NCBI RefSeq assembly: GCF_008087665.1
Contig: NZ_CP042912.1
Location: 3,286,001 to 3,350,000 of the forward strand
Direction of reading: 5' to 3'
DNA length: 64,000 nt
Source: Mariniblastus fucicola
GTDB lineage: Bacteria; Planctomycetota; Planctomycetia; Pirellulales; Pirellulaceae
A model generated the notes under the pieces. It saw only the letters and a program-made list of their open reading frames with translations, had not been told where the DNA came from and made no database searches. Made by a program: the position numbers and the translations under genes. Shown here one piece after another: positions 1 to 64,000 of this stretch; positions within the stretch are counted from its first letter, which is position 1, and each line of letters opens with the position of its first letter.

Positions 1-224
1 ACCGATTTTCAATTATCCAAGCCTGGCTTTTTACCGTTTTACTGACTTCCGTCGTGTTTTCCTTTGTGGCACCAAAAGAACAGGGAAGCTTCTCTCTATG
101 GTTCATTGGCTATGCACTTGGCTCCACAATTGCATTCTCTGCGTCGTTTGCCATAATCTGGCTAAGCAGGGCTGAAACTGAGCGGATGCGAAAGGGTGGG
201 ACCTGCAGCGAAAGCGCAGGATAA
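1..224 (+). CDS. Partial membrane protein, likely cassette-borne
   Basis: The 3' end of a gene cut by the window start; codons run from base 3 and end at a TAA at 222-224. That stop lies inside the GGATAAC arm of the first attC-like site, as is common for integron cassette genes. About 73 residues are visible. Two hydrophobic stretches (about residues 4-23 and 33-55 of the visible part) look like membrane helices, followed by a short charged tail (AETERMRKGG). No family is recognised. The position and the way the stop is supplied by the recombination site suggest a small membrane protein carried on a mobile cassette; the function is unknown. Confidence 0.55.
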   Translation, partial: RFSIIQAWLFTVLLTSVVFSFVAPKEQGSFSLWFIGYALGSTIAFSASFAIIWLSRAETERMRKGGTCSESAG

Positions 225-358
225 CAATGCGTTGAACCGAAGCGGAGAGGCCGTCCCAGTTGGCTTGTCGCCGGATGGTCGCAGGCTCCCATTGTATCCG
301 ACGACTGATTTCACAACTTCAACACTTTCCGACGCCTTGGTTAACGCGGGCGTTATCC
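219..358 (+). repeat. attC-like integron recombination site 1
   Basis: Outer arms GGATAAC (219-225) and GTTATCC (352-358) are perfect inverted complements. Inside them GTTGAACC pairs with GGTTAAC, leaving one unpaired G, the extrahelical base typical of attC sites. The right end reads TTAACGCGGGCGTTATCC, very like the ends of known attC sites. At 140 bp it is in the long class, with a variable centre. Site 2 at 929-1067 shares arms and several central blocks. Confidence 0.8.
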
Positions 359-360
359 AG

Positions 361-934
361 CTCAATAGCACTTTGAAAAGCCTGCCCTCCAAACTTGAAG
401 CGATTGCTTGGGACGCCTATCACGATCTCATCAGTGACGCGGAGCGCAAATTCGGGATTCGCGAGGCGTGCTATTCTGTAAACACGATCATGCAAGATCC
501 GAGTGGTCCTGATATGGTCATCGACGGAAAATCAATCACCTTGGTTGTCGGACCGAATGCAACGCAATACCCTCCTACACTGATCTCAAACATCGCGCAT
601 GAAACGATACACACTTAATCCCAGAGCAGGGAACGCAAACCGACTTGAAGAAGGCGTTGCGGTCCACTTCGAGCTCGATGTAATTAAATGTCGCTAAGGC
701 GACTCCGAACGCGAAAACTTCTGGAACTGCTTACCATCGTCATATAGAGACGCCCTTTCAGATTTTGAAACGCTTTTGCAGTTCGAGAACAACCCTGCGT
801 CGTCAATACGCTCGAATTTCGGCTCCTTCTCAGCAGCAACTGCTCAACAACTGAAAAAACTCTTTCCTGAAATCACGGACCATCTGGCAGCACGCTTGAC
901 AGATCGCGAAAGAATGCGGCCAGACGCAGGATAA
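361..934 (+). pseudogene. Broken HExxH metallopeptidase-like cassette gene
   Basis: Two frames join into one coherent protein. From 361 (possible TTG start at 373; no ATG in a good place) frame 1 runs to a TAA at 616-618 just after HETIH (598-612). Frame 2 from 611 continues TLNPRAGNANRLEEG, is interrupted by TAA at 695-697, and goes on to a TAA at 932-934 supplied by the next attC-like site. HETIH followed about 15 residues later by LEEG is the layout of zinc metallopeptidases of the gluzincin kind (two His plus a downstream Glu). The frame change sits in an AC repeat (ATACACACTT), so loss of one AC unit explains it. Two lesions make a working product unlikely. No signal peptide is visible and the substrate is unknown. 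The family assignment is inference from the motif alone. Confidence 0.55.
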
Positions 935-1067
935 CAATGCGTTGAACCGAAGCGGCGTATATTCTTCGGCCATTCCATCGTCGGATGGTCGTGACCTCCC
1001 ATTGTATCCGACTCCGATTTCACTAATTTACATTTCTCGGTCCGCTCGGTTAACGCGGGCGTTATCC
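929..1067 (+). repeat. attC-like integron recombination site 2
   Basis: Arms GGATAAC (929-935) and GTTATCC (1061-1067) are perfect complements. Inner arms GTTGAACCGAAG and CTCGGTTAAC pair with one extrahelical G. It is 139 bp and shares the left 27 bases with site 1 exactly, plus the central block TCCCATTGTATCCGAC and the right end. Confidence 0.8.
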
Positions 1068-1078
1068 AGACTAAGCAC

Positions 1079-1405
1079 ATGCTCAGTTACCAAAGACGAG
1101 ACATGCCAAACGTTCGGCGTCGCAACTTAGTCAGTGTGGCGTCCGTGATCGTGATATTGATCATCACAGCGTGTACTTGGCATCTCTTCGAATCCATAGC
1201 GATCCCGCTTGCGATATTCGCGTTGCTTGGATGTATTGTCATCCCGACACTGCGGTCGTTTCAAGTCACAAGTTGCGATAACTGCGGTTCAAAACTCGAA
1301 GTCAACGAGTTTCAGCCATGAGAGCCAATTGTGTTCGTATGCGAAAAATGTCGAATCATCTGGGATACAGGATGGCGACATCCGGCAAACGACGATCCGC
1401 TGTGA
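1079..1405 (+). pseudogene. Membrane protein with zinc ribbon, interrupted by in-frame TGA
   Basis: Starts at ATG 1079 (or 1103). After a basic N-terminus come two hydrophobic stretches (around residues 18-32 and 39-57), then CDNCGSKLE, an in-frame TGA at 1319-1321, and in the same frame EPIVFVCEKCRIIWD, ending at TGA 1403-1405. The two CxxC pairs on either side of the stop make a zinc-ribbon knuckle, so the codons after the TGA were clearly part of the gene. The gene fills the cassette between sites 2 and 3. The TGA does not replace a Cys of the motif, so it is read as a nonsense mutation rather than selenocysteine. Function unknown; the intact form would be a small membrane protein with a C-terminal zinc ribbon. 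Confidence 0.5.
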
Positions 1406-1474
1406 TCGGATATTGGAATGCTCGACTTCCGCCGCACAATTCGTTACGATGCAAAGGAGATCAATCGACTGTCT

Positions 1475-1573
1475 GGATAACAAAGCGTTGAACCGAAGCG
1501 GAGATAACTTCGCGGCTGGCACGCCGCGTGACGGTCACAGGCCACCAGTTTATCCGACGCGATATCACGATTT
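1475..1573 (+). repeat. attC-like left half-site 3
   Basis: GGATAAC (1475-1481) followed by AAAGCGTTGAACCGAAGCGG copies the left arms of sites 1 and 2, and a central block (TATCCGACGCGATATCACG, near 1553-1571) is also similar. No matching GTTATCC arm follows at the expected distance, so the right half has decayed or been replaced. Confidence 0.55.
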
Positions 1574-1632
1574 CAAATCCTCGACAACATGGAGATCGCG
1601 GACCCAAGACGCGTAAAAACAAATGGGAACAC

Positions 1633-1779
1633 ATGGGCACTCGCGGCCATTCTCAAAGTTGCGAAAACTTGGGAGCCAAGTTGTTTGACGAACAGAAAGG
1701 TGAATTCGTCCGATCAATTCAAGATGCTACAATGGGCGAATACCGTTGCTGGCGAGATTGCATTGAACACCTTGAATAG
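1633..1779 (+). CDS. Possible small cassette ORF
   Basis: A 48-residue ORF from ATG 1633 to TAG 1779, between degenerate attC-like sites. It ends EYRCWRDCIEHLE, and its stop sits in an arm-like GAATAGC, as in the neighbouring cassette gene that ends at 2423. There is no clear ribosome-binding site and no recognised domain. It may be the remains of a longer reading frame that opens further upstream (in frame from 1528). A second overlapping frame (1589-1918) is also open but has a less protein-like composition. Confidence 0.22.
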   Translation: MGTRGHSQSCENLGAKLFDEQKGEFVRSIQDATMGEYRCWRDCIEHLE

Positions 1780-1863
1780 CAATGTCCTGCACTCAAATCA
1801 GGACACTCGTGACTTGGAAATTGACAATCTCTCGTCCCGACTCAATCAACGCGGCCGGTATCC
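1774..1863 (+). repeat. Degenerate attC-like site
   Basis: GAATAGCAATG (from 1774) resembles the left arm and TCAACGCGGCCGGTATCC (ending 1863) resembles the right end of sites 1 and 2 (TTAACGCGGGCGTTATCC). The outer arms pair poorly (GAATAGC against GGTATCC). The spacing, 90 bp, suits an attC. Confidence 0.35.
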
Positions 1864-1939
1864 ATCTTTGATACAAGAGACAAGCGTTTCATTCCATTCA
1901 TGGTTGTTGAAGCCATAAACTCACTCGGAGGATTAATAC

Positions 1940-2423
1940 ATGCGATTCGCAGCCCCCCATCCTCATATTGGCTTTCTGCGTTGGTGCTTCAACGATTGTT
2001 GCCCAAAAAGACGAACCGGTGGCTTTGATAGGCACCATCGTCAAATGGCAATATTCCGGCTCCAAACTCAGCGTTTCAAATATGACAGATGCCGCTACTA
2101 CTGACGCCAGTGGAATGCGCACCGCACCATCGGTTGTGCTATCATCCACAATGATAACGGAAGACTCTGTCGACGATGTTGTTCAGTTTTACCGAACATT
2201 GCTCAAGCGTGATCCTAAAGCTGAAGACAAACTGGGCACTGCCCCCGAAGTAGGCAGGTCTGTCACAATCAACGACGAATCTGACGGACGCCCATTTCCT
2301 TTTCATACCATCTTCGTGAACACCCCCGAATCATCGACGATGCTGATCGTCACGTGCGGCGCGGACGAAAAAGAGACTCGAATTACGTGGAAGCAATACT
2401 TGCGATTCAAGATCGGCGAATAG
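1940..2423 (+). pseudogene. Exported cassette protein, frameshifted in a C6 tract
   Basis: A good ribosome-binding site (GGAGG 1927-1931) precedes ATG 1940, but this frame closes soon. Removing one C from the CCCCCC run at 1953-1958 joins it to the long frame ending at TAG 2423 and yields a textbook signal peptide (MRFAAPILILAFCVGAST, then IVAQ). The mature part is about 140 residues, with IVKWQYSGSKLSVSNM near the start and the strand/helix pattern DSVDDVVQFYRTLL. A TTG at 1968 could start the long frame without a full signal peptide, but it lacks a ribosome-binding site. The C tract could be a real mutation, a phase-variable tract or a base-calling error. The protein family is not firmly recognised. 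Confidence 0.55.
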
Positions 2424-2793
2424 CAATTCGTTTAACCGACGAAGAGAGACCTTGCTGGCTGGTTATTGCCGAGCGGTATTCCGGGAACGACTTTGAGCGT
2501 TTCGGTCCAGAAGCAACATGTCAGGGTCGAGGCTTTTGATGCCTCCGAATCAGTGGTACTATCGCAGAGGCCGGAGAGAATGACGAATCCGGCTTTGGTT
2601 TCACTCTAAAGTTTCCGCCGATAACCCTCGCCCATTCATAATTTGGCTTGAACCGGTCAACGAGTAAGCCCAGCAACTGACTGATGCAGACGAAACACAC
2701 CGGTCGACGACCAATCGTACCAACTCATCCCCATTTGACGCCTCGGTTTACGCGGGCGTAGTCCAGACAACGCAGGCACCCAACTGTACTTAA
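2424..2793. other. 370-base gene-free stretch with attC-like fragments
   Basis: No convincing ORF. Right after the TAG at 2421-2423, GAATAGCAATTCGTTTAACCG (2418-2438 region) resembles the left arms of the attC-like sites. A second left-arm-like block, TTGAACCGG, lies at 2648-2656. The block GACGCCTCGGTTTACGCGGG at 2738-2757 matches the right end of site 1. The stretch therefore appears to hold one or two decayed recombination sites and possibly an empty or deleted cassette. Confidence 0.4.
2637..2764 (+). repeat. Degenerate attC-like site
   Basis: The left part CATAATT (2637-2643) with TTGAACCGG and the right part CGCCTCGGTTTACGCGGGC with GTAGTCC (2758-2764) keep the inner blocks and the 128-bp spacing of sites 1 and 2, but the outer arms no longer pair. 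It marks the boundary before the membrane-protein ORF at 2794. Confidence 0.45.
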
Positions 2794-3246
2794 ATGAAAT
2801 CATTTTTTGAAACACTCTTTCGTGTTGGAGGCCTGTGCCTTCTAGTTTCTATTCCGGTTTTTGGTTTTGCTTGCCTGAGTGCTTCGTATGAAGTTCAGGT
2901 CTGGGCGAATGACATCACCTTCGCGTCAACCTGGAAAGCACTGCGTGGTATCTACGGCGGTCTTGTGTTCAGCTTTCCGGTCGGATGTTTCGCCATTGCA
3001 TTCTGGGTGAATCGTAAACTACCAAAAAGCAGTTCGCGGCATTCAAACTTGAACGCCTTCGGCGTCGTTGTTGCCTACACCATTTTCTTAACCATTCCGT
3101 TCGCATATCTGGCCGTTTTCCATCAGCCTCACGACGGTTTTTTACTGACCGCCGGAGCTATCGTCGGTTATGCCTTGGGGATGGGACTCCAGTTCCTTCG
3201 CAGACAGATTTCGGTCAGGAATAACCACGAATCTAACTTCGACTAA
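2794..3246 (+). CDS. Four-helix membrane protein, probable last cassette gene
   Basis: A 150-residue protein from ATG 2794, 29 bases after the degenerate attC-like end at 2764. It has about four hydrophobic segments (roughly residues 9-29, 49-70, 88-109 and 117-138) and polar, basic ends. No family is recognised. The short distance to the upstream recombination site, the same strand as the other cassette ORFs and the lack of partners fit a cassette gene. No clear attC site follows it, so it may be the distal cassette or the first gene outside the array. Confidence 0.6.
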   Translation: MKSFFETLFRVGGLCLLVSIPVFGFACLSASYEVQVWANDITFASTWKALRGIYGGLVFSFPVGCFAIAFWVNRKLPKSSSRHSNLNAFGVVVAYTIFLTIPFAYLAVFHQPHDGFLLTAGAIVGYALGMGLQFLRRQISVRNNHESNFD

Positions 3247-3502
3247 GACCTTGCTGACCGGGAGTATCGCTCAATGGCGCCCAACTGCCGTGCAGTTTCG
3301 GTGTGGACAAACGACGGGTCGATGACTTCTCAACTGATTCGAAGTCGGACCGCGGAGGCAATGGTCTGTTGCGTTTTCCGACAGCGATCTGGCAACGAAT
3401 AGGAGGAAACCAGTCGCTCGACTGCGTTCCAGTTGACTCGGCAGAAAGAAGCCGCCACTATTGATGTTTCTGTTCGGACACCTTCACTATTGCGAGCCCA
3501 CC

Positions 3503-4324
3503 ATGTCACGATTCGACATTGCCCTACCGCACACTTTCAAACATGGCGAATCGATAAAGCTAAAGGATTTCTCCAGCGGACCGCCGGAAGACATTGGTTT
3601 CGGCAAGAAGGCCGCCCACAAGCGAATTGGGCTCAACGCGGTCGAGATGGCGGAGATGGCAAAGCGACTGTACGCCGAAAATCGGCGCAGCATTTTGCTA
3701 GTGCTGCAGGGAATGGATACTGCAGGAAAAGACGGCACGATTCGTTGGGTGATGCGAGGCATGAACCCGACAAGCTGCCAAGTGACCTCTTTCAAACGTC
3801 CATCCGAAATCGAATTGGACCACGACTTTCTCTGGCGTTGCCACAAGGCTGTGCCACGAAAAGGCAACATTGGAATTTTCAACCGTTCGCACTACGAAGA
3901 TGTTTTGGTGGTCCGCGTTCATTCGTTGGTGCCAGAAAGCGTTTGGAGCGAACGATATGAGCAGATCAATGACTTTGAGAAATTGCTTTCGTCGACAGGC
4001 ACGACGATTGTGAAGTGCTTCCTGCACATCTCAAAAGAGACGCAACGAGAGCGATTGCAGGAGAGGATTGATGTCACTGAGAAGCACTGGAAGTTCAACC
4101 CGGGCGATTTGAAAGAGCGAAAGCTGTGGTCCGAGTACCAGCAGGCTTATGAGGCTGCGTTGTCGAAGTGCAACTCTGAGCATTCCCCGTGGTACATCAT
4201 TCCGTCTGACAAAAAGTGGTACCGAAATTTGGTAATCAGTCAGTTGTTGAAACGGGTGCTGGAAGATCTTGATCCGCAATTTCCGGAAGCTGAAGAAGAT
4301 TTTCGCGGCCTCGTTGTGGAATAG
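3503..4324 (+). CDS. ppk2: Polyphosphate kinase 2 family protein
   Basis: 273 residues. PPK2 enzymes move phosphate between polyphosphate and nucleotides; they are cytoplasmic P-loop kinases. The Walker A is GMDTAGKDGT (about residues 70-79) and the Walker B region with conserved catalytic residues is NRSHYEDVLVVRVH (127-140). The lid helices contain RERLQERIDVTEKHWKF, and the WYIIPSDKKWYRN block near the C-terminus is typical of the family. ATG 3503 gives the family length; an in-frame start at 3461 would only add 14 unlikely residues. The length and motifs suit the single-domain group that phosphorylates AMP and/or ADP; which nucleotide it prefers cannot be read from the sequence. It stands alone between the cassette region and a convergent kinase gene. 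Confidence 0.9.
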   Translation: MSRFDIALPHTFKHGESIKLKDFSSGPPEDIGFGKKAAHKRIGLNAVEMAEMAKRLYAENRRSILLVLQGMDTAGKDGTIRWVMRGMNPTSCQVTSFKRPSEIELDHDFLWRCHKAVPRKGNIGIFNRSHYEDVLVVRVHSLVPESVWSERYEQINDFEKLLSSTGTTIVKCFLHISKETQRERLQERIDVTEKHWKFNPGDLKERKLWSEYQQAYEAALSKCNSEHSPWYIIPSDKKWYRNLVISQLLKRVLEDLDPQFPEAEEDFRGLVVE

Positions 4325-4457
4325 CAACTGGCAACTTCGCTCTCCAATCGACACCTTGAACTTACGGAGCGTATTGAACGTTGGCCTCAGGTCGCGAACA
4401 GACCGTTTCATTTAACGCCGCAGCGAATGCCGCCGTCAGCGATGCGTTCGACAGCCA

Positions 4458-6752
4458 TTAGTTGGTCTTGGCTTTATCCTCGGACCCACGCGTGGTGGCT
4501 CCTTGCTCACTGCCCGTAGTCGACGGAGTCGAATTGCTGCTTCCGAAAGTGCTCAAACTGCCGTCACCTGGAATCCCAACAAGGCGTCGACGCGATTCTC
4601 GGAACATTCGATTCACCAGCAACCACATCGCAATCGCCACCGACAGCAAGATCAGAAAGGCCATGATTGCGAGCCTGCCAAGCCGTTCACTGAGCTTGCG
4701 AGACGGCCTCATCACCGACTCGTAATCTTCCAGCGCAACGACAAAGATTCCATCTCGGCCAGTCACGCCAACGTCATTCGGTGATCCAAGCTGAACTTTG
4801 CTGACATCAGAACTGGCCACAATGAACTCACGATCGTAGTCGTTTTTCTGCCCCGATTCTGTCTCGCTAAATGGATCACTGCTCGTGTACGAATCGACCA
4901 ATTGCTGCAAATCAACCTGAACATCAGTCAACTCGTCCGGCAAACGTTGTCCCGCACTTTGACGTCTGGCGTTTACAAACAGCGGGTGCTCAAGAATGAT
5001 TCCGACCGGTTTTCCTTCCGCGTTTTCCCGATTGTCGACCAACATGACATAATGGTAGAACGAGTCATCGAAGTCGACCAGTTTTCCAAGGTTCACCGTC
5101 ACGGCAACGATGCCAACGATTTCGTTCTGGTCATCGCGTATCGGAGCAGAGAAAGCAACTTTTCTGAGATTGGAAGCCTGACTCAAAAAGCTCGCCGACA
5201 GGTGTGGCTTCTGAATAATTGGACGCTTCTCAGGGTCAGGCTCGACAAGATAGGGTCGAACCGCCGATTTTTCATCGTCCTTCAAATCGCAAGGCAGACC
5301 CGTAAAGTATGTGCGGAAGGAAAAGTTCTTGCCTACCGTCCGGCCTTTCCCGCCTTCGAAGGCACCCGCAACCTGGTTTCCAATACGATCGGTCACGAAC
5401 CAACTCGCCGCTTCCGGAAATTCGCCGTGCGGATCATCAAGCAACTCCTGTAAGAACGGTTGCAACTTCTGACGGGCAGGGTGATCCACGAGAGCTTGCT
5501 GCAACGGTGCTGACGATTCGAGCCTGTTCTTGTTGGGGTCGCTCAGCTGACGACGGATCGCAGCGAGTTCCTCGTCCTGAAGCATCGAATCAAATGCTTC
5601 CAGAAAAGCTTCATCTTTCGAGATCTGCCTCACCACTCGAAAATATTCATCCAACTGTTCGGCCGCACTTCGGGCTGCAAGTTGAGCTGCAAACTGATTG
5701 CTGTCTCTGGCTTTCGCGATAATCGCACTGTCAGCATCTTTTGTCGCCTGATGAACAGCCCACCAACCAAACAGACTCATTAGAACCAGCAACAGCACCG
5801 GACCAAGAATCCCCAACAGCATCAACGGCCGCTGTTGATGTTTGACGTCCCGCTGTTGCAACGCGACCAGCACACTCTGCGCGCTTGCAAACCGATCTGA
5901 TGGACGAGCCGCGACGCATCGATCGATGATATCGGCCAACGTTCGGTCTACTCCGGGAATACTGCGATGTTCGCGCGGCCGTTTGGAGCCAAGTAAAGTC
6001 TGACGGTAGATCTTCAATCGATCGCGAAGCGTTTCGGCGGCTTCAACTTTCTGTTTCAGGTCATCCGAGTAGTACGGCGGCTTTCCGGTGAGCATCGTAA
6101 AGAGCAACGCTCCCAGTCCGTAAACGTCCCACTTGGCATCCGGTGCCGAACGAAGGTCAGCTTGCTCGGGAGCCATGTAAAACAACGTTCCAAGAGCCGA
6201 TGAACTGTCTGTTTTAAGTCGAGATTGGCCAAAATCGGCAAGCCGCGGCTTACCGTCGGTGTCCAGCAAAACGTTTCCCGGTTTCAGGTCGCAGTGCAAA
6301 ACGCCTTTGCCATGCAAGTGCATCAGCCCGGTCGCAACTTCGCGAAACACTTCGACAGCGCGGTCGACGGGCATCGCGTTGCCAGTTTTGATTCGGTCTT
6401 CGAGTGAGCCCGATTCGATGAAGTCCATGACATAGAACGGCGGCGAAGCGTCCCAACCCACGTCGAGCAATTGGACGACGTGTCGATCCGCTGCCAGAAC
6501 GACGAGCTTTTCTACTTCTTGAGCCAGCTGTGCGACATCGACGCTGGACCGCTGGGCGTAGAATTTGACGGCGACCCGTTTGCCTGTCTTCTGATCAATC
6601 GCGGACCAAACTTCTCCGTAGGATCCGCGACCGATGAAGTTTTGAATGGAGTAGCCTTCAATTTTCGCCGGTGGGCGCGTCGGCTCAACGCTCAGCTTCC
6701 GGGCTTTACGAAGTTCATCGTCGGATTGATGTTCGGTGAAATCCGAAGACAT
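4458..6752 (-). CDS. Membrane Ser/Thr protein kinase with extracytoplasmic sensor region
   Basis: 764 residues. The N-terminal Hanks-type kinase spans about residues 34-300: glycine loop GRGSYGEV (41-48), AVKF lysine (63), catalytic loop HCDLKPGN (153-160), DFG (173-175) and MAPEQ. HCD replaces the commoner HRD, leaving the catalytic Asp intact. A membrane helix follows at about 310-332, then an exposed region of roughly 370 residues, and a second helix at about 705-728 with a short Ser/Thr-rich tail. Two helices bracketing a periplasm-side region with PIRDDQNEIVGIVAVTVNL are typical of Cache-type ligand sensors, so it probably senses an outside signal and phosphorylates cytoplasmic targets. 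The Cache reading is inference. It converges on the PPK2 gene and has no evident operon partner. Confidence 0.88.
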   Translation of the reverse strand: MSSDFTEHQSDDELRKARKLSVEPTRPPAKIEGYSIQNFIGRGSYGEVWSAIDQKTGKRVAVKFYAQRSSVDVAQLAQEVEKLVVLAADRHVVQLLDVGWDASPPFYVMDFIESGSLEDRIKTGNAMPVDRAVEVFREVATGLMHLHGKGVLHCDLKPGNVLLDTDGKPRLADFGQSRLKTDSSSALGTLFYMAPEQADLRSAPDAKWDVYGLGALLFTMLTGKPPYYSDDLKQKVEAAETLRDRLKIYRQTLLGSKRPREHRSIPGVDRTLADIIDRCVAARPSDRFASAQSVLVALQQRDVKHQQRPLMLLGILGPVLLLVLMSLFGWWAVHQATKDADSAIIAKARDSNQFAAQLAARSAAEQLDEYFRVVRQISKDEAFLEAFDSMLQDEELAAIRRQLSDPNKNRLESSAPLQQALVDHPARQKLQPFLQELLDDPHGEFPEAASWFVTDRIGNQVAGAFEGGKGRTVGKNFSFRTYFTGLPCDLKDDEKSAVRPYLVEPDPEKRPIIQKPHLSASFLSQASNLRKVAFSAPIRDDQNEIVGIVAVTVNLGKLVDFDDSFYHYVMLVDNRENAEGKPVGIILEHPLFVNARRQSAGQRLPDELTDVQVDLQQLVDSYTSSDPFSETESGQKNDYDREFIVASSDVSKVQLGSPNDVGVTGRDGIFVVALEDYESVMRPSRKLSERLGRLAIMAFLILLSVAIAMWLLVNRMFRESRRRLVGIPGDGSLSTFGSSNSTPSTTGSEQGATTRGSEDKAKTN

Positions 6753-6950
6753 GGCTGCTATCAGAGATGGAGTTCAGATCACGTCATGATAGCCGAATCG
6801 TATTCGATCAACTATCGGACGACGCAGTGAATGTCGGCAATTTCACGGCTAGCATTCGTAAATTTTGGTCTGGACGCAATGCACTTGCTTTGAAAAACTC
6901 CCGCCGCCTGGATTTAGGCCCAAGGCCAATACTTTAAACGCGAGATACCC

Positions 6951-7535
6951 ATGCAAACGATCCTTAAAATGGCGATTCTGTTGGCCCTGTTTTTTGCCGC
7001 CGCACCGCGAGCAGAGGCTCAGATTCCTTCGATACAGGATTTGACTCGAAATGTTAACGAAGCCGCCGGGCAGGTCTCGGACAAAACGGATTCAATTCTC
7101 GGGTTTAAAAAACTGGAAATGCCGAAGCCACTTGCCGGCCTTCTGGACGTGCGTTTTAAAAAGCCAACACTTCCGAATTTTGGCTTTCTGGACAAACTGA
7201 AAAATATCGGAACGCCGCAATTTGGAACCAATGGAGCAGAGACGCCGGGACCGATCATGGCCGGATTGGGCAAGCTGTTTCCGCCTCGCGACAAGACTCA
7301 GCCAAGCTTTCTGGATCGTATGCTCGGCCGAACAGAAAGCGGGTCTCAAAGCAATTCACTGTTCAACTCGAACGACATGGCGGAGTTGAATCAAGTCACT
7401 GATGGGCTTCAAGATCACATCGGAAGAATGTCGAGTTCGACCACGTCTGATTTGTTCGGCGGTCAAAACGAAAGTCCGCAACCGCCGCTGAGTGCTGCAC
7501 GTCAGTTCACTGGCCAAACGCAATCTCGCTACTAA
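6951..7535 (+). CDS. Exported protein of unknown function
   Basis: 194 residues with a clear signal peptide (hydrophobic MAILLALFFAAA, cleavage likely after AEA near residue 23). The mature part is low in cysteine and rich in Gly, Pro, Asn and Ser, with repeated Phe-Gly/Leu-Gly dipeptides (GFLDKLKN, AGLGKLFPP, SFLDRMLG). No domain is recognised. It is divergent from the kinase gene at 4458-6752, with 198 bases between them. The gene ends just before an 18-bp tandem repeat at 7579-7650. Confidence 0.7.
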   Translation: MQTILKMAILLALFFAAAPRAEAQIPSIQDLTRNVNEAAGQVSDKTDSILGFKKLEMPKPLAGLLDVRFKKPTLPNFGFLDKLKNIGTPQFGTNGAETPGPIMAGLGKLFPPRDKTQPSFLDRMLGRTESGSQSNSLFNSNDMAELNQVTDGLQDHIGRMSSSTTSDLFGGQNESPQPPLSAARQFTGQTQSRY

Positions 7536-7578
7536 GCTGCGTCGGAAAACGGGAAGAGCTGTACTGCCAATCAACAAA

Positions 7579-7650
7579 GCGTTCGGCAGCGCAGTAGCGT
7601 TCGGCAGTGTTAAAGCGATCGGCAATGCCGAATCATTCGGCAGCCCAAAC
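7579..7650 (+). repeat. 18-bp tandem repeat, four units
   Basis: Four units of 18 bp, each with a core close to GCGTTCGGCAG: 7579-7596, 7597-7614, 7615-7632, 7633-7650. It lies between the 3' ends of two convergent genes. One + frame would read AFGSAV-AFGSVK-AIGNAE-SFGSPN, and a - frame also stays open, so coding potential cannot be excluded. Confidence 0.7.
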
Positions 7651-7653
7651 GCG

Positions 7654-9234
7654 CTACTGCGACAGCGTGGGGGTCCCTGATTCAAGTGCTCTCGCTGCTC
7701 GAGCTCGTCTCGCGTCGGCGCTGATTGTTGCGACACGATTGGTGATTTGCTCAATGGCGAGGTTGGCGGCCACGACGGTACCTTCCTTGTCGACGAGAAT
7801 CACATACGGAAAGAAATCCGCAGGGAACGCCTCGAAGTACTTCAATGCCGTCTCTCGAGCTGCAACGGAAATTTCTTTGGGGACATGCTTGAGCGACTCA
7901 AGGTCTTTTTCTCCCAACTCCTTCTCGAACGCGAGCACCGGACGATACTTGAGTTGCTTGCTGCCGGATTGCTTTCGCAGCGCAACCAAAGCGCTCATCG
8001 AATTTTTACTTTTGTCGCAAAACAGGATTGCCGTAAAGTCTTCGGACTGGGGATTGTCATCTACCCCGTTGGTGAGCATCGGACCGGAAACATCAAACTT
8101 GGTACCGATTGACATTGCGCGGATTTTCTGGCGTTCCAGAGCTTTCTGGATCGCCTCTTTGCGTTTGGCAGACAACTGCTCCGATAAATCCCAAACTTTA
8201 CGCCAGGCTGCGCCGGCCTGTTCAATCCTGTCGGTCGCAAGATAACTTTCGTAGCTGCGAATCAGGAGAATCCAGGTCATCAGATCGGAATCTGGAGACT
8301 CAGCCAGTCGGTCGAGAGCTCCTTCGATGTCTCGCGCACCCGTCGGGTCACTCCACGTAAGCCGGTACTGCAGCGACGGCAGATCGAATTCGCCAAAGAC
8401 CGCCAGCTCTTCCAGTTTTTCGCTCATGTTCTGGATCTCAGGGAGACTGCTCTCCGCCATCTCAGCGGCCAAAACGCGATATCCCTGTTTGGCAAGCGGC
8501 AGTGTCGCCGGATTGCCCTGACTCAGGTTAAGGACCAAACGCGAGATCGTTGTGGCGTGCTCGGGCGAATCCAAAAACCCGTCAGGATATTTCTGAATCA
8601 CGTCTGAGAAGGTTTTAAAAGTTTCCTCTGTAGGATTCTCACGAAACTGAATGGTCGGAATTACGCAACGCCAAAAACGGGCGAGCTCTCTAAGCTTCGC
8701 ATCCTCCGAGTCCACTCTCGCTTTGCAGTATTCGTACAAGTCATCCTGCTCGGCCTCGCACGTCACCTTGTTCTTGACCATCACCATCACGATGACGCTT
8801 TTATTTCGCAGACGAAGCTGCTCAACTTTCAGCTGCTGATCTTTCGTGAGCTCGTTATTTTCCTCGATCTTGGAAAGCTCATCTTCCAAGCCGCTCATTT
8901 GCTCGATGACGACGAGGAAGTTCTGGTTCCTGAAGATTTGTTTGTTGAGCATTTCTTCAAGCTGCTGATCGATCGTCAACTCTTGCTGCATCAACTTGGA
9001 TGCACTCGGAGAATAGTCTGCGACCTGATTCTCTTTTCCGGAGAACGCAACGCTGAAGATGAAGTACCCGATTATCGCCAGAAACAACAGCGACAGCACA
9101 ATTTTGACAGGGGATAGCCCGACGCTTTTTGAGAAGTTTTCGATCTTCCGTTTCATCCGCCGCTTGCTCCTCGATGATGAAGAGCTGCTTCTGGATGAGC
9201 CCTTGTTGGGCGAAGAGTTTTTGGAGTTCGACAT
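7654..9234 (-). CDS. Membrane-anchored protein with thioredoxin-like C-terminus
   Basis: 526 residues from ATG 9234 (a longer in-frame start at 9258 adds 8 residues). A Ser/Arg/Lys-rich cytoplasmic N-terminus precedes one membrane helix (about residues 42-64, VLSLLFLAIIGYFIFSVAF). A long helical region follows, containing many Glu, Leu and Gln residues. The last 130 residues look like a redoxin fold (DFTAILFCDKSKNS, then FPYVILVDKEGTVVAANL), but only one Cys is at the active-site position, so no CxxC redox pair is present. Role unknown; it may be a planctomycete-specific exported protein. The gene is convergent with the exported-protein gene at 6951-7535. Confidence 0.72.
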   Translation of the reverse strand: MSNSKNSSPNKGSSRSSSSSSRSKRRMKRKIENFSKSVGLSPVKIVLSLLFLAIIGYFIFSVAFSGKENQVADYSPSASKLMQQELTIDQQLEEMLNKQIFRNQNFLVVIEQMSGLEDELSKIEENNELTKDQQLKVEQLRLRNKSVIVMVMVKNKVTCEAEQDDLYEYCKARVDSEDAKLRELARFWRCVIPTIQFRENPTEETFKTFSDVIQKYPDGFLDSPEHATTISRLVLNLSQGNPATLPLAKQGYRVLAAEMAESSLPEIQNMSEKLEELAVFGEFDLPSLQYRLTWSDPTGARDIEGALDRLAESPDSDLMTWILLIRSYESYLATDRIEQAGAAWRKVWDLSEQLSAKRKEAIQKALERQKIRAMSIGTKFDVSGPMLTNGVDDNPQSEDFTAILFCDKSKNSMSALVALRKQSGSKQLKYRPVLAFEKELGEKDLESLKHVPKEISVAARETALKYFEAFPADFFPYVILVDKEGTVVAANLAIEQITNRVATISADARRARAARALESGTPTLSQ

Positions 9235-9450
9235 GGTTGAAAACTGGATGGGACTCAAGTTCAGATATCAAATTTATCGTGCGGTGAAGAAGCCTCTCTC
9301 ACACCCAGTTCAGCAACTGCTCAAATTTCGCCAAAATCTGTCACGCAGCCAGTTACCTGGTTTGCCTAACCGACAGTGCCGTGGCCAATTGCTGTCACGA
9401 TGGATCCGGACCCCGGTTTGGACCCGCCGATCAGTCGATTCAGCCGCGTC

Positions 9451-10920
9451 CTATTCCACTTTACCTGCCGGGCGAACGCCTTCGCCTTTAAGTCCAAGAT
9501 GCTTGTCGCCAAGTTCTGCACGACAAACGTCAGCGGCCTTTTTTAAACGGGCGACAATGTCCGGATGGGCTTCGATCAGATTGACTGTTTCACCAATATC
9601 ATTATCCAGATCGTACAACGCGGGCTCGCACTTAATATAGTCATAATTCACAGGAAGCCCGTTTTCGCCGCCCTTTCGGCCACCCAGCGTGCGGTACTGG
9701 TGCGCAAAATGCAACTTCCAACGCTGATCCCGAACGGCATGCAGTTGACCGCCGCCGTAGTAGTGAAAGAAATATTTCCGATCGATTTTCGCTTTCGGAT
9801 CCTTGAGGACGCTCAGAATGTCGACGCCATCGATCGGATGATCTGGCAACGTGGCGCCAATCCGATTGGCGATCGTTGGAAAAATATCGATCGACGAAAC
9901 TAGCTGATCACAGGTCGACCCTGGAGGAATCACGCCCGGCCATTGCATGATCGTGGGCACGCGGCAGCCTCCTTCAAACATCGTGCCTTTCCCCTCGCGA
10001 AGCGGATGGGCCAACCCGGCGTGGTCTCCATAGTTTAACCATGGGCCATTGTCGCTGGTGAATACGACGAGCGTGTTGTCGGCGACGCCATTTTTCTTCA
10101 ACGCTTCTGTGATCTGTCCCACCGACCAATCAATTTCCATCACGACGTCACCATAAAGACCACGTTCGCTCTTGCCTTTGAACTTGTCCGATACATAGAG
10201 CGGAACGTGAACCATCGAATGCGGAATGTACAGCAAGAAGGGCTTGTCACTATTTCGTTCGATGAAGTCAACCGCACGTTCGGTGTACTGAGTTGTCAAC
10301 CTGGCTTGATCTTCAGCTTTCACGTCAGCGTTGACGACCGTGTTGTTTTCGTAGAGCGGCAGGCTCGGAAAGTCAAACGAGTGAATCTTGCTTTTTGGAT
10401 CCGCTGATTTTGGTTGATACGGCCACATGTCGTTCGAGTAAGGCAAACCAAAGTATTCGTCGAAGCCTTGAGCGTTTGGCATCAGAGGCGGGTGGTGGCC
10501 CAGATGCCATTTGCCGAAACAGGCCGTTGCATAATTCTTTTGTTTACAAAGTTCCGCCAAAGTCATTTCGTCCGGATGCAAGCCGGCTTTTCGCGCGGGC
10601 ATATAGGCGCCGTGGACGCTGACGCGTGTGTGATAGCAGCCTGTCAGCAACGCGGCACGCGAAGCCGAACAGACAGCTGACGAAACCTGGAAGTCCGTGA
10701 ACTTCATGCCGTTGGCAGCCATCTGATCAAGGTGTGGCGTTTCGATCCCTTCGGCACCAAACGGACCGATGTCGTTGTAGCCCATGTCATCGACAAAGAT
10801 GACGACGAAGTTCGGCAACTCAGGCAGCTTCGTTTCGCCACGGCACTGTTCGGCTTTGAAAAAGAAGATTGCCCCGGCGAGCACGAGACTGGCGACGGTA
10901 AAACCTTGTAGACGATTCAT
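9451..10920 (-). CDS. Secreted sulfatase
   Basis: 489 residues from ATG 10920, which places an N-terminal signal peptide (about residues 1-28) directly before the fold; the in-frame codon at 11064 would overlap the divergent gene. Sulfatases hydrolyse sulfate esters, here probably of algal polysaccharides or glycans outside the cytoplasm. Metal-site start VVIFVDDMGYND, formylglycine motif CSASR (about residue 85), GKWHLG, and FTSDNGPW with the distal DN pair are all present. The Cys of CSASR must be converted to formylglycine by a maturase that is not in this window. C-terminal region ends with YDLDNDIGETVNL, usual for arylsulfatase A-type enzymes. Substrate cannot be assigned. Confidence 0.92.
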   Translation of the reverse strand: MNRLQGFTVASLVLAGAIFFFKAEQCRGETKLPELPNFVVIFVDDMGYNDIGPFGAEGIETPHLDQMAANGMKFTDFQVSSAVCSASRAALLTGCYHTRVSVHGAYMPARKAGLHPDEMTLAELCKQKNYATACFGKWHLGHHPPLMPNAQGFDEYFGLPYSNDMWPYQPKSADPKSKIHSFDFPSLPLYENNTVVNADVKAEDQARLTTQYTERAVDFIERNSDKPFLLYIPHSMVHVPLYVSDKFKGKSERGLYGDVVMEIDWSVGQITEALKKNGVADNTLVVFTSDNGPWLNYGDHAGLAHPLREGKGTMFEGGCRVPTIMQWPGVIPPGSTCDQLVSSIDIFPTIANRIGATLPDHPIDGVDILSVLKDPKAKIDRKYFFHYYGGGQLHAVRDQRWKLHFAHQYRTLGGRKGGENGLPVNYDYIKCEPALYDLDNDIGETVNLIEAHPDIVARLKKAADVCRAELGDKHLGLKGEGVRPAGKVE

Positions 10921-11052
10921 GTGAATGACTGGAAATGGTTTGGAGGTGGTTAGCGAGTCGAAGCGTAAATTATAGTTGGTTTTTGAATCCGGTGGCGACG
11001 GAGCCCGATGATCGCTAGATTGTTCTGAACGAACTTTTTCCAAGGGACGACT

Positions 11053-12117
11053 GTGAACGAACAATCATTTGAATTTTTTGAGACACTGCTGAACACTCCC
11101 GGGGTTTCGGGCTACGAAGAGCCTGTTCAGTCAGCGGTTCGTGAGTACGCCGGTGGCTTCGCGGATTCGATCGAGACCGATCTTCACGGCAATTTGATTC
11201 TTTGCAAGAACCCGGACGCCGATGTTCGGCTGATGCTGGCCGGTCACTGCGACCAAATCGGTTTGATTGTTTCGTACATTGACGAATTCGGTTTCATCTA
11301 CACGCAAACCGTCGGTGGCTGGGATCCGCAGCAGCTGATCGGGCAGCGGATGACGATCTGGACGAAGAACGGCCCTGTCGAAGGTGTGATTGCGCGCAAA
11401 GCAATCCACTTGCTGGATGACGCGGAGCGAAAAAAGGTCGTGAAGACGAAAGAGCTGTGGATCGACATCGGCGCAACAGATCGCGAACAGGCTGAATCAA
11501 TCGTCGACATTGGAGACAGCGTCACGCTCGAATTGGGGATGACGCGACTGCAAAACAATTTGGTGACCTCTCCGGCGACCGACAATCGCACGGGAGTTTG
11601 GGTAGCGGTTGAGGCCATGCGAATCGCGGCAGAAGCGGGTGTCAAAATTGGCGTCTATGCCGTCAGCACCGTGCAGGAAGAAATCGGTTTGCGAGGTGCC
11701 CGCACCGCAGCCTTCAGCATTGACCCGCATGTTGGAGTCGCGATCGACGTGACTCATGCAACGGACTGTCCAAAAGTCGACAAAAATCAACTGGGCGACA
11801 TTAAACTGGGCGGCGGTCCGGTCGTTGTCCGCGGCCCGAACGTGAACCAGAAAGTCAACGCGCGGCTGCACGAACTTGCTGCCGCAAAAGACGAACTATC
11901 GGTTCAGGCCAGTGCACTTGGCCGGGCGGCTCCAAACGACTCCAACGCGATTCAGGTTAATCGTGGCGGTGTTGCAACGGGTCTGATAGGGATCCCCAAC
12001 CGGTACATGCACAGCGCCGTGGAGGTGATTTCGCTTGACGACATCGCCAACGCTGCAATCCTTCTGGCTGACTTTGCGTGCTCGATCAAGTCAGCGGATG
12101 AGTTTGTTCCGGGTTAA
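11053..12117 (+). CDS. M42 family metallo-aminopeptidase
   Basis: 354 residues from GTG 11053. M42 enzymes (tetrahedral aminopeptidase / FrvX group) are cytoplasmic di-metal aminopeptidases that trim peptides. Metal ligands are visible: His in AGHCDQ (about residue 60), Asp in TSPATDNRTG, Glu pair in QEEIGLRGA, Asp in AIDVTHATD, and His in RYMHSAVE near the C-terminus. Length and motif order are normal for the family. It is divergent from the sulfatase gene at 9451-10920 with about 130 bases between starts, and is followed 45 bases later by the VWA gene, possibly as an operon. Older annotations call such proteins endoglucanase M or cellulase; that is not supported. Confidence 0.9.
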   Translation: MNEQSFEFFETLLNTPGVSGYEEPVQSAVREYAGGFADSIETDLHGNLILCKNPDADVRLMLAGHCDQIGLIVSYIDEFGFIYTQTVGGWDPQQLIGQRMTIWTKNGPVEGVIARKAIHLLDDAERKKVVKTKELWIDIGATDREQAESIVDIGDSVTLELGMTRLQNNLVTSPATDNRTGVWVAVEAMRIAAEAGVKIGVYAVSTVQEEIGLRGARTAAFSIDPHVGVAIDVTHATDCPKVDKNQLGDIKLGGGPVVVRGPNVNQKVNARLHELAAAKDELSVQASALGRAAPNDSNAIQVNRGGVATGLIGIPNRYMHSAVEVISLDDIANAAILLADFACSIKSADEFVPG

Positions 12118-12162
12118 CGCAATCGCTCGAACTCCAGTCGCACCTTCGCCGGAAATGCTTTT

Positions 12163-13875
12163 ATGAAACCGTCAGACAAACCAAAGCGACGTGGCGGGAT
12201 CCTTCACACGTACACGAAGTACGATCCCGTCAACATTCCCGGTCCGCGTGCTCCGGAGTCGGACGTTGTGACTCCGATGATGAACCAGATGCTGTCGTGG
12301 GGTTCGCAGCGACCGTTGACGGAAGAAGAGATGGCTCGGGCGATCAAGATCGATCCATCGCAGCTTTCACAGTTTGGCCCCAGCCTTGATTTCATGAAGG
12401 CGACGCTGGAGGATCAAAAAAGGAAACTGCTGGAACGCTACGAAACAGATTCGGTTCGCAAGAAAGCCAGTAAAGCGTTTCGCAAAACGGCCAAGTCTGG
12501 TCCGCAGTTGAAGGACTCGCTCAAGTCCGCTTATGACGAAGCCGTGACGCGTCAGCAGTTGCATGAATTGGAAAACCTCTGGTATCGAGTCAACAACGAC
12601 GCCGATGAAACGGCTCAGCATCTGATGTCGGTGATCGCGCGACTTCAGGACAAATATCAGGTCGACGAGTTGCACGCAAATTATGACTTCACAGGTCGCG
12701 AGTCGCTGACAATTCCGGAGGCGATCGAGCTCAAGCAGATGCTGGACAAGATCGAGGAGTTGCTCGATCAAATCGAGGACGCCAAGCAGAACGGTCAGAT
12801 CGCGATTCTGGACGTCGAGGAGATGGGTCAGTTCCTCGATGAAGACCAGCAGCATTCGTTGCAGGAGATGCAGCGGCAGATTCAGGACTACATCGATCGC
12901 GTCGCGGAAGAGCAGGGCTTTCAGAAAAACGGCGGCAAGTATGAATTGACTCCCAAGGCCTATCGCACGTTTCAGAACAAACTGCTCTCGCGGATCTTCA
13001 GTCACCTCAAGGAATCGAACAGCGGCCGACATTTTGATGCGGCCGTTAACGGCGAAGGGGCTGTCGAGATGCAATCGACCAAGCCTTACGAGTTCGGTGA
13101 TTCGATTGCGAACATGGATGTGCCGCAAACGTTTATCAATGCGATGATTCGCGACTCAACCCAGCGACCGATTAGGCTCAAGGCGGACGACATCGAGATC
13201 CACCGGACTCGGAACAATCCGAAAGCCGCAACGGTGATCATTATGGACATGAGCGGATCGATGCGCTACGACAGCCAATACGTGAATGTGAAACGAATGG
13301 CATTGGCGATGGATGGGCTGATTCGCAGCGAGTACCCTGGCGACTATTTGAATTTCATCGAGATGTACACGTTTGGTAAGGTTCGCACGCAGCGTGAAAT
13401 CATCGACCTGATGCCAAAACCTGTCACGATTCATCATCCAGTCGTGCAACTGAAGGTCGACATGAGTCGCGATGACGTGAGCGAACACATGATCCATCCG
13501 CACTTTACGAATATCCAGCATTCGCTGCGACTCGCGCGGCAGTTGCTGGCCAACGTGAACACGCCGAACAAGCAGGTGATGCTGATCACGGATGGTTTGC
13601 CGACAGCTCACTTCGAAGATTCCGAATTGTTCATGCTGTATCCGCCGCACCAGAAAACGGAAGAAGCTACGATGCGGGAAGGGATGATGTGTGCCAACGA
13701 AGGCATCACGATCAACACATTCCTTGTGCCGAGTTGGTCGCAATCGGAAGAAGATATCCGGTTCGCGTACCGCTTGAGTGAATCGACGACTGGCCGAGTG
13801 TTCTTCACGTCCGGCGGTGATTTGGATCGCTTCGTGGTGTGGGATTACATCAACAAAAAGCGTGAAATTCTGTAG
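12163..13875 (+). CDS. VWA-domain protein
   Basis: 570 residues. The first 330 residues are mostly helical and charged, with several Gln/Glu-rich stretches (EELLDQIEDAKQNGQ, RQIQDYIDRVAEEQ). A von Willebrand A domain follows: MIDAS motif MDMSGSMRYD around residues 359-368, a downstream Thr region (EMYTFGKVRT), and the Asp block LITDGLPTAHF. No signal peptide or membrane helix, so it is likely cytoplasmic. Comparable VWA proteins work with MoxR-type AAA+ ATPases in metal insertion or complex assembly; no such ATPase is adjacent, so this role is only suggested. It follows the M42 gene closely on the same strand. Confidence 0.82.
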   Translation: MKPSDKPKRRGGILHTYTKYDPVNIPGPRAPESDVVTPMMNQMLSWGSQRPLTEEEMARAIKIDPSQLSQFGPSLDFMKATLEDQKRKLLERYETDSVRKKASKAFRKTAKSGPQLKDSLKSAYDEAVTRQQLHELENLWYRVNNDADETAQHLMSVIARLQDKYQVDELHANYDFTGRESLTIPEAIELKQMLDKIEELLDQIEDAKQNGQIAILDVEEMGQFLDEDQQHSLQEMQRQIQDYIDRVAEEQGFQKNGGKYELTPKAYRTFQNKLLSRIFSHLKESNSGRHFDAAVNGEGAVEMQSTKPYEFGDSIANMDVPQTFINAMIRDSTQRPIRLKADDIEIHRTRNNPKAATVIIMDMSGSMRYDSQYVNVKRMALAMDGLIRSEYPGDYLNFIEMYTFGKVRTQREIIDLMPKPVTIHHPVVQLKVDMSRDDVSEHMIHPHFTNIQHSLRLARQLLANVNTPNKQVMLITDGLPTAHFEDSELFMLYPPHQKTEEATMREGMMCANEGITINTFLVPSWSQSEEDIRFAYRLSESTTGRVFFTSGGDLDRFVVWDYINKKREIL

Positions 13876-13960
13876 CAAACAATTGCTGCCAAATCGCGCT
13901 CACGTAGCACAACCGATAAGTGAATTCTTAACCGCCAGGGCGACAGTGAAAAGCGGGTTG

Positions 13961-16900
13961 CTACAACGAAGTGCCGTACCGGATCCGAAATGGAAGCAAG
14001 TCCAACACGTTGACAACACCGTTGGTGTCGAAGTCGTACGCCGCGTTGTAGTTACCATCGATTCCGTAGGCTTGCCGCAAACCAAGCAAATCAAAAACGT
14101 TGACTTGGCCGTTTCCGTCCCCGTCGCCAAACAGGCGAAAGAAGAAATCGATCGCGTCATCGCCACCCAAGCCATCTTTGTTTCCGTCAAGCTGATTCCC
14201 GGACGGATCGACAGTGGTTGAGGCAACTGTAGTCAGCACATATTCGCCGTCAGGAAGCGAGCCGCCAACAATGTCGTCCCCGCTGAAAGTCAATGTAGCG
14301 ACGGTCTTTCCAGCGACTAACGGCGACGAAACTTGCGGAGTGTAGGTCTCGCTGGTCGTAGTATTGGTCAGCACGAATGAGCTTGCATCGACGTTCGCCA
14401 TCTCTTCGCTAAACGTCACCTCGATCTCTGTCAGCATGCTTCGCTGTGCATCGCCGCCATTGAGGACAACGGACTCAATCTGAGGACTGGTCAAATCGAG
14501 AGTCGTAAACGAACGCGTTCCAACCGCTGTCGCAGAATCCGAATCCGTCGAAGCGTGGGCTCTGTAGAAGTAGGTTGCTCCTGACTCAAGTCCAGTGAGC
14601 AACGTCGAAAACTCAGCGTACTGCTCGCCCAGATCAATGAACGTCGAATCGTCTCCGGCTTTCCAGTATTCGATTCTGGCCGTGACTTCCGGAGCTTCAC
14701 CTACGGTCATCGATTCGATATTTACCGAGCCGGTGCCCCCATATCGATTCCCTACATGCACGCCGGACCACACGCCTCCGAGAAGTTCATCAGCAAGAAA
14801 ATCGGTGGCGACGATCGAGTCGTCTGTCTCACCGGATCCCGAAGCAACCAGTTCGCCGTCACTTTGGACCGAAAACGCATACTCGAACCGCTGGGTGTTG
14901 ATAACGTTTTCCAGCGAAAGCTCTGCCGAAATTTCCGCCCCGTCACTGTGCTCAAAACTGAAGTAAGCCAACGTCGTGAGGTTCGCATTGTCGCTTTCAA
15001 GGTTGCTGTCATCGCCAACGACTAAAGATCCATTGATCAGAGACCTCGTTCCCTGATCGTGAGCGGTAAGCGAGATCCAAAATCCGCCTTCGCCGAGATT
15101 CCACTGCTGTCCAGTCGTAACAGTGGCCGGAGCGTCGTCAGAGACAACCTGAAAAACCAAATGCAGATCCTCATCGTTGCTGCCGTCGGTCACCGTAAGG
15201 CCATCGGTCGCCCAATTGAACGTCATGCGCCGCTCGGAAAACGTGAACGTGTTTTTTGTGTTGATGGATCTGGAAGTCCACGTTCCTGACGAATCACTGA
15301 TCTGCCAGGCGCCATCGGATTCTTGCGAGTCCGCTTCGGCGGGAGCGTAAAATCCCGAACCGAGTCCATTTGCATTGGTGCTGATGTCTCCGTCGTCAAA
15401 AGAGTCATCCATCAGCACCGCGTCGGGAGCTGAGATGATTTGGCCGCCGACGACGGCGCTGGTTTCCGTAACGTTTGTCGCACCAGCGTTGTTGACAACC
15501 AACAAGTCCTGTCCCGTGTCCGTTTCGAAACGCCACACGTCTCCGGCGACGACCGTTCCATCCGACAGCCTCGTGTCGACACGCCAAAAATATTCGGTCG
15601 CGGCTTGCAGCTGAATCGAGTGAGCTGCCAGGCTGACCATGTTCGTTGAATTCGGCTGTGTCTCCAGGAACTCGGCTGACGCTTGGTCCGCGCCAAGCAC
15701 CGAAGCTTCGCTGGCTCCAAAGTAAATATCGGCTGTGACGCCGGATTCGCCGATCTGATAAATTAAATCACTGCTCAGGCTCACACTCCATTGCTCGTCC
15801 GCGGGTGACGGAAGCGATGCTTTTTCGTGTCGCCGACCGGGAATCCAGTACAAACTGTTTCCCGATTCATATGCGCCATCGTCAGGTGTTGGACCGAGAA
15901 ATCCATCGTTGATCCCCGGAATCACCACGCCATTCCCGTAAGCTTCGTGATAGGCAAACGCCAGCGGGCCATCGGAGAACGACAGGTTAAAGTCCGCCGG
16001 TACGCCCGTGACTCCGTCGGGCGTAGACCAATCGCGATTGCCAGTCACGTTCGCAGGATCGATCGCCGAACCGCTGGCTGCCAATCGAAAATCTCCGTTG
16101 TTGAAGTTGCTGAAGAGGGAATCCAGATCCGTGCCGGGTACGATCAGCAAGTTGTTGTAAGCAGTAAATTCAAGTTCGTGATTTGCCGCGGTCCAAAAAC
16201 TGTCGGGACTACTGTCGGGCCATGAACTAAAAGTCGTTTTGGTGACCTGTCCGTCGGCAGGCGCGCCCACAAATGTGTTGTGATAGATCTCCAACCCAAG
16301 GCTGGGAGCGTTCATTCGAATGCCGGACTCAAATCCACCTTTGTCAAAGTCCCAAATTACGTTGTGGTCAACGATAAAGTTCTGGCTGAAATTGTCGAGG
16401 TAAACTCCGGTGCTAATGCTGTCGGTTGGATCACCTTTTTCGTGAATCCAGTTGTAGGCAATCCGAGTCTTTTCGCCGGACGTTTCCGCGCCGTCCTGGC
16501 CCCACGTGTAAATTGCGCCGACGTCATGAGCCAGTCGTCCGGCTCGAGCCAAATCGTTGTACATGATCTCCAGCCCGGCTCCGGTTGGCCGAATCAGATC
16601 GCGACCGCCGTCGTGAATCGTGTTGTGGTTGACCTGATGGTTGTCACCGAAAATAACGACTCCGGCAGCATAGGTTCCTGAGTAATCGAAGTCATGAATA
16701 TGGTTGTCGACGATCTGATGGTTGGCTCCATTGACGACAACCCCCGAACCAGCAGTCTGCTCGATCTCATTGTCGCGGACGATATTGTTGCTGCCGCTAA
16801 CCACGACTCCGCCACCCGATTCGAAACCGCCATCAATGTGATGGCCTTGCTCCCACGTCTCGAAATGGCTGAGGTAGCGGGCTTCGTTATTCTCAAAAAC

Positions 16901-18571
16901 GAGATTGTCACCGTCGAGCCGCACTGCGCCGCCGCGAAGAGTCAGACCAGACACGACGATGTGGTCGTGATCGTTGATGTTGATCGTCCAGTTGCGAACT
17001 TTTTGCTCAACCAGGTGGTTCGTTGGATCAGCGCCGCCGTCGACTCGCAAGAACAACGTGTCGCCTCCGCTGGCATCTTTCTGCAAATGCCACTCTCGAT
17101 CAGCATCCAGAAAATCGATCTTTCCGTAAAAGTTCCCGATGCCACCGTCGGAGGTTTGGCTGGCGAAGTTCGGCCACCACCAAGTGGAAACGGAACTCGA
17201 ATCCAGCGTAATCGCACCGCTGGTGCTGGAATTCACCACCGCGGTTTGCCTGGACCAGCCCTGTCCGACGCGACCGATGAAGCGTGAGTCGGCGAAGTAG
17301 TTGTCTGGCTGACCAACAAAACTGTTTCCGTTAATTGTGTAGTCATCAAAAACTGTCAGCGTGGCTCCGTCAGCCTGCAACAAATCATCCGAATTCCGAT
17401 TGATGTGACGGGCTTCGTATTGGGCCACCCCGTCGACGAAAATCTGATCGTAGCCTGAAGTTAAACTCAGGTCGCGACCGGAAGGAAACGAGTCGACGGT
17501 TGCCAGTTCTCCGTCCTCGAAATGGTCAATCAGAACAACACCGCCGTCGGAGTGAATCTCAAACGAGTCCATCCTGAATTCAAAAACCTGGTTCGCATCG
17601 GTGTCAGGAGCGATGCCTTCCTGGAAAAAGAACTGCACAAACGATTGGCTGCCGTCTCCTCCGTCCGACCAATCCGCTTGATCGATTTCCCAGGCACCGA
17701 CCGCGACGACTTCAGTCGTCGGAAACGCAATCAGCTCGTAATCCACAAACCCGCTGGCTCCGGGTTCAAGAGTCAAATCAAATCCTGTAATCGCGACGTC
17801 TGTGACGGTGCCGACACGATCGCCCCACGAATTCGGAGTGTCGTTTTTGACTCGCAACGCCAGTTCGCCATCGCCGAACAACTCAACGTTGACGCTGTCG
17901 TCCGCAGACCATCCACCGACATTGGCAGGCATGATCGTGAAGCGTGCAGAGGCCTGATCGAGTGGAAACGGGAAACTTCCAACGCTCTCAAACGACGCGC
18001 CACGCACGCTGTAAGTGACAGACTGGTCGAAAAAGTTCCAAACGTCGCTGGACTGATCACTTTGCACCGTCCGAGTCGAATAGGTATCAACGTTGGCGAC
18101 GCGTGCGATCAAGTTTCCGTTGGAATCCGAGACATCGCTGCCGGAACTCCAAAAGTTGGTCGGCAAACCGTGCGAAGTGGAAGTCGAGTAAATGCCGCTT
18201 CCTGCCGCAGTTTCGGTCCATGGCCCGGACACGATTTCGCTTGCAGATACGACAACTTCTTCACCGTTGTAGCTTTGGATCGTGATCGGATTTGCAGCAT
18301 CACCGCTTCGGACAGACTGAATCGTTTCGCGATAGGTTCCTTCCCGAATCAGGACTTGATCGCCAGGCTGTGCCAGTTGAATCGCGGCGTTGATGGTTTG
18401 GAACGGCTGATCGATCGAGCCGACGTTTGCGTCGTCGCCAGATGGAGAAACATACAGGCTGGCCAGCAAATTTCGCGGCTCGAGTGCGGCGAATTGAAAA
18501 GGCTTACGTGCAGCACGTTTTCTGGCAGCGAATCTGGCTAGTTTGCGGCGACGCGACGGTGGAAGGCTCAT
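13961..18571 (-). CDS. Large surface protein: LEPR-XLL signal, beta-helix, dockerin-like end
   Basis: 1536 residues. The Arg-rich N-terminus leads to ALEPRNLLAS (about residues 29-38), the planctomycetal LEPR-XLL export signature. SLYVSPSGDDANVGSIDQ begins a DUF1565-type beta-helix start, and residues about 530-800 carry repeated N-x-I/V-x-x-N turns (SNNIVRDNEIEQT, NHQIVDNHIHDF), the signature of a right-handed parallel beta-helix as in pectate lyases. After that come two fibronectin-like segments (TEYFWRVDTRLSDGT, ATYFYRAHASTDSD), an Ig-like segment with VEVTFSEEM, and two EF-hand-like dockerin repeats (FGDGDGNGQVNVFDLLGL, YDFDTNGVVNVLDLLPF). Probably binds or cleaves polysaccharide at the cell surface; no catalytic residues were assigned. 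It is convergent with the VWA gene. Confidence 0.88.
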   Translation of the reverse strand: MSLPPSRRRKLARFAARKRAARKPFQFAALEPRNLLASLYVSPSGDDANVGSIDQPFQTINAAIQLAQPGDQVLIREGTYRETIQSVRSGDAANPITIQSYNGEEVVVSASEIVSGPWTETAAGSGIYSTSTSHGLPTNFWSSGSDVSDSNGNLIARVANVDTYSTRTVQSDQSSDVWNFFDQSVTYSVRGASFESVGSFPFPLDQASARFTIMPANVGGWSADDSVNVELFGDGELALRVKNDTPNSWGDRVGTVTDVAITGFDLTLEPGASGFVDYELIAFPTTEVVAVGAWEIDQADWSDGGDGSQSFVQFFFQEGIAPDTDANQVFEFRMDSFEIHSDGGVVLIDHFEDGELATVDSFPSGRDLSLTSGYDQIFVDGVAQYEARHINRNSDDLLQADGATLTVFDDYTINGNSFVGQPDNYFADSRFIGRVGQGWSRQTAVVNSSTSGAITLDSSSVSTWWWPNFASQTSDGGIGNFYGKIDFLDADREWHLQKDASGGDTLFLRVDGGADPTNHLVEQKVRNWTININDHDHIVVSGLTLRGGAVRLDGDNLVFENNEARYLSHFETWEQGHHIDGGFESGGGVVVSGSNNIVRDNEIEQTAGSGVVVNGANHQIVDNHIHDFDYSGTYAAGVVIFGDNHQVNHNTIHDGGRDLIRPTGAGLEIMYNDLARAGRLAHDVGAIYTWGQDGAETSGEKTRIAYNWIHEKGDPTDSISTGVYLDNFSQNFIVDHNVIWDFDKGGFESGIRMNAPSLGLEIYHNTFVGAPADGQVTKTTFSSWPDSSPDSFWTAANHELEFTAYNNLLIVPGTDLDSLFSNFNNGDFRLAASGSAIDPANVTGNRDWSTPDGVTGVPADFNLSFSDGPLAFAYHEAYGNGVVIPGINDGFLGPTPDDGAYESGNSLYWIPGRRHEKASLPSPADEQWSVSLSSDLIYQIGESGVTADIYFGASEASVLGADQASAEFLETQPNSTNMVSLAAHSIQLQAATEYFWRVDTRLSDGTVVAGDVWRFETDTGQDLLVVNNAGATNVTETSAVVGGQIISAPDAVLMDDSFDDGDISTNANGLGSGFYAPAEADSQESDGAWQISDSSGTWTSRSINTKNTFTFSERRMTFNWATDGLTVTDGSNDEDLHLVFQVVSDDAPATVTTGQQWNLGEGGFWISLTAHDQGTRSLINGSLVVGDDSNLESDNANLTTLAYFSFEHSDGAEISAELSLENVINTQRFEYAFSVQSDGELVASGSGETDDSIVATDFLADELLGGVWSGVHVGNRYGGTGSVNIESMTVGEAPEVTARIEYWKAGDDSTFIDLGEQYAEFSTLLTGLESGATYFYRAHASTDSDSATAVGTRSFTTLDLTSPQIESVVLNGGDAQRSMLTEIEVTFSEEMANVDASSFVLTNTTTSETYTPQVSSPLVAGKTVATLTFSGDDIVGGSLPDGEYVLTTVASTTVDPSGNQLDGNKDGLGGDDAIDFFFRLFGDGDGNGQVNVFDLLGLRQAYGIDGNYNAAYDFDTNGVVNVLDLLPFRIRYGTSL

Positions 18572-18723
18572 GGAGACGCTGTATGATTGAGGCAGGATGG
18601 AAAGCCGTGGTTGTCACGCACGCTTAAGCGGGGAAAAAACGCGGATGTGGTTTTCCGTTCAGTGGCAACAGCCAAAACGCTGCAGCTTCCCGGGCTTCAT
18701 CATACCAGTGTAAGACGCAAAAG

Positions 18724-19149
18724 CTAAATTTTGATTCGCAGCCACTCTGGCAGCGGCTGCACGTTTCCGGAACGGTCCACGCAGGCCAGGACCGTTTCGC
18801 CGACACAAACGATGTCGTCTCCGTTGCGAATTTCGTAGTGGTGCACGATCCGGACGCCTTTGGAACGGACGACTTTTGTGTCGATGACCAGCAAATCGTC
18901 GAATCGAGCCGAGCTTCTGTAATCACAGGTCGCTTTGACGACGACCAGCATGTAACCCTGTTCTTCCATTTCTCGATACGAGCGACCGCCAGCCCGGAAC
19001 ATTTCCCCTCGGGCGACTTCGAAATAGTTGAGGTACTTGGAATGGTGAACATGGCCCTGTGCGTCGGTTTCTTCGAAGCGAACCCTGAGTTCTGCTCGAT
19101 GTTGCAGCGGAATCGACCTTGAAATGTTCGTTGGATTGACCGAACCCAT
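18724..19149 (-). CDS. Hotdog-fold acyl-CoA thioesterase
   Basis: 141 residues from ATG 19149; an in-frame upstream codon at 19212 adds 21 residues without a hotdog match. 4HBT/YbgC-type enzymes hydrolyse acyl-CoA thioesters in the cytoplasm. The catalytic segment ETDAQGHVHHSKYLNYFEVAR (Asp near residue 26) matches the DxxGHVNNxxY pattern of the family, with His-His in place of Asn-Asn. The rest keeps the family pattern (KATCDYRSSARFDD, RIVHHYEI, ACVDRSG). It stands on the - strand, divergent from the ACT-domain gene with about 120 bases between starts. The acyl substrate is not known. Confidence 0.88.
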   Translation of the reverse strand: MGSVNPTNISRSIPLQHRAELRVRFEETDAQGHVHHSKYLNYFEVARGEMFRAGGRSYREMEEQGYMLVVVKATCDYRSSARFDDLLVIDTKVVRSKGVRIVHHYEIRNGDDIVCVGETVLACVDRSGNVQPLPEWLRIKI

Positions 19150-19270
19150 AGTGTGCCTTACATTTTCCGTGATAAAAGTCGCATTTTCGCGGCTGAAGGT
19201 TGCTCGCCGCACCCGTTTTTGGCTCCCACGATGGGACCGAGTCGTTCGTTCTTACAGTTGAGCAAATTTC

Positions 19271-19777
19271 ATGAGTCAGGGAAGTGAAGGTGAGGACTTC
19301 GGTGCCGTCATCGATTTTGAAACGGCACGTGGAAGAGACTATCCCACCATCCGACAGTTTACTGTCTTTTTGGAAAATCGCGTCGGGGCGTTGAATGGCC
19401 TATTGCGTCGTTTCCGCGGTTCCAAAGTTCGCATCATGGCGCTAAGCATCAGCGATGCCGCCGAATGCAGCCTGCTGCGGATCATTCTCAGTCACCCCGA
19501 ACAGGGACGAGAGATTCTTGAGCGTGCCGGGCTGGCAATTATCGAGAGCGACCTGATCGCGATTGAGTTGCCGATGACCGACCAACCGATGCTTGACGTC
19601 TGCACGGCACTTTTGCGTGCAGAGGTGAATTTGCTGCAAACCTACACGCTGATGGTCCAAAAAAGAGAGCGGACAGTGGTGGCGTTGATGGTCGACAACA
19701 TCGATCAGGCGCAGATCACGCTGGCCACGAACGGCTTTGGACTGATCACCGAAAACGAACTTCAGGACCTGGGATAG
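19271..19777 (+). CDS. Two-ACT-domain protein
   Basis: 168 residues. After a short acidic lead come two ACT-type ligand-binding modules: RQFTVFLENRVGALNGLLRRF (about 34-54) opens the first, and TYTLMVQKRERTVVALMVDN (about 121-140) lies in the second. ACT modules bind amino acids and regulate enzymes; the layout resembles acetolactate synthase small subunits and ACT-only regulators. No enzyme partner is nearby. It starts the tight + strand run that continues to MogA at 24225; 25 bases separate it from the next gene. Confidence 0.8.
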   Translation: MSQGSEGEDFGAVIDFETARGRDYPTIRQFTVFLENRVGALNGLLRRFRGSKVRIMALSISDAAECSLLRIILSHPEQGREILERAGLAIIESDLIAIELPMTDQPMLDVCTALLRAEVNLLQTYTLMVQKRERTVVALMVDNIDQAQITLATNGFGLITENELQDLG

Positions 19778-19802
19778 CGACGTCAGGTCGTAAGTAAACA
19801 TC

Positions 19803-20579
19803 ATGTCGATCCGTGTAACTTGTGGAAAGTGCCACACCCGATTCAATGTCAGCGAAAAATTTGCTGGTAAAGAAGGTCCTTGCCCGAAGTGCAAAACGAA
19901 GATCAAAATTCCGGCAAAATCGGAACAGGTCGTCGTTCACGAACCCGAGATGTCGGGCCCCAAAACAACCACCGGCGAATCAGTGCTGAAACCGATTCGG
20001 CGCAAGGAAGTGAAGCTGACGAGCATTCACATCACGGTTATCGTTTGTTTGATTGTGCTATTTCTGATTTGCGCTTTGGTGTTCAATTTTACGTTTGCGG
20101 ACAAGCACGCGTTTCCAGGTTGGGTGCTGTGGGTGTCGGCAATCGTGATAGCGCCGCCGATTTGCCTGGCGGGGTACTTCATGCTCCGTGATCAGGAACT
20201 GGGTGGCTATGTCGGGAAGGAACTATGGATTCGCATCCTGGTTTGTTCCGCAATTTACGCGCTGTTGTGGATCGCAATGCCGCTTGGAAAGTACGCATTT
20301 GGCGACAGCTATGGCACAGGCTCCTGGGTTTTCGCGCTAGTCATCATGGCGGGCGGAGGCGCAGCCGCGGGAATGCTCAGCTTTGACGTCGACTATCTGA
20401 TGGGACTGGTCCACTACGGGCTGTATCTGGTTTTGTGCATCGTCGGGAGGCTGGTCGCCGGAATTGGAATTTTACCCGGGGCACTGGGAAAGCCTGAAGT
20501 TGTGCCGCCGGAGACTGTTACGACGGCAATGGTCGTTGCAGAACCAATTCTGTCCGGATTGATGGCACTGTTCGGCTGA
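19803..20579 (+). CDS. MJ0042-type zinc-finger membrane protein
   Basis: 258 residues. The N-terminus has a zinc-ribbon of the MJ0042 kind (VTCGKCHTRFNVSEKFAG, then CPKCKTKIKIPAK), which is common in planctomycetes. A linker is followed by about five hydrophobic segments from residue 78 onward (for example HITVIVCLIVLFLICALVF). It overlaps the HD-domain gene by one base (TGATG, 20577-20581), so the two are probably translated together. A second protein with the same finger type is at 33553-34368. Function unknown. Confidence 0.78.
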   Translation: MSIRVTCGKCHTRFNVSEKFAGKEGPCPKCKTKIKIPAKSEQVVVHEPEMSGPKTTTGESVLKPIRRKEVKLTSIHITVIVCLIVLFLICALVFNFTFADKHAFPGWVLWVSAIVIAPPICLAGYFMLRDQELGGYVGKELWIRILVCSAIYALLWIAMPLGKYAFGDSYGTGSWVFALVIMAGGGAAAGMLSFDVDYLMGLVHYGLYLVLCIVGRLVAGIGILPGALGKPEVVPPETVTTAMVVAEPILSGLMALFG

Positions 20580-21907
20580 TGAACGAACTGCTCTCGATTC
20601 CGGAAATTCAGTCGCTGGAGGTCAGCGATGGTTTGCTGCGAATCCCCAGCCAGATCGATGTTCCGGTGACGTCTCGTGTGACTCGAATCATCGACACACC
20701 GGTCTTTCAACGACTGAAACGAATCAGCCAACTGGGCTTGGTGGCTTTCGTCTATCCCGCGGCCAACCATTCGCGGTTCGAGCACTCACTGGGCGTGTTT
20801 CGAAACTGCTTGCTGTTCGTCAAACAACTCGCTTGGCAGCCTCGATTTTGCGAGCTTGTTTCTGCCGAACAAGTCGAGGCCCTGTTGCTGGCGGCGTTGC
20901 TTCATGACGTAGGCCATTGGCCGTTTTGTCATCCGATCGAAGACATGGGACTGGACGGAGTCCCGCGACACGAAAACCTTGCGCAGCAATGGCTGGCGGA
21001 TGATGAACTTCAGTCGTGCATCGGGGAAGACTGGAACGCGTGTCCGGAACTGGTGACTCGAATCATCACGCGGAAAACAGAAACGAAGTCCGAGCGACTG
21101 TTGGCTTCGATCCTTTCTGGCCCGATCGACATCGACAAACTTGACTATCTCTATCGCGACAGCCTTCACGCAGGCGTCCCGTACGGACAAAACCTCGACA
21201 CCGCGCGGCTCGTTCGTAGCCTGTGCCTCAACGAGTCCGGCGACGCGCTCGCGATCAGCACCAAAGGTCGGACGGCAGCGGAACTGATGGTGTTTGCTCG
21301 CTACGTCATGTTCAGCGAGATTTATTGGCACCACGCGGTACGCAGTGCCACCGCGATGTTGCAGCGAGCTTTTTTTCGCTCCAAATCGGCGGCAGAACCG
21401 GTGGATTGGGAGAAAGAATTCCAGCTTGGCGAAAGCGATTTTGTGCTGGGCTGGCGAGCCCGAAGTCAGCAATCCGAGTCCGTTCACTCTTTGTTGGAAG
21501 GTCTCTTTTCTCAGCGTCGTCGACTGTACAAGCGAGCTGCGAATTTCAGCTTCGTCGAAAACGAGTCGTTGTATCGTGCTCTGGCTCAACGAAAATACGC
21601 AGATTTGACCGACGTCGGAGAGCAGCTCGCGAAAGCCATTGCAATTGAATGCGGTCAGGAATTGGATGCGGACGATGTGCTTATCGACGCTCCGCCGGCA
21701 AAGCTGGAAGTACAGTTCAACATCGATATTTTCGATGCACGATCCGAATCGTGGCGGCCGCTTGGCGAGGTTTCGCCTATGATTCACACTTTGGCCAAAA
21801 AGCAGTTTGACGACTATGTCAAACGAGTTCGTGTTTTCTGCAAACCAGAACTCGCAGCCACACTTGCAGACATCGACATCGTGAAACTGCTTGAAGGAAT
21901 TGTTTGA
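20579..21907 (+). CDS. HD-domain phosphohydrolase
   Basis: 442 residues. The HD fold coordinates a metal and hydrolyses nucleotides or related phosphates. Motifs: FQRLKRISQLG, NHSRFEHSLGVFR (His near residue 65), LLAALLHDVGHWPFCH (HD near 109-110), and DIDKLDYLYRDSLHAGV with the distal Asp (about 183). This arrangement matches COG1078-type proteins related to dGTP triphosphohydrolases and SAMHD1. Length is normal. Start at 20579 overlaps the previous stop by one base. Its substrate cannot be read from sequence; dNTP or cyclic-nucleotide turnover would both be possible. Confidence 0.88.
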   Translation: MNELLSIPEIQSLEVSDGLLRIPSQIDVPVTSRVTRIIDTPVFQRLKRISQLGLVAFVYPAANHSRFEHSLGVFRNCLLFVKQLAWQPRFCELVSAEQVEALLLAALLHDVGHWPFCHPIEDMGLDGVPRHENLAQQWLADDELQSCIGEDWNACPELVTRIITRKTETKSERLLASILSGPIDIDKLDYLYRDSLHAGVPYGQNLDTARLVRSLCLNESGDALAISTKGRTAAELMVFARYVMFSEIYWHHAVRSATAMLQRAFFRSKSAAEPVDWEKEFQLGESDFVLGWRARSQQSESVHSLLEGLFSQRRRLYKRAANFSFVENESLYRALAQRKYADLTDVGEQLAKAIAIECGQELDADDVLIDAPPAKLEVQFNIDIFDARSESWRPLGEVSPMIHTLAKKQFDDYVKRVRVFCKPELAATLADIDIVKLLEGIV

Positions 21908-21920
21908 GATTGGAGCCGGG

Positions 21921-22913
21921 ATGAGACTATCAGTTTGCTTGATCGTATTGTGGTTAGCGACCGTCGCTTCGATCGCTTCCGCTCAGAATGAACAGCCAGA
22001 CAATCCGGTTGCCAACGCATTTTTCAGTGCGCACAAGGTCGTGTTTCTTGGTGATTCGATCACTTGGCAGGGAGAGTTTCTGGCAACGCTCGAAGAATCG
22101 CTGATCGCCAACGGAAAACCGTTTCCGAAGATTCTCAACTTTGGACTGCAAAGCGAAACTTGCTCTGGCGATTCCGAGCCCGCACATCCTTGGCCGCGGC
22201 CGAATGTTCATGAACGTCTTGGAAGGCTGTTGGAGAAAGTCCAACCCGATCTGCTGGTCGTGAATTTCGGAATGAACGACGGAATCTACCATCCGTTCGA
22301 CCAGACCCGCTTCGAAAACTACCAGGCTGGGATCAACAAAATCATCGAAGCCGCGGACAACTCGGGTGGAAAACTGAAAGTCATTTTGGTCACGCCGCCA
22401 CCGTTCGATGCGCTTCCGTTGAAGCAGAAAGGCGCCTTGGTTGGAGCAGACGCAAAATCTTTCAGCTGGACTGAAGTTTACGAGAACTACGACGAAGATG
22501 TCCTTGCGGTTTACGCCAACTGGATCCTCGAGCAGAAAGACCGGGTCGCGGGCTGCATCGATTTGCGGACACCGATGTTGGCGGACCTAGCGCGGCGCCG
22601 CGAATCCAATCCCGATTTCTTTTATGCAGCCGATGGGGTGCACGTTGATTCCCAAGGTCACAAATTGATCGGCCAATCCATCGCAGAGGCGTTAGGAGTG
22701 ACGCCTTCGCAGCATTCCAATGCGGAGCTTTTTCAATTGATCCGTCAACGACAGTGCATTCTTCGCGACAGCGGACTCGAGACTGTCGGGCACAAACGCC
22801 CGAATGTTAAAAAAGGGTTGCCGCCCGAAGAGGCCGCGGCAGAAGCTGCTAAATTGAATGAACGGCTGGCCGAAATTGTCGATCAGCAGAAACAAACGCA
22901 GGACGCTAAATGA
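21921..22913 (+). CDS. Exported SGNH/GDSL hydrolase
   Basis: 330 residues from ATG 21921, which follows the HD gene by 13 bases and begins with a signal peptide (MRLSVCLIVLWLATVASIA). An in-frame ATG at 21891 would overlap the upstream gene and spoil the signal. SGNH blocks are clear: block I FLGDSITWQG (nucleophile Ser near residue 45), the block III FGMNDG, and block V DGVHVDSQGH with the catalytic Asp and His near residue 240. Such enzymes are esterases or lipases acting on acylated sugars or lipids outside the cytoplasm. The last 70 residues are Glu/Lys/Gln-rich. Its stop overlaps the surE start (ATGA). Confidence 0.9.
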   Translation: MRLSVCLIVLWLATVASIASAQNEQPDNPVANAFFSAHKVVFLGDSITWQGEFLATLEESLIANGKPFPKILNFGLQSETCSGDSEPAHPWPRPNVHERLGRLLEKVQPDLLVVNFGMNDGIYHPFDQTRFENYQAGINKIIEAADNSGGKLKVILVTPPPFDALPLKQKGALVGADAKSFSWTEVYENYDEDVLAVYANWILEQKDRVAGCIDLRTPMLADLARRRESNPDFFYAADGVHVDSQGHKLIGQSIAEALGVTPSQHSNAELFQLIRQRQCILRDSGLETVGHKRPNVKKGLPPEEAAAEAAKLNERLAEIVDQQKQTQDAK

Positions 22914-23698
22914 AAATACTTATTACCAACGACGATGGATTCTTTGCCGAAGGACTCCAAGCTCTCGCTGCCGAAATCAGCAAACATGCCGACGTTTTTA
23001 TCGTCGCGCCAAGTATCGAGCAGAGCGGGATCAGCCAGGCGATTACGTTCATGAGACCGTTGAACCCCAAGCCCGTCGAAGATGATTCCGACAATCTGAT
23101 CGGCTACACGGTCAACGGCACGCCGGCCGATTGCGTGAAACTTGGCTTGCACGAGCTTTGCCCGTTCAAGCCGGATCTTATCGTCAGCGGCATCAACAAT
23201 GGGTTGAACGTCGGCGTCAACGTTTGCCATTCGGGCACCGTCGGAGGAGCCTTTGCCGCTTCCATGTTTGACGTCCCGGCGATCTCGCTTAGCGTTGAGT
23301 CGAGCGACAATCCGCTGTTTGAAAACGTGGCCTCTCTGGCGTGGCCGACCATCAAGCGACTTGCCGAAGCCGACCTTCCGCCTCGCACGGTCTCGAATAT
23401 CAACTTCCCTTCAATCGTTGCGGAACGAAATGAAGTCACCGAAGTTCTTGCGGTGCCAGTCGAAACGAATCCGCTGGGCTACCAGTTTCAATCTGGCCGC
23501 GACCCGAAAGACAAACCGTACTTCTGGGCGACGAACCACCCGGCTCCCAAGCCGTCTCCGTTTCTGACTGACACTCAGGCAGTCCGACAAGGCTACGTAA
23601 CGCTTTCAATGATTGCGTATAATCCAAACCACAACCAAGGCAACGAATTGCTGGCCACGATGTTCGCGTCAGAACCCTCGGAGCACCACAAATCATGA
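22910..23698 (+). CDS. surE: 5'/3'-nucleotidase SurE
   Basis: 262 residues. SurE is a metal-dependent phosphatase that removes phosphate from nucleoside monophosphates and is often linked to stationary-phase survival. The start MKILITNDDGFFAEG has the metal-binding DD pair; SGINNGLNVG and CHSGTVGGAF are family hallmarks (the usual YSGTV has Cys-His here). Overlaps by four bases with the GDSL gene (ATGA) and with mogA downstream (ATGA at 23695), so the three are almost certainly one transcript. Confidence 0.95.
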   Translation: MKILITNDDGFFAEGLQALAAEISKHADVFIVAPSIEQSGISQAITFMRPLNPKPVEDDSDNLIGYTVNGTPADCVKLGLHELCPFKPDLIVSGINNGLNVGVNVCHSGTVGGAFAASMFDVPAISLSVESSDNPLFENVASLAWPTIKRLAEADLPPRTVSNINFPSIVAERNEVTEVLAVPVETNPLGYQFQSGRDPKDKPYFWATNHPAPKPSPFLTDTQAVRQGYVTLSMIAYNPNHNQGNELLATMFASEPSEHHKS

Positions 23699-24225
23699 GC
23701 CAACCTGCTTCATTCGGTGTGCTCACGGTTTCCGACAGGGCGACGCGAGGAGAGTACGAAGATCGCGGCGGTCCAGCGATCCGCGAGTATCTTGAACGCG
23801 TTGTCAAATCCGAATGGTCCGACGTTTCCAGGCTGGTGACTGACGATGTGCCAGAAATTGTTTCAGCGCTGCGTGAGCTGTGCGAAACATGCTGTGTCGT
23901 GATCACGACTGGCGGGACGGGACCCGCGGCGCGAGACGTAACTCCGGAGGCCACGGAGCAGGTTTGCGAGAAAATGATGCCGGGTTTTGGCGAAGCAATG
24001 CGAGCGGTTTCGCTGTTAAAGGTTCCGACTGCGATTCTCTCGCGTCAGACCGCGGGCATTTGCGGCCACTCATTAGTCATCAATCTGCCTGGCAGCCCGA
24101 AAGCGATTGCGGAATGCCTGGATGCTGTTTTCGCTGCGGTTCCGTACTGCGTTGATTTGATCGGTGGCCCGTTTATCGAAACGCACGAAGAGCACATCGA
24201 CGCATTTCGGCCTAAGAAAAAATAG
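23695..24225 (+). CDS. mog: MogA/MoaB-type molybdopterin adenylyltransferase
   Basis: 176 residues. MogA activates molybdopterin by adenylylation before metal insertion; MoaB relatives share the fold. The start FGVLTVSDRATRGEYEDRGG and the block ITTGGTGPAARDVTPEA are diagnostic, and LPGSPKAIAECLDAV closes the fold. Length matches Mog. It is the last gene of the + strand run and ends 16 bases before the convergent polX stop. Whether it is MogA or MoaB in function is not certain, since no other Mo-cofactor genes are in the window. Confidence 0.88.
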   Translation: MSQPASFGVLTVSDRATRGEYEDRGGPAIREYLERVVKSEWSDVSRLVTDDVPEIVSALRELCETCCVVITTGGTGPAARDVTPEATEQVCEKMMPGFGEAMRAVSLLKVPTAILSRQTAGICGHSLVINLPGSPKAIAECLDAVFAAVPYCVDLIGGPFIETHEEHIDAFRPKKK

Positions 24226-24240
24226 CGATTCTGGAAATGC

Positions 24241-25971
24241 TCAGCCGTTTTTGATCAGCTTCAGAAGCTGTTTAAGCGTTTTGGTGTTCGCAACATCGGA
24301 CTTGGTGAGGCATCCGCGTCGCGCCTGCTTGATTCCATATTTCAAGTCACCGAAACCGGCGGTCTTGTGCGAATCCGTGTTGATCACGATCGGAATCCCG
24401 TGCGATTTCGCGGCAATCAAATAGCGGTCGTTCAAATCCAGCCGCTTCGGATTGGCGTTCAACTCCAGCAGCGTGCCCGTGTCTTTCGCCGCCTGAAAAA
24501 CGGCTTCGATATCCACATCGTACGGTTCCCGCTTATTTAGCAACCGGCCCGTTGGGTGAGCGATCATCGTCACGTGAGGATTTTGAATCGCCCCGATAAT
24601 ACGATCGGTAATCTGTTGCCGTGGTTGGGATTGACCGTAGTGCAAACTGGCAATGATCCAGTCGCCTTGTGCCAGCACGGAATCCGGCAGATCCATGTCG
24701 CCGTTTTCAAGGATGTCGCACTCGATACCTTTGAGAATCACGAATGAGTCATCTGCCGCAGCGTTGATCGCATCGATCGTTTCCCACTGTTCCAGCAGAC
24801 GACCTTCATCCAGTCCGTTCGCCATCGAGACTCGTTTCGAATGGTCGGTAATTGCGATGTACTTCAGCCCGCGCGCCTTGGCAGCGTCTGCCATTTCTTC
24901 GATTGAGTTCTTCCCGTCCGTTGCCGTCGTGTGCATGTGGAGATCGCCACGGATGTCTTTTTCGCAAATCAACTTAGGAAGATCACCATTCTCAGCCCAT
25001 TCAAACTCCTTGCGGGCCTCACGAGTTTCCGGCTCGAAAACCGGCAACCCCAGCGTCGCATAAACATCAGCCTCTGTTTCGCCTGCGATCCATTCCTCCG
25101 AATCGCCATCGACCTTGTAAACGCCCCACTCGTTGACCTTCAGCCCTTTGGATTTTGCTTTTCCGCGAACGACGACATTGTGCTCCTTGGAGCCCGTGAA
25201 ATACTGCAGCGCCGCTCCGAACGATTCCTTGGGCACGACTCTCAAATCGACTTGAAATTCATCATCCAGCCGCACTGCCATCTTGGTATCCCCACGGACG
25301 ATCGTCGACGTAATGTCTTCGTACGTTCCGAAATGATTCATTACAGCTTCGGCATCCGTAGACGTGGCGAGGATGTCGAGGTCGCCGACGGTTTCCTTGC
25401 CGCGTCGATAACTTCCGGCGAATTCAAGCTGGTCGATCGCTTTGCAGGCTTTCATGTATTCACGGATTTTCTCTGCAATTCGGTCCGCGTGAGCCCACAG
25501 GATTCGCTGATTGGCTTCCACCGCGATCGCGATTCCTTCGAGGATGGCTTTCTCGGTTTTCGCGCCGAAACCGGACAGCTGTTGGACTTCGCCGGCTTCA
25601 CAGGCTGCTTTAAGTTGATCCAGCGTTTCCACTCCAAGCTCGTTGAAGACCGCGGCGGCTTTTTTGGGGCCCATTTTGGGGACGTTGAGCAAATCCAGCA
25701 CAGTCCGAGGAACATCTTCCAGCAATTCCTCCAGCTGCTGTAACGTTCCGGTTTCGCAAAGCTCGATACATTTTTGAGCAACGCTTTTCCCGATTCCGTC
25801 CAGCTTCGTGAGGTCGTCTCCAGCAGCAATTTGGCTTTCGATCGAGTCCGACATGTCGCGAATCACACGCGCACCATTTCGATAGGCCCGAAGACGAAAC
25901 GCGTTGGCTCCGGTAAACTCAAGGAGGTCTGCCAGTTGATCGAGAGTCTTTGCGATTTTTTGATTATCCAT
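24241..25971 (-). CDS. polX: DNA polymerase/3'-5' exonuclease PolX
   Basis: 576 residues from ATG 25971 (MDNQKIAKTLDQLADLLEF), the start used by the family; the longer open frame upstream runs into the divergent gene. Domain order: helix-hairpin-helix DNA-binding region (LTKLDGIGKSVAQKC, LNVPKMGPKKAA), pol beta-type nucleotidyltransferase with GSYRRGKETVGDLDIL (about 187-202, catalytic Asp pair), and a C-terminal PHP domain starting GDLHMHTTATDG (about 344) with TDHSKR, ECDILENGDMDL and NTDSHK. Family X polymerases fill short gaps in base-excision and end-joining repair, and the PHP part gives 3'-5' exonuclease and AP-site activity. Divergent from the cysteine desulfurase with only 96 bases between starts. 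Confidence 0.95.
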   Translation of the reverse strand: MDNQKIAKTLDQLADLLEFTGANAFRLRAYRNGARVIRDMSDSIESQIAAGDDLTKLDGIGKSVAQKCIELCETGTLQQLEELLEDVPRTVLDLLNVPKMGPKKAAAVFNELGVETLDQLKAACEAGEVQQLSGFGAKTEKAILEGIAIAVEANQRILWAHADRIAEKIREYMKACKAIDQLEFAGSYRRGKETVGDLDILATSTDAEAVMNHFGTYEDITSTIVRGDTKMAVRLDDEFQVDLRVVPKESFGAALQYFTGSKEHNVVVRGKAKSKGLKVNEWGVYKVDGDSEEWIAGETEADVYATLGLPVFEPETREARKEFEWAENGDLPKLICEKDIRGDLHMHTTATDGKNSIEEMADAAKARGLKYIAITDHSKRVSMANGLDEGRLLEQWETIDAINAAADDSFVILKGIECDILENGDMDLPDSVLAQGDWIIASLHYGQSQPRQQITDRIIGAIQNPHVTMIAHPTGRLLNKREPYDVDIEAVFQAAKDTGTLLELNANPKRLDLNDRYLIAAKSHGIPIVINTDSHKTAGFGDLKYGIKQARRGCLTKSDVANTKTLKQLLKLIKNG

Positions 25972-26067
25972 GCCGTGATTGTTGCAATCGCGTTTGAAGC
26001 TCGCAAGTCGTGCCTCGCATTTGGAGCAACCCGAACCGCTTCGGCTTCGCCTACCTCGGAGAACTTT

Positions 26068-27201
26068 GTGAAACAGATTTACCTCGACTACAACGCCACC
26101 ACGCCGATCGACGCCTCGGTTGTGGAAGCCATGATGCCGTTTTTCCAGACTCATTTCGGGAACCCGTCCAGCACTCACAGCGTCGGCCGCGCCGCCAGAG
26201 AAGCCATCGAAGACGCACGGGCAAAAGTCTCTGCTCTGATCGGCTGCGACCGTGACGAAGTCATCTTCACCGGCGGTGGAACCGAAGCCAGCAATATGGC
26301 GATCAAGGGAGTCATGTTTGCTGGTGGCGAACCTGGCGGGCACATGATCACGACCGCGATCGAACATCCGGCAACCATCGAACCGGCTCGCTTCGTTGAA
26401 AGATTGGGCTGTGAGTTGACCGTGGTTGGCTGCGACGAAAATGGCGTCGTCGATCCACAGGCGATCGCTGACGCAATTCGCCCGGATACGCGACTGGTCA
26501 GCGTGATGCATGCCAACAATGAAATCGGCACGATTCAGCCCATTCGAGAAATCGCCGAAATCTGCCATGAAAAATCAGTCGTCGTGCATGCCGATGCGTC
26601 GCAGTCGATTGGAAAGATCCCGGCGTTCGTCGATCAGCTTGATGTGGATTTGATGACCGTTGCCGGACACAAGTTTTACGCGCCCAAGGGCATCGGAGTG
26701 CTGTTTGTTCGCGAAGGCCTGGACATCGAGTCATTGCTTCACGGCGCCGGGCACGAAGGCGGACTGCGAGCGGGAACCGAGAACACACCATACATTGTCG
26801 GGCTTGGACGAGCGGCATTTCTTGCGGCATCTTTGCTGGACGAGTCGTCCGGAATCAGCGCGACGCTACGAGACAAGTTCTGGAAAACGATCTCCAGCAA
26901 CGTCCCCAGAGCGGTGGCTCATGGAATGCAGGCGGAACGGTTGCCGAACACGTTGAGCATCGCGTTCCCAAATGTTTCAGGAGCTGAAATGCTTTCGCGC
27001 GTCCCCGAAGTTTGCGCTTCGCTTGGTGCAGCGTGCCACAGTTCTGGCGAACATCGATCCGGCACACTTCACGCGATGGGCGTCGATCAGGATCTGATGC
27101 GAGGCACGATTCGATTCAGTTTTGGCCGTTCGTCAAACGCAGAAGAGGCCGAACGGGCCGCGATGCTGATGGTTGACGCGTGGGAAACTCTGAAATCCTG
27201 A
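26068..27201 (+). CDS. Cysteine desulfurase (IscS/NifS family)
   Basis: 377 residues from GTG 26068 (VKQIYLDYNATTPIDAS); a longer in-frame ATG at 25774 would overlap polX. It takes sulfur from cysteine with pyridoxal phosphate and hands it on as persulfide for Fe-S clusters, tRNA thiolation or, in some bacteria, selenium delivery. Visible: GGGTEASNMAIKG (PLP contacts), HANNEIGTIQP, PLP lysine in VAGHKFYAPKG (about residue 202), and the mobile catalytic Cys in GAACHSSGEHRSG (about 324). The HADASQ motif is also kept. It is a stand-alone gene; no iscU or suf gene is beside it, so the precise pathway is open. Confidence 0.93.
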   Translation: MKQIYLDYNATTPIDASVVEAMMPFFQTHFGNPSSTHSVGRAAREAIEDARAKVSALIGCDRDEVIFTGGGTEASNMAIKGVMFAGGEPGGHMITTAIEHPATIEPARFVERLGCELTVVGCDENGVVDPQAIADAIRPDTRLVSVMHANNEIGTIQPIREIAEICHEKSVVVHADASQSIGKIPAFVDQLDVDLMTVAGHKFYAPKGIGVLFVREGLDIESLLHGAGHEGGLRAGTENTPYIVGLGRAAFLAASLLDESSGISATLRDKFWKTISSNVPRAVAHGMQAERLPNTLSIAFPNVSGAEMLSRVPEVCASLGAACHSSGEHRSGTLHAMGVDQDLMRGTIRFSFGRSSNAEEAERAAMLMVDAWETLKS

Positions 27202-27253
27202 GCGTCAGCGGTGAGAGTGCACATCCCAACCGAATCCACATGCTCCTCAATTT

Positions 27254-28330
27254 TTAAAACGCAACCTTTGACTTGATTCGGCTCTCGTTCCACTCGACGC
27301 CCATCATCGTGCAGTTGATTCCGGAACCAATTCCCAGCAAACCAACTTTGTGGCCAGGCTGAATGAACTCCTTTTCACAGGCCACCGCGAGCGCGGAGGG
27401 CAGGGCGGCGGAACCCGTGTTGCCCAGCCACGAAAACGTCGCATAATCGATGTTTGAGTCGATCGAAAGCGACTCCAACATCATCTTCTGATGAGCCGTC
27501 CCAACCTGGTGACAGACCGTTCGGTCCAAGTCGCTGACTTGCCATTGCGTTGCCGCGAGAAACGGAGCCAGCGTATCGACTCCGGTCGCGACGCCGGCTT
27601 TCATCAACGCCTCGGAATCTGTTTCCATCAGCGGAGCCATCGACGCACCCACCTGGTCTTCATGGCTTTGGCAAAGCTCATGATGCTGCGTGCTGGCTCG
27701 GACGGCCGCGCCAACAAGTCGGTTTTTCGACTGACTGATCGATTCGTGAGTAAGCAAAACTGCGCAGCTGGCCGAACCGATCGTCAAACTGGCAATCGCA
27801 TTCTTGATACTCTTGCGAGTCAGACTTCGATCCTCATTCAACGTCCGAATCGTGTTTTCAACGAGCTGTCGACCGCCTTCGCTGCCAACGATCAATGCTG
27901 CTTTGATCTGGCCGAGCTCGATCATGTTCGCGGCCTGAATCATGCCGGACAGAATCCCCAAGCACGCGTTTGAGACATCGTAAATCATGCAGTCAGCCGC
28001 AAGGCCTACCTTGTGATGTACCGAACAGGCAGTCGCCGGTTCGAGGAAGTCCCGACAGACGGACCCGTGGATCAGGCATCCGATTTGAGAGACATCGACG
28101 TCGGCCGCTTCGATCGCCAGCCGACAACTTTCGACACTAAGCCGCCCTGGCATCACGCCACGGTCCCAAAATCGCCGCTCTGATATTCCGGTCATCAGCT
28201 CCAGACGACCTTCGGGAAGCTTCAGTCGTTCGTAGAGCGGAGCCAGTTTTTGTTCAACGTCGTCGGTGGTCCAGATCTCCTGCGGAAGCAGATAGCCAAT
28301 CGATTCGAGGCAGACGTTTTGATAGCGCAT
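27254..28330 (-). CDS. KAS III family condensing enzyme, OleA-like
   Basis: 358 residues. Thiolase-fold enzyme that condenses acyl thioesters. The catalytic Cys is in DVSNACLGILSG (about 121), His in VCHQVGTAHQK (about 273) and Asn in WLGNTGSAALP (about 303), the Cys-His-Asn triad of FabH and OleA. Features such as MTGISERRFWD and the missing FabH-style RIxxR acyl-CoA loop make it closer to OleA-like enzymes that join two fatty acyl groups head to head. No oleBCD genes are in the window, so the product (long-chain ketone/olefin, or a fatty acid step) is open. Convergent with the cysteine desulfurase gene; 52 bases apart. Confidence 0.82.
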   Translation of the reverse strand: MRYQNVCLESIGYLLPQEIWTTDDVEQKLAPLYERLKLPEGRLELMTGISERRFWDRGVMPGRLSVESCRLAIEAADVDVSQIGCLIHGSVCRDFLEPATACSVHHKVGLAADCMIYDVSNACLGILSGMIQAANMIELGQIKAALIVGSEGGRQLVENTIRTLNEDRSLTRKSIKNAIASLTIGSASCAVLLTHESISQSKNRLVGAAVRASTQHHELCQSHEDQVGASMAPLMETDSEALMKAGVATGVDTLAPFLAATQWQVSDLDRTVCHQVGTAHQKMMLESLSIDSNIDYATFSWLGNTGSAALPSALAVACEKEFIQPGHKVGLLGIGSGINCTMMGVEWNESRIKSKVAF

Positions 28331-28554
28331 GGTTTTGTTTCGTGGTTCTAGTGGTCACCGCGACAATCGACACAACCCTTAGTTTCCGTCGGTGATGAAA
28401 CGCCAAATACGAGGTTTGCACACGGAAAAAAGCTGAACTTCTTGCGGAAACACCGCTATGTGCGTAAGTGCAACGTAGGGTTCGCCGTAAATCATGTGCA
28501 AGGCTCGGGCTTTTGCCCAGCCATGAAGTACATCCTTAGCAGTGTTACATCCAA

Positions 28555-29547
28555 ATGTCTTTTAACGAATTACAAGCGTGGATCATCCCCATCGCATGGT
28601 CACTTGCGGCCGTCGGTGTCGGCTTGATTTGTGGATTTTTCGCCGGACGCACTTTCGCATTGTCCAACGAACCACGGCGACTGAAGCGAGACCGTGCGCG
28701 GACGATGGAAGCGCTGATGACGGTCATCAACAGCACCAACCAACTCAACAGTGACGTCACCGATCATAACACCGCGCTTCAAAACGCGGAATCGGAGATC
28801 CAGCAATGCGAGTCCAGCGCTCAAGTCGTCGATATGCAGGATTCGCTGGTTCACAACATCCGAAAGATCGTTGCTGCCAACCAAAAAATGGAAAACGACC
28901 TGGTCGTATCCAAATTCCAACTTGAAGAAACCGCACAAGAACTTGATCGCAGTCGCAAAGAAGCCAGAACGGACGCGCTTTGCAAAGTCGCCAACCGGAA
29001 AGCCGTTGATGAAACGCTGACCTTTATGGTGTCGCGATTCCGCAGCCAGAAAAAGTCGTTTGGCTTGATGCTGATCGACATCGATCACTTTAAACGAATT
29101 AACGATACGTTCGGCCATGACGCCGGAGACGAAGTACTGATTAGCGTCGGGAAAGCCCTGAAAGAATGCGTTCGACCGGAGGACTTTGTCGGAAGACTGG
29201 GCGGAGACGAATTCGTGCTGATGCTCGAAGGGCTCACTGAGGCCAATGCAGAACTTGTTGGAAAACGAATCCGCTCAACCATCGAACTTTACAACTTCAG
29301 TGTCGGAAGCCGAGGCCAATCGACGGTCGTGACGCTCAGCATGGGCCTCGCCGTGATCAAACTCAGCGACGACGCAAAATCACTATATCGCAGAGCCGAT
29401 CAGGCGCTTTACCGCTCCAAAGAACTGGGGCGAAACCAGCTGTTTACGATCGTCGAAAACTCCAATCAGCCACCAAACCCACAACCCGCCAGTTCGCCAG
29501 TCGCGACCTACGAGCAATTCAAAGCAACGCTCGACGGGGACCTTTAA
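28555..29547 (+). CDS. Membrane diguanylate cyclase (GGDEF)
   Basis: 330 residues. One N-terminal membrane helix (about residues 9-31), a coiled-coil region (about 45-130), then a GGDEF domain (about 135-300). The active site RLGGDEFVLML is intact (near 214-218), and RPED five residues upstream forms the RxxD inhibitory site, so the enzyme should make cyclic di-GMP from GTP and be product-inhibited. ADQALYRSKELGRNQ is the usual C-terminal helix. ATG 28555 lies at the end of 224 non-coding bases. An ABC ATPase gene begins 28 bases after its stop, so they may be cotranscribed. Confidence 0.92.
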   Translation: MSFNELQAWIIPIAWSLAAVGVGLICGFFAGRTFALSNEPRRLKRDRARTMEALMTVINSTNQLNSDVTDHNTALQNAESEIQQCESSAQVVDMQDSLVHNIRKIVAANQKMENDLVVSKFQLEETAQELDRSRKEARTDALCKVANRKAVDETLTFMVSRFRSQKKSFGLMLIDIDHFKRINDTFGHDAGDEVLISVGKALKECVRPEDFVGRLGGDEFVLMLEGLTEANAELVGKRIRSTIELYNFSVGSRGQSTVVTLSMGLAVIKLSDDAKSLYRRADQALYRSKELGRNQLFTIVENSNQPPNPQPASSPVATYEQFKATLDGDL

Positions 29548-29574
29548 CGACAAAGACTACAAAACGGAACTCAC

Positions 29575-30384
29575 ATGATTCGCGCCGAATCGTTCAGCAA
29601 ATCGTATGAGAAAGCAGTCGCCGTCGACGATCTCTCCTTTCAGGTCAATGCCGGACAGGTGCTTGGTCTGGTGGGGCGAAACGGAGCCGGGAAAACCACC
29701 ACGCTAAAATCAATTGCTGGCATCATCCCGTTGAGTGCGGGGCGGCTTCTGGTCGACGATTTCGAAGTCACCGCGGACCCAATTGCTGTTAAGCAACGCA
29801 GCGCCTACGTGCCAGACGATCCCCATCTGTTTAACGATCTGACCGTCGAACAACATCTGCTGTTTACCGCGGGTGTCTATGGAATCGAAAATCCGCATCA
29901 CGAAATTGATCGGTTGCTCGCAACGTTCGAGTTGCTGGACAAGCGACATACCGCAGCGTCCGGGTTGTCTCGCGGCATGAAACAAAAGCTCGCGATCAGC
30001 TGTGCCCTTCTTCAGCAACCGTCCGCATTGTTGCTGGACGAGCCAATGACGGGCTTGGACCCGCAAGGTATCCGCAACCTGAAGGCAACGATCCTGGAGC
30101 AGGCGAAATGTGGGACTGCGATCATTATCAGCTCGCATTTACTGGCAATGGTCGAAGACATTTGCTCGGACGTCATGATCCTTGAAAACGGCAAACGAAA
30201 ATTCTTCGGTCGAATCGAAGAACTCAAAGAACAGTTTGCCGGTGACTCGAACAGCGAACTGCGAACGCTCGAAGAAATCTACTTTGCGACCATGGAGATG
30301 GTTCCGGAATCTGACGAAGCGAAGTTACCGAAGGCTGAGCCAGACGACAGCGAATGCGGCGAACGATTTGCTGCGGAGAAGTAG
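29575..30384 (+). CDS. ABC transporter ATP-binding protein
   Basis: 269 residues. Walker A GRNGAGKTTT (about 37-46), signature LSRGMKQKLAIS (about 129-140), Walker B ALLLDEPMTGLD (about 151-162) and the H-loop IIISSHLLAMVEDIC. It is a cytoplasmic ATPase of the export type and pairs with the membrane protein encoded one base after its stop codon (30386). The last 45 residues are acidic and extend beyond the conserved domain. The cargo is unknown. Confidence 0.93.
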   Translation: MIRAESFSKSYEKAVAVDDLSFQVNAGQVLGLVGRNGAGKTTTLKSIAGIIPLSAGRLLVDDFEVTADPIAVKQRSAYVPDDPHLFNDLTVEQHLLFTAGVYGIENPHHEIDRLLATFELLDKRHTAASGLSRGMKQKLAISCALLQQPSALLLDEPMTGLDPQGIRNLKATILEQAKCGTAIIISSHLLAMVEDICSDVMILENGKRKFFGRIEELKEQFAGDSNSELRTLEEIYFATMEMVPESDEAKLPKAEPDDSECGERFAAEK

Positions 30385-30385
30385 A

Positions 30386-32086
30386 ATGGCAAATCCAAAC
30401 GCAATGGGACGGCTGCTGCATCCGGCTTTGTTTCAGCTGATGAAATTTCAGTCCACAGGCAAATTGCGTCGAATCGGAAACGCATTTCGTTCGCGTCGCA
30501 AACTCGTCCTTTCCTTGCTCGCAATTCTTCTGGGCTGTGTTTGGCTTGGGCAAACCGTACTGTCGATTGTGTTTCGCGACCCTGCGGATCCGGAGAGCCT
30601 GCGAACGTGGCTGTCGGTCAGCATGCTGTTGTATTGCGTGTTCCATTTTTTGAAGATCGGAAGCCGAAAACCGGTTGAGCCATTCGAGTGGACGGCCGCT
30701 GAGAAACAGGCGCTACTTTCGGCACCGCTGACGCGAACGCACTTGGTCAGCTACCGTCTGATCAGCTATTTGCTGGCGACTGCAGCCAAGTCGCTTTGCT
30801 TTGCGATCGTCATGATCCCTGACTTGCCTTCGTTCACTGTTGGTGCCATCGGTATGTTTCTGGGCCTGAGCCTGATCGATTTGACTCGGGTATTGTTGGA
30901 GCGAATCGCCTGGACGGCCGCAAGCACCAGTAAGCGTTGCTGGACAATCGTGAGAGCCACGATGCTGGTTCCCGCTTTGACGCTGCTGACCGTCGCATTC
31001 TACCAAACGGCGTGGTCACCAGATTTCGAAGCGGCAATCGCATCTCCAAACCCACTATCGATTCCGCAACTTTTCCTTGCCATCGTCTCGGACGTTGTCG
31101 GCCAACCTCCTTTTAGCTGGCTGCTGGCACCGTGGGTTGCTGTCGTCGATATTGTTCTGGCGACGCAATACGATTGGCAATTTCTGACTCGGACAATGGC
31201 TGTCATTTCTTCCACGATCACCATGTCGGCGCTGATCTATTGGGCGGACCAAAAAGGGACATGGTGGCAGACTCAACTATCGCTGCGAAAACGAACGCAC
31301 CGTTCGGCTGTCGGTCGTTCGGAAAATCGCGAGAGCAACCACCGCGCGAAGTCACCAACCGGGATGGGAGGTGCCAAGGCGATCATCTGGCACCAGGTTC
31401 ATGCCGCCATTCACTATCGTTCTACGTTGGCGTTCGCATTGGCCATTCCAACCCTGTTGAGTTGCATGCCGTTGCTATCCAAAACGGTAAACCTGGCGAC
31501 CTCGCTGAGCGTCATCGGAAGTATGGTGTTCTACTCCTTCTTGCTGCTACCGCCGGCGTTGATGCTGGACTTTCGCCGAAACGCGCAACGATTGGCGATG
31601 TGGAAAGCGATGCCAATTCGACCTATTGCGCTCACGTTCGGGCAGCTTTCCGTGCCGGTTGCATTGATGAGCCTCTTTCAGGCGTGCGTGCTGGCGATCG
31701 CAGTGTTGATCGGAGGCCATTCTCCGCTTATGTTTCTCGCGTGGCCAATGCTACTGCCGCTGAACGTGTTGATCATCGGCATGGAGAATGCGATCTTTCT
31801 GATGCAACCGTATCGAAGAAATCAGGAAGGCATCGAAGTCTTTTTCCGGACGATCCTGACGTTCACAGGCAAAGGCGTGATGTTCGCTGTCGGACTGGCG
31901 TTTACTTTAGTGTGGGCTTGGGCCGCGATCTCGATCGGGAAGGTGTTTGAGTCGCAAATTCTTGGAGCGTCGATCTTTGGAGCCGGCGTTCTGGTCGCGC
32001 TGTTCGTGCTGGCGTGGGCCTCGGCAAAAACGTGTGCTCGGCTGTTTGAGAAACTCGACGTCAGCCAGGACCTTCCGCCCGCGTAG
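30386..32086 (+). CDS. ABC transporter permease
   Basis: 566 residues from ATG 30386, one base after the ATPase stop. At least ten hydrophobic segments occur, for example LVLSLLAILLGCVWLGQTVL (about 36-55) and FVLAWASAKTC near the end. The arrangement, two clusters of helices with a long loop around residues 290-330 rich in Arg, Ser and Glu, suits a membrane partner of the ATPase. No sorting or substrate-binding protein is encoded nearby, which favours an exporter. A terminator-like hairpin follows at 32338-32376. Confidence 0.85.
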   Translation: MANPNAMGRLLHPALFQLMKFQSTGKLRRIGNAFRSRRKLVLSLLAILLGCVWLGQTVLSIVFRDPADPESLRTWLSVSMLLYCVFHFLKIGSRKPVEPFEWTAAEKQALLSAPLTRTHLVSYRLISYLLATAAKSLCFAIVMIPDLPSFTVGAIGMFLGLSLIDLTRVLLERIAWTAASTSKRCWTIVRATMLVPALTLLTVAFYQTAWSPDFEAAIASPNPLSIPQLFLAIVSDVVGQPPFSWLLAPWVAVVDIVLATQYDWQFLTRTMAVISSTITMSALIYWADQKGTWWQTQLSLRKRTHRSAVGRSENRESNHRAKSPTGMGGAKAIIWHQVHAAIHYRSTLAFALAIPTLLSCMPLLSKTVNLATSLSVIGSMVFYSFLLLPPALMLDFRRNAQRLAMWKAMPIRPIALTFGQLSVPVALMSLFQACVLAIAVLIGGHSPLMFLAWPMLLPLNVLIIGMENAIFLMQPYRRNQEGIEVFFRTILTFTGKGVMFAVGLAFTLVWAWAAISIGKVFESQILGASIFGAGVLVALFVLAWASAKTCARLFEKLDVSQDLPPA

Positions 32087-32387
32087 CCTTCCGCCTGGCC
32101 GGAATGTGAAATCGGTGAAGAAACTTTCACATGGAGGTAATCGCACTTTAACGCGTGATTCTCAATTCCCTAACATTGGAAATCTACGATTTAAAAACAT
32201 CGAGACGACAACGACGAGACCCTACTTGGCACAACAACTTTGACACGACAACTGGATAGGTGGTGGCGATGATTGTTCGCGACGTTTACTGGGTGGCGTG
32301 AATGGCCAGCAGAAACGTAAAACAATCTTTCGCAGAAAGGCTCTCCGTCGCACAGCGATGGAGAGCCTGTTTTTTTGGACTGACTGA
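32087..32387. other. 301-base intergenic region with terminator
   Basis: Lies between the ABC permease stop and the convergent mnmH stop. Apart from the hairpin at 32338-32376, no ORF or repeat worth naming was found. Confidence 0.6.
32338..32376 (+). terminator. Rho-independent terminator
   Basis: AGGCTCTCC (32338-32346) pairs with GGAGAGCCT (32360-32368), followed by GTTTTTTT (32369-32376). It ends the + strand ABC transporter transcript. Confidence 0.85.
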
Positions 32388-33488
32388 TCAGTCAGAGACG
32401 ACCGAAGCCGGTTCGGCAGCGTTTTCGATTTCGTCGGCGGCATCAATCAGCTTCGCAACCACATCGGCATCGCACATTCCATCTGTCGAGAGGTTGAGCG
32501 TACTCGCGCGAGGAAGTTCTGACATGCCTTTAAGGTAGGACCGATCGTAATAGGTCAGCGAAATCTCCGCCGCCGTCCTGAGGTCTCCGGCTTCGATGGC
32601 TTTTATCGCATCGATCATATTCTGCCCGCCGAGACGTTTTTGAATTCCGCGAGTCGCGTCGATTAGTTCTTCGTGATCCAGATCGCCGTATTCTTCCAAC
32701 AGGATATCCAAACGCTTTTCTTTGGCGACGTCCAGAAAAACCGCGGATGAGCGTCGGATCTGTTTCACAAAACGAGACGGCACAACGACTCGGCCCAATC
32801 GACTGCCTTCATCTTCGACCCAAAAACGACGCTTCGGATCAAGTGCCTGAACTGCAGCAAACAGGCGATTTTCAAACTGCTCCGTCGTTGGCTGTTGCCC
32901 CAAACCGATGGCTCCGAACGAAGATCCGCGGTGATTGGCGAGCCCCTCCAGATCGACAATTTGCTCGCCCGCCTCACGCAACAGCTCCAGAAAATTTGTC
33001 TTGCCCGCACCCGTCAGACCGCTGAGCACGACCATGCGGTGACGACGCCCAATTTGGCGTTGAGCCATTCTGCGGAAAGCCTTGTAGCCACCTTCCAGCA
33101 CACGAACCTTGATCCCTGCCATATCCAACAGCCACGCAAACGACTGGCTTCTCATTCCGCCGCGCCAGCAGTGAACGTAGGCCGTGAAATCGGAGCCCGG
33201 TTCGCTCGAATCGGTGACCTCGGATGACCCTTCGGCCAGAATTTGATTTGTCGTTCGAACGAAACCTGCCATTTTCGGACCGACGAACTCGAGCCCTTTT
33301 TCCATCGCAACGTTGCGACCGGAATTGACATAGAGCGTCCCAATGATGGCTCGTTCTTCGTCGCTGAATAGCGGAACATTCGTCGCGCCGGGAACGTGTC
33401 CAGCCGCGAACTCTTTGGGAGAACGCACGTCGATGATCGTTCCGCCTTGAGATTCTCGATAGAATTCTTCTGCGGAAATTCTGTTCAT
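32388..33488 (-). CDS. mnmH: tRNA 2-selenouridine synthase MnmH (SelU)
   Basis: 366 residues. MnmH replaces sulfur by selenium at the wobble uridine (position 34) of some tRNAs, using selenophosphate. The N-terminal rhodanese domain has IIDVRSPKEFAAGHVPGA (about 18-35) and the active-site loop HCWRGGMRSQSF, with Cys about 107. A P-loop follows, LSGLTGAGKTNFL (about 156-168), then the conserved DLEGLANHRGSSFGAIG. This domain pair is specific for the family, and length is normal. Its presence implies that the cell makes selenophosphate (SelD), which supports the selenocysteine reading of the gene at 38252-39556. The gene stands alone on the - strand, 65 bases downstream of the zinc-finger gene on the same strand but separated from it by a terminator. 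Confidence 0.95.
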   Translation of the reverse strand: MNRISAEEFYRESQGGTIIDVRSPKEFAAGHVPGATNVPLFSDEERAIIGTLYVNSGRNVAMEKGLEFVGPKMAGFVRTTNQILAEGSSEVTDSSEPGSDFTAYVHCWRGGMRSQSFAWLLDMAGIKVRVLEGGYKAFRRMAQRQIGRRHRMVVLSGLTGAGKTNFLELLREAGEQIVDLEGLANHRGSSFGAIGLGQQPTTEQFENRLFAAVQALDPKRRFWVEDEGSRLGRVVVPSRFVKQIRRSSAVFLDVAKEKRLDILLEEYGDLDHEELIDATRGIQKRLGGQNMIDAIKAIEAGDLRTAAEISLTYYDRSYLKGMSELPRASTLNLSTDGMCDADVVAKLIDAADEIENAAEPASVVSD

Positions 33489-33496
33489 GCAGTGCC

Positions 33497-33534
33497 AAAA
33501 AAAAAGAGACGAACTGCCGATGGCAGCACGCCTC
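33497..33534 (-). terminator. Rho-independent terminator
   Basis: On the - strand GAGGCG...CGTCTC (one G-U pair) encloses CTGCC-ATC-GGCAG, followed by nine T. It ends the gene at 33553-34368 and separates it from mnmH. Confidence 0.85.
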
Positions 33535-33552
33535 TATTGTGTTGAATTGACT

Positions 33553-34368
33553 TTATGTTTCAAGAGGACCGAATCCGCAATAGTACACATACGTGCCAGA
33601 CGCCAATCCGACGACGAGTGCAACCAACATGATGATCGTCGGCATCAGAAGCGTTTTGCCCTGCATGAAACCAAAGATGATGCAGTACAGACCTCCGGTG
33701 AGTACGCAAGCAATTCCGTGGCCAATTTTTGCCCGGAAAGCGACGTAAGTCAGCCAGATTGTCATTCCGATCCACATGCAACAGGAAGCGATGAAGCTGA
33801 TGCCACCCGAGTTGTAGTAAAGTGAAATCTGGTCCATCGAGAAAATGACAACAAGTCCGATTGCGACCAGAATCGCGAGGATGACTCCGGCTACGCCAGC
33901 GATCACAAACGAGTCGCCTCCGTCGCCAAAGTCCTGATCGTCGGCACCGATCGGCGTTTCCTCGATTTCGGCCTCGGCCTTCCGCATGATTTTTTCAGCG
34001 TCAGTCAAACCGGTGTCGACTTCACCTTCCGCGTTTTCCCGCGCCGTCCGCAAACGCTTCCCGGTTTCCAGATTAAAGCCGCACTCCACACACAACACAG
34101 CCCCTGGAGTGATCTCTGTGCCGCAGTCAGGGCAGATCGGCCCGCCGCTACTGACGGGGCCGACGTTGGCCTCCCGCAGCAGGTCCTCCATCGGATCCAC
34201 AGGTTTGGAGGAGGATGACGCCGCCATCGCTGAGGATACCGGTGCGGCTGAAACCGCCGGAATCACCATCCGTTCCTTGCACTTGGGGCATTTAACTTTT
34301 TTACCGGCCAGCTCGTCCCTTGCATTGAAGGTTGAGCTACAGCTGCCACATGTCGCTCGAATTGCCAT
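33553..34368 (-). CDS. Zinc-finger membrane protein
   Basis: 271 residues. The N-terminal MJ0042-type finger reads CGSCSSTFNARDELAG with CPKCKER; a second zinc ribbon follows near residue 77 (CPDCGTEITPGAVLCVECG). A charged linker then leads to four hydrophobic segments from about residue 150 (for example VIAGVAGVILAILVAIGLVV). It resembles the gene at 19803-20579 in layout. No function is known; a terminator separates it from mnmH downstream. Confidence 0.78.
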   Translation of the reverse strand: MAIRATCGSCSSTFNARDELAGKKVKCPKCKERMVIPAVSAAPVSSAMAASSSSKPVDPMEDLLREANVGPVSSGGPICPDCGTEITPGAVLCVECGFNLETGKRLRTARENAEGEVDTGLTDAEKIMRKAEAEIEETPIGADDQDFGDGGDSFVIAGVAGVILAILVAIGLVVIFSMDQISLYYNSGGISFIASCCMWIGMTIWLTYVAFRAKIGHGIACVLTGGLYCIIFGFMQGKTLLMPTIIMLVALVVGLASGTYVYYCGFGPLET

Positions 34369-34921
34369 CTAATTCAAATTCCAATTCCTGAATCCAACTC
34401 GCGATCACTAACAGACGAACCGCGAAACTCCGTCTCGTTGATATTGTGAGCGACACGACCGATCAGGCAACCGCTTTTGTTGCCGTGTTCTGTTTTACCG
34501 GGAAATCAGGGTCGAAATCATGCCCAAAACCAATAATCCGCCACAACCGGACACTGACCGTGGTGCAAACCGCAGAAACGTCCCGGTGAGAACTATCTCC
34601 GAATCGATCGTTGCTTTCCTGTTCGCGCACGATGCCAATCAGACCGACCGACGGGCGTGCGGTTCCAGTGAGCTGAGTTGTGACAGATTGTCATTCGAAT
34701 TTGAGGCACCGATTGGTCTTTGTCAACGCTGGCCGCAATTTCTCTGCGTGTAAAACCGATTCCGGCTGATTTTCAGCCCGATCTTGGGTTTGGCCCGGGA
34801 GTTGCTTTCTGTCGGTGAAAGCTCGTCGAAGAGCAAATCTGGCAGGGACGGTACGTCGGTCCTTGCAGCAGACTGACAGTTACCCCTGACATTTACGACA
34901 TTCTCCGGAGGATACGGACTG
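34369..34921. other. 553-base region upstream of groES
   Basis: No convincing gene; an open frame at 34520-34753 has neither a domain nor a ribosome-binding site. The region must hold the promoters for groES and, divergently, for the zinc-finger gene. I looked for a CIRCE repeat (TTAGCACTC with GAGTGCTAA) and did not find one, so HrcA control is not supported. The 15 bases before groES contain a strong ribosome-binding site (GGAGG 34907-34911). Confidence 0.5.
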
Positions 34922-35248
34922 ATGGCCACGACTGCCAAAAAGAAACCAGCCAAAACAAAAACTCGCCTGCAACCTCTTGGCGAGCGAATCGTCGTCGAGC
35001 GCGTGCTCACTGAGGACAAGACTTCTGGCGGGATTTTCCTTCCGGAGTCAGCCAAGGACAAGCAATCTCGCGGCACCGTGATCGCTGTCGGCGAAGGTCG
35101 ATTGCTCAAGGACGGCTCGCGATCTCCGTTGCAAGTCCAGCCTGGCGATGAAGTCCTGTTCACGACTTACGGACCGGAAGAATTCAAAGACGGCGACCAG
35201 GAATTTTTGCTGATGCGTGAAGACGACGTCCTCGCGATCCTCGGCTAG
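34922..35248 (+). CDS. groES: Co-chaperonin GroES
   Basis: 108 residues, longer than the usual 95-97 because of a Lys/Thr/Ala-rich extension (MATTAKKKPAKTKTR) before the normal start LQPLGERIVVERV. GroES forms a seven-membered lid on GroEL and drives folding. TSGGIFLPESAKDKQSRGTV contains the mobile loop, and the C-terminus LLMREDDVLAIL is typical. GGAGG at 34907-34911 supports the ATG at 34922. groEL follows after 42 bases; both end at the terminator 36978-37014. Confidence 0.97.
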   Translation: MATTAKKKPAKTKTRLQPLGERIVVERVLTEDKTSGGIFLPESAKDKQSRGTVIAVGEGRLLKDGSRSPLQVQPGDEVLFTTYGPEEFKDGDQEFLLMREDDVLAILG

Positions 35249-36907
<1,659 letters not shown>

Positions 36908-36977
36908 CAGCGCTGGCTCAGGCTTCGGCCCGGGCACATCGCGAATGACGACCAACCGACGGAAGTCGTTTAAATAG

Positions 36978-37014
36978 AAACGCCGGACAGGATTTTATCT
37001 TGTCCGGCGTTTTT
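36978..37014 (+). terminator. Rho-independent terminator of groES-groEL
   Basis: AACGCCGGACA and TGTCCGGCGTT flank a short loop, followed by TTTT. It lies 70 bases after the groEL stop. Confidence 0.9.
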
Positions 37015-37120
37015 CGTGTTAGTTGGATGGGCATCGACGCTAAGTCCTCCAGTCAAAAAGTTGTTGCTATTTCACCTTTGAGTTTTCATTTGGGTTCCTC
37101 AATTCAGCATCGTGGGAGCA

Positions 37121-37801
37121 TCAGGCTGCTAACGATCTTCGCCTTTGCAGCAACAACGCCGCACCAACTCCAAACAGTAGTGTTGCGGACGCAGGTTCCG
37201 GGACTGCGGATGTTACGAAGATGTTGACCCCGCCATAGCTTGCCACTGAGTCGATCAGTTGACCATCAGCGAACGTCGATAGCAGCAAGGGGTTTTCGTG
37301 GTCCGAGAGGTTGTAAGTCGTGACGTTTCCGACGTCGCCCGCGTCAACGAGCAGCGTTGCCAGCTCCAGTTCGTACACGTCGGGCGTCCCAACATCCGAG
37401 CCTACTTCGACGCCACCAAAGATGTTTGTTGTGGACCCGAAAAGATCCAGTCGGTCTCCAAGGATTCCGAGATCATTTAATAAAGAATCATTGAACAGAG
37501 GATTCAATGAAACCCCGGACACCGATTCGATTGTTGAAGCGGCCCCTCCGGTCGAAGTCGCGAAATCTGCACAGATTCCAAAGTTGACGAGCCCGTCGAA
37601 TCCGCCGGTGGCCAGGCGAGCGACGTCGCCATCGGTCACTGTCTCCCGCAGCATGATAGAAACTTCGACGCTCGAACCTTCGACGACGTAGTACTCCGGC
37701 TGCTCGAATACCAACTCGTAAACTTGATCCGCTTTTGATTCAGCTACGCCTGCAAAATTTGCGAACGTAGCCAAAAAGAATAACTTGACTGACCGATTCA
37801 T
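37121..37801 (-). CDS. PEP-CTERM sorted exported protein
   Basis: 226 residues from ATG 37801 (MNRSVKLFFLATFANFAGVA), with a signal peptide of about 24 residues. The C-terminus VPEPASATLLFGVGAALLLQ followed by RRR is a PEP-CTERM sorting signal, read by an exosortase system. The mature domain is a beta-rich, low-Cys domain (ELVFEQPEYYVVEGSSVEVS) like cohesin-type or surface adhesins; its role is unknown. It is convergent with the groEL operon. Confidence 0.85.
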   Translation of the reverse strand: MNRSVKLFFLATFANFAGVAESKADQVYELVFEQPEYYVVEGSSVEVSIMLRETVTDGDVARLATGGFDGLVNFGICADFATSTGGAASTIESVSGVSLNPLFNDSLLNDLGILGDRLDLFGSTTNIFGGVEVGSDVGTPDVYELELATLLVDAGDVGNVTTYNLSDHENPLLLSTFADGQLIDSVASYGGVNIFVTSAVPEPASATLLFGVGAALLLQRRRSLAA

Positions 37802-38251
37802 TTGTTCTGACTCCGATGTGTGATTGGTTAAGACGCATCTAAACCATAGGTCGCGCGGAGCTTCGTTTGACCGACGCGAACGAAAGAGCCGGCTCAAAAT
37901 TTGACATCGCTTTCAGGCTTACATTCCGCCCGATCGGAAAAATCTCCTCGTGAATTTGTAGGCTAGTGGAAATGCGATCTCCGTTATTTCTTTCAGCGCG
38001 CCCGTCAATGATGCCAAACGCAAAATCCCGTGGGTTTACCCTTGAAACCCATTGCAAGCTTGTAATTGGTACGATTTGACGCAGCAAATTTTCAAAAGCC
38101 GCTTGGTCAATTCGCGGGGTGATATGCGATAGATTTGGCGCCTCAAGTTCTCATGCGATTGCAAATCGAGTTTCGGTCCGCAGCTGAAATTTGACTTTGC
38201 CGCACGTTTGTAAGGCAACAGGACTCCGGCTACGATGCGATTCATTGATCG
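37802..38251. other. 450-base gap upstream of the Trx/PDZ gene
   Basis: No supported ORF, hairpin or repeat. It must hold the promoters for the divergent PEP-CTERM gene and for the Trx/PDZ gene. Two - strand open frames (37839-38087 and 38036-38245) have no protein-like features. Confidence 0.4.
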
Positions 38252-39556
38252 ATGATTCTTAAGAAGTCTGCCATGCTCAAACCACGCACCACAGCGATTG
38301 CGATTGCCTTATTGTTCGCGGCTACCGCGCTGAGTTTCGCTCAGGAAATTCCCAAGCCGGCCATGCACCGAATGGACGGGACGATCGAGTGGGTTTATGA
38401 CTACGAGAAAGGGCAGGAGCTTAGCCAGGAATCCGGCAAGCCGATGTTTGTTGTCTTTCGGTGCGAACGCTGAGCGGATTGCTCAGATTTCGACGGGCAG
38501 GTTGTCCGTAAAGACAAACATATCGGTACGCTGGCCAAAAATTTCGTATGCGTACGCATCCAGTCGATGAACGGAATCAATCTCGATCGCTTCCAGTTTG
38601 AGTTCGACCTGACCTGGATGGCTTTCTTTCAAAACGCGGAGGGCAGAACTTACGCGCGCTACGGTGGGCGCGATGACGGAGGCGCAGAATCGTGGCTGAC
38701 GAAACAGTCGCTAATCAAGACCATGCAAAAAGTTCTGCTGTTGCATCAAGGCAACGACGTTCAACCGATTTCAAAGTTCGAACCGTTTCCGGATAGTGTG
38801 TCTACACCTGCCGATGTGCCGACGCTCAAGCCGATGATGGCGAAACGAAAAGGCTCTTCGTGCATTCATTGTCACGACGTCAAGAACTCTGCGCTGCGGC
38901 ATCTACACGACACTGGAAAGCTCAAAAAATCGATGGTGTTCACTTACCCGTCGCCGTCTCTGTTTGGTTTGAATCTTGATCCAGACACGCAAAACGTTGT
39001 CGCGAGTGTGGAAGAAAATTCGCCAGCACAGAAAGCTGGAATCCGCCGCGGCGATGTTGTGAACACGTCTGAAGGCCAAAGAATTCTGACGTTCGCCGAT
39101 TTCACGCGAGTGCTTGAGTTTGCGCCAGCTGAAGGAAGTTTGAATCTGACCATTTCGCGTGGTGAGAAATTGCAAGACGTGAAGATCGAGCTTCCCGAGG
39201 GCTGGAAAATCAGCAACGATCCTTCCTGGCGTCCTTCGGTTGGCGTCGTTGGATCTGGAGGCGGATTTTGGGGCAAGGCTGCGAATGCGCAGCAGCGAAA
39301 GAAAGCTGGATTGGGTCCAGACGCGTTGGCCATTCGCGTCACGTTCATTTGGGCGAAACACGCGAAAGAAGCCGGCATCAAAATGAACGATTTGGTCGTT
39401 GGCGTCGAAGGGCAAGTCCACGACATGAACATGCGGCAGTTCCACAACTGGTTGCAACTGAACCGCAATTGGGGCGATGAGGTGACTCTGACGGTAATGC
39501 GAAAAGGCCAGCGAAAGAATCTGAAAATGGTGCTACCAACAACGCCCGAAGAGTGA
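38252..39556 (+). CDS. Trx/PDZ protein, probable selenoprotein (TGA = Sec)
   Basis: An exported protein of 434 residues if the TGA at 38471-38473 is selenocysteine; annotation software would give 38252-38473 and 38567-39556 as two genes. ATG 38273 would give a tidier signal peptide (MLKPRTTAIAIALLFAATAL). The thioredoxin-like region has MFVVFRCER-U-ADCSDFDGQVV, with U in a C-x-x-U-x-x-C motif (residue 74 from ATG 38252). The frame is uninterrupted after the TGA. Residues near 205 contain CIHCH, a c-type haem motif. Two PDZ-like domains follow (NVVASVEENSPAQKAGIRRG; IKMNDLVVGVEGQVHD). Role inferred: a periplasmic thiol/selenol redox protein. I recall an NCBI family name 'Trx7/PDZ domain-containing (seleno)protein' that would fit, unverified. 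The alternative is a nonsense mutation, but the rest of the frame is intact. Confidence 0.78.
38471..38512 (+). promoter_or_regulatory. Putative bacterial SECIS element
   Basis: Downstream of the TGA, ACGGGC (38493-38498) pairs with GTCCGT (38504-38509) in six pairs, one G-U, around the loop AGGTT (38499-38503). The loop begins 26 nt after the TGA codon (16-37 nt is the known range) and has the GGU typical of SelB-bound loops such as E. coli fdhF. An additional UUU/AAA stem with a two-base bulge lies below. Confidence 0.65.
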
Positions 39557-39634
39557 GTCGGCTGTCGATGCCGGGATTGGCAGTCATATCGAAATGCATA
39601 GATCGTGATCTGAACGACAGCGATTTATTATGCC

Positions 39635-39780
39635 ACAGAGGTCACCGAGTCCACAGATACCATGCGAAATCTCGTTGGATCAGTTTTCAGTTACTCTTGG
39701 ATCAGGCTCTAGACTTCCTTCAATTTACGTTCGGTTTAGGGCGTCGACTATTTCCTCGGAGGACTCGGTGACCTCGGAGG
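39635..39780. repeat. Inverted-repeat element, MITE-like
   Basis: GAGGTCACCGAGTCC (39638-39652) and its exact complement GGACTCGGTGACCTC (39761-39775) bracket about 108 bases without an ORF. Flanks extend the likeness (CCACA ahead of the first copy, TCGGAGG after the second). It lies between convergent genes. Similar CACAGAGGTCACCGAGTCCACAGA-type repeats are, to my recollection, widespread in planctomycetes; not checked. Confidence 0.6.
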
Positions 39781-39801
39781 TTTTCCATCCGCGTCCCAAA
39801 T

Positions 39802-41451
39802 CTACTGGGCAAACCAAACATAGATTCCGATCACCATCACCACGAGCGATGCTCCAACCCACGAAGCATGCTTCCACGGAGTCAAATCAACGGCTTCGAC
39901 GTTCTTCTGTTCGTACGGCGTCGCGCGCTTCATTCCTGCGAACTCTCCAAGGCAATATTGCATTGCCAATAGCAGGACCAACACGGCTCCCATATAGTGA
40001 TACCCGGATCCGAAGACGCCCAGGACCCAATCGAATTCACCGATGGATGAGAAAAATGTTCCCAGGCTCATCAGACCAAGGCCGACGGCAATCGTGATCA
40101 AAGCCGACTTGCCGTTGACGGTTTTGTTGAACATGGCCAACAGCATGATTGCGCACAACGGAGTGAAATACACGCCGTTTAACTTCTGAAAGAATCCGAA
40201 AACGCCGTCTCGACCGTGAAAGAATATCGGTGCCGCGATCACGGCGAAGACAGCGACGACGAAACTGCAAATCTGGCCGACACGAACCACTTTTTCGGTC
40301 GCAGCAGATGGATTGAGATACTTTTTGTAGACGTCTAGCGAGAACAATGTCGCGCTCGAGTTCAAAACCGAGTTAAAGGTCGACAGAATTGACCCCACGA
40401 TCACGGCAGCGAAAAAGCCCAGCATCCAATCAGGAAGTACGCGACTGACCAAGGCTCCATAGGCCTGGTTTGCGTCGACAACTCCATCGACTGTCATTGC
40501 TTTCACCATTTCCGGATCCTGTGCTCCGAGCGTCAGGTACGCCGCGGTGATGCCGGGCAGGATTAAAATCACAGGACCGAAAATTTTCAGGAACGCTGCC
40601 AGCAGAACGCCCTTCTGGCCTTCGGCGAGGTTCTTCGCGCCAAACGTTCGCTGAATGATTTGCTGATTCAGACACCAATAGGTGAAGTTCAACATCAGCA
40701 CACCGGTGAACAGCGTCGGCCAATGCGTGTCTTCGCCGGCCTTGCCCATCGACTGAAACGCGTCCGGATTATGAGCCTTGATTTTGCTGAACGCTTCCGC
40801 GAATCCTCCCTCGCCAGCCACGATTTGCAGCGAGAAAAATGTGATCAACAATCCACCGACCAACAGGCCCGCACCGTTTAAAGTGTCAGAAACGGCAACG
40901 GCTTTCAGTCCTCCAAAGATCGCATACGCGGCGCCGACAACGGCGATGAAAAGGATGACGGCAATAATGGTATTGAGTTCGGAAAACCCAAACATTTCCT
41001 TCAAGCCGAGCATTCCATCGAGCCCCGTGGCTCCCAAATAGAGCACGAAAGGCAGCAGAATTAGCATGTAGGCGACGATAAAGATCCCGGCCGTCACCGA
41101 TCGAACGGAAGGGTCGTATCGCTCCTCGAGGAACTGTGGAATCGTGGCGATTCCGGACTTCAAATATCGCGGCAGGAAGAACAGTGCGAGAATCACCAGC
41201 GAGATTCCGGCAACGGTCTCCCAGCACATCAGCGAAAGTCCGTCGTCGAACGATCCCGCGTTGAGCCCGATCAACTGCTCTGTCGAAAGGTTCGTCAGCA
41301 GCAACGATCCGGCAATAAAAATCGCTGAAAGACTTCGTCCGGCGAGAAAGAATCCTTCGTCGGTGTGGACGTCCGTGTTGCGAGTTAGTCGCCAGGTCAG
41401 GAATGCAACCAGAGCTGTGAAAAAGAGAAACGATACGATCGTAAGAGTCAT
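39802..41451 (-). CDS. Sodium/solute symporter (SSS family)
   Basis: 549 residues from ATG 41451 (MTLTIVSFLFFTALVAFLTW); a TTG/other start further up at 41493 adds 14 hydrophilic residues. About 14 membrane helices. The GRSLSAIFIAGSLLLTNLS block (about 33-51) and the Na+-site helix FFAAVIVGSILSTFNSVLNS match the SLC5/SSS fold. These carriers import sugars, amino acids or carboxylates with sodium. A sulfatase gene lies upstream, on the same strand with 120 bases between (41572-43161), so the pair may import products of sulfated glycan breakdown. Confidence 0.92.
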   Translation of the reverse strand: MTLTIVSFLFFTALVAFLTWRLTRNTDVHTDEGFFLAGRSLSAIFIAGSLLLTNLSTEQLIGLNAGSFDDGLSLMCWETVAGISLVILALFFLPRYLKSGIATIPQFLEERYDPSVRSVTAGIFIVAYMLILLPFVLYLGATGLDGMLGLKEMFGFSELNTIIAVILFIAVVGAAYAIFGGLKAVAVSDTLNGAGLLVGGLLITFFSLQIVAGEGGFAEAFSKIKAHNPDAFQSMGKAGEDTHWPTLFTGVLMLNFTYWCLNQQIIQRTFGAKNLAEGQKGVLLAAFLKIFGPVILILPGITAAYLTLGAQDPEMVKAMTVDGVVDANQAYGALVSRVLPDWMLGFFAAVIVGSILSTFNSVLNSSATLFSLDVYKKYLNPSAATEKVVRVGQICSFVVAVFAVIAAPIFFHGRDGVFGFFQKLNGVYFTPLCAIMLLAMFNKTVNGKSALITIAVGLGLMSLGTFFSSIGEFDWVLGVFGSGYHYMGAVLVLLLAMQYCLGEFAGMKRATPYEQKNVEAVDLTPWKHASWVGASLVVMVIGIYVWFAQ

Positions 41452-41571
41452 GGCGGCCCGGTGGTGGAGGTGGCTTTCGCGAACGAGAACCACCAGAATA
41501 GCACCGCAGCGGCGGTCATGCCACCTTCCCGAATACGTCCCGGTTTGAGCGAACGCTTTTCGCGCGAATGT

Positions 41572-43161
41572 TTACTTTCCGGTTTCTTCCCACCATCCGC
41601 CAGGCGGAGTGAAATCGTCCTTCAAAAAGTTGGCTGCTGATCTCTCAAGATTGGGCAACAGCTTCTCCTGAATTCGCATTCGTTCCTTATCGGCCTTGCT
41701 CACGGAATAGTCCGGATTGGGAACAGGCATTCGTGCTTCAACGTTTTGCAGCCAGCCATCAAGTTCCGTTCGCAGTGCCGCAACCCTATCCGGATTCTGA
41801 TCGGCCAAATCATCAAGCTCCGCAACATCGTCGGCGATATTGTACAGCTCGTCGCGACCGTCTTCGTAGTAGTGAATCAGTTTCCAATCGCCGTCGATGA
41901 CGACCGAACTCGGCTCGCCGCCCTGATTGCCGTAGTGCGGGTAATGCCAATAGAGATTCCGATTCTCGATCGCTTCGCCTTTCAACAACGGAGCGAGGCT
42001 CACGCCATCGGCATGCTGCTGCGGTCGAAGGTCCTGCCCGGTCAACTCAAGCAGCGTTGGATAAAAGTCAGCTCCTGTCGCGGGCGTATTGCAGGTCGAA
42101 CCTGCCTGAATCGTTTTGGGCCACATGATGTAGTAAGGCTCGCGAATGCCGCCTTCCCACTGCCGACCTTTGCCACCGCGGAGTGGCAAATTCGAAGTCG
42201 CCTTTCCATCACCCGCAGAAACTCCGCCGTTGTCGGAAGTGAAAACGACAATTGTGTTTTCGGACAGACCAAGCTCATCCAGTTTCGCCATCACGATGCC
42301 AACTGCGTCGTCCATCGACTCAACCATGCCGCCGTAGATCGGATGATCCTGAACCTGCCGGACTGGCGTGGTGCGATCAATCAAAAACCGATCTTTGGGT
42401 TGTTCCGAGTTCGCGATCGCTTTGTCGCGATACTTTCGCCATAGCTCTTTGGTGGTTTGAATCGGAGCGTGCACGGAATAGAAAGCCAAACAGGCAAAAA
42501 ACGGTTCGTCACTGTGTTCCTCGATGAACGACGCCGTCTCGTGCCCCAATCGCAGCGGCAAAAGTTCGCCCTTTGGGCCGTTTTTCATTAGCGGATTGTC
42601 CCAGGGAGAGAAGAAGCCTCCCGGAGGCGAACCACGATGGTGCCCACCGACGTTGAACTCAAATCCATGGTCAGTTGGCAATGATCCTTCGCCACCAAGA
42701 TGCCATTTTCCGGCAAAGAAAGTCCGATAACCGCTTTCACGAAACGCTTCGGCCATCGTCGTGTCGTCCGCGGGCAACCCATGGTTGTAAGTTGGAGGCA
42801 GCAGCTTTGTATTGCGTTTCCATTGCTTTCCTTCGGGTGCGCCGATCCAGTCAGTGATCGCCAATCTGGCCGGATACTTCCCGGTCATAATGCTGGCTCG
42901 GGACGGGCTGCAAACCTGACACGTCGCATAGCCCCGCGTGAATTTCATTCCGCCGTTGGCGATGCGATCGATGTTCGGCGATTCGTAAAACGTGCTGCCT
43001 TCGTTGCTCAGATCGTTCCAGCCGAGGTCGTCAGCCAGAATGAACACTACATTCGGGCGATCCTCAGCGCCAGGCGTATCAGGTTGATCTGCGAACAGCA
43101 GCGCAACCGGAAAGCAAACCCACGCAAACACAAAACAGGAATGGAGCAACTTGAAATTCAT
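41572..43161 (-). CDS. Secreted sulfatase
   Basis: 529 residues from ATG 43161 with signal peptide (about 1-24). Motifs: VFILADDLGWND (metal site), formylglycine motif CSPSR (about residue 87), GKWHLGG, VFTSDNGG, and a long C-terminal region with LTGQDLRPQQHADGVSL. It belongs to the arylsulfatase A-like group. Its likely partner is the symporter gene 120 bases downstream. The substrate is unknown; planctomycete sulfatases usually act on algal sulfated polysaccharides. Confidence 0.93.
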   Translation of the reverse strand: MNFKLLHSCFVFAWVCFPVALLFADQPDTPGAEDRPNVVFILADDLGWNDLSNEGSTFYESPNIDRIANGGMKFTRGYATCQVCSPSRASIMTGKYPARLAITDWIGAPEGKQWKRNTKLLPPTYNHGLPADDTTMAEAFRESGYRTFFAGKWHLGGEGSLPTDHGFEFNVGGHHRGSPPGGFFSPWDNPLMKNGPKGELLPLRLGHETASFIEEHSDEPFFACLAFYSVHAPIQTTKELWRKYRDKAIANSEQPKDRFLIDRTTPVRQVQDHPIYGGMVESMDDAVGIVMAKLDELGLSENTIVVFTSDNGGVSAGDGKATSNLPLRGGKGRQWEGGIREPYYIMWPKTIQAGSTCNTPATGADFYPTLLELTGQDLRPQQHADGVSLAPLLKGEAIENRNLYWHYPHYGNQGGEPSSVVIDGDWKLIHYYEDGRDELYNIADDVAELDDLADQNPDRVAALRTELDGWLQNVEARMPVPNPDYSVSKADKERMRIQEKLLPNLERSAANFLKDDFTPPGGWWEETGK

Positions 43162-43254
43162 GGTGGAGCCGACCTTGCAAAGAAGTACAAGCTCCAATCA
43201 TAACCCGTCGGCTTCACGGTTCCAGCCCGCAAAGCCGATTGCCATCGCGACAAA

Positions 43255-45204
43255 TTATTCGTCGCCAAGATCCAGGCGTTCCTGGAACCAAAGCATGTGA
43301 TAGCCGGTGTCATCCGATGTCATGAACCACCCCTGAGGCGACATGTACTTGCTGAGAACATCCATCGACGGAAGCTCGTGATCATCGAGCACGCCTTTGA
43401 CGACTTTGAAGAACTCGTTGTCTTCAGATTGTGACGCCAGCAGGCTTCTGGTCGAATCCGAATTGGCATAATCCAACATCGGTTGAAGCTGATGCTTAGG
43501 TTGGCTGTAGGAAAGAGCCACCGGCATGTCCGTTCCCAGCAATCGCGTCATTTGATCCGCCATTTTCACGAACTCTTCGTCGTTGTTTAGCGGTTCGACT
43601 TCGCCTTTGAAAGTCGCAACGGCTCGTTCCATCGCTTCGATGCTGTCGGTGAAAACGAGACTGGTTCCGATGACCGAGACATTGGGACGAGGCATCCGGA
43701 TCGTCGCCTCAAGTTGTTGGCGACTTTCACTATCGTCTTCATTGCCTCTGCGTTCATTGCGTTCGGCACGACGTTTCCGCCGAGCTTCCGCGCGTTCTTC
43801 GATGGCGCTTTCGCTGACCGCCCAATAAGTGAATCCTTCGTACTCAGATTTCTCAATTCCTGTGTTTCCATTCTCGTTCAAAACAGCCACGATTTTGTCG
43901 GCAACTTCCATCGCAGCATCGACATCGTTGAGTCCCAATCCGACCAACCAGGATGCACTGTTCAATTTGCCAGGATCAACGCTCAGTTGAGTCACGGAAA
44001 TGCGGCCGGAAAACTGCGAAAGGATGTCTTCCTCCAATGACATTTCCAGTCTGGCATCGATGTTCTCAGCGATGAAGTTATCGAACGTTCCTTCCTCAAT
44101 TGCCAAGTCAAAGATACCTCGAAGTTCCTGGAACATCTGAGGAATGTCCCAACTGGTTGTGGTGTAGAAAAAAGCGTCGCTCGGCATCCAGTTTTCTGGT
44201 TCGTAATCGCCAGGTTTCAAAGAGATCATTTTGGTGATCCCTTTCCGCGGGCTCGAGAGCAATAGATGTCCGTGCATGATCGTCTCGTATTCGTCGTCGC
44301 CAAAAATCAGCGATCCGCCAGCTGCGAGAATGCTGTCCAGGCCGATGGCTGGGAACAAGGCGATCGCTGTTTGAGCCCCGATGTCTCCGCGGCCGATGCT
44401 CTTGTACAGGCTGATCGGGTCGACAAAGAAACGAATATCGTTAGGGAAGTCTTTCTTGCTGCGGCATCGGTTCATGATCGTGATGAACTTGCGATTCTTG
44501 GACAGCGGTCGAACTTTTTTGACTTCCTCTCCATCCCAACGAAGAAAGAAATCATTGAGTACTTTGTCGCTCGAACACGCAATAATCAATCCGTCGCGCT
44601 GAGTCTTGAACCATGGATTTCCATTGATCATGATTTTCTGGACTGGAGCACCTGATTCGAGTTCCTCGTCTTCACGCTCAACGCCGCCTTCGCTCAATTT
44701 GTTGTCGAGCACACCCAACGCTTTATCGACCGCTTCGTTATCTTCACCGACTTCCAGGATAAACATGTAAGCGAGATTTTTGCGGCGTGGAGCAATCGCA
44801 CAGATGACCATTTCGCCAGACGGCAACGATTGGATTTCTTCGAGTGACATCCCAACCTGATCTTCAACCTTGCCATACGCGGCGCGGCCTTCTTCGACAA
44901 CTCGCTCATATAATGGAGCGACTTCTTCGTCCTGCAACATCTGCCAGCCAGCGCTCTCGCTGGTTTTTTCCATCAGGTCGCGGATGTCAGCGACCTGCAT
45001 GAACGCAACCGTGGTCTCCGGCAGCAAATCTTCAATGTTGGGCCGTTCCGGATTCCGCTGGGCCAGAGCGGTTGAAGATTCGGTCGGAGTCAACGCAAAC
45101 CAGAATGCGGCGGCGGCAAGGGTCATGGCAACGAAGGGATATTGAGTTGTTGACCGTGCTATCGCCGAAGGTGAGATTCGGGGACTGAGTTCAATCTGAT
45201 TCAT
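43255..45204 (-). CDS. Exported protein, DUF3352-like
   Basis: 649 residues from ATG 45204 (alternative ATG 45228, 8 residues longer). An N-terminal membrane helix or signal lies at about residues 17-35. The rest is beta/alpha with strongly charged stretches (ERAEARRKRRAERNERRGN near residue 505). The start of the mature part, LLPETTVAFMQVADIRDLME, and the repeated blocks of the type NKLSEGGVEREDEE resemble DUF3352-type planctomycete proteins, which have no known role. A short poly-A (ATTCATTTTTTTT on the + strand) precedes the start without a ribosome-binding site. Confidence 0.7.
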   Translation of the reverse strand: MNQIELSPRISPSAIARSTTQYPFVAMTLAAAAFWFALTPTESSTALAQRNPERPNIEDLLPETTVAFMQVADIRDLMEKTSESAGWQMLQDEEVAPLYERVVEEGRAAYGKVEDQVGMSLEEIQSLPSGEMVICAIAPRRKNLAYMFILEVGEDNEAVDKALGVLDNKLSEGGVEREDEELESGAPVQKIMINGNPWFKTQRDGLIIACSSDKVLNDFFLRWDGEEVKKVRPLSKNRKFITIMNRCRSKKDFPNDIRFFVDPISLYKSIGRGDIGAQTAIALFPAIGLDSILAAGGSLIFGDDEYETIMHGHLLLSSPRKGITKMISLKPGDYEPENWMPSDAFFYTTTSWDIPQMFQELRGIFDLAIEEGTFDNFIAENIDARLEMSLEEDILSQFSGRISVTQLSVDPGKLNSASWLVGLGLNDVDAAMEVADKIVAVLNENGNTGIEKSEYEGFTYWAVSESAIEERAEARRKRRAERNERRGNEDDSESRQQLEATIRMPRPNVSVIGTSLVFTDSIEAMERAVATFKGEVEPLNNDEEFVKMADQMTRLLGTDMPVALSYSQPKHQLQPMLDYANSDSTRSLLASQSEDNEFFKVVKGVLDDHELPSMDVLSKYMSPQGWFMTSDDTGYHMLWFQERLDLGDE

Positions 45205-45448
45205 TTTTTTTGATTGGTAAGAAGGCATAAAACTTGGTCGAGACACGCGGATTAACCCCGTTTTTTCCCATCTGGTTTCGCGATATCGTTTTCGGTCACG
45301 AAATTCGCGCAAAGTTTACCAATTTTTCAAGTCAAATGGACAGCGACCTTGCGGAGCCAGTGGGGTTTCATGGCTGGAGCGATTCGTTTGGTCGATACCA
45401 GCTAACGCCCTTTTGACTGGACGAATTTTTTAACTTTTTGAGCCGATC

Positions 45449-46165
45449 ATGATCCGAATTGCCAAGTACCTGCGACTGACTTTTCTGTTAACGCCTGCGT
45501 TGGCTGGCCTTGTTTTGTTTAGCGCTGCGGATTCCGCATCGGCTCAAAACACTGACGGGGCTGACGGCGGCAACCAGGGTCAGGGAGGGGGAGTTGTTAC
45601 CGACACCGACACGGGTGACAACAATGCTACTGGAGGTGGAACTCAATCCGACGGAGAACTTGACACCGTTGAACCTTTGGGACTTTCGTTTGAAGTTATT
45701 GATCGACGCAACCAGGGTTTCGTCGGCGCGACCGCCGAATCGATTGGCACGAATGGATTCGTCGGCCCGATAACCTCGGAACCTGACGGGGAACTGGCTG
45801 AAGGAAGATCGATTGGCGGCGGCGTCAATGAAGGTCTTGGAAACCGAGGCGCAACAACTTCCTCAAGTTTGCTGCAAGAGAATGGATTTACCGTCGAACG
45901 GAAAGGGATTCGCACCCGGCTTCGTCCGGCATTTGCGGCGCCTCGCACTCCCGGATACGTCGCTCAGTCACGCTTCCAGTCACGAATGACTCGGCAGCCC
46001 GTTGTGCATCAATTCGGGCAAGGCGTCACGGTAACCGTATCCAATCGCACCGCGGTTCTTACCGGAGTGTTTGCTTCTGCGGCCGAGCGCGACATTGTCA
46101 AGCGACAGTTGCGACTTGAGCCGGGCGTCTATCAAATCGACGATCGCACGTCGACTGCTCGATAG
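45449..46165 (+). CDS. Exported BON-like domain protein
   Basis: 238 residues with a signal peptide (cleavage after ASA, about residue 32). A Gly/Asp/Thr-rich low-complexity stretch follows (about 34-70). The last 60 residues, GVTVTVSNRTAVLTGVFAS then ERDIVKRQLRLEPGVYQI, match the strand-helix-strand pattern of a BON domain, an envelope-associated fold. Role unknown. The hairpin at 46306-46336 ends its transcript. Divergent from the DUF3352-like gene. Confidence 0.7.
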   Translation: MIRIAKYLRLTFLLTPALAGLVLFSAADSASAQNTDGADGGNQGQGGGVVTDTDTGDNNATGGGTQSDGELDTVEPLGLSFEVIDRRNQGFVGATAESIGTNGFVGPITSEPDGELAEGRSIGGGVNEGLGNRGATTSSSLLQENGFTVERKGIRTRLRPAFAAPRTPGYVAQSRFQSRMTRQPVVHQFGQGVTVTVSNRTAVLTGVFASAAERDIVKRQLRLEPGVYQIDDRTSTAR

Positions 46166-46305
46166 CTCAACAGAGTCACTTTCGTCGTTCTGGCCAGTCG
46201 CGGAATAAACAAAGAGTTCTCGATGGCTTTGAATAGCAACCAACGCCAGACGCACGACGCTTCGCGCAAGACTCGAAGCCGACTCGCCAACGTGAATCCA
46301 AATCG

Positions 46306-46336
46306 GTCCCGCCGCAGTACGGCGGGACTTTTTTTT
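46306..46336 (+). terminator. Rho-independent terminator
   Basis: GTCCCGCCG (46306-46314) pairs with CGGCGGGAC (46320-46328), then TTTTTTTT (46329-46336). It lies 140 bases after the BON-like gene. Confidence 0.92.
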
Positions 46337-46395
46337 GGCTCGGGGCTCAACCGAATTCGAGCGTTCGAAACTCAAGCCAGGCACAAAATCCTTTA

Positions 46396-49300
46396 CTACT
46401 CGACGTCTTCGTAGTCTTCTTCGTCGTATTCTTCATCGACGTACTCGTACTCCTCGTCGTCATCATCCACGACGTCTTCTTCGTACTCCTCGTCGTCCTC
46501 GAATTCATCTTCAGCGTCGCTTTCTTCGCCCTCTCCGTCTTCGTAGTCAGCGTCCGCGAACGCTTCGCCGTCCTCATCTGACATATATGACTCCAGCTCG
46601 CCGTCGACATCGACATCTTTTTCGAGTTCCTCATCAAGATCTTCCTGAGGGTCGGCAAGGGCAGGGGAGACTGATGCGGAAAGTGAAACGCTACGCGAAC
46701 TCTCTTTCGGCAACGGCTTCAGTGGTTTCAAAGGCTTCGGCACCACCTTCTTTTCTTCCGCGTCGGCTTCACTGAGGATGTCCTGCAAGATTCCCTCCGC
46801 CAAACTGACTTTCGTATCCACTTCTGGTTTCGCGGCCTCCGCCGGCGGTTTCGCAGGAGTCCGCTTTGCTGGCGTCGGACGAGCAGCCGGAGTTTTCGGT
46901 TGGGGCGTCGAATCAGCCGGAGCAGGAGCGCTCGCGTTTGGCGTGGAAGTTCCTTCGATCGTCGCTCCGCCACCCGACTTCATCGCCGCCCAGGCTGCAG
47001 CGGTGAGTAGTACTTCGCGGGACTTCGAACCGTTGTACGGCCCCACGTAACCGTCTTCCGCCATGAAATCGACCAACCGTGCGGCGCGGCCGTAACCGAT
47101 GCCGAGGGCACGTTGCAACATGGACAAACTTCCCCGTTGTGTATCGACGACCACATCGATCGCTTTCTCATACAGTTCGTCTTTGTTCGCATTGAAACCA
47201 GTCGCACCATCTTCTTCGTCTTCGCCTTCTTTCTTGACTTTGATATTCATCAATTCGTCAACAAAGTTCTGCTCTTCGGTGCTGACCGCGGCGGTGATCT
47301 TGTCGATCTCGCCATCGCTGAGGAACGTGCCTTGCCCACGCAGCAGGTTGCTGGTTCCTGGCCACAAAAACAGCATGTCACCCAGCCCAAGCAGTTTGTC
47401 GGCGCCCATCGCATCAAGGACAACACGGCTATCCGTCTTGCTGGCAACCTGGAACGAAATTCGAGCCGGCAAGTTGGATTTAATCAAACCGGTGATCACG
47501 TCCACGGTTGGTTTCTGCGTCGCGAGGATCAAGTGAATCCCGACCGCGCGGCTTTTCTGAGCCAGTCGAATGATGTGTTGCTCAACCTCTTTGCCTGACG
47601 TCATCATCAAGTCCGCCATTTCGTCGGCGACGATTACGATGAAAGGCAAGTTGCGAGGGATGTTTGCTTTTTCGTCTTCCTCAGGTTTAATCCGAGCAAA
47701 GATTTCCTCTTCGCTAAGCTCGTTGTACGACGTCACGTGTCGGACTCCGGCTCGAGCCAACAACTTGTAGCGTTCTTCCATCTTGTCGACAGCCCAGGCA
47801 AGAATCGCTTCCGCTTTTCGCATGTCGGTAACAACTGGATGCATCAGATGCGGCAGACTTCCATAGCCGCTCATCTCAACCATCTTCGGGTCGATCATCA
47901 GCATTCGAACTTCGTCCGGAGTTCGCGTCATCAGGATCGAACAAATGATCGCATTGAGACAAACAGACTTACCCGTACCGGTTCGACCCGCGATCAACAG
48001 GTGAGGCAGTTTCGCGAGGTCAGCGATCAGTGGTGCTCCCACTGCGTCAGAACCGAGGAACAGCGGGATCTTCATTTTCTTGATCTGCTTACTGCACTGC
48101 TCCATGACCTCACGCATGTGAACGGTCTTGCGCGTCTCATTGGGAACTTCGACGCCGACACTGTTTTTGCCAGGGATCGGCGCCACGATGCGAACGCTGG
48201 GCACGCGCATTGCGACGGCCAGATCGTCTGCAAGATTGACAATTTTCTGCAATCGCAAACCGGGCTCAAGATCGATCTCGTACTGCGAGATTACCGGACC
48301 GCTTTCGATTTCAACGACTTTGATTTTGTAGCCAAACTGCTCACAGGTTTGCTCCAAAATCCTCGCTCGCCGCAGCGCTTCGGTACGCTGCTTCTCGAGC
48401 GGAATCGCGACGCCACGTTCCAGCATTTCGATTGGCGGCAAGTGGAACTCACGATGGCTCTCGGCTTCTGCCGCAGCATTGAGTTGGCTAATGACGAGGT
48501 CTCGTTCACTTGGCGGTTTCGCCGGCGGTTCAGGCTTCGGCGCGACAGCCGTAGAAGCATTGCCCTGATCGACTTCCGCTGAAAGCTTCTTCGGTGGAGT
48601 CGCCTGTTTGCGTTTTGGCAACCGGAAATGTGGACGTGGAATCAGACTGGACTTCTTGGCTGCCACATGAGTCCCGGGCTCGAGCGCTGGAACCTGAGTC
48701 TTCTGATTGTCTCCAATGTTCAGCTCAGCAGCCGGTTCTTCGATGTCTTCGAATTCGTCGTCGACATCTTCTTCGTCACCCGCTTCAACTTCGGATTCGG
48801 CTTCTTCCCAGCTCTCGTCGTCTTCGAGATCTTCCTCTTCGTCAGCGACTTCCTCGTCTGCCCCATCGGTCGTTTCCATATCACGGCGACGGAAGCGGAT
48901 CGTGTGAGGGCCTTCTTCGTCTTCGCCTTCTTCGGCAACCTCTTCATCGTATTCTTCGTCTTCGAACTTCTCCTCTTCGTCAGCCGCCCCGTTGAACCAG
49001 TTCACGAATCCGTACAGCAAGCCAAATGGCAGGACCGATGTCGCCGCAACGATCGCGGGAGCGAAGACCAATCGTCCCGCGCGGAAAACCAGGTATTCGG
49101 TCCACATCATCATGCCAGCGATTCCGGCCGCCGTGAACATGATCAGCGTACCGGTCGTTCCAATGTTCGCGCCGACCAAACCGGATCCGAGAGCGCCGAC
49201 GTAGCCGCCAGCTCCAATCAGCGGTCCGACCAGGTTGCCCGGTAACAACGTTGAGGCGAGCGAGCACAGACAGATCATGGCGATGCCCCAACCGAAGATC

Positions 49301-49629
49301 TTGACCCACGGATTGGCGACTTCGCTGCGTTGAAACATGGCGACTTCAAGCGCAACCAGTCCCGTGATCAGCAGATAGACGCCGACGCCAAGCACGCTGA
49401 ACAGAACTTCGGCTGTCCATGCGCCGAGAACGCCGCACAGATTTTGGCAGGTTTTGTTTTCTGGATAGACTGTTTGGTCCGCCTGGAAAATTCCGTTCAG
49501 CCAACCGGCTTGCGAGGCGACCGGATCGGCCGTGTCGTAAGTAAAGATGGCTGCGAGCAGGAAGACGGTCAGGGCCATCAAACCGACGGCCATGATATCG
49601 TTGCGAATAACTCGTTCGTCAGAAGACAT
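46396..49629 (-). CDS. ftsK: DNA translocase FtsK
   Basis: 1077 residues. Coordinates chromosome segregation with septation. N-terminal four or five membrane helices (residues about 15-215). A strongly acidic linker (DEEEKFEDEEYDEEV, then about 60 more residues rich in Glu/Asp) precedes the alpha/beta motor. The motor contains Walker A LIAGRTGTGKSV (near 545-556) and the DPKMVEMSGY and DEMADLMM motifs. The DNA-reading gamma domain (about 815-880) includes RGSLSMLQRALGIGYGRAARL. The last 190 residues are Pro/Ala/Ser-rich and end in about 90 residues dominated by Asp, Glu and Tyr, which is unusual; most FtsK proteins end at gamma. Confidence 0.95.
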   Translation of the reverse strand: MSSDERVIRNDIMAVGLMALTVFLLAAIFTYDTADPVASQAGWLNGIFQADQTVYPENKTCQNLCGVLGAWTAEVLFSVLGVGVYLLITGLVALEVAMFQRSEVANPWVKIFGWGIAMICLCSLASTLLPGNLVGPLIGAGGYVGALGSGLVGANIGTTGTLIMFTAAGIAGMMMWTEYLVFRAGRLVFAPAIVAATSVLPFGLLYGFVNWFNGAADEEEKFEDEEYDEEVAEEGEDEEGPHTIRFRRRDMETTDGADEEVADEEEDLEDDESWEEAESEVEAGDEEDVDDEFEDIEEPAAELNIGDNQKTQVPALEPGTHVAAKKSSLIPRPHFRLPKRKQATPPKKLSAEVDQGNASTAVAPKPEPPAKPPSERDLVISQLNAAAEAESHREFHLPPIEMLERGVAIPLEKQRTEALRRARILEQTCEQFGYKIKVVEIESGPVISQYEIDLEPGLRLQKIVNLADDLAVAMRVPSVRIVAPIPGKNSVGVEVPNETRKTVHMREVMEQCSKQIKKMKIPLFLGSDAVGAPLIADLAKLPHLLIAGRTGTGKSVCLNAIICSILMTRTPDEVRMLMIDPKMVEMSGYGSLPHLMHPVVTDMRKAEAILAWAVDKMEERYKLLARAGVRHVTSYNELSEEEIFARIKPEEDEKANIPRNLPFIVIVADEMADLMMTSGKEVEQHIIRLAQKSRAVGIHLILATQKPTVDVITGLIKSNLPARISFQVASKTDSRVVLDAMGADKLLGLGDMLFLWPGTSNLLRGQGTFLSDGEIDKITAAVSTEEQNFVDELMNIKVKKEGEDEEDGATGFNANKDELYEKAIDVVVDTQRGSLSMLQRALGIGYGRAARLVDFMAEDGYVGPYNGSKSREVLLTAAAWAAMKSGGGATIEGTSTPNASAPAPADSTPQPKTPAARPTPAKRTPAKPPAEAAKPEVDTKVSLAEGILQDILSEADAEEKKVVPKPLKPLKPLPKESSRSVSLSASVSPALADPQEDLDEELEKDVDVDGELESYMSDEDGEAFADADYEDGEGEESDAEDEFEDDEEYEEDVVDDDDEEYEYVDEEYDEEDYEDVE

Positions 49630-49854
49630 GGGTTCCGCACGTGAGAAAGTGATCGTTGATTCGAATCATCCTGATTCGTTGACTCATGGCGCGTTCTTGC
49701 AGCCAGGGCCTGGCGACCCACTATCAAAGATCGGAATTTGGCTTCTGTGACAGCACGCGAGCGTAAACTGGCAACGTAACTGCTTCTTTTGCATCACGCC
49801 GTTCAATCGGCACAACGCGAAAATGTCTCAGCGTCGAAGATGCGCGCTAGACGC

Positions 49855-49888
49855 AAAAAAAGGAGGCTGAACTTTATGTCAGCCTCCT
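49855..49888 (-). terminator. Rho-independent terminator
   Basis: On the - strand, AGGAGGCTGA and TCAGCCTCCT (49879-49888 and 49861-49870 in + coordinates) form a 10-bp stem followed by seven T (49855-49861). It ends the matrixin-like gene. Confidence 0.9.
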
Positions 49889-49918
49889 GCGAGTTATCAG
49901 GTTTAATCCAAAAATGGA

Positions 49919-50854
49919 CTATCGAAACAGAGAAACTTGGCTCCAGAATGAGAATCGAAAACGTCGAACGAAGAAATTCATCACGCGGCGAAATCTTCGG
50001 CGGCGTTCCCGATCATCCGCTTCGTCTTCGTCTGATTCATCATCATCGCTGTCATCATCCGAGTCATCCACAGGATCGTCGGCGTCGCCGTCGTCTCCGG
50101 CAGGATCGAGGTCATCGGCTTCATCCGTTGGATCTTCTGAAGCTGGATCGTCATCGACCACTTCTTCGTCATCGTCATCGTCAACATCTTCCAATGGTGT
50201 TGTATCCGTTTCTTCGGCGGGAAGGTCGACTACGGGATCATCTTCAATTACCGCTGGTGCATAGAGAGCGATCGCGGCATCGATATCTTCCTGGCTGAGC
50301 CCTCCAAACGACTCGTTGGGACTCACCGTTTCAGCCAACACGGAATCATCATCGGCGATATGCTCCAAACCAAGCGAATGGCCGATTTCGTGAACCGCAA
50401 CATGCATCAGGTCAGTCGCGCTGTAGCCTTCCGCGTTTCCAATTTCCCAACTGTCGAGCGAATCGAATTGTACGTCGCCGGCGATCGAACCGCGATTTAC
50501 GTCGTCAGGGAAATAGGCCTGAGCTAAAATCCCGCCTGAACCGTCGATGACTTGTGACGTAAAATCAATCGAGTCCGCCTCGTTTGGCTGGCTGGTTTCG
50601 GTAAACGTCACGTCGATGACGTCAGACCAGACCTCCAACGCATTTTCAATCGTCGTTTCAAACTCAGCCTGGGTTATCCCGGTCGGCGCGTCGCCAATGT
50701 AATAGCTGAGATCCACGCTCCCTTGTCCAACGCCGTCCCAACCCACGCTGGCGAGCAAGTTCCTTGGTTCAAAAACCTCGTATACGGTCGTCGTTCTGGT
50801 TCGTGATTGACGCCGCGCGGACCGCGACCTCTTCTTCAATCCTGTTCTGTCCAT
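49919..50854 (-). CDS. LEPR-XLL matrixin-like zinc protease with acidic/basic tail
   Basis: 311 residues. A basic N-terminus leads to VYEVFEPRNLLASVGW (motif about residues 28-34), as in the beta-helix protein at 13961-18571. The catalytic zinc site HEIGHSLGLEHI (about 153-164) is the full HExxHxxGxxH of metzincins, preceded by a matrixin-type fold (TGITQAEFETTIENALEVWSD is the start helix). From about residue 215 a linker of Asp and Glu follows (DVDDDDDEEVVDDDP), and the last 30 residues are basic and aromatic (RRRFRRVMNFF). The terminal motif may serve in anchoring or inhibition. It is likely exported; substrate unknown. Confidence 0.85.
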   Translation of the reverse strand: MDRTGLKKRSRSARRQSRTRTTTVYEVFEPRNLLASVGWDGVGQGSVDLSYYIGDAPTGITQAEFETTIENALEVWSDVIDVTFTETSQPNEADSIDFTSQVIDGSGGILAQAYFPDDVNRGSIAGDVQFDSLDSWEIGNAEGYSATDLMHVAVHEIGHSLGLEHIADDDSVLAETVSPNESFGGLSQEDIDAAIALYAPAVIEDDPVVDLPAEETDTTPLEDVDDDDDEEVVDDDPASEDPTDEADDLDPAGDDGDADDPVDDSDDDSDDDESDEDEADDRERRRRFRRVMNFFVRRFRFSFWSQVSLFR

Positions 50855-51030
50855 TGTTCCTCCGAAGAATCCTGATTCGGCAAAGGAAGAGCACCACTGA
50901 TCTTCCTGGAGTCAATGTAACGCTGGGCTCAAACGGATTCGCCAAAGAAAACCATGCTAGCCGGATCAATTTTTGAAAATTTTTCAATCGTAGATCTCGG
51001 GTGTAAGTTCATACACGATCGCGCGGTCAG

Positions 51031-52644
51031 TCAGCCAGCGAAGACAACTTGTAGTTTCACCATCAGCGGCTCAATGCTCGCACGAAGCTGCTGAAGCTGT
51101 CGTCGATCCTCGGGTTTGCATTTGTTGATTAGGGGACGAAGCCGTTCCCATGAAGCAAGTGCATTGGCAACATCTGCCGCAGCATTGGCATCGTGACGTC
51201 GATTAGATAAAACGTGCTCGTGCATTTCATGAATGCTTTGATGGAACAGCCGTGCGTTGTCGCGAATCGCTGCCTGAAAACCCGGATCATATCTCCGAGC
51301 GGTACGTTGCTCGACAAGATCAAGCATGCGATAAGACAACTGATCGAGATCGGAACAGATCTCCACCATCGTGCCGCGATCAATCAGTGGGCCTTCGCCA
51401 AAAACGGACTGCAGCACCTGAAAGCCAGCGTCGACTTGAGCGATCGATCGTCCCAATCGTGGCGATGGGAATTGGGAAAGGTGAGTCTGTACGTCGTTCC
51501 ACTGATTGGCAAACTGCTTGTAATCCCAATGCAAAGAATCGACGTCTGCGTTGGATTTAAGTCGGCTGGAAAATTTGCCACAGGTGTTTTGAAATTCGCG
51601 TGAGCATGCGAGGACGGCGCCGGGCGTTTCGCATGCCAGAATATCTTGCAACGAAACCTGTTGAAACGCAGCGTTAACGTCACGCTCCATGCTTTGCACA
51701 ACCATCCCAAGATATTCACGATCGATGTCGACCGGCAACCAGAGCAACTCTGCAATGTGGCCGCCGATGGATTCAATTTGATGAACGTTTCGTTGAATCC
51801 TTGCGTGGGGGCAAGAGACAAGTTTGTATTTGAGCTTCCGCCACTCGTTGATGCTACGCTTGTAAATTCTGACGATCGCATCGTAGTTGCCTCGATCGAT
51901 CAACCGACCGGATTCATTCAGTCGAGCTGAGAGTCGTTGGCAGTCTGCCAGGATCGCTCCGTATTGTGGATCGCCCTGCATGTCGTAGCGAACGTCTTGA
52001 ATAAGATGCTGAAAGCTGGACGCCATCTGCGTGCAGTAGCGGGAAAGCTCGCGCCGATTGAACTGGGGTTCAACTCCAAACAGACCGCACATCTCGGAAT
52101 CGAACGCTGCCATTCGGCCGCAACTGGTCGTGCACTCTGGTCGCAAGCCATTGATCTGGGAAAGCTGATGATTCAGCAATCGCCATTGAGCGTCGATCTG
52201 GCAAAACGAATCAGTCAACGGATCAAGCGAGTGGACTCGCGACATGTTCGAGCGAAGTGACTTGATGCTTGCACTCGTTGTCAACGCATCGGCTAACAGC
52301 GGACGTACTCGTGGCAGCCGACGTTCTTCCTTGCGCAACAGCGAAACAAAACGGTCCGACTCGGCCTCCCACGCTTGCATCTTTGCTCGTGCCGTGATCA
52401 TGTTCGGAGTCAGCGGATTGGTTGGCTGATGCTCGTGCCCTGGAAACGGTCTCAAGTTCGGACGTCCCGGCTGAGTCGGAACAGGGTCGCGTTCCATCTG
52501 AGATTCGATAAGCGTTTTCATCAGTTCGCCAAACATGGCGCGGCGACGTTCACGCTGCTCCTGGGTCACTTGGGCCGTCAGTTCAGCGGGAGTCAAAACG
52601 GCAACAAGGCAAAGCAGAATGACTTTGGGGAAATGTCGAGTCAT
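51031..52644 (-). CDS. Exported helical protein of unknown function
   Basis: 537 residues with a signal peptide (VILLCLVAVLTPAELTAQ, cleaved about residue 25). The mature part is highly helical with many Arg, Gln and Leu residues and repeated segments around 85-residue spacing (LRSNMSRVHSLDPLTDSF; LSRYCTQMASSFQHLIQD; INEWRKLKYKLVSC; CSDLDQLSYRMLDLVEQ). Few Cys residues. It may be a repeat protein without known family. Gene is divergent from the dodecin gene. Confidence 0.65.
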   Translation of the reverse strand: MTRHFPKVILLCLVAVLTPAELTAQVTQEQRERRRAMFGELMKTLIESQMERDPVPTQPGRPNLRPFPGHEHQPTNPLTPNMITARAKMQAWEAESDRFVSLLRKEERRLPRVRPLLADALTTSASIKSLRSNMSRVHSLDPLTDSFCQIDAQWRLLNHQLSQINGLRPECTTSCGRMAAFDSEMCGLFGVEPQFNRRELSRYCTQMASSFQHLIQDVRYDMQGDPQYGAILADCQRLSARLNESGRLIDRGNYDAIVRIYKRSINEWRKLKYKLVSCPHARIQRNVHQIESIGGHIAELLWLPVDIDREYLGMVVQSMERDVNAAFQQVSLQDILACETPGAVLACSREFQNTCGKFSSRLKSNADVDSLHWDYKQFANQWNDVQTHLSQFPSPRLGRSIAQVDAGFQVLQSVFGEGPLIDRGTMVEICSDLDQLSYRMLDLVEQRTARRYDPGFQAAIRDNARLFHQSIHEMHEHVLSNRRHDANAAADVANALASWERLRPLINKCKPEDRRQLQQLRASIEPLMVKLQVVFAG

Positions 52645-52774
52645 GGCGTTTCCAGAGGGTTGAAAGTGGAGGGCGGCTAATTGTCGTCAAAATCTCCTCC
52701 AACAGCAAATGGCTTTTGGAGAGTCCCGGAAACTTGTTATCGTTTGAGAAAATTGACCACTCGGGAGACACAAA

Positions 52775-52975
52775 ATGTCTGTAGCAAAAGTAATTGAGCT
52801 CAAATCATCGTCGAAGAAAAGCTTTGAGGACGCGGTCGAAAGCGGAATCGAAGAAGCTTCCAAAACCATTAAGCACATTAAAGGAGCGTGGATCGCTGAG
52901 CAGGAAGTCGTTGTCGAAGAGGGCAAAGTGAAAGAGTACCGCGTTCTGATGCGAGTCACTTTCGTCGTGCAGTAA
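52775..52975 (+). CDS. Dodecin
   Basis: 66 residues. Dodecins are small dodecameric flavin/CoA-binding proteins that buffer free flavin. The sequence VAKVIELKSSSKKSFEDAV, IKGAWIAEQEVVVEEGKV and EYRVLMRVTFVV has the strand-helix-strand-strand layout and the Trp-containing ligand segment. Length is exactly typical. The gene has its own terminator at 53016-53047. Confidence 0.95.
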   Translation: MSVAKVIELKSSSKKSFEDAVESGIEEASKTIKHIKGAWIAEQEVVVEEGKVKEYRVLMRVTFVVQ

Positions 52976-53015
52976 AGGCGATCGATTCGACACGCCGTCG
53001 CGAATTGAATTGCGT

Positions 53016-53047
53016 AAAAAAACACCCTCTGAATTCAGAGGGTGTTT
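53016..53047. terminator. Bidirectional terminator between dodecin and DUF1571 genes
   Basis: ACACCCTCTGA pairs with TCAGAGGGTGT (53022-53045), with A-run before and T-run after, so it can act on both strands. It lies between convergent genes. Confidence 0.88.
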
Positions 53048-53104
53048 TGCGTTGCTGGTTTTTCGAATCGCAAGTTCTCTCGAATTTGCGATGGATCAAT
53101 TGCT

Positions 53105-54292
53105 TTAGCGATTTGGATAGCTGTAAGCCGGGTTGTCTGGATTGAAGTCCTGATCCGTGAACCCCTGATTGATCTTAACGTTCAGATAAGTGTACTCTTC
53201 CAACAACTGTGGCTTGGTCTGGCCGGGCTCTGGCCAAAGAAGAGCCTGGTAGCGAATTGGCATCTTCAGCTCTTTGTCGATGTAGACTTTTGCGATGTGG
53301 AAGTCATAAGGAGCACAGCACTTCGGGTGAGTCACTTCAATGACACTGCACTCGCGTCCGTTAATTTTCACGCCGTCACGATAGACAACTTCACAGTGTC
53401 CTGCCGCACGATCGCGTTCGGCTTTTTCGATCAGCTTCACGATCAGGTTCTCAAGTCCCGCTTCGTAGATCGGATAGCGTTGGCCTTTCATGGCGATCCA
53501 ACTGTCGGGATCAAGCTGAAAACGCTTCAGCGAAACCAGGCCTGAACCTTCGTGGACACAAATCTGATTCTTGTTTCGACCTTTGACCCAAATCACTTCG
53601 CGTCCGGCACTGGCCCGAGGCTTGATAAACTTCATGTAGATGCTGAACGGAACTTGCTGTCCGGTTTCCAAAACTCGTTCCGAGCGAACCTTCACTTGCA
53701 TGTACTCTGGTTTAAGCAACGAGCCATTGACACGTTCTCGCTTCACCATGATTGCCGAGTAATCTCGAACGTTCGCACGCATGTTCTCCAGACCGCGTCG
53801 GGCAGTTTCCAGAGCATCATCAAGCGGATGCGGAGCCGCGACGACACGTGCGCTCGATACCGGCAGCACAGGAATTGAGGCTCGGTCTACTCCTGGCTCG
53901 GTGGCTGGTTCTGCTGACGATTCAACTGCTTCTGGTTCGCTGACAGGTTCGTTCGCAGGAACAACCTTGCTCGCCGACGGAAGCATTGCGGGCGTTATTG
54001 AATTGATATTTTTCGACAGCGGGTTGCCGGCGACGTTGGCACGCTTGGGCGCCACATTGAGTGCCGCTGGTCCAGTGTTGCTGGCGATCTTCGGAACACG
54101 ATGGATGGGTTCCCGAATGACTTTTTGCTCGACTTCAGTTTCCGCTTCGTTCTCGACTTCCGTGGCGGCGTCCTGTGCGGACGCGATCGAAGAAGGGCTG
54201 GCAGTGAATGCCAGACTCGCGAAGGAAAATGCGATCGTGCCACAAACTGCTGGGAACTTGTGACGAATTTGAGTGAGAGAAACCATTGACAT
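53105..54292 (-). CDS. DUF1571-containing exported protein
   Basis: 395 residues. Signal-like N-terminus (ICGTIAFSFASLAF-type hydrophobic region, about residues 15-39; no clear lipobox). After an acidic/Ala-rich linker, the C-terminal domain starts at LENMRANVRDYSAIMVKRER and includes QICVHEGSGLVSLKRFQLDPDSW, ECSVIEVTHPKCCAPYDFH and VYIDKELKMPIRYQ, all shared by planctomycete DUF1571 proteins. It is probably envelope-localised; function unknown, possibly outer-membrane lipoprotein-carrier-like. Convergent with the dodecin gene. Confidence 0.8.
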   Translation of the reverse strand: MSMVSLTQIRHKFPAVCGTIAFSFASLAFTASPSSIASAQDAATEVENEAETEVEQKVIREPIHRVPKIASNTGPAALNVAPKRANVAGNPLSKNINSITPAMLPSASKVVPANEPVSEPEAVESSAEPATEPGVDRASIPVLPVSSARVVAAPHPLDDALETARRGLENMRANVRDYSAIMVKRERVNGSLLKPEYMQVKVRSERVLETGQQVPFSIYMKFIKPRASAGREVIWVKGRNKNQICVHEGSGLVSLKRFQLDPDSWIAMKGQRYPIYEAGLENLIVKLIEKAERDRAAGHCEVVYRDGVKINGRECSVIEVTHPKCCAPYDFHIAKVYIDKELKMPIRYQALLWPEPGQTKPQLLEEYTYLNVKINQGFTDQDFNPDNPAYSYPNR

Positions 54293-54637
54293 TCGTGTTG
54301 CTGCGCCGGAATCGAAAACGATTCTTTAAACGCACTCCATTCCGTTGGATCAAGAAACGAATTGTAGTGAAACGGCTTCCAAAAAGGCAATGACGTTTCA
54401 ACCAGTGACACATTGCACCGTGCTAGCGGAGTCGCAAACTTTGCGTCTCTATTTGTATCGCCATTTTCGGCTGCCGATTGCACAAGCGTTCACCGGCACA
54501 AAAAGCAGGACTCGAACATCAATGAAACTCGATTTGCCTAATCCTTAGAATCAGGCGCGAAAGCATTCTCACCCGAAAACTTTACCAGCATTATTTATTG
54601 AATTCGCCAGCAAGAATCTGAGAGACATTCTCTTACG
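54293..54637. other. 345-base gene-free stretch
   Basis: Lies upstream of the DUF1571 gene (- strand) and after the lipoprotein gene stop. Short open frames exist but none has a ribosome-binding site or protein-like composition. No hairpin with a T-run was found for the lipoprotein gene. Confidence 0.4.
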
Positions 54638-54937
54638 CTAGCCACCTGAGCCCAGAACAGGCAATTCCTCTTCGGCAGATTCGCCAGTTTCAAGCGGCAG
54701 CGACTGGATCTCATCCTTCTTGGGCGCCGAATCGGTCGCAGCGCTATTCTTAGACGCTTCGTCGGAATTGCCTTCGGCTTCCGCCTCTCCGGCATCCGGA
54801 CTTTTCGGAATGTTCATCTGCTGGACGACGGGCTTTTTGTCTTCCGCATCGTTCTTTTTGGGCTTCGAACAACCTGGCAGGAAACCATTCGCCGCGATGA
54901 TAAGGCACAGCAGTACAAGTGATGAACTTCTGAACAT
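54638..54937 (-). CDS. Small lipoprotein of unknown function
   Basis: 99 residues from ATG 54937 (MFRSSSLVLLCLIIAANGFLPGC is 23 residues, so the signal ends there). LPGC is a lipobox and Cys 23 would be acylated. The mature part is strongly acidic and Ala/Ser-rich (SPDAGEAEAEGNSDE, ESAEEELPVLGSGG) and probably unstructured. An in-frame earlier ATG at 55003 would add 22 unlikely residues. No relatives recognised. Confidence 0.65.
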   Translation of the reverse strand: MFRSSSLVLLCLIIAANGFLPGCSKPKKNDAEDKKPVVQQMNIPKSPDAGEAEAEGNSDEASKNSAATDSAPKKDEIQSLPLETGESAEEELPVLGSGG

Positions 54938-55045
54938 GTTTGCAACTTGGGATACGAGATTGAAATATTTGAATGGCAAAGAATTCGAGCAGGGAGTCAC
55001 CACACGAATTTTATCGCCGCTCGACCGTTTTAAAAAGGTCGGATG

Positions 55046-56608
55046 CTAATGTGCGCTTCCGATGCCGAATTTGCGTAACGCCGCAGAACCCAATTGAACG
55101 ATTTCGCTTTTCTCAGCGTCACGAAAGACCACCTGAGTTTTCCAGCCTGCAAAGGCAAAAAGTAGTGCCAACCCGATCGCAAGGTAGGTCGGCATCAGCA
55201 AAATCAGCGGGAACAACGAACAGTACCAGATACTGGCATCCATTCGACAACCCGCAAATTTGTTGAATACGTAGATCGTCGCCAGCAACAGCCCATTCGA
55301 TGTGGCGGTCGCGATCACCGCGCCGTTGACTCCCAGATGCGGAATCAACAGCCAGTTGAGTATCAGATTGATTGCCAGCCCCAACCCAACCGACAGGGCG
55401 ATCCATTTTCCTTTTTCGACAACCCAAAGATAGTTTTGGGCAACGCTGGTGAGTCCGAACCAAATGCAATAGACCAGAGTCAGCGGCAGGACAGCCAGCC
55501 CTCCGTCGTAGCGGCCTTCGAGGATCGTTTCGAAAATGAAGGGAGCAAAAATTTGAATTCCGATGCCGACGATGGTGAATGCAAGACACATCAATTTCAG
55601 CGCCCACATCAATTGTTTGCAAGCGGCTTCTTTGCGTCCCTGTTCCCAATGAGCGGACATGTAGGGAATCAGGACTCCGCCCAGCATGAACGACAGGCTG
55701 ACCAACAACAGCGGAATTTGTCTTCCGGAGTGATACTGTCCGACCAGCCCTTGAGCCAGATCGGCGGAGACCGGAGAGCAGTAGAGCAGCATGTATCGAT
55801 CGCTGAGTTCGAAGCAGTTGTTGAAAAAGTTCGAAGCCCACATCCACAATGCGAACGGAGCCAGTCGACGCCACATCGTGGAGTGCGTTAGGTACTCGCC
55901 CGTATTTTTGACGGCTTCTCGATGCCGCAGCAAAATCCACATCGCCGGAATGGCGCCGATAAGGCTGCTGATTCCGAAACCGATGGTGGCCCCAACAGTA
56001 GCGTTCTCCATTAGCAACACCAGGCCAACGCCCAGCGTCGCGAACAGGATACCGGTGATGAATCGCATCAGCGTCAACACACGTACCTGGCGAAGCGATT
56101 CCATCAGCGACGCGAGGAAGTTGGAAACGGAAACCATCAACACGCTTGCGGCCATCGCATAGATGACCATGGTCTGATCGGGCGTCCTGAATATCATTCG
56201 CGCAAATGATTGCGGGAACACGAACATGGCAACGGAGGCGACTAACGTCAGTACCGTGCTGGCGATTGTGATTCGGCGCAGGAAATAGCCCAACTGGCCT
56301 CTGCTGCGATAGTGTTCTGTGTATCTGCCGAAACAACCTGGCAGCCCCAACATTGCCAACGGGATCAGCATCATCAAAAAGCTCCACACTAACGACCACT
56401 GACCAAGCTGTTGATCGGACATGTAGCGGCAGAAGAGCAGGCCGCGTAGAAAGCCAATTCCTCGCTGACCGACGGTCAGTACGAGCGCAAAAAGCACACC
56501 GGTAGCGATCGAGTCCGTTACCAAAGTCGATCGAGGCGACGTGGTTTCGGCATCGTTGTCGTTGAGCAACGCTGTGGTTGAAAGGGGTGCTTTGGAGCCG
56601 GTTGCCAT
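55046..56608 (-). CDS. Polysaccharide flippase, Wzx/MATE-type
   Basis: 520 residues from ATG 56608; an in-frame TTG at 56629 would add 7 residues. Twelve to fourteen membrane helices, with the first GIGFLRGLLFCRYMSDQQLGQWSLV region and ALGLPGCFGRYTEHYRSRGQLGYFLRR typical of O-antigen/oligosaccharide flippases. These move lipid-linked sugar units across the inner membrane. No glycosyltransferase cluster flanks it here. The short gap to the lipoprotein gene (54937) suggests independent transcription. Confidence 0.85.
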   Translation of the reverse strand: MATGSKAPLSTTALLNDNDAETTSPRSTLVTDSIATGVLFALVLTVGQRGIGFLRGLLFCRYMSDQQLGQWSLVWSFLMMLIPLAMLGLPGCFGRYTEHYRSRGQLGYFLRRITIASTVLTLVASVAMFVFPQSFARMIFRTPDQTMVIYAMAASVLMVSVSNFLASLMESLRQVRVLTLMRFITGILFATLGVGLVLLMENATVGATIGFGISSLIGAIPAMWILLRHREAVKNTGEYLTHSTMWRRLAPFALWMWASNFFNNCFELSDRYMLLYCSPVSADLAQGLVGQYHSGRQIPLLLVSLSFMLGGVLIPYMSAHWEQGRKEAACKQLMWALKLMCLAFTIVGIGIQIFAPFIFETILEGRYDGGLAVLPLTLVYCIWFGLTSVAQNYLWVVEKGKWIALSVGLGLAINLILNWLLIPHLGVNGAVIATATSNGLLLATIYVFNKFAGCRMDASIWYCSLFPLILLMPTYLAIGLALLFAFAGWKTQVVFRDAEKSEIVQLGSAALRKFGIGSAH

Positions 56609-56899
56609 AACTGGAAAGGGTGAGTTCAAATGGCGTTGGGAAGGAGTGTCTAGCTAGTGTTGAATATCCGAACCGTTGGCTGCCTGATCAAATGGAAAAC
56701 AGGCAGTCATGTTTCACCCCAGTTTGCCTGTTGTAGCGACTGTGCCGGATTTCTTGAAAAAGGCGGTTCAAGTCGTACCATAGCGTTTGATATGCGAAAC
56801 CAAATTCGCTCTAATTTGCGCGTCGGTGAGGGACACCGCGTACAAACAACGGATTACCAATCCCCAAACCAATTCTGCTGAATCAGCGCGGAGAATAAA

Positions 56900-57715
56900 A
56901 TGTTGCGATACCTGTTTGCCGGCCTACTTCTTGTGGCCATTGTTGTTGGAGCCTACGTCGGTTGCGGACCGAGAATGGCGGTCGCCGGCAAGAAAATGCT
57001 CGACCAAATCGATGGCGTTCTTGGCAAGTTGAATGTTCAACTTGAAAAGGTCGAGCAGGCTCATGCCAAGCTGACCAAAGAGACGGAAGCGATGCGTGAA
57101 AAGCGAATCGGTGCTCAGTACAAACTGGAGCGACTTCAGGAGCAAAAGAAAGATCTGGAGGAAAACATTGCGTCCTACAAGAAGGACCTTGGCCGTCTTC
57201 GCGATTATATGAAGGAAGCCTCTGAAAGCGGAACGGTTACCATCAATGACAAAGAACACTCCGTCGAAACACTTGAAGCACTCGCCCAATCGACTCTGAA
57301 AAAACTCAAATCGGCTCAAACGACACTCGACACGCGAATTAAAACTCTGACCGATGCTTACAGTAAGAGCCTTGCTGTTCTCAAGAGTAACGTCGATGTT
57401 TCCAAACAGCAGTTGAAAAAGCTTGACGATCAGATCGAAGAGATCAAAGCCAAGAAATCTGCTTTGGACGCGATGAAAGAAGCCTCAACTATCGCTGGCA
57501 CCGAAGCTTCAATCAGTGACAAGTTCAACGACTTGACCAAGGACGTCGATGATTTGCTGACAGAAGTCGATGTTAAAATCGCAGTCGAAAGCGAAAAAGT
57601 CGACGAGCGTTTGGCCCAGTCTGATTCCGACGTTACGTTGGACGAAATCCTCGGTGACGATTCCAGCGCCGACGATACGATTTCTGAGATCGACGCTATC
57701 CTTGGCGGCAATTAG
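56900..57715 (+). CDS. Membrane-anchored coiled-coil protein
   Basis: 271 residues. One N-terminal membrane helix (MLRYLFAGLLLVAIVVGAYVG), then long coiled-coil helices with heptads rich in Lys and Glu (residues about 30-215; QLEKVEQAHAKLTKETEAMR, KKLDDQIEEIKAKKSALD) and an acidic tail ending DDTISEIDAILGGN. The layout recalls PspA/ESCRT-III-like membrane proteins, but no firm family. A hairpin at 57737-57775 follows, then the sister gene 57794-58360. Probably an envelope scaffold. Confidence 0.7.
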   Translation: MLRYLFAGLLLVAIVVGAYVGCGPRMAVAGKKMLDQIDGVLGKLNVQLEKVEQAHAKLTKETEAMREKRIGAQYKLERLQEQKKDLEENIASYKKDLGRLRDYMKEASESGTVTINDKEHSVETLEALAQSTLKKLKSAQTTLDTRIKTLTDAYSKSLAVLKSNVDVSKQQLKKLDDQIEEIKAKKSALDAMKEASTIAGTEASISDKFNDLTKDVDDLLTEVDVKIAVESEKVDERLAQSDSDVTLDEILGDDSSADDTISEIDAILGGN

Positions 57716-57736
57716 TCGTATCGCTTTTTGATCAAT

Positions 57737-57775
57737 GGCACGTCTTCGCATCCGCGACGGCGTGCCTGTTTTTTT
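57737..57775 (+). terminator. Rho-independent terminator
   Basis: GGCACG (57737-57742) pairs with CGTGCC (57761-57766), followed by TGTTTTTTT. It is just upstream of the next gene start, so transcription into the downstream pair may be separate or partial. Confidence 0.7.
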
Positions 57776-57793
57776 ATCTACCCGAGTCTGCCA

Positions 57794-58360
57794 ATGAAGT
57801 CCGTTAAATCTGCCATCCTTATTCTGCTGTTCGCCGCGGTGGTCGCCGGCGTCTACCTGTACGCCGTTGGGGACCTGAAGTTCGACAGGGAAGAAGTTGC
57901 AGGTCCGAACAACACCGGATTCCTGAAAACGGAAGCTGAGTTTCGCACGAAGTTGGCTGAGCTTCGAATCGAACAGAACAAGATGGAACGCCGCAAGGAG
58001 TTGATGATCGAGCGGAAAGACGAGATCGTTGCCGAGCTGAAAGAAAAAGGAATCACGTCGACCAGCGACATCTCTGACAAAGACGTAAAATACAAAATCA
58101 CGAACCTGAAAAAGTCAGTTAGCGACATCAAAGTCGTCGACAAAAGCATCGGCAAGTACCAGCAAGGCATTGATGCGATCGAGGCGATGTTGACAAAACT
58201 GGAGCAGGAGCGGCTATCAAGCGAAGTCGCTATCTCCGAAGACAAAGCGAAGGAACTGAGCATTATGCTGTTGGACCTTGATGAGAAATTGACCGAAGAC
58301 GAAAACATCCTTGAAGAAGAAGCTCTACGCGAAATGCTGGGCTTGGAGTTGGGCGAATGA
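57794..58360 (+). CDS. Second membrane-anchored coiled-coil protein
   Basis: 188 residues from ATG 57794 (MKSVKSAILILLFAAVVAGV). An N-terminal helix is followed by coiled coil (about residues 48-185) with Glu/Lys heptads (LEQERLSSEVAISEDKAKEL). It resembles the preceding protein in layout, though shorter. Its TGA overlaps the ATG of the sulfatase (ATGA at 58357), so both are translated from one transcript. Function unknown. Confidence 0.7.
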   Translation: MKSVKSAILILLFAAVVAGVYLYAVGDLKFDREEVAGPNNTGFLKTEAEFRTKLAELRIEQNKMERRKELMIERKDEIVAELKEKGITSTSDISDKDVKYKITNLKKSVSDIKVVDKSIGKYQQGIDAIEAMLTKLEQERLSSEVAISEDKAKELSIMLLDLDEKLTEDENILEEEALREMLGLELGE

Positions 58361-60132
58361 GATCACTTAGCAAACTCGTTTCTGTTTTTCTGCTGCTGTT
58401 GCTCTTCAATCCGGCGCTGGCTGAAGATCCCGCAACGCCCAACATTGTCGTCGTCATCACGGATGACCAGGGACACGGAGACCTTTCATGCCACGGCAAT
58501 CCGGTGCTCAAGACACCGAACATTGATGCGTTGGCTGCCGACTCGATCCGGCTGACCGATTTTCATGTATCGCCGACGTGCTCACCGTCTCGCGCGGCGT
58601 TCATGACCGGGCGGTGCTCAAATCGAACGGGAGTTTGGCACACGATCATGGGTCGTTCGTTGCTTCGCGAAAATGAAATCACAATCGCGGAACTGCTACG
58701 CGATTCCGGATACGCGACCGGCATGTTTGGAAAATGGCACCTCGGAGACAATGCTCCGTTTCGCCCGGAAGATCGCGGGTTCACGGAAGTTTATCGCCAC
58801 AGTGGCGGCGGCGTCGGACAGACTCCGGACTACTGGGACAACGCGTACTTCGACGGTCACTATTTGCACAACGGAAAGTTTGTACCGGCTGACGGATTCT
58901 GCACCGACGTTTTCTTTCGGCATGCGAAAAACTTCATTCGGGATCAAGCCGAGCAAAAGAAGCCTTTCTTTGCCTGGATCTCAACGAACGCGCCGCACGG
59001 GCCGTTGCACTGCCCGGTGAAATGGAGCGAACCCTACAAAGACCAGGGAAAGGGCGTTTCGAACTTCCTGGGAATGATTGCGAACATCGATTCGAACGTT
59101 GGCGAGTTGCGCGAGTTGCTTGATCAACTGGGCGTTGCACAGAATACGATTTTCATCTTCACGACGGACAACGGAACTGCGGGCGGTCGAAAAATTCACA
59201 ACAGTGGAATGCGAGGCCAGAAAGGCAGCGAGTACGATGGCGGGCACCGAGTTCCGTGTTTTGTCCATTGGCCCGGAAACTTTACTGGCGGCGTCGACCT
59301 TGATCCGCTGACGGCTCATGTCGATTTGCTGCCGACACTGGCTGAGATTTGCCACGTGAAGTTGCCGACAGATGTGAAGCTGGACGGCGAGAGCATTGTT
59401 CCGCTGCTTCGCGACCCAGACAACACGGACGCAAAATGGAATGAGCGCGTCATCGTTACAGATTCGCAGCGCGTGCTCGATCCGATCAAGTGGCGGAAGA
59501 GCAGCGTGATGACGTCGCAATGGCGATTGATCAACGGCAAAGAGCTTTACGATATCGATGCCGATCCGGGACAGAGTACGGATATCTCCGCGGCACACCC
59601 CGATGTCGTCCAGACACTGACCAAAGCTTACGATAGCTGGTGGGCGGACATCGAGCCGACGTTTGCTCAGTTCGCTCGAATCCACATCGGTTCGCCGGAC
59701 GAAAACCCGACCGTTTTAACGGCCCATGATTGGCTGGACGCGGCGCCCCCGTGGAATCAGGCTCATATTCGCGGCGCGAAACCTTCGGCACCCGGATACT
59801 GGAGCGTCAACGTTTTACAGCCCGGCAACTATCGTGTTGCACTCCGCCGATTCCCTGCTGAATCAGATTTCGCGATCGATCAACAAATTCCGAATGCCGA
59901 CCCTGTTCCCGGAACCAAGGCTTACCGCGATAATCCGGGAACCAAAATCGACCCGGTGAAAGCGTCGCTGACAATCGGAGACGATTCTCAAACAATTGAT
60001 TTTGAATCCGGCAGCAAGGAAGTTAGCTTTGATGTCGAACTTGAAGCTGGCGAGACGACGATTTCAGCTTCCTTTGAAACCGCAGACGGCGAACAAGTCG
60101 GTGCGTTCTACGTTTACGTGACCAGAAAGTAG
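58357..60132 (+). CDS. Secreted sulfatase with C-terminal beta domain
   Basis: 591 residues with a signal peptide (about 1-22). Motifs: VVVITDDQGHGD, formylglycine motif CSPSR (about residue 75), GKWHLGD, FIFTTDNGTAGG. A distinct C-terminal region (about 460-591) with FARIHIGSPDENPTVLT and YRVALRRFPAESD appears to be a beta-sandwich, probably a sugar-binding or substrate-shaping module; this is inference. ATG 58357 overlaps the upstream stop by 4 bases. A small membrane protein gene begins one base after its stop. Confidence 0.93.
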   Translation: MRSLSKLVSVFLLLLLFNPALAEDPATPNIVVVITDDQGHGDLSCHGNPVLKTPNIDALAADSIRLTDFHVSPTCSPSRAAFMTGRCSNRTGVWHTIMGRSLLRENEITIAELLRDSGYATGMFGKWHLGDNAPFRPEDRGFTEVYRHSGGGVGQTPDYWDNAYFDGHYLHNGKFVPADGFCTDVFFRHAKNFIRDQAEQKKPFFAWISTNAPHGPLHCPVKWSEPYKDQGKGVSNFLGMIANIDSNVGELRELLDQLGVAQNTIFIFTTDNGTAGGRKIHNSGMRGQKGSEYDGGHRVPCFVHWPGNFTGGVDLDPLTAHVDLLPTLAEICHVKLPTDVKLDGESIVPLLRDPDNTDAKWNERVIVTDSQRVLDPIKWRKSSVMTSQWRLINGKELYDIDADPGQSTDISAAHPDVVQTLTKAYDSWWADIEPTFAQFARIHIGSPDENPTVLTAHDWLDAAPPWNQAHIRGAKPSAPGYWSVNVLQPGNYRVALRRFPAESDFAIDQQIPNADPVPGTKAYRDNPGTKIDPVKASLTIGDDSQTIDFESGSKEVSFDVELEAGETTISASFETADGEQVGAFYVYVTRK

Positions 60133-60133
60133 C

Positions 60134-60784
60134 ATGGATCCTCTTCACTTTTGCATTGCGGTCGTTCCGCTGGCAGTTTACCTGCTGATGATTGGCTATT
60201 TGAATTTCGGCGGTCGTCCGTTTGTCACCACTGGCACGCGCGACGCGGCGGCACTGGGAATCGGTCTGGCCGGGTTGGTTGCCGCCGGTCCAATGATTCT
60301 GTTTTTTCCCGAAAGCGCGGCCAGCCATTTCGGAAACTGGGTCTGGGTCATGCTATTGGCGTTCTACGGCCTGTTCGTTTCGATGTTCGTGTTGATGATG
60401 CGACCGCGAATTGTGATTTACAACATCACGGCCGAGCAATTGCGTCCTGTCCTGACGAGCGTTGCGATGGAACTGGATTCGAAAAGCCGTTGGGCGGGAA
60501 ACAGCCTGCTGATCCCGGGGCGAAACGTTCATTTGCATCTTGAGCCAACGAATTGGTTGAAGAACGTGCAACTGACCTCCGGCGGAAACCAGCAGAGCTA
60601 CGACGGTTGGCGGGTCGTCGAGTCGGAGCTTTCCAAGCGCCTCAAAGATTACGCGTCGGGCCCAAACCTGATCGCGTTCCCTTTGCTAATCACCGCGCTC
60701 GGCTTGGCAATCGCGACGGCAACCTGGATGCTGATGGACATGCACGGTGTCGCAGCAGCCTGGGAAGAATTGCGTCGATATTAG
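60134..60784 (+). CDS. Membrane protein of unknown function
   Basis: 216 residues from ATG 60134, immediately after the sulfatase stop, so likely the last gene of its transcript. Hydrophobic helices at about 6-25, 35-55, 70-92 and 175-198; the loop between (about 95-170) is soluble and includes VYN and an RSRWAGNSLLIPG-type segment. Nothing recognised. Confidence 0.65.
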   Translation: MDPLHFCIAVVPLAVYLLMIGYLNFGGRPFVTTGTRDAAALGIGLAGLVAAGPMILFFPESAASHFGNWVWVMLLAFYGLFVSMFVLMMRPRIVIYNITAEQLRPVLTSVAMELDSKSRWAGNSLLIPGRNVHLHLEPTNWLKNVQLTSGGNQQSYDGWRVVESELSKRLKDYASGPNLIAFPLLITALGLAIATATWMLMDMHGVAAAWEELRRY

Positions 60785-61240
60785 TCCGACGTCTGTTCGT
60801 GCACCAAAAACGTGGTTACTTCCAGCCTCAGTCATTTGCGTCGATCGCTTTGAATTCAAAAACGGGCACGTCGCACCAAAGGACTGAAAGTTCCTCACAG
60901 CAATAATTGTGCGGTGCATGACCGTACCGTCGTGATCGCAACGCCAGCGGCAAGTTTTTCCTGAGGGTTTCTATTGCCATCACCGGATCCAGACGGCGGT
61001 TGGATTCTGAGCCTCCGTTGCCAATTGTAAACGTGGCAACCAAGGCTTCGATCACTTCGCAAAATTGTTTGACGCTGAGATCACTTTCCCGAAATTCCTC
61101 AAACCACCGACACCGTTCCTCAGCCGCATAGCGTGTTGACATCGCTCAACGTCAAAAATCTGAAGCCTGAACTACACATCAACACGCTCTTCGCCGGACG
61201 TTTACGTTCAGCAAGGATGCAAAAAGGGCGACTCCGCCGT
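60785..61240. other. Intergenic stretch with transposase relic
   Basis: Between the membrane protein gene and the PqqD/M50 gene. Contains only the transposase fragment on the - strand (60928-61142 region). No intact ends of an insertion sequence or target duplication are seen. Confidence 0.6.
60911..61142 (-). pseudogene. IS-type small transposase (HTH orf) relic with a frameshift
   Basis: From ATG 61142 the frame reads MSTRYAAEERCRWFEEF, then ESDLSVKQFCEVIEA, the helix-turn-helix start of the small ORF of IS66-type elements. The expected continuation ATFYNWQRRL appears in another frame: TTTACAATTGGCAACGG is one T short of the sequence needed to stay in frame. After the shift the frame runs PPSGSGDGNRNPQEKLAAG and ends at a TGA near 60911. 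There are no companion tnpB/tnpC ORFs, so it is a decayed relic. Confidence 0.5.
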
Positions 61241-63418
61241 CTACAAACCGTGCGTTCGAGAGTTGTTTTCGCGGATGAACCGAATCAAATTGTTCGCCAG
61301 GTAGCCTCCCATGTTTTCTTCTCGGCCGCGGACAAACATTCGTCCGGTTTGCCCTGGAACTAACTGCTCGCGGTATTCTTCACTCAAGGAGATCTCAACC
61401 GACACGCGTGGCTGAGTCAGAACCATTGTATCTTCCTCGCCGCCAGAACCTTGCACCTGATTCCTCGAAACAACCGCCAACGGTCCTCCGGTTGACGCGG
61501 CGAATGCTTCATGTGGAAGGTCATCGCGAGCTCGGGGATTAACAAGGTTGATTTTTCCTTCAATCGTATCGTTCTGATGTCGCCCCCAAACGATCAAATC
61601 AACCATCGCTTCCGGATTGGACTCGACCCACTCGATGTCCGATTGACGGGTGAGCGCGATCGCCTGGATTTCGCCTGGTTTGCCGATCGAAAGAAGCTCG
61701 GTGCCCGGTTGGAAATATTTGCCTTCCATGGAATCAAGCTCGCGGGCGATCACCTTGCCAGCCTGAGGTGCAAAAATCCTCAAATCGGCAATGCTTGTCT
61801 CCAACTCTTTTCTTTGCTTAAGCATCGACTCAAGTGAATCCTGTTCAAGCTGAACTTCACTGATGCGATCCGCATTGAACAGCGCGTTGATACGGACTTT
61901 GGAAATCTGGATATCGATCAACAGAGAGTTAAGTTCATGTTCGAGCTCAGGATTCTCGAGTGTCACCAGCAAGTCACCTTCTTCGACAACATCACCATCG
62001 TCCACGTGGATCGTTCGGGCGAACCCGACAGCGTTGGTACGCACCACAGACAACGGTTCGTAGTCGATCACAATGGGAGCTGAAACCACCGACGGACTTG
62101 GACAAAACTGCAGGAAGCCTCCGACGAGTATAACCGTCACCGCAAGGGCGCTGGCAAACCAGACCCGATTTGGTTTGTCGGTGTCGGTTCCAAGCAACGT
62201 GTACTTACAGAGCTTGAAAAGGGGAACTCCCACCCACATGACGCATCCAATGAGTGCCACGATCAATCCGAAGCCGTCAATCAGGCTAGAAGCTGCCAGG
62301 GAAAGACCAATCGCAATCACAAAGAACCACATCATGGCACCGATGCCATACATCTTCACAGCAATTGCGCGGAATCCGACTTCCTTGAGCGTAGCCGGCT
62401 TACTCCCAAAGTACAGCCACTTGAAGACTCCTTTGAGCCACTGTCTTCCGTGCGTCGCGAGGTTGGGGATCTCAATGAAGTCGGCCAGCATGTAATAGCC
62501 ATCGAATTTCATCAACGGGTTGATATTGAACATCAAAGTAACCAGCGTTGCAGAGATGATCACATTGCCCGCATGATACTGTAGCGGTCCCGGGTTGCTA
62601 TAAACCCAGATGTAACATGCAATCCCGGCAAGAAATATTTCCGCCAACATGCCCGCGGCCGATGTCAGAATTCGCTTCCACTTGTTGTCGAAACGCCAGG
62701 ACGTTGTGACGTCCACATAGGGCATGGGAATCATTAACAGCATGAGGATGCCGCATGACTGAACCCGCCCTCCGAACCTCTTGCATACAAGAGAGTGCGC
62801 AAGTTCATGGATCAGCTTCAGGATCACCCACGTGACACCCAGCCAAACAAGATCGATTGCACTGAAGGAGTTGACGCGATTGGTCCAGAAATCCTGCCAA
62901 TTTCTGGCCAGCAAACCAAAACCCCACAGCACAACGAACAGCCACAGGGCGGCTCCCAAAGGAGAAATCAGAAAGTTGCAGTAACGCGAGATAGTCGTCA
63001 CGACCGGATCGGGATTGAAAAGCGGCATTCGCATCATCATTGGGTTGAGATACGAGACCATTTTTTGCTTCTGCATGTTGTCATGCTGTTCTTTACGTCT
63101 GGCAGACGAGTTGCCGGTTTCTGATTCTATCAAGCCGGATTCGATCGCCCATTTGCAAAGGGTGGCTGCTTCGTTTTCGTCGATGGCATGCTGTCGCAAC
63201 AGAGTCGCGGTCTTCATGAGCGCGGTGCTAACGGTCCGCCGTCCGTCAAGCATCGTCAGGAAGGTGTACTGGGCCAGGCCGACTCGAAAAAAGCGGCCTG
63301 TTACTTCGTCTTCGACAAGATATTCCGAGCCACCACCGCTTTGGCGCATAGTGAACCGAAGCGCATCCTTGAGTTTGAGGCGTGCCTGGCTGAATTCGAA
63401 TGTTTGATCGTTGAGCAT
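61241..63418 (-). CDS. Fusion of PqqD-like, M50 protease-like and HlyD-like parts
   Basis: 725 residues. The first 100 residues resemble a PqqD-like peptide-binding module (YLVEDEVTGRFFRVGLAQYTFLTMLDGRR). A membrane region follows with the M50-type zinc site LIHELAHSLVCKRFGG (near 204-219) and a second conserved block FNINPLMKFDGYYML. From about 430 a single helix precedes a barrel-sandwich HlyD/biotinyl-like module (TIHVDDGDVVEEGDLLVTLENPEL) and a coiled coil. In this organisation it may form part of a Type I-like export machine; the next - strand gene is a HlyD adaptor. The combination is known in planctomycetes but its cargo is not. Confidence 0.8.
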   Translation of the reverse strand: MLNDQTFEFSQARLKLKDALRFTMRQSGGGSEYLVEDEVTGRFFRVGLAQYTFLTMLDGRRTVSTALMKTATLLRQHAIDENEAATLCKWAIESGLIESETGNSSARRKEQHDNMQKQKMVSYLNPMMMRMPLFNPDPVVTTISRYCNFLISPLGAALWLFVVLWGFGLLARNWQDFWTNRVNSFSAIDLVWLGVTWVILKLIHELAHSLVCKRFGGRVQSCGILMLLMIPMPYVDVTTSWRFDNKWKRILTSAAGMLAEIFLAGIACYIWVYSNPGPLQYHAGNVIISATLVTLMFNINPLMKFDGYYMLADFIEIPNLATHGRQWLKGVFKWLYFGSKPATLKEVGFRAIAVKMYGIGAMMWFFVIAIGLSLAASSLIDGFGLIVALIGCVMWVGVPLFKLCKYTLLGTDTDKPNRVWFASALAVTVILVGGFLQFCPSPSVVSAPIVIDYEPLSVVRTNAVGFARTIHVDDGDVVEEGDLLVTLENPELEHELNSLLIDIQISKVRINALFNADRISEVQLEQDSLESMLKQRKELETSIADLRIFAPQAGKVIARELDSMEGKYFQPGTELLSIGKPGEIQAIALTRQSDIEWVESNPEAMVDLIVWGRHQNDTIEGKINLVNPRARDDLPHEAFAASTGGPLAVVSRNQVQGSGGEEDTMVLTQPRVSVEISLSEEYREQLVPGQTGRMFVRGREENMGGYLANNLIRFIRENNSRTHGL

Positions 63419-63515
63419 GGTTCAATTGGAATTCGAGGTCGGAGATCGGAATGGAAAAGAGAGAGTTAGCTTTTGCCAGAATTCCGATCTCGAATTCCGG
63501 CCTCCCAATCGATCC

Positions 63516-64000
63516 CTACCACCAGGTAAGGCGGCTTCTTACCCAGTTCATCGGCTTGTGAAACAAACTCCATCCGAGCGATCGTTCTTCGCAGTCAATT
63601 CGCGCAGAGCCTTTCATGCCGGGACGTAGTCGCTCGTCTTCGTTCGGAAATTCAATCTCGGCAATAAAAACATTGTCCGCGTCTCTGGTTTCGCTTCTTG
63701 GATGAATCTTTCTGATCTCGGCAGTTATCGGATCTTCCTCCTGACCGTCAATCCAGACTTTCACCGGGAAACCGACTCGGACCTGGGCGATTTCGTCATC
63801 TGGAATCGCGATTTCGACCCGGACAGGTTTTGTGGGGCCGATTTCAAACAGCACTTTTCCTGTCTCAACCGAAGCAGCTTCCGCACGTTCCAGCGAGCCA
63901 CTGAGAACAACGCCGTCAATCGGACTCCGGATTTGGAGATTCTCTCGCTTGTACTTGAGAATCGCTTCTTCCGATGTCAGACGTTGCCTTTCAAGTTGAC
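63516..64000 (-). CDS. HlyD-family efflux adaptor (cut by window end)
   Basis: 161 residues are visible, lacking the N-terminus. NLQIRSPIDGVVLSGSLERAEAAS is the start of the second barrel-sandwich half; VRVGFPVKVWIDGQEEDP and LRPGMKGSARIDCEER are the classic HlyD/RND-adaptor C-terminal blocks. The adaptor links inner-membrane exporters to the outer membrane. The PqqD/M50/HlyD gene follows on the same strand after 97 bases, so they are probably one operon. Confidence 0.85.
   Translation of the reverse strand, partial: QLERQRLTSEEAILKYKRENLQIRSPIDGVVLSGSLERAEAASVETGKVLFEIGPTKPVRVEIAIPDDEIAQVRVGFPVKVWIDGQEEDPITAEIRKIHPRSETRDADNVFIAEIEFPNEDERLRPGMKGSARIDCEERSLGWSLFHKPMNWVRSRLTWW

Follow-up and report, generated by a model that had tools for sequence, protein, structure and literature searches.

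The window, a stretch of 64,000 nucleotides from the closed, single-contig genome (6.57 Mb) of Mariniblastus fucicola, holds at 38252-39556 what reads as a single gene with an in-frame UGA at 38471-38473. The ATG-initiated frame from 38252 meets this TGA and is then open until the TGA at 39554-39556, and an ordinary ORF list divides the gene into ORFs of 73 and 329 codons. The original prediction had joined the two ORFs over the same bounds; a single gene is indeed what we find, but its start is likelier to be the ATG at 38273 than the one at 38252, judging from the N-termini of homologues in our alignments. The features referred to below are the following:

38273-39556, + strand: selenoprotein gene trx7_PDZ_seleno (NF041199), with 38273 as the probable and 38252 as a possible start; stop TGA at 39554-39556.
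38390-38572, + strand: Thioredoxin_7 region (Pfam PF13899, 44.1 bits) with the redox centre C71-x-x-U74-x-x-C77, numbered from 38252; register from the alignment to 3fk8.
38471-38473, + strand: in-frame UGA, putative selenocysteine, residue 74 counted from 38252 and 67 from 38273; the family genes read have either UGA or Cys here.
38493-38509, + strand: SECIS hairpin, stem 38493-38498/38504-38509 and loop AGGUU 38499-38503; evidence from covariation, the Cys control, a covariance model and energy.
38861-38875, + strand: CIHCH motif (CxxCH), candidate heme c or metal site.
38975-39193, + strand: first PDZ domain (Pfam PF13180, 66.6 bits, two stretches).
39353-39535, + strand: second PDZ-like region, with the second Pfam PDZ stretch, TIGR00225 over residues 368-428 below its cut-off, and strands plus a helix in the structure model.
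32388-33488, - strand: mnmH, tRNA 2-selenouridine synthase (NCBIfam, 351.6 bits, cut-off 241), a separate selenophosphate user outside the Trx7/PDZ gene.

Much of what had been read from the letters alone thus stands: the TGA is in frame and the reading continues beyond it; the context FRCER-U-ADCSDF and the thioredoxin, CxxCH and PDZ features are all present according to translation, Pfam and NCBIfam; and mnmH lies in the window as claimed. The read-through product matches the NCBIfam model NF041199, 'Trx7/PDZ domain-containing (seleno)protein', with 441.8 bits (E 2e-132) over profile positions 1-389 of 390, above the cut-off of 300, and the family is therefore already known. The Pfam matches of the protein comprise PDZ and Trx domains and include no protease domain, and the matches of NCBIfam protease models, which fall in the PDZ part, all stay below cut-off. 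Directly upstream and divergent from the gene lies a PEP-CTERM protein (37121-37897, - strand; 22.0 bits, cut-off 20.7). We sought a conserved neighbourhood, and the largest group of shared flanking ORFs comprised five loci on mixed sides and strands; within flanks of up to 2 kb, the neighbours of the window gene (GroEL, the PEP-CTERM protein and a transporter) had a match in none of 84 loci. A search of plasmid records gave no match.

The state of the UGA codon was followed in three sets of relatives. A set of 99 genomes provided 40 long matches (>130 bits), leaving out two partial pieces of G044 and shorter, mostly PDZ-only matches; a scan of species genomes found 378 loci and kept 80, of which 14 were site-identical to loci already in the set, so that 66 new genes brought the tree set to 106. 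Finally, a census with NF041199 across 294 Planctomycetota genomes found matches above the cut-off in 88. Of its 133 listed matches, the 110 above the cut-off were read (109 in the census and one, G045, earlier as L020), together with one match below it (L248), and the remaining 22 below the cut-off were left out. The codon corresponding to 38471 is Cys or UGA in 40 of 40 long homologues, in 80 of 80 scan loci and in 110 of 110 census places, with 54 UGA and 52 Cys genes in the tree set and 85 UGA and 25 Cys in the census, there read from the profile alignment. After removal of five census rows identical to tree rows over 60 nt, the pooled total of 211 genes, which merges three samples of different kinds and is unevenly sampled, contains 136 genes with UGA, from several phyla, and 75 with Cys. 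The centres are CxxC in 75, CxxU in 64 and UxxU in 72, with no other form; one census repeat (L175/L176, CxxC) is kept in these counts, the distinct genes being 210 and the distinct CxxC genes 74. On the tree, just four independent pairs stand on well-supported branches, and all four agree (p 0.125). The idea that the gene is a pseudogene of a Cys-form protein, broken by a nonsense mutation or an assembly error, would suit a frame split by a single TGA and the existence of Cys homologues, but the conserved UGA, shared by 136 of the 211 genes and by 12 of the 13 in the window's own clade, and a frame that is otherwise intact and shows up to 56% identity with a homologue, leave it a negligible chance, and we reject it.

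The host genome also has the complete equipment for selenocysteine. SelB is matched with 355.7 bits over positions 2-579 of 581 of its model, above a cut-off that only two of 14 control genomes passed in the same profile search; selA (555.4 bits) and selD (265.1 bits) are present, and the tRNA-Sec (selC) scores 70.1 bits, has the anticodon TCA according to ARAGORN and fits the Rfam model at full length. The original prediction had proposed both the search for these four genes and the reading of homologues at the UGA codon as checks on itself; neither spoke against it. The selD frame (G000:C1:4276027-4276941, L054/L057) is open over 767 residues, more than twice the 311 positions of the SelD model, and possibly encodes a SelD fused to an NADH dehydrogenase, an arrangement that PMC2398784 describes. 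The tRNA-Sec model, run at E 0.001, finds matches in 99 of 99 genomes and in 14 of 14 controls, owing to other long tRNAs, and the line drawn at 62 bits therefore matters. With a true tRNA-Sec taken as one of at least 62 bits, a threshold set after the gap in the scores was seen, it is present in 16 of the 17 UGA-form genomes and in 7 of the 17 that have the Cys form alone (Fisher p 0.0024). The UGA-form genome in which no strong tRNA-Sec was found, G032, is a 91% complete draft in 400 contigs.

Taken by itself, the hairpin behind the UGA carries little weight. Six pairs join 38493-38498 to 38504-38509 around the loop AGGUU, which narrows to GGU if A38499 pairs with U38503; from the TGA it is 19 nt to the start of the stem and 25 nt (AGGUU) or 26 nt (GGU) to that of the loop. 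The original prediction had the hairpin and its loop right, but the 26 nt that it gave as the distance fits the loop and not the stem. In the bacterial SECIS model drawn in the Figure 2 legend of a 2026 review (PMC13188914), the apical loop has 3-9 nt with a G in the first two positions, the upper stem 4-16 bp, the UGA lies 16-37 nt from the apical loop, and the minimum free energy is -7.5 kcal/mol or lower. The window hairpin agrees with this legend in its loop (AGGUU or GGU), stem (6-7 bp), spacing (25 or 26 nt) and energy (-8.7 kcal/mol for 38492-38510 and -7.6 for 38493-38509), the agreement being of low specificity, given that an equal or longer SECIS-like stem follows 194 of the 2413 TGA triplets (8%) on both strands of the window. 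Likewise, 13 of 200 shuffled sequences fold equally well (z -1.89), and the minimum-energy fold of the 39 nt at 38474-38512 is a different, longer-range and more stable competitor. The weight that had been given to the hairpin in the single sequence was thus overstated; as stand-alone evidence it is no better than chance in the shuffles and the TGA-triplet control, and we discarded it in that role. The Rfam model RF00031 (SECIS_1) matched neither this genome nor any of the 14 control genomes, and it was dropped as a test since none of those controls matched.

The picture is altogether different when the hairpin is compared among relatives. In 20 UGA genes, 97.1% of the cells of its seven pairs are paired, two of the pairs show compensatory changes of both bases (10 cells in all), and the covariation is 0.320, a value reached in none of 500 shuffles and compared with at most 0.162 in slid versions; at the same place in 20 Cys homologues, 34.3% is paired, no better than in shuffles. 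Among 66 genes outside the definition of the hairpin, some of them close kin of the genes that define it, six or seven of the seven pairs are found in 34 of 34 UGA genes and at most five in 32 of 32 Cys genes. In the whole tree set the same division holds for 54 of 54 and 52 of 52 genes, respectively. A covariance model built from the first 20 and run on 80 loci gives at least 39 bits at 45 of 45 UGA loci and 31.8 bits at the best Cys locus. In the fixed register of the census, 46 of the 85 UGA genes have seven pairs, 12 have six, 10 have five and 17 have two to four, the 25 Cys genes having at most four; in several of the low-pair UGA genes, the hairpin is shifted and has a 4-nt loop, AGUU. 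Counted free of register, stems are longer in UGA than in Cys rows (p 1e-23; 139 vs. 77 rows, repeats included), with a stem of at least seven in eight Cys rows. Judged from these comparisons, the hairpin tracks the UGA and not the gene family, and the comparative signal is far beyond chance: RNA signal and UGA come and go together across the family. In the home genome, the covariance model gives the window site 57 bits and the next site 19 bits (E 0.145), but the former is discounted because the window site is one of the 20 training rows of the model.

In a distant planctomycete group (L152, L155, L159, L161, L154, L157 and L163), the loop is the 4-nt AGUU and the stem is shorter, varying in a compensatory manner among GACC/GGUC, GGCC/GGCC and AGCC/GGCU. 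The Cys gene L070, of the window's clade, has a broken hairpin with four of seven pairs, and in the Cys gene L110 only the 5' half of the SECIS-like sequence remains; both look as would be expected if Sec was lost. Together with L135 these genes outscore other Cys genes in the SECIS covariance model (L070, 20.4; L110, 24.0; L135, 31.8 bits), and the three may have switched from Sec to Cys recently, with traces of the signal left. The home genome has a second selenoprotein candidate, a VPGUxxT-type Trx-like gene (L262, G000:C1:5507307-5507753 and downstream) with the context FQEVPGUQTCVDF; a 149-residue piece of it scores 203.4 bits against NF041383, whose cut-off of 275 applies to the whole protein. 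Its frame runs on to another in-frame TGA, in the context SMYUFWEGEAQLG, which we take to resemble a motif of the methionine sulfoxide reductase A type. The covariance model did not list this candidate and is therefore no general SECIS finder.

With codon, machinery and hairpin in hand, other readings of the UGA can be weighed. The inserted residue itself is not visible from sequence, and the UGA might be read as another residue or passed by non-specific read-through; this is very improbable, however, as the genes read that lack UGA at the codon have Cys there, the Sec machinery is complete, a SECIS-type hairpin accompanies the UGA, and the Trx7/PDZ gene itself terminates at a UGA. Somewhat less remote, though still improbable, is that the codon serves mainly as a selenium-dependent switch, by which low selenium would yield the 73-residue product and the full protein would be minor. 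Any UGA-Sec codon competes with termination, which speaks for a switch; against it, the 73-residue piece lacks a complete domain, its match to the Pfam Thioredoxin_7 model reaching only 15 bits at a cut-off of 27. Decoding of the UGA as Sec is very likely, close to certain, in light of the comparisons above. The joining of the two ORFs into one probable selenoprotein is supported by the Sec genes, by the exchange of UGA and Cys and by the UGA-linked hairpin, and with considerable confidence we infer a single gene that makes an exported redox protein through UGA read as Sec, with Sec insertion, export and biochemistry as the inferred parts of this reading.

What the protein does is a matter for more tentative reasoning. 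The disulphide isomerase 3fk8 aligns with VFRCERUADCSDFD against VFGANWCTDCRALD, ungapped across the active site; the match is weak (E 0.0069), and in its register, of the two Cys of CTDC, the first falls opposite the window Sec and the second opposite C77. In anterior gradient proteins, an active-site Cys likewise falls opposite the window Sec (weak, E 0.019 or worse). From this register, Sec looks as if it occupied the nucleophile position of thioredoxin, in a UxxC centre with an extra Cys upstream, although the label in the literature is CxxU. The upstream residue, C or U in all 211 genes, is more constant than the third Cys, kept in 199 and lost in 12, so that the working redox pair may be either 71-74 or 74-77. 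In our structure model (pLDDT 92.5, pTM 0.88), the central strand is followed by a helix and the Sec sits directly in front of that helix, as the active site does in thioredoxins. The model also has an N-terminal helix over residues 5-20, which would fit an export signal. DegP/DegQ PDZ domains bind peptide tails, and among the matches listed in a search of solved structures, the good ones are to the PDZ part (DegP/DegQ and others), the Trx part having weak matches only, 3fk8 being the best.

Under the reading of the UGA as Sec, SelB would bind the hairpin just 3' of the UGA and deliver Sec-tRNA-Sec, and the ribosome would insert selenocysteine at 38471 to give an exported protein of about 427 residues, consisting of a signal peptide, the Trx7 domain, the CxxCH segment and two PDZ domains. 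The Sec may act as the nucleophile of the UxxC centre, with an additional Cys, in many relatives a Sec, three residues before it, in disulfide reduction or isomerisation, or in peroxide reduction, on exported proteins held by the PDZ domains. Our guess is thus an exported oxidoreductase acting on PDZ-held clients, and its main rival is a heme or metal role of the CxxCH: the protein could mainly be a redox carrier through this motif, with the Sec a ligand or an electron relay and not a thiol-exchange nucleophile. The motif is well kept, all 106 genes of the tree set having CxxCH and 105 of them CxHCH, the exception being CVECH in L044. Plain heme-c CxxCH sites do not usually have a His in this middle position, and the conserved form may point to metal binding. 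Despite the CIHCH, no cytochrome c family is among the Pfam and NCBIfam matches of the window protein, and the Trx register, weak match as it is, puts the Sec at the position of disulfide exchange; we consider a mainly heme- or metal-based role unlikely, but the most serious of the alternatives.

While the window gene is of the single-Sec form, many of its relatives are not. Of the 211 genes, 72 have another UGA three codons further upstream (UxxU) and one downstream hairpin; they come from bins named Planctomycetota, Poribacteria, Abditibacteriales and, in one case, Actinomycetota. Among the 110 above-cut-off census matches, UxxU is the commonest form (54, next to 30 CxxU and 26 CxxC), and UxxC was found in none of the 211 genes, so that the upstream Sec never occurs there without the downstream one. 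On the 106-gene tree, the UxxU state changes 10 times, at least seven of them on well-supported branches, gains and losses being counted together. The loop starts about 25 nt after the second UGA and therefore about 34 nt after the first, and both distances are inside the published range of 16-37 nt (Fig. 2 legend of PMC13188914). We think it probable that Planctomycetota and neighbouring phyla have a large class of Trx7/PDZ proteins with a repeatedly gained or lost double-Sec centre, UxxUxxC, whose two UGAs, 9 nt apart, are served by a single hairpin within the gene. If true, this would let one study in a natural setting how a single SECIS decodes a pair of UGAs and which role a diselenide has in the thioredoxin fold. 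The double-Sec form of the relatives is the bold part of our account; the window gene is a further member of a known family, but one in a closed genome with full Sec machinery and so open to test. The wider family offers a natural comparison of CxxC, CxxU and UxxU on one scaffold. The window gene appears in an ordinary ORF list as a fragment and an internal start, and proteins of this kind are easily lost from annotation.

That the Trx7/PDZ family is already catalogued is a point absent from the original prediction. The window protein belongs to NF041199 trx7_PDZ_seleno, matching it at full length over the curated cut-off, and its Sec lies where the table of the 2026 review has it, in an entry of the form CxxU with one Sec (PMC13188914). 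The window gene does not differ from that entry, whereas the UxxU form, in 72 of 211 genes, is unlisted there; a full-text search within the literature collection used here found NF041199 named in no paper other than this review. A 2022 review has in its table a 'PDZ domain-containing protein, pfam13899, CxxU' (PMC9312934). The two-Sec form is missing from both review tables, which give CxxU only in the passages compared (PMC9312934, PMC13188914); the family may also figure among the selenoproteins of S9 Table of PMC4807772. Earlier still, Table 4 of the 2008 study of the GOS data lists a 'Putative secreted serine protease MucD' selenoprotein with CxxU, two Sec sequences and 12 Cys homologues (PMC2398784). 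As far as the two table entries go, they would describe one family, and the MucD selenoprotein is probably of the same family as the window gene, sharing CxxU in the GOS entry and Thioredoxin_7 plus PDZ in the 2022 table. The window gene differs from the GOS MucD entry in being full-length in a closed genome and without a Pfam protease domain.

The VPGUxxT thioredoxin-like families NF041382 and NF041383 share a related Trx7-type N-terminus, but the window protein, with 38.0 and 25.2 bits, scores far under their cut-offs of 350 and 275; they match residues 16-113 and 43-104, its PDZ domains and CxxCH lying outside. SelL forms a diselenide. The UxxU spacing of the double-Sec relatives is also that of the Prx-like UxxU selenoproteins in the published tables (PMC2398784, PMC9312934, PMC13188914), but SelL and the Prx-like UxxU proteins are peroxiredoxin-like and not Trx7/PDZ, and the window gene has one Sec. 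Planctomycete genomes with Sec machinery have been described (PMC4807772).
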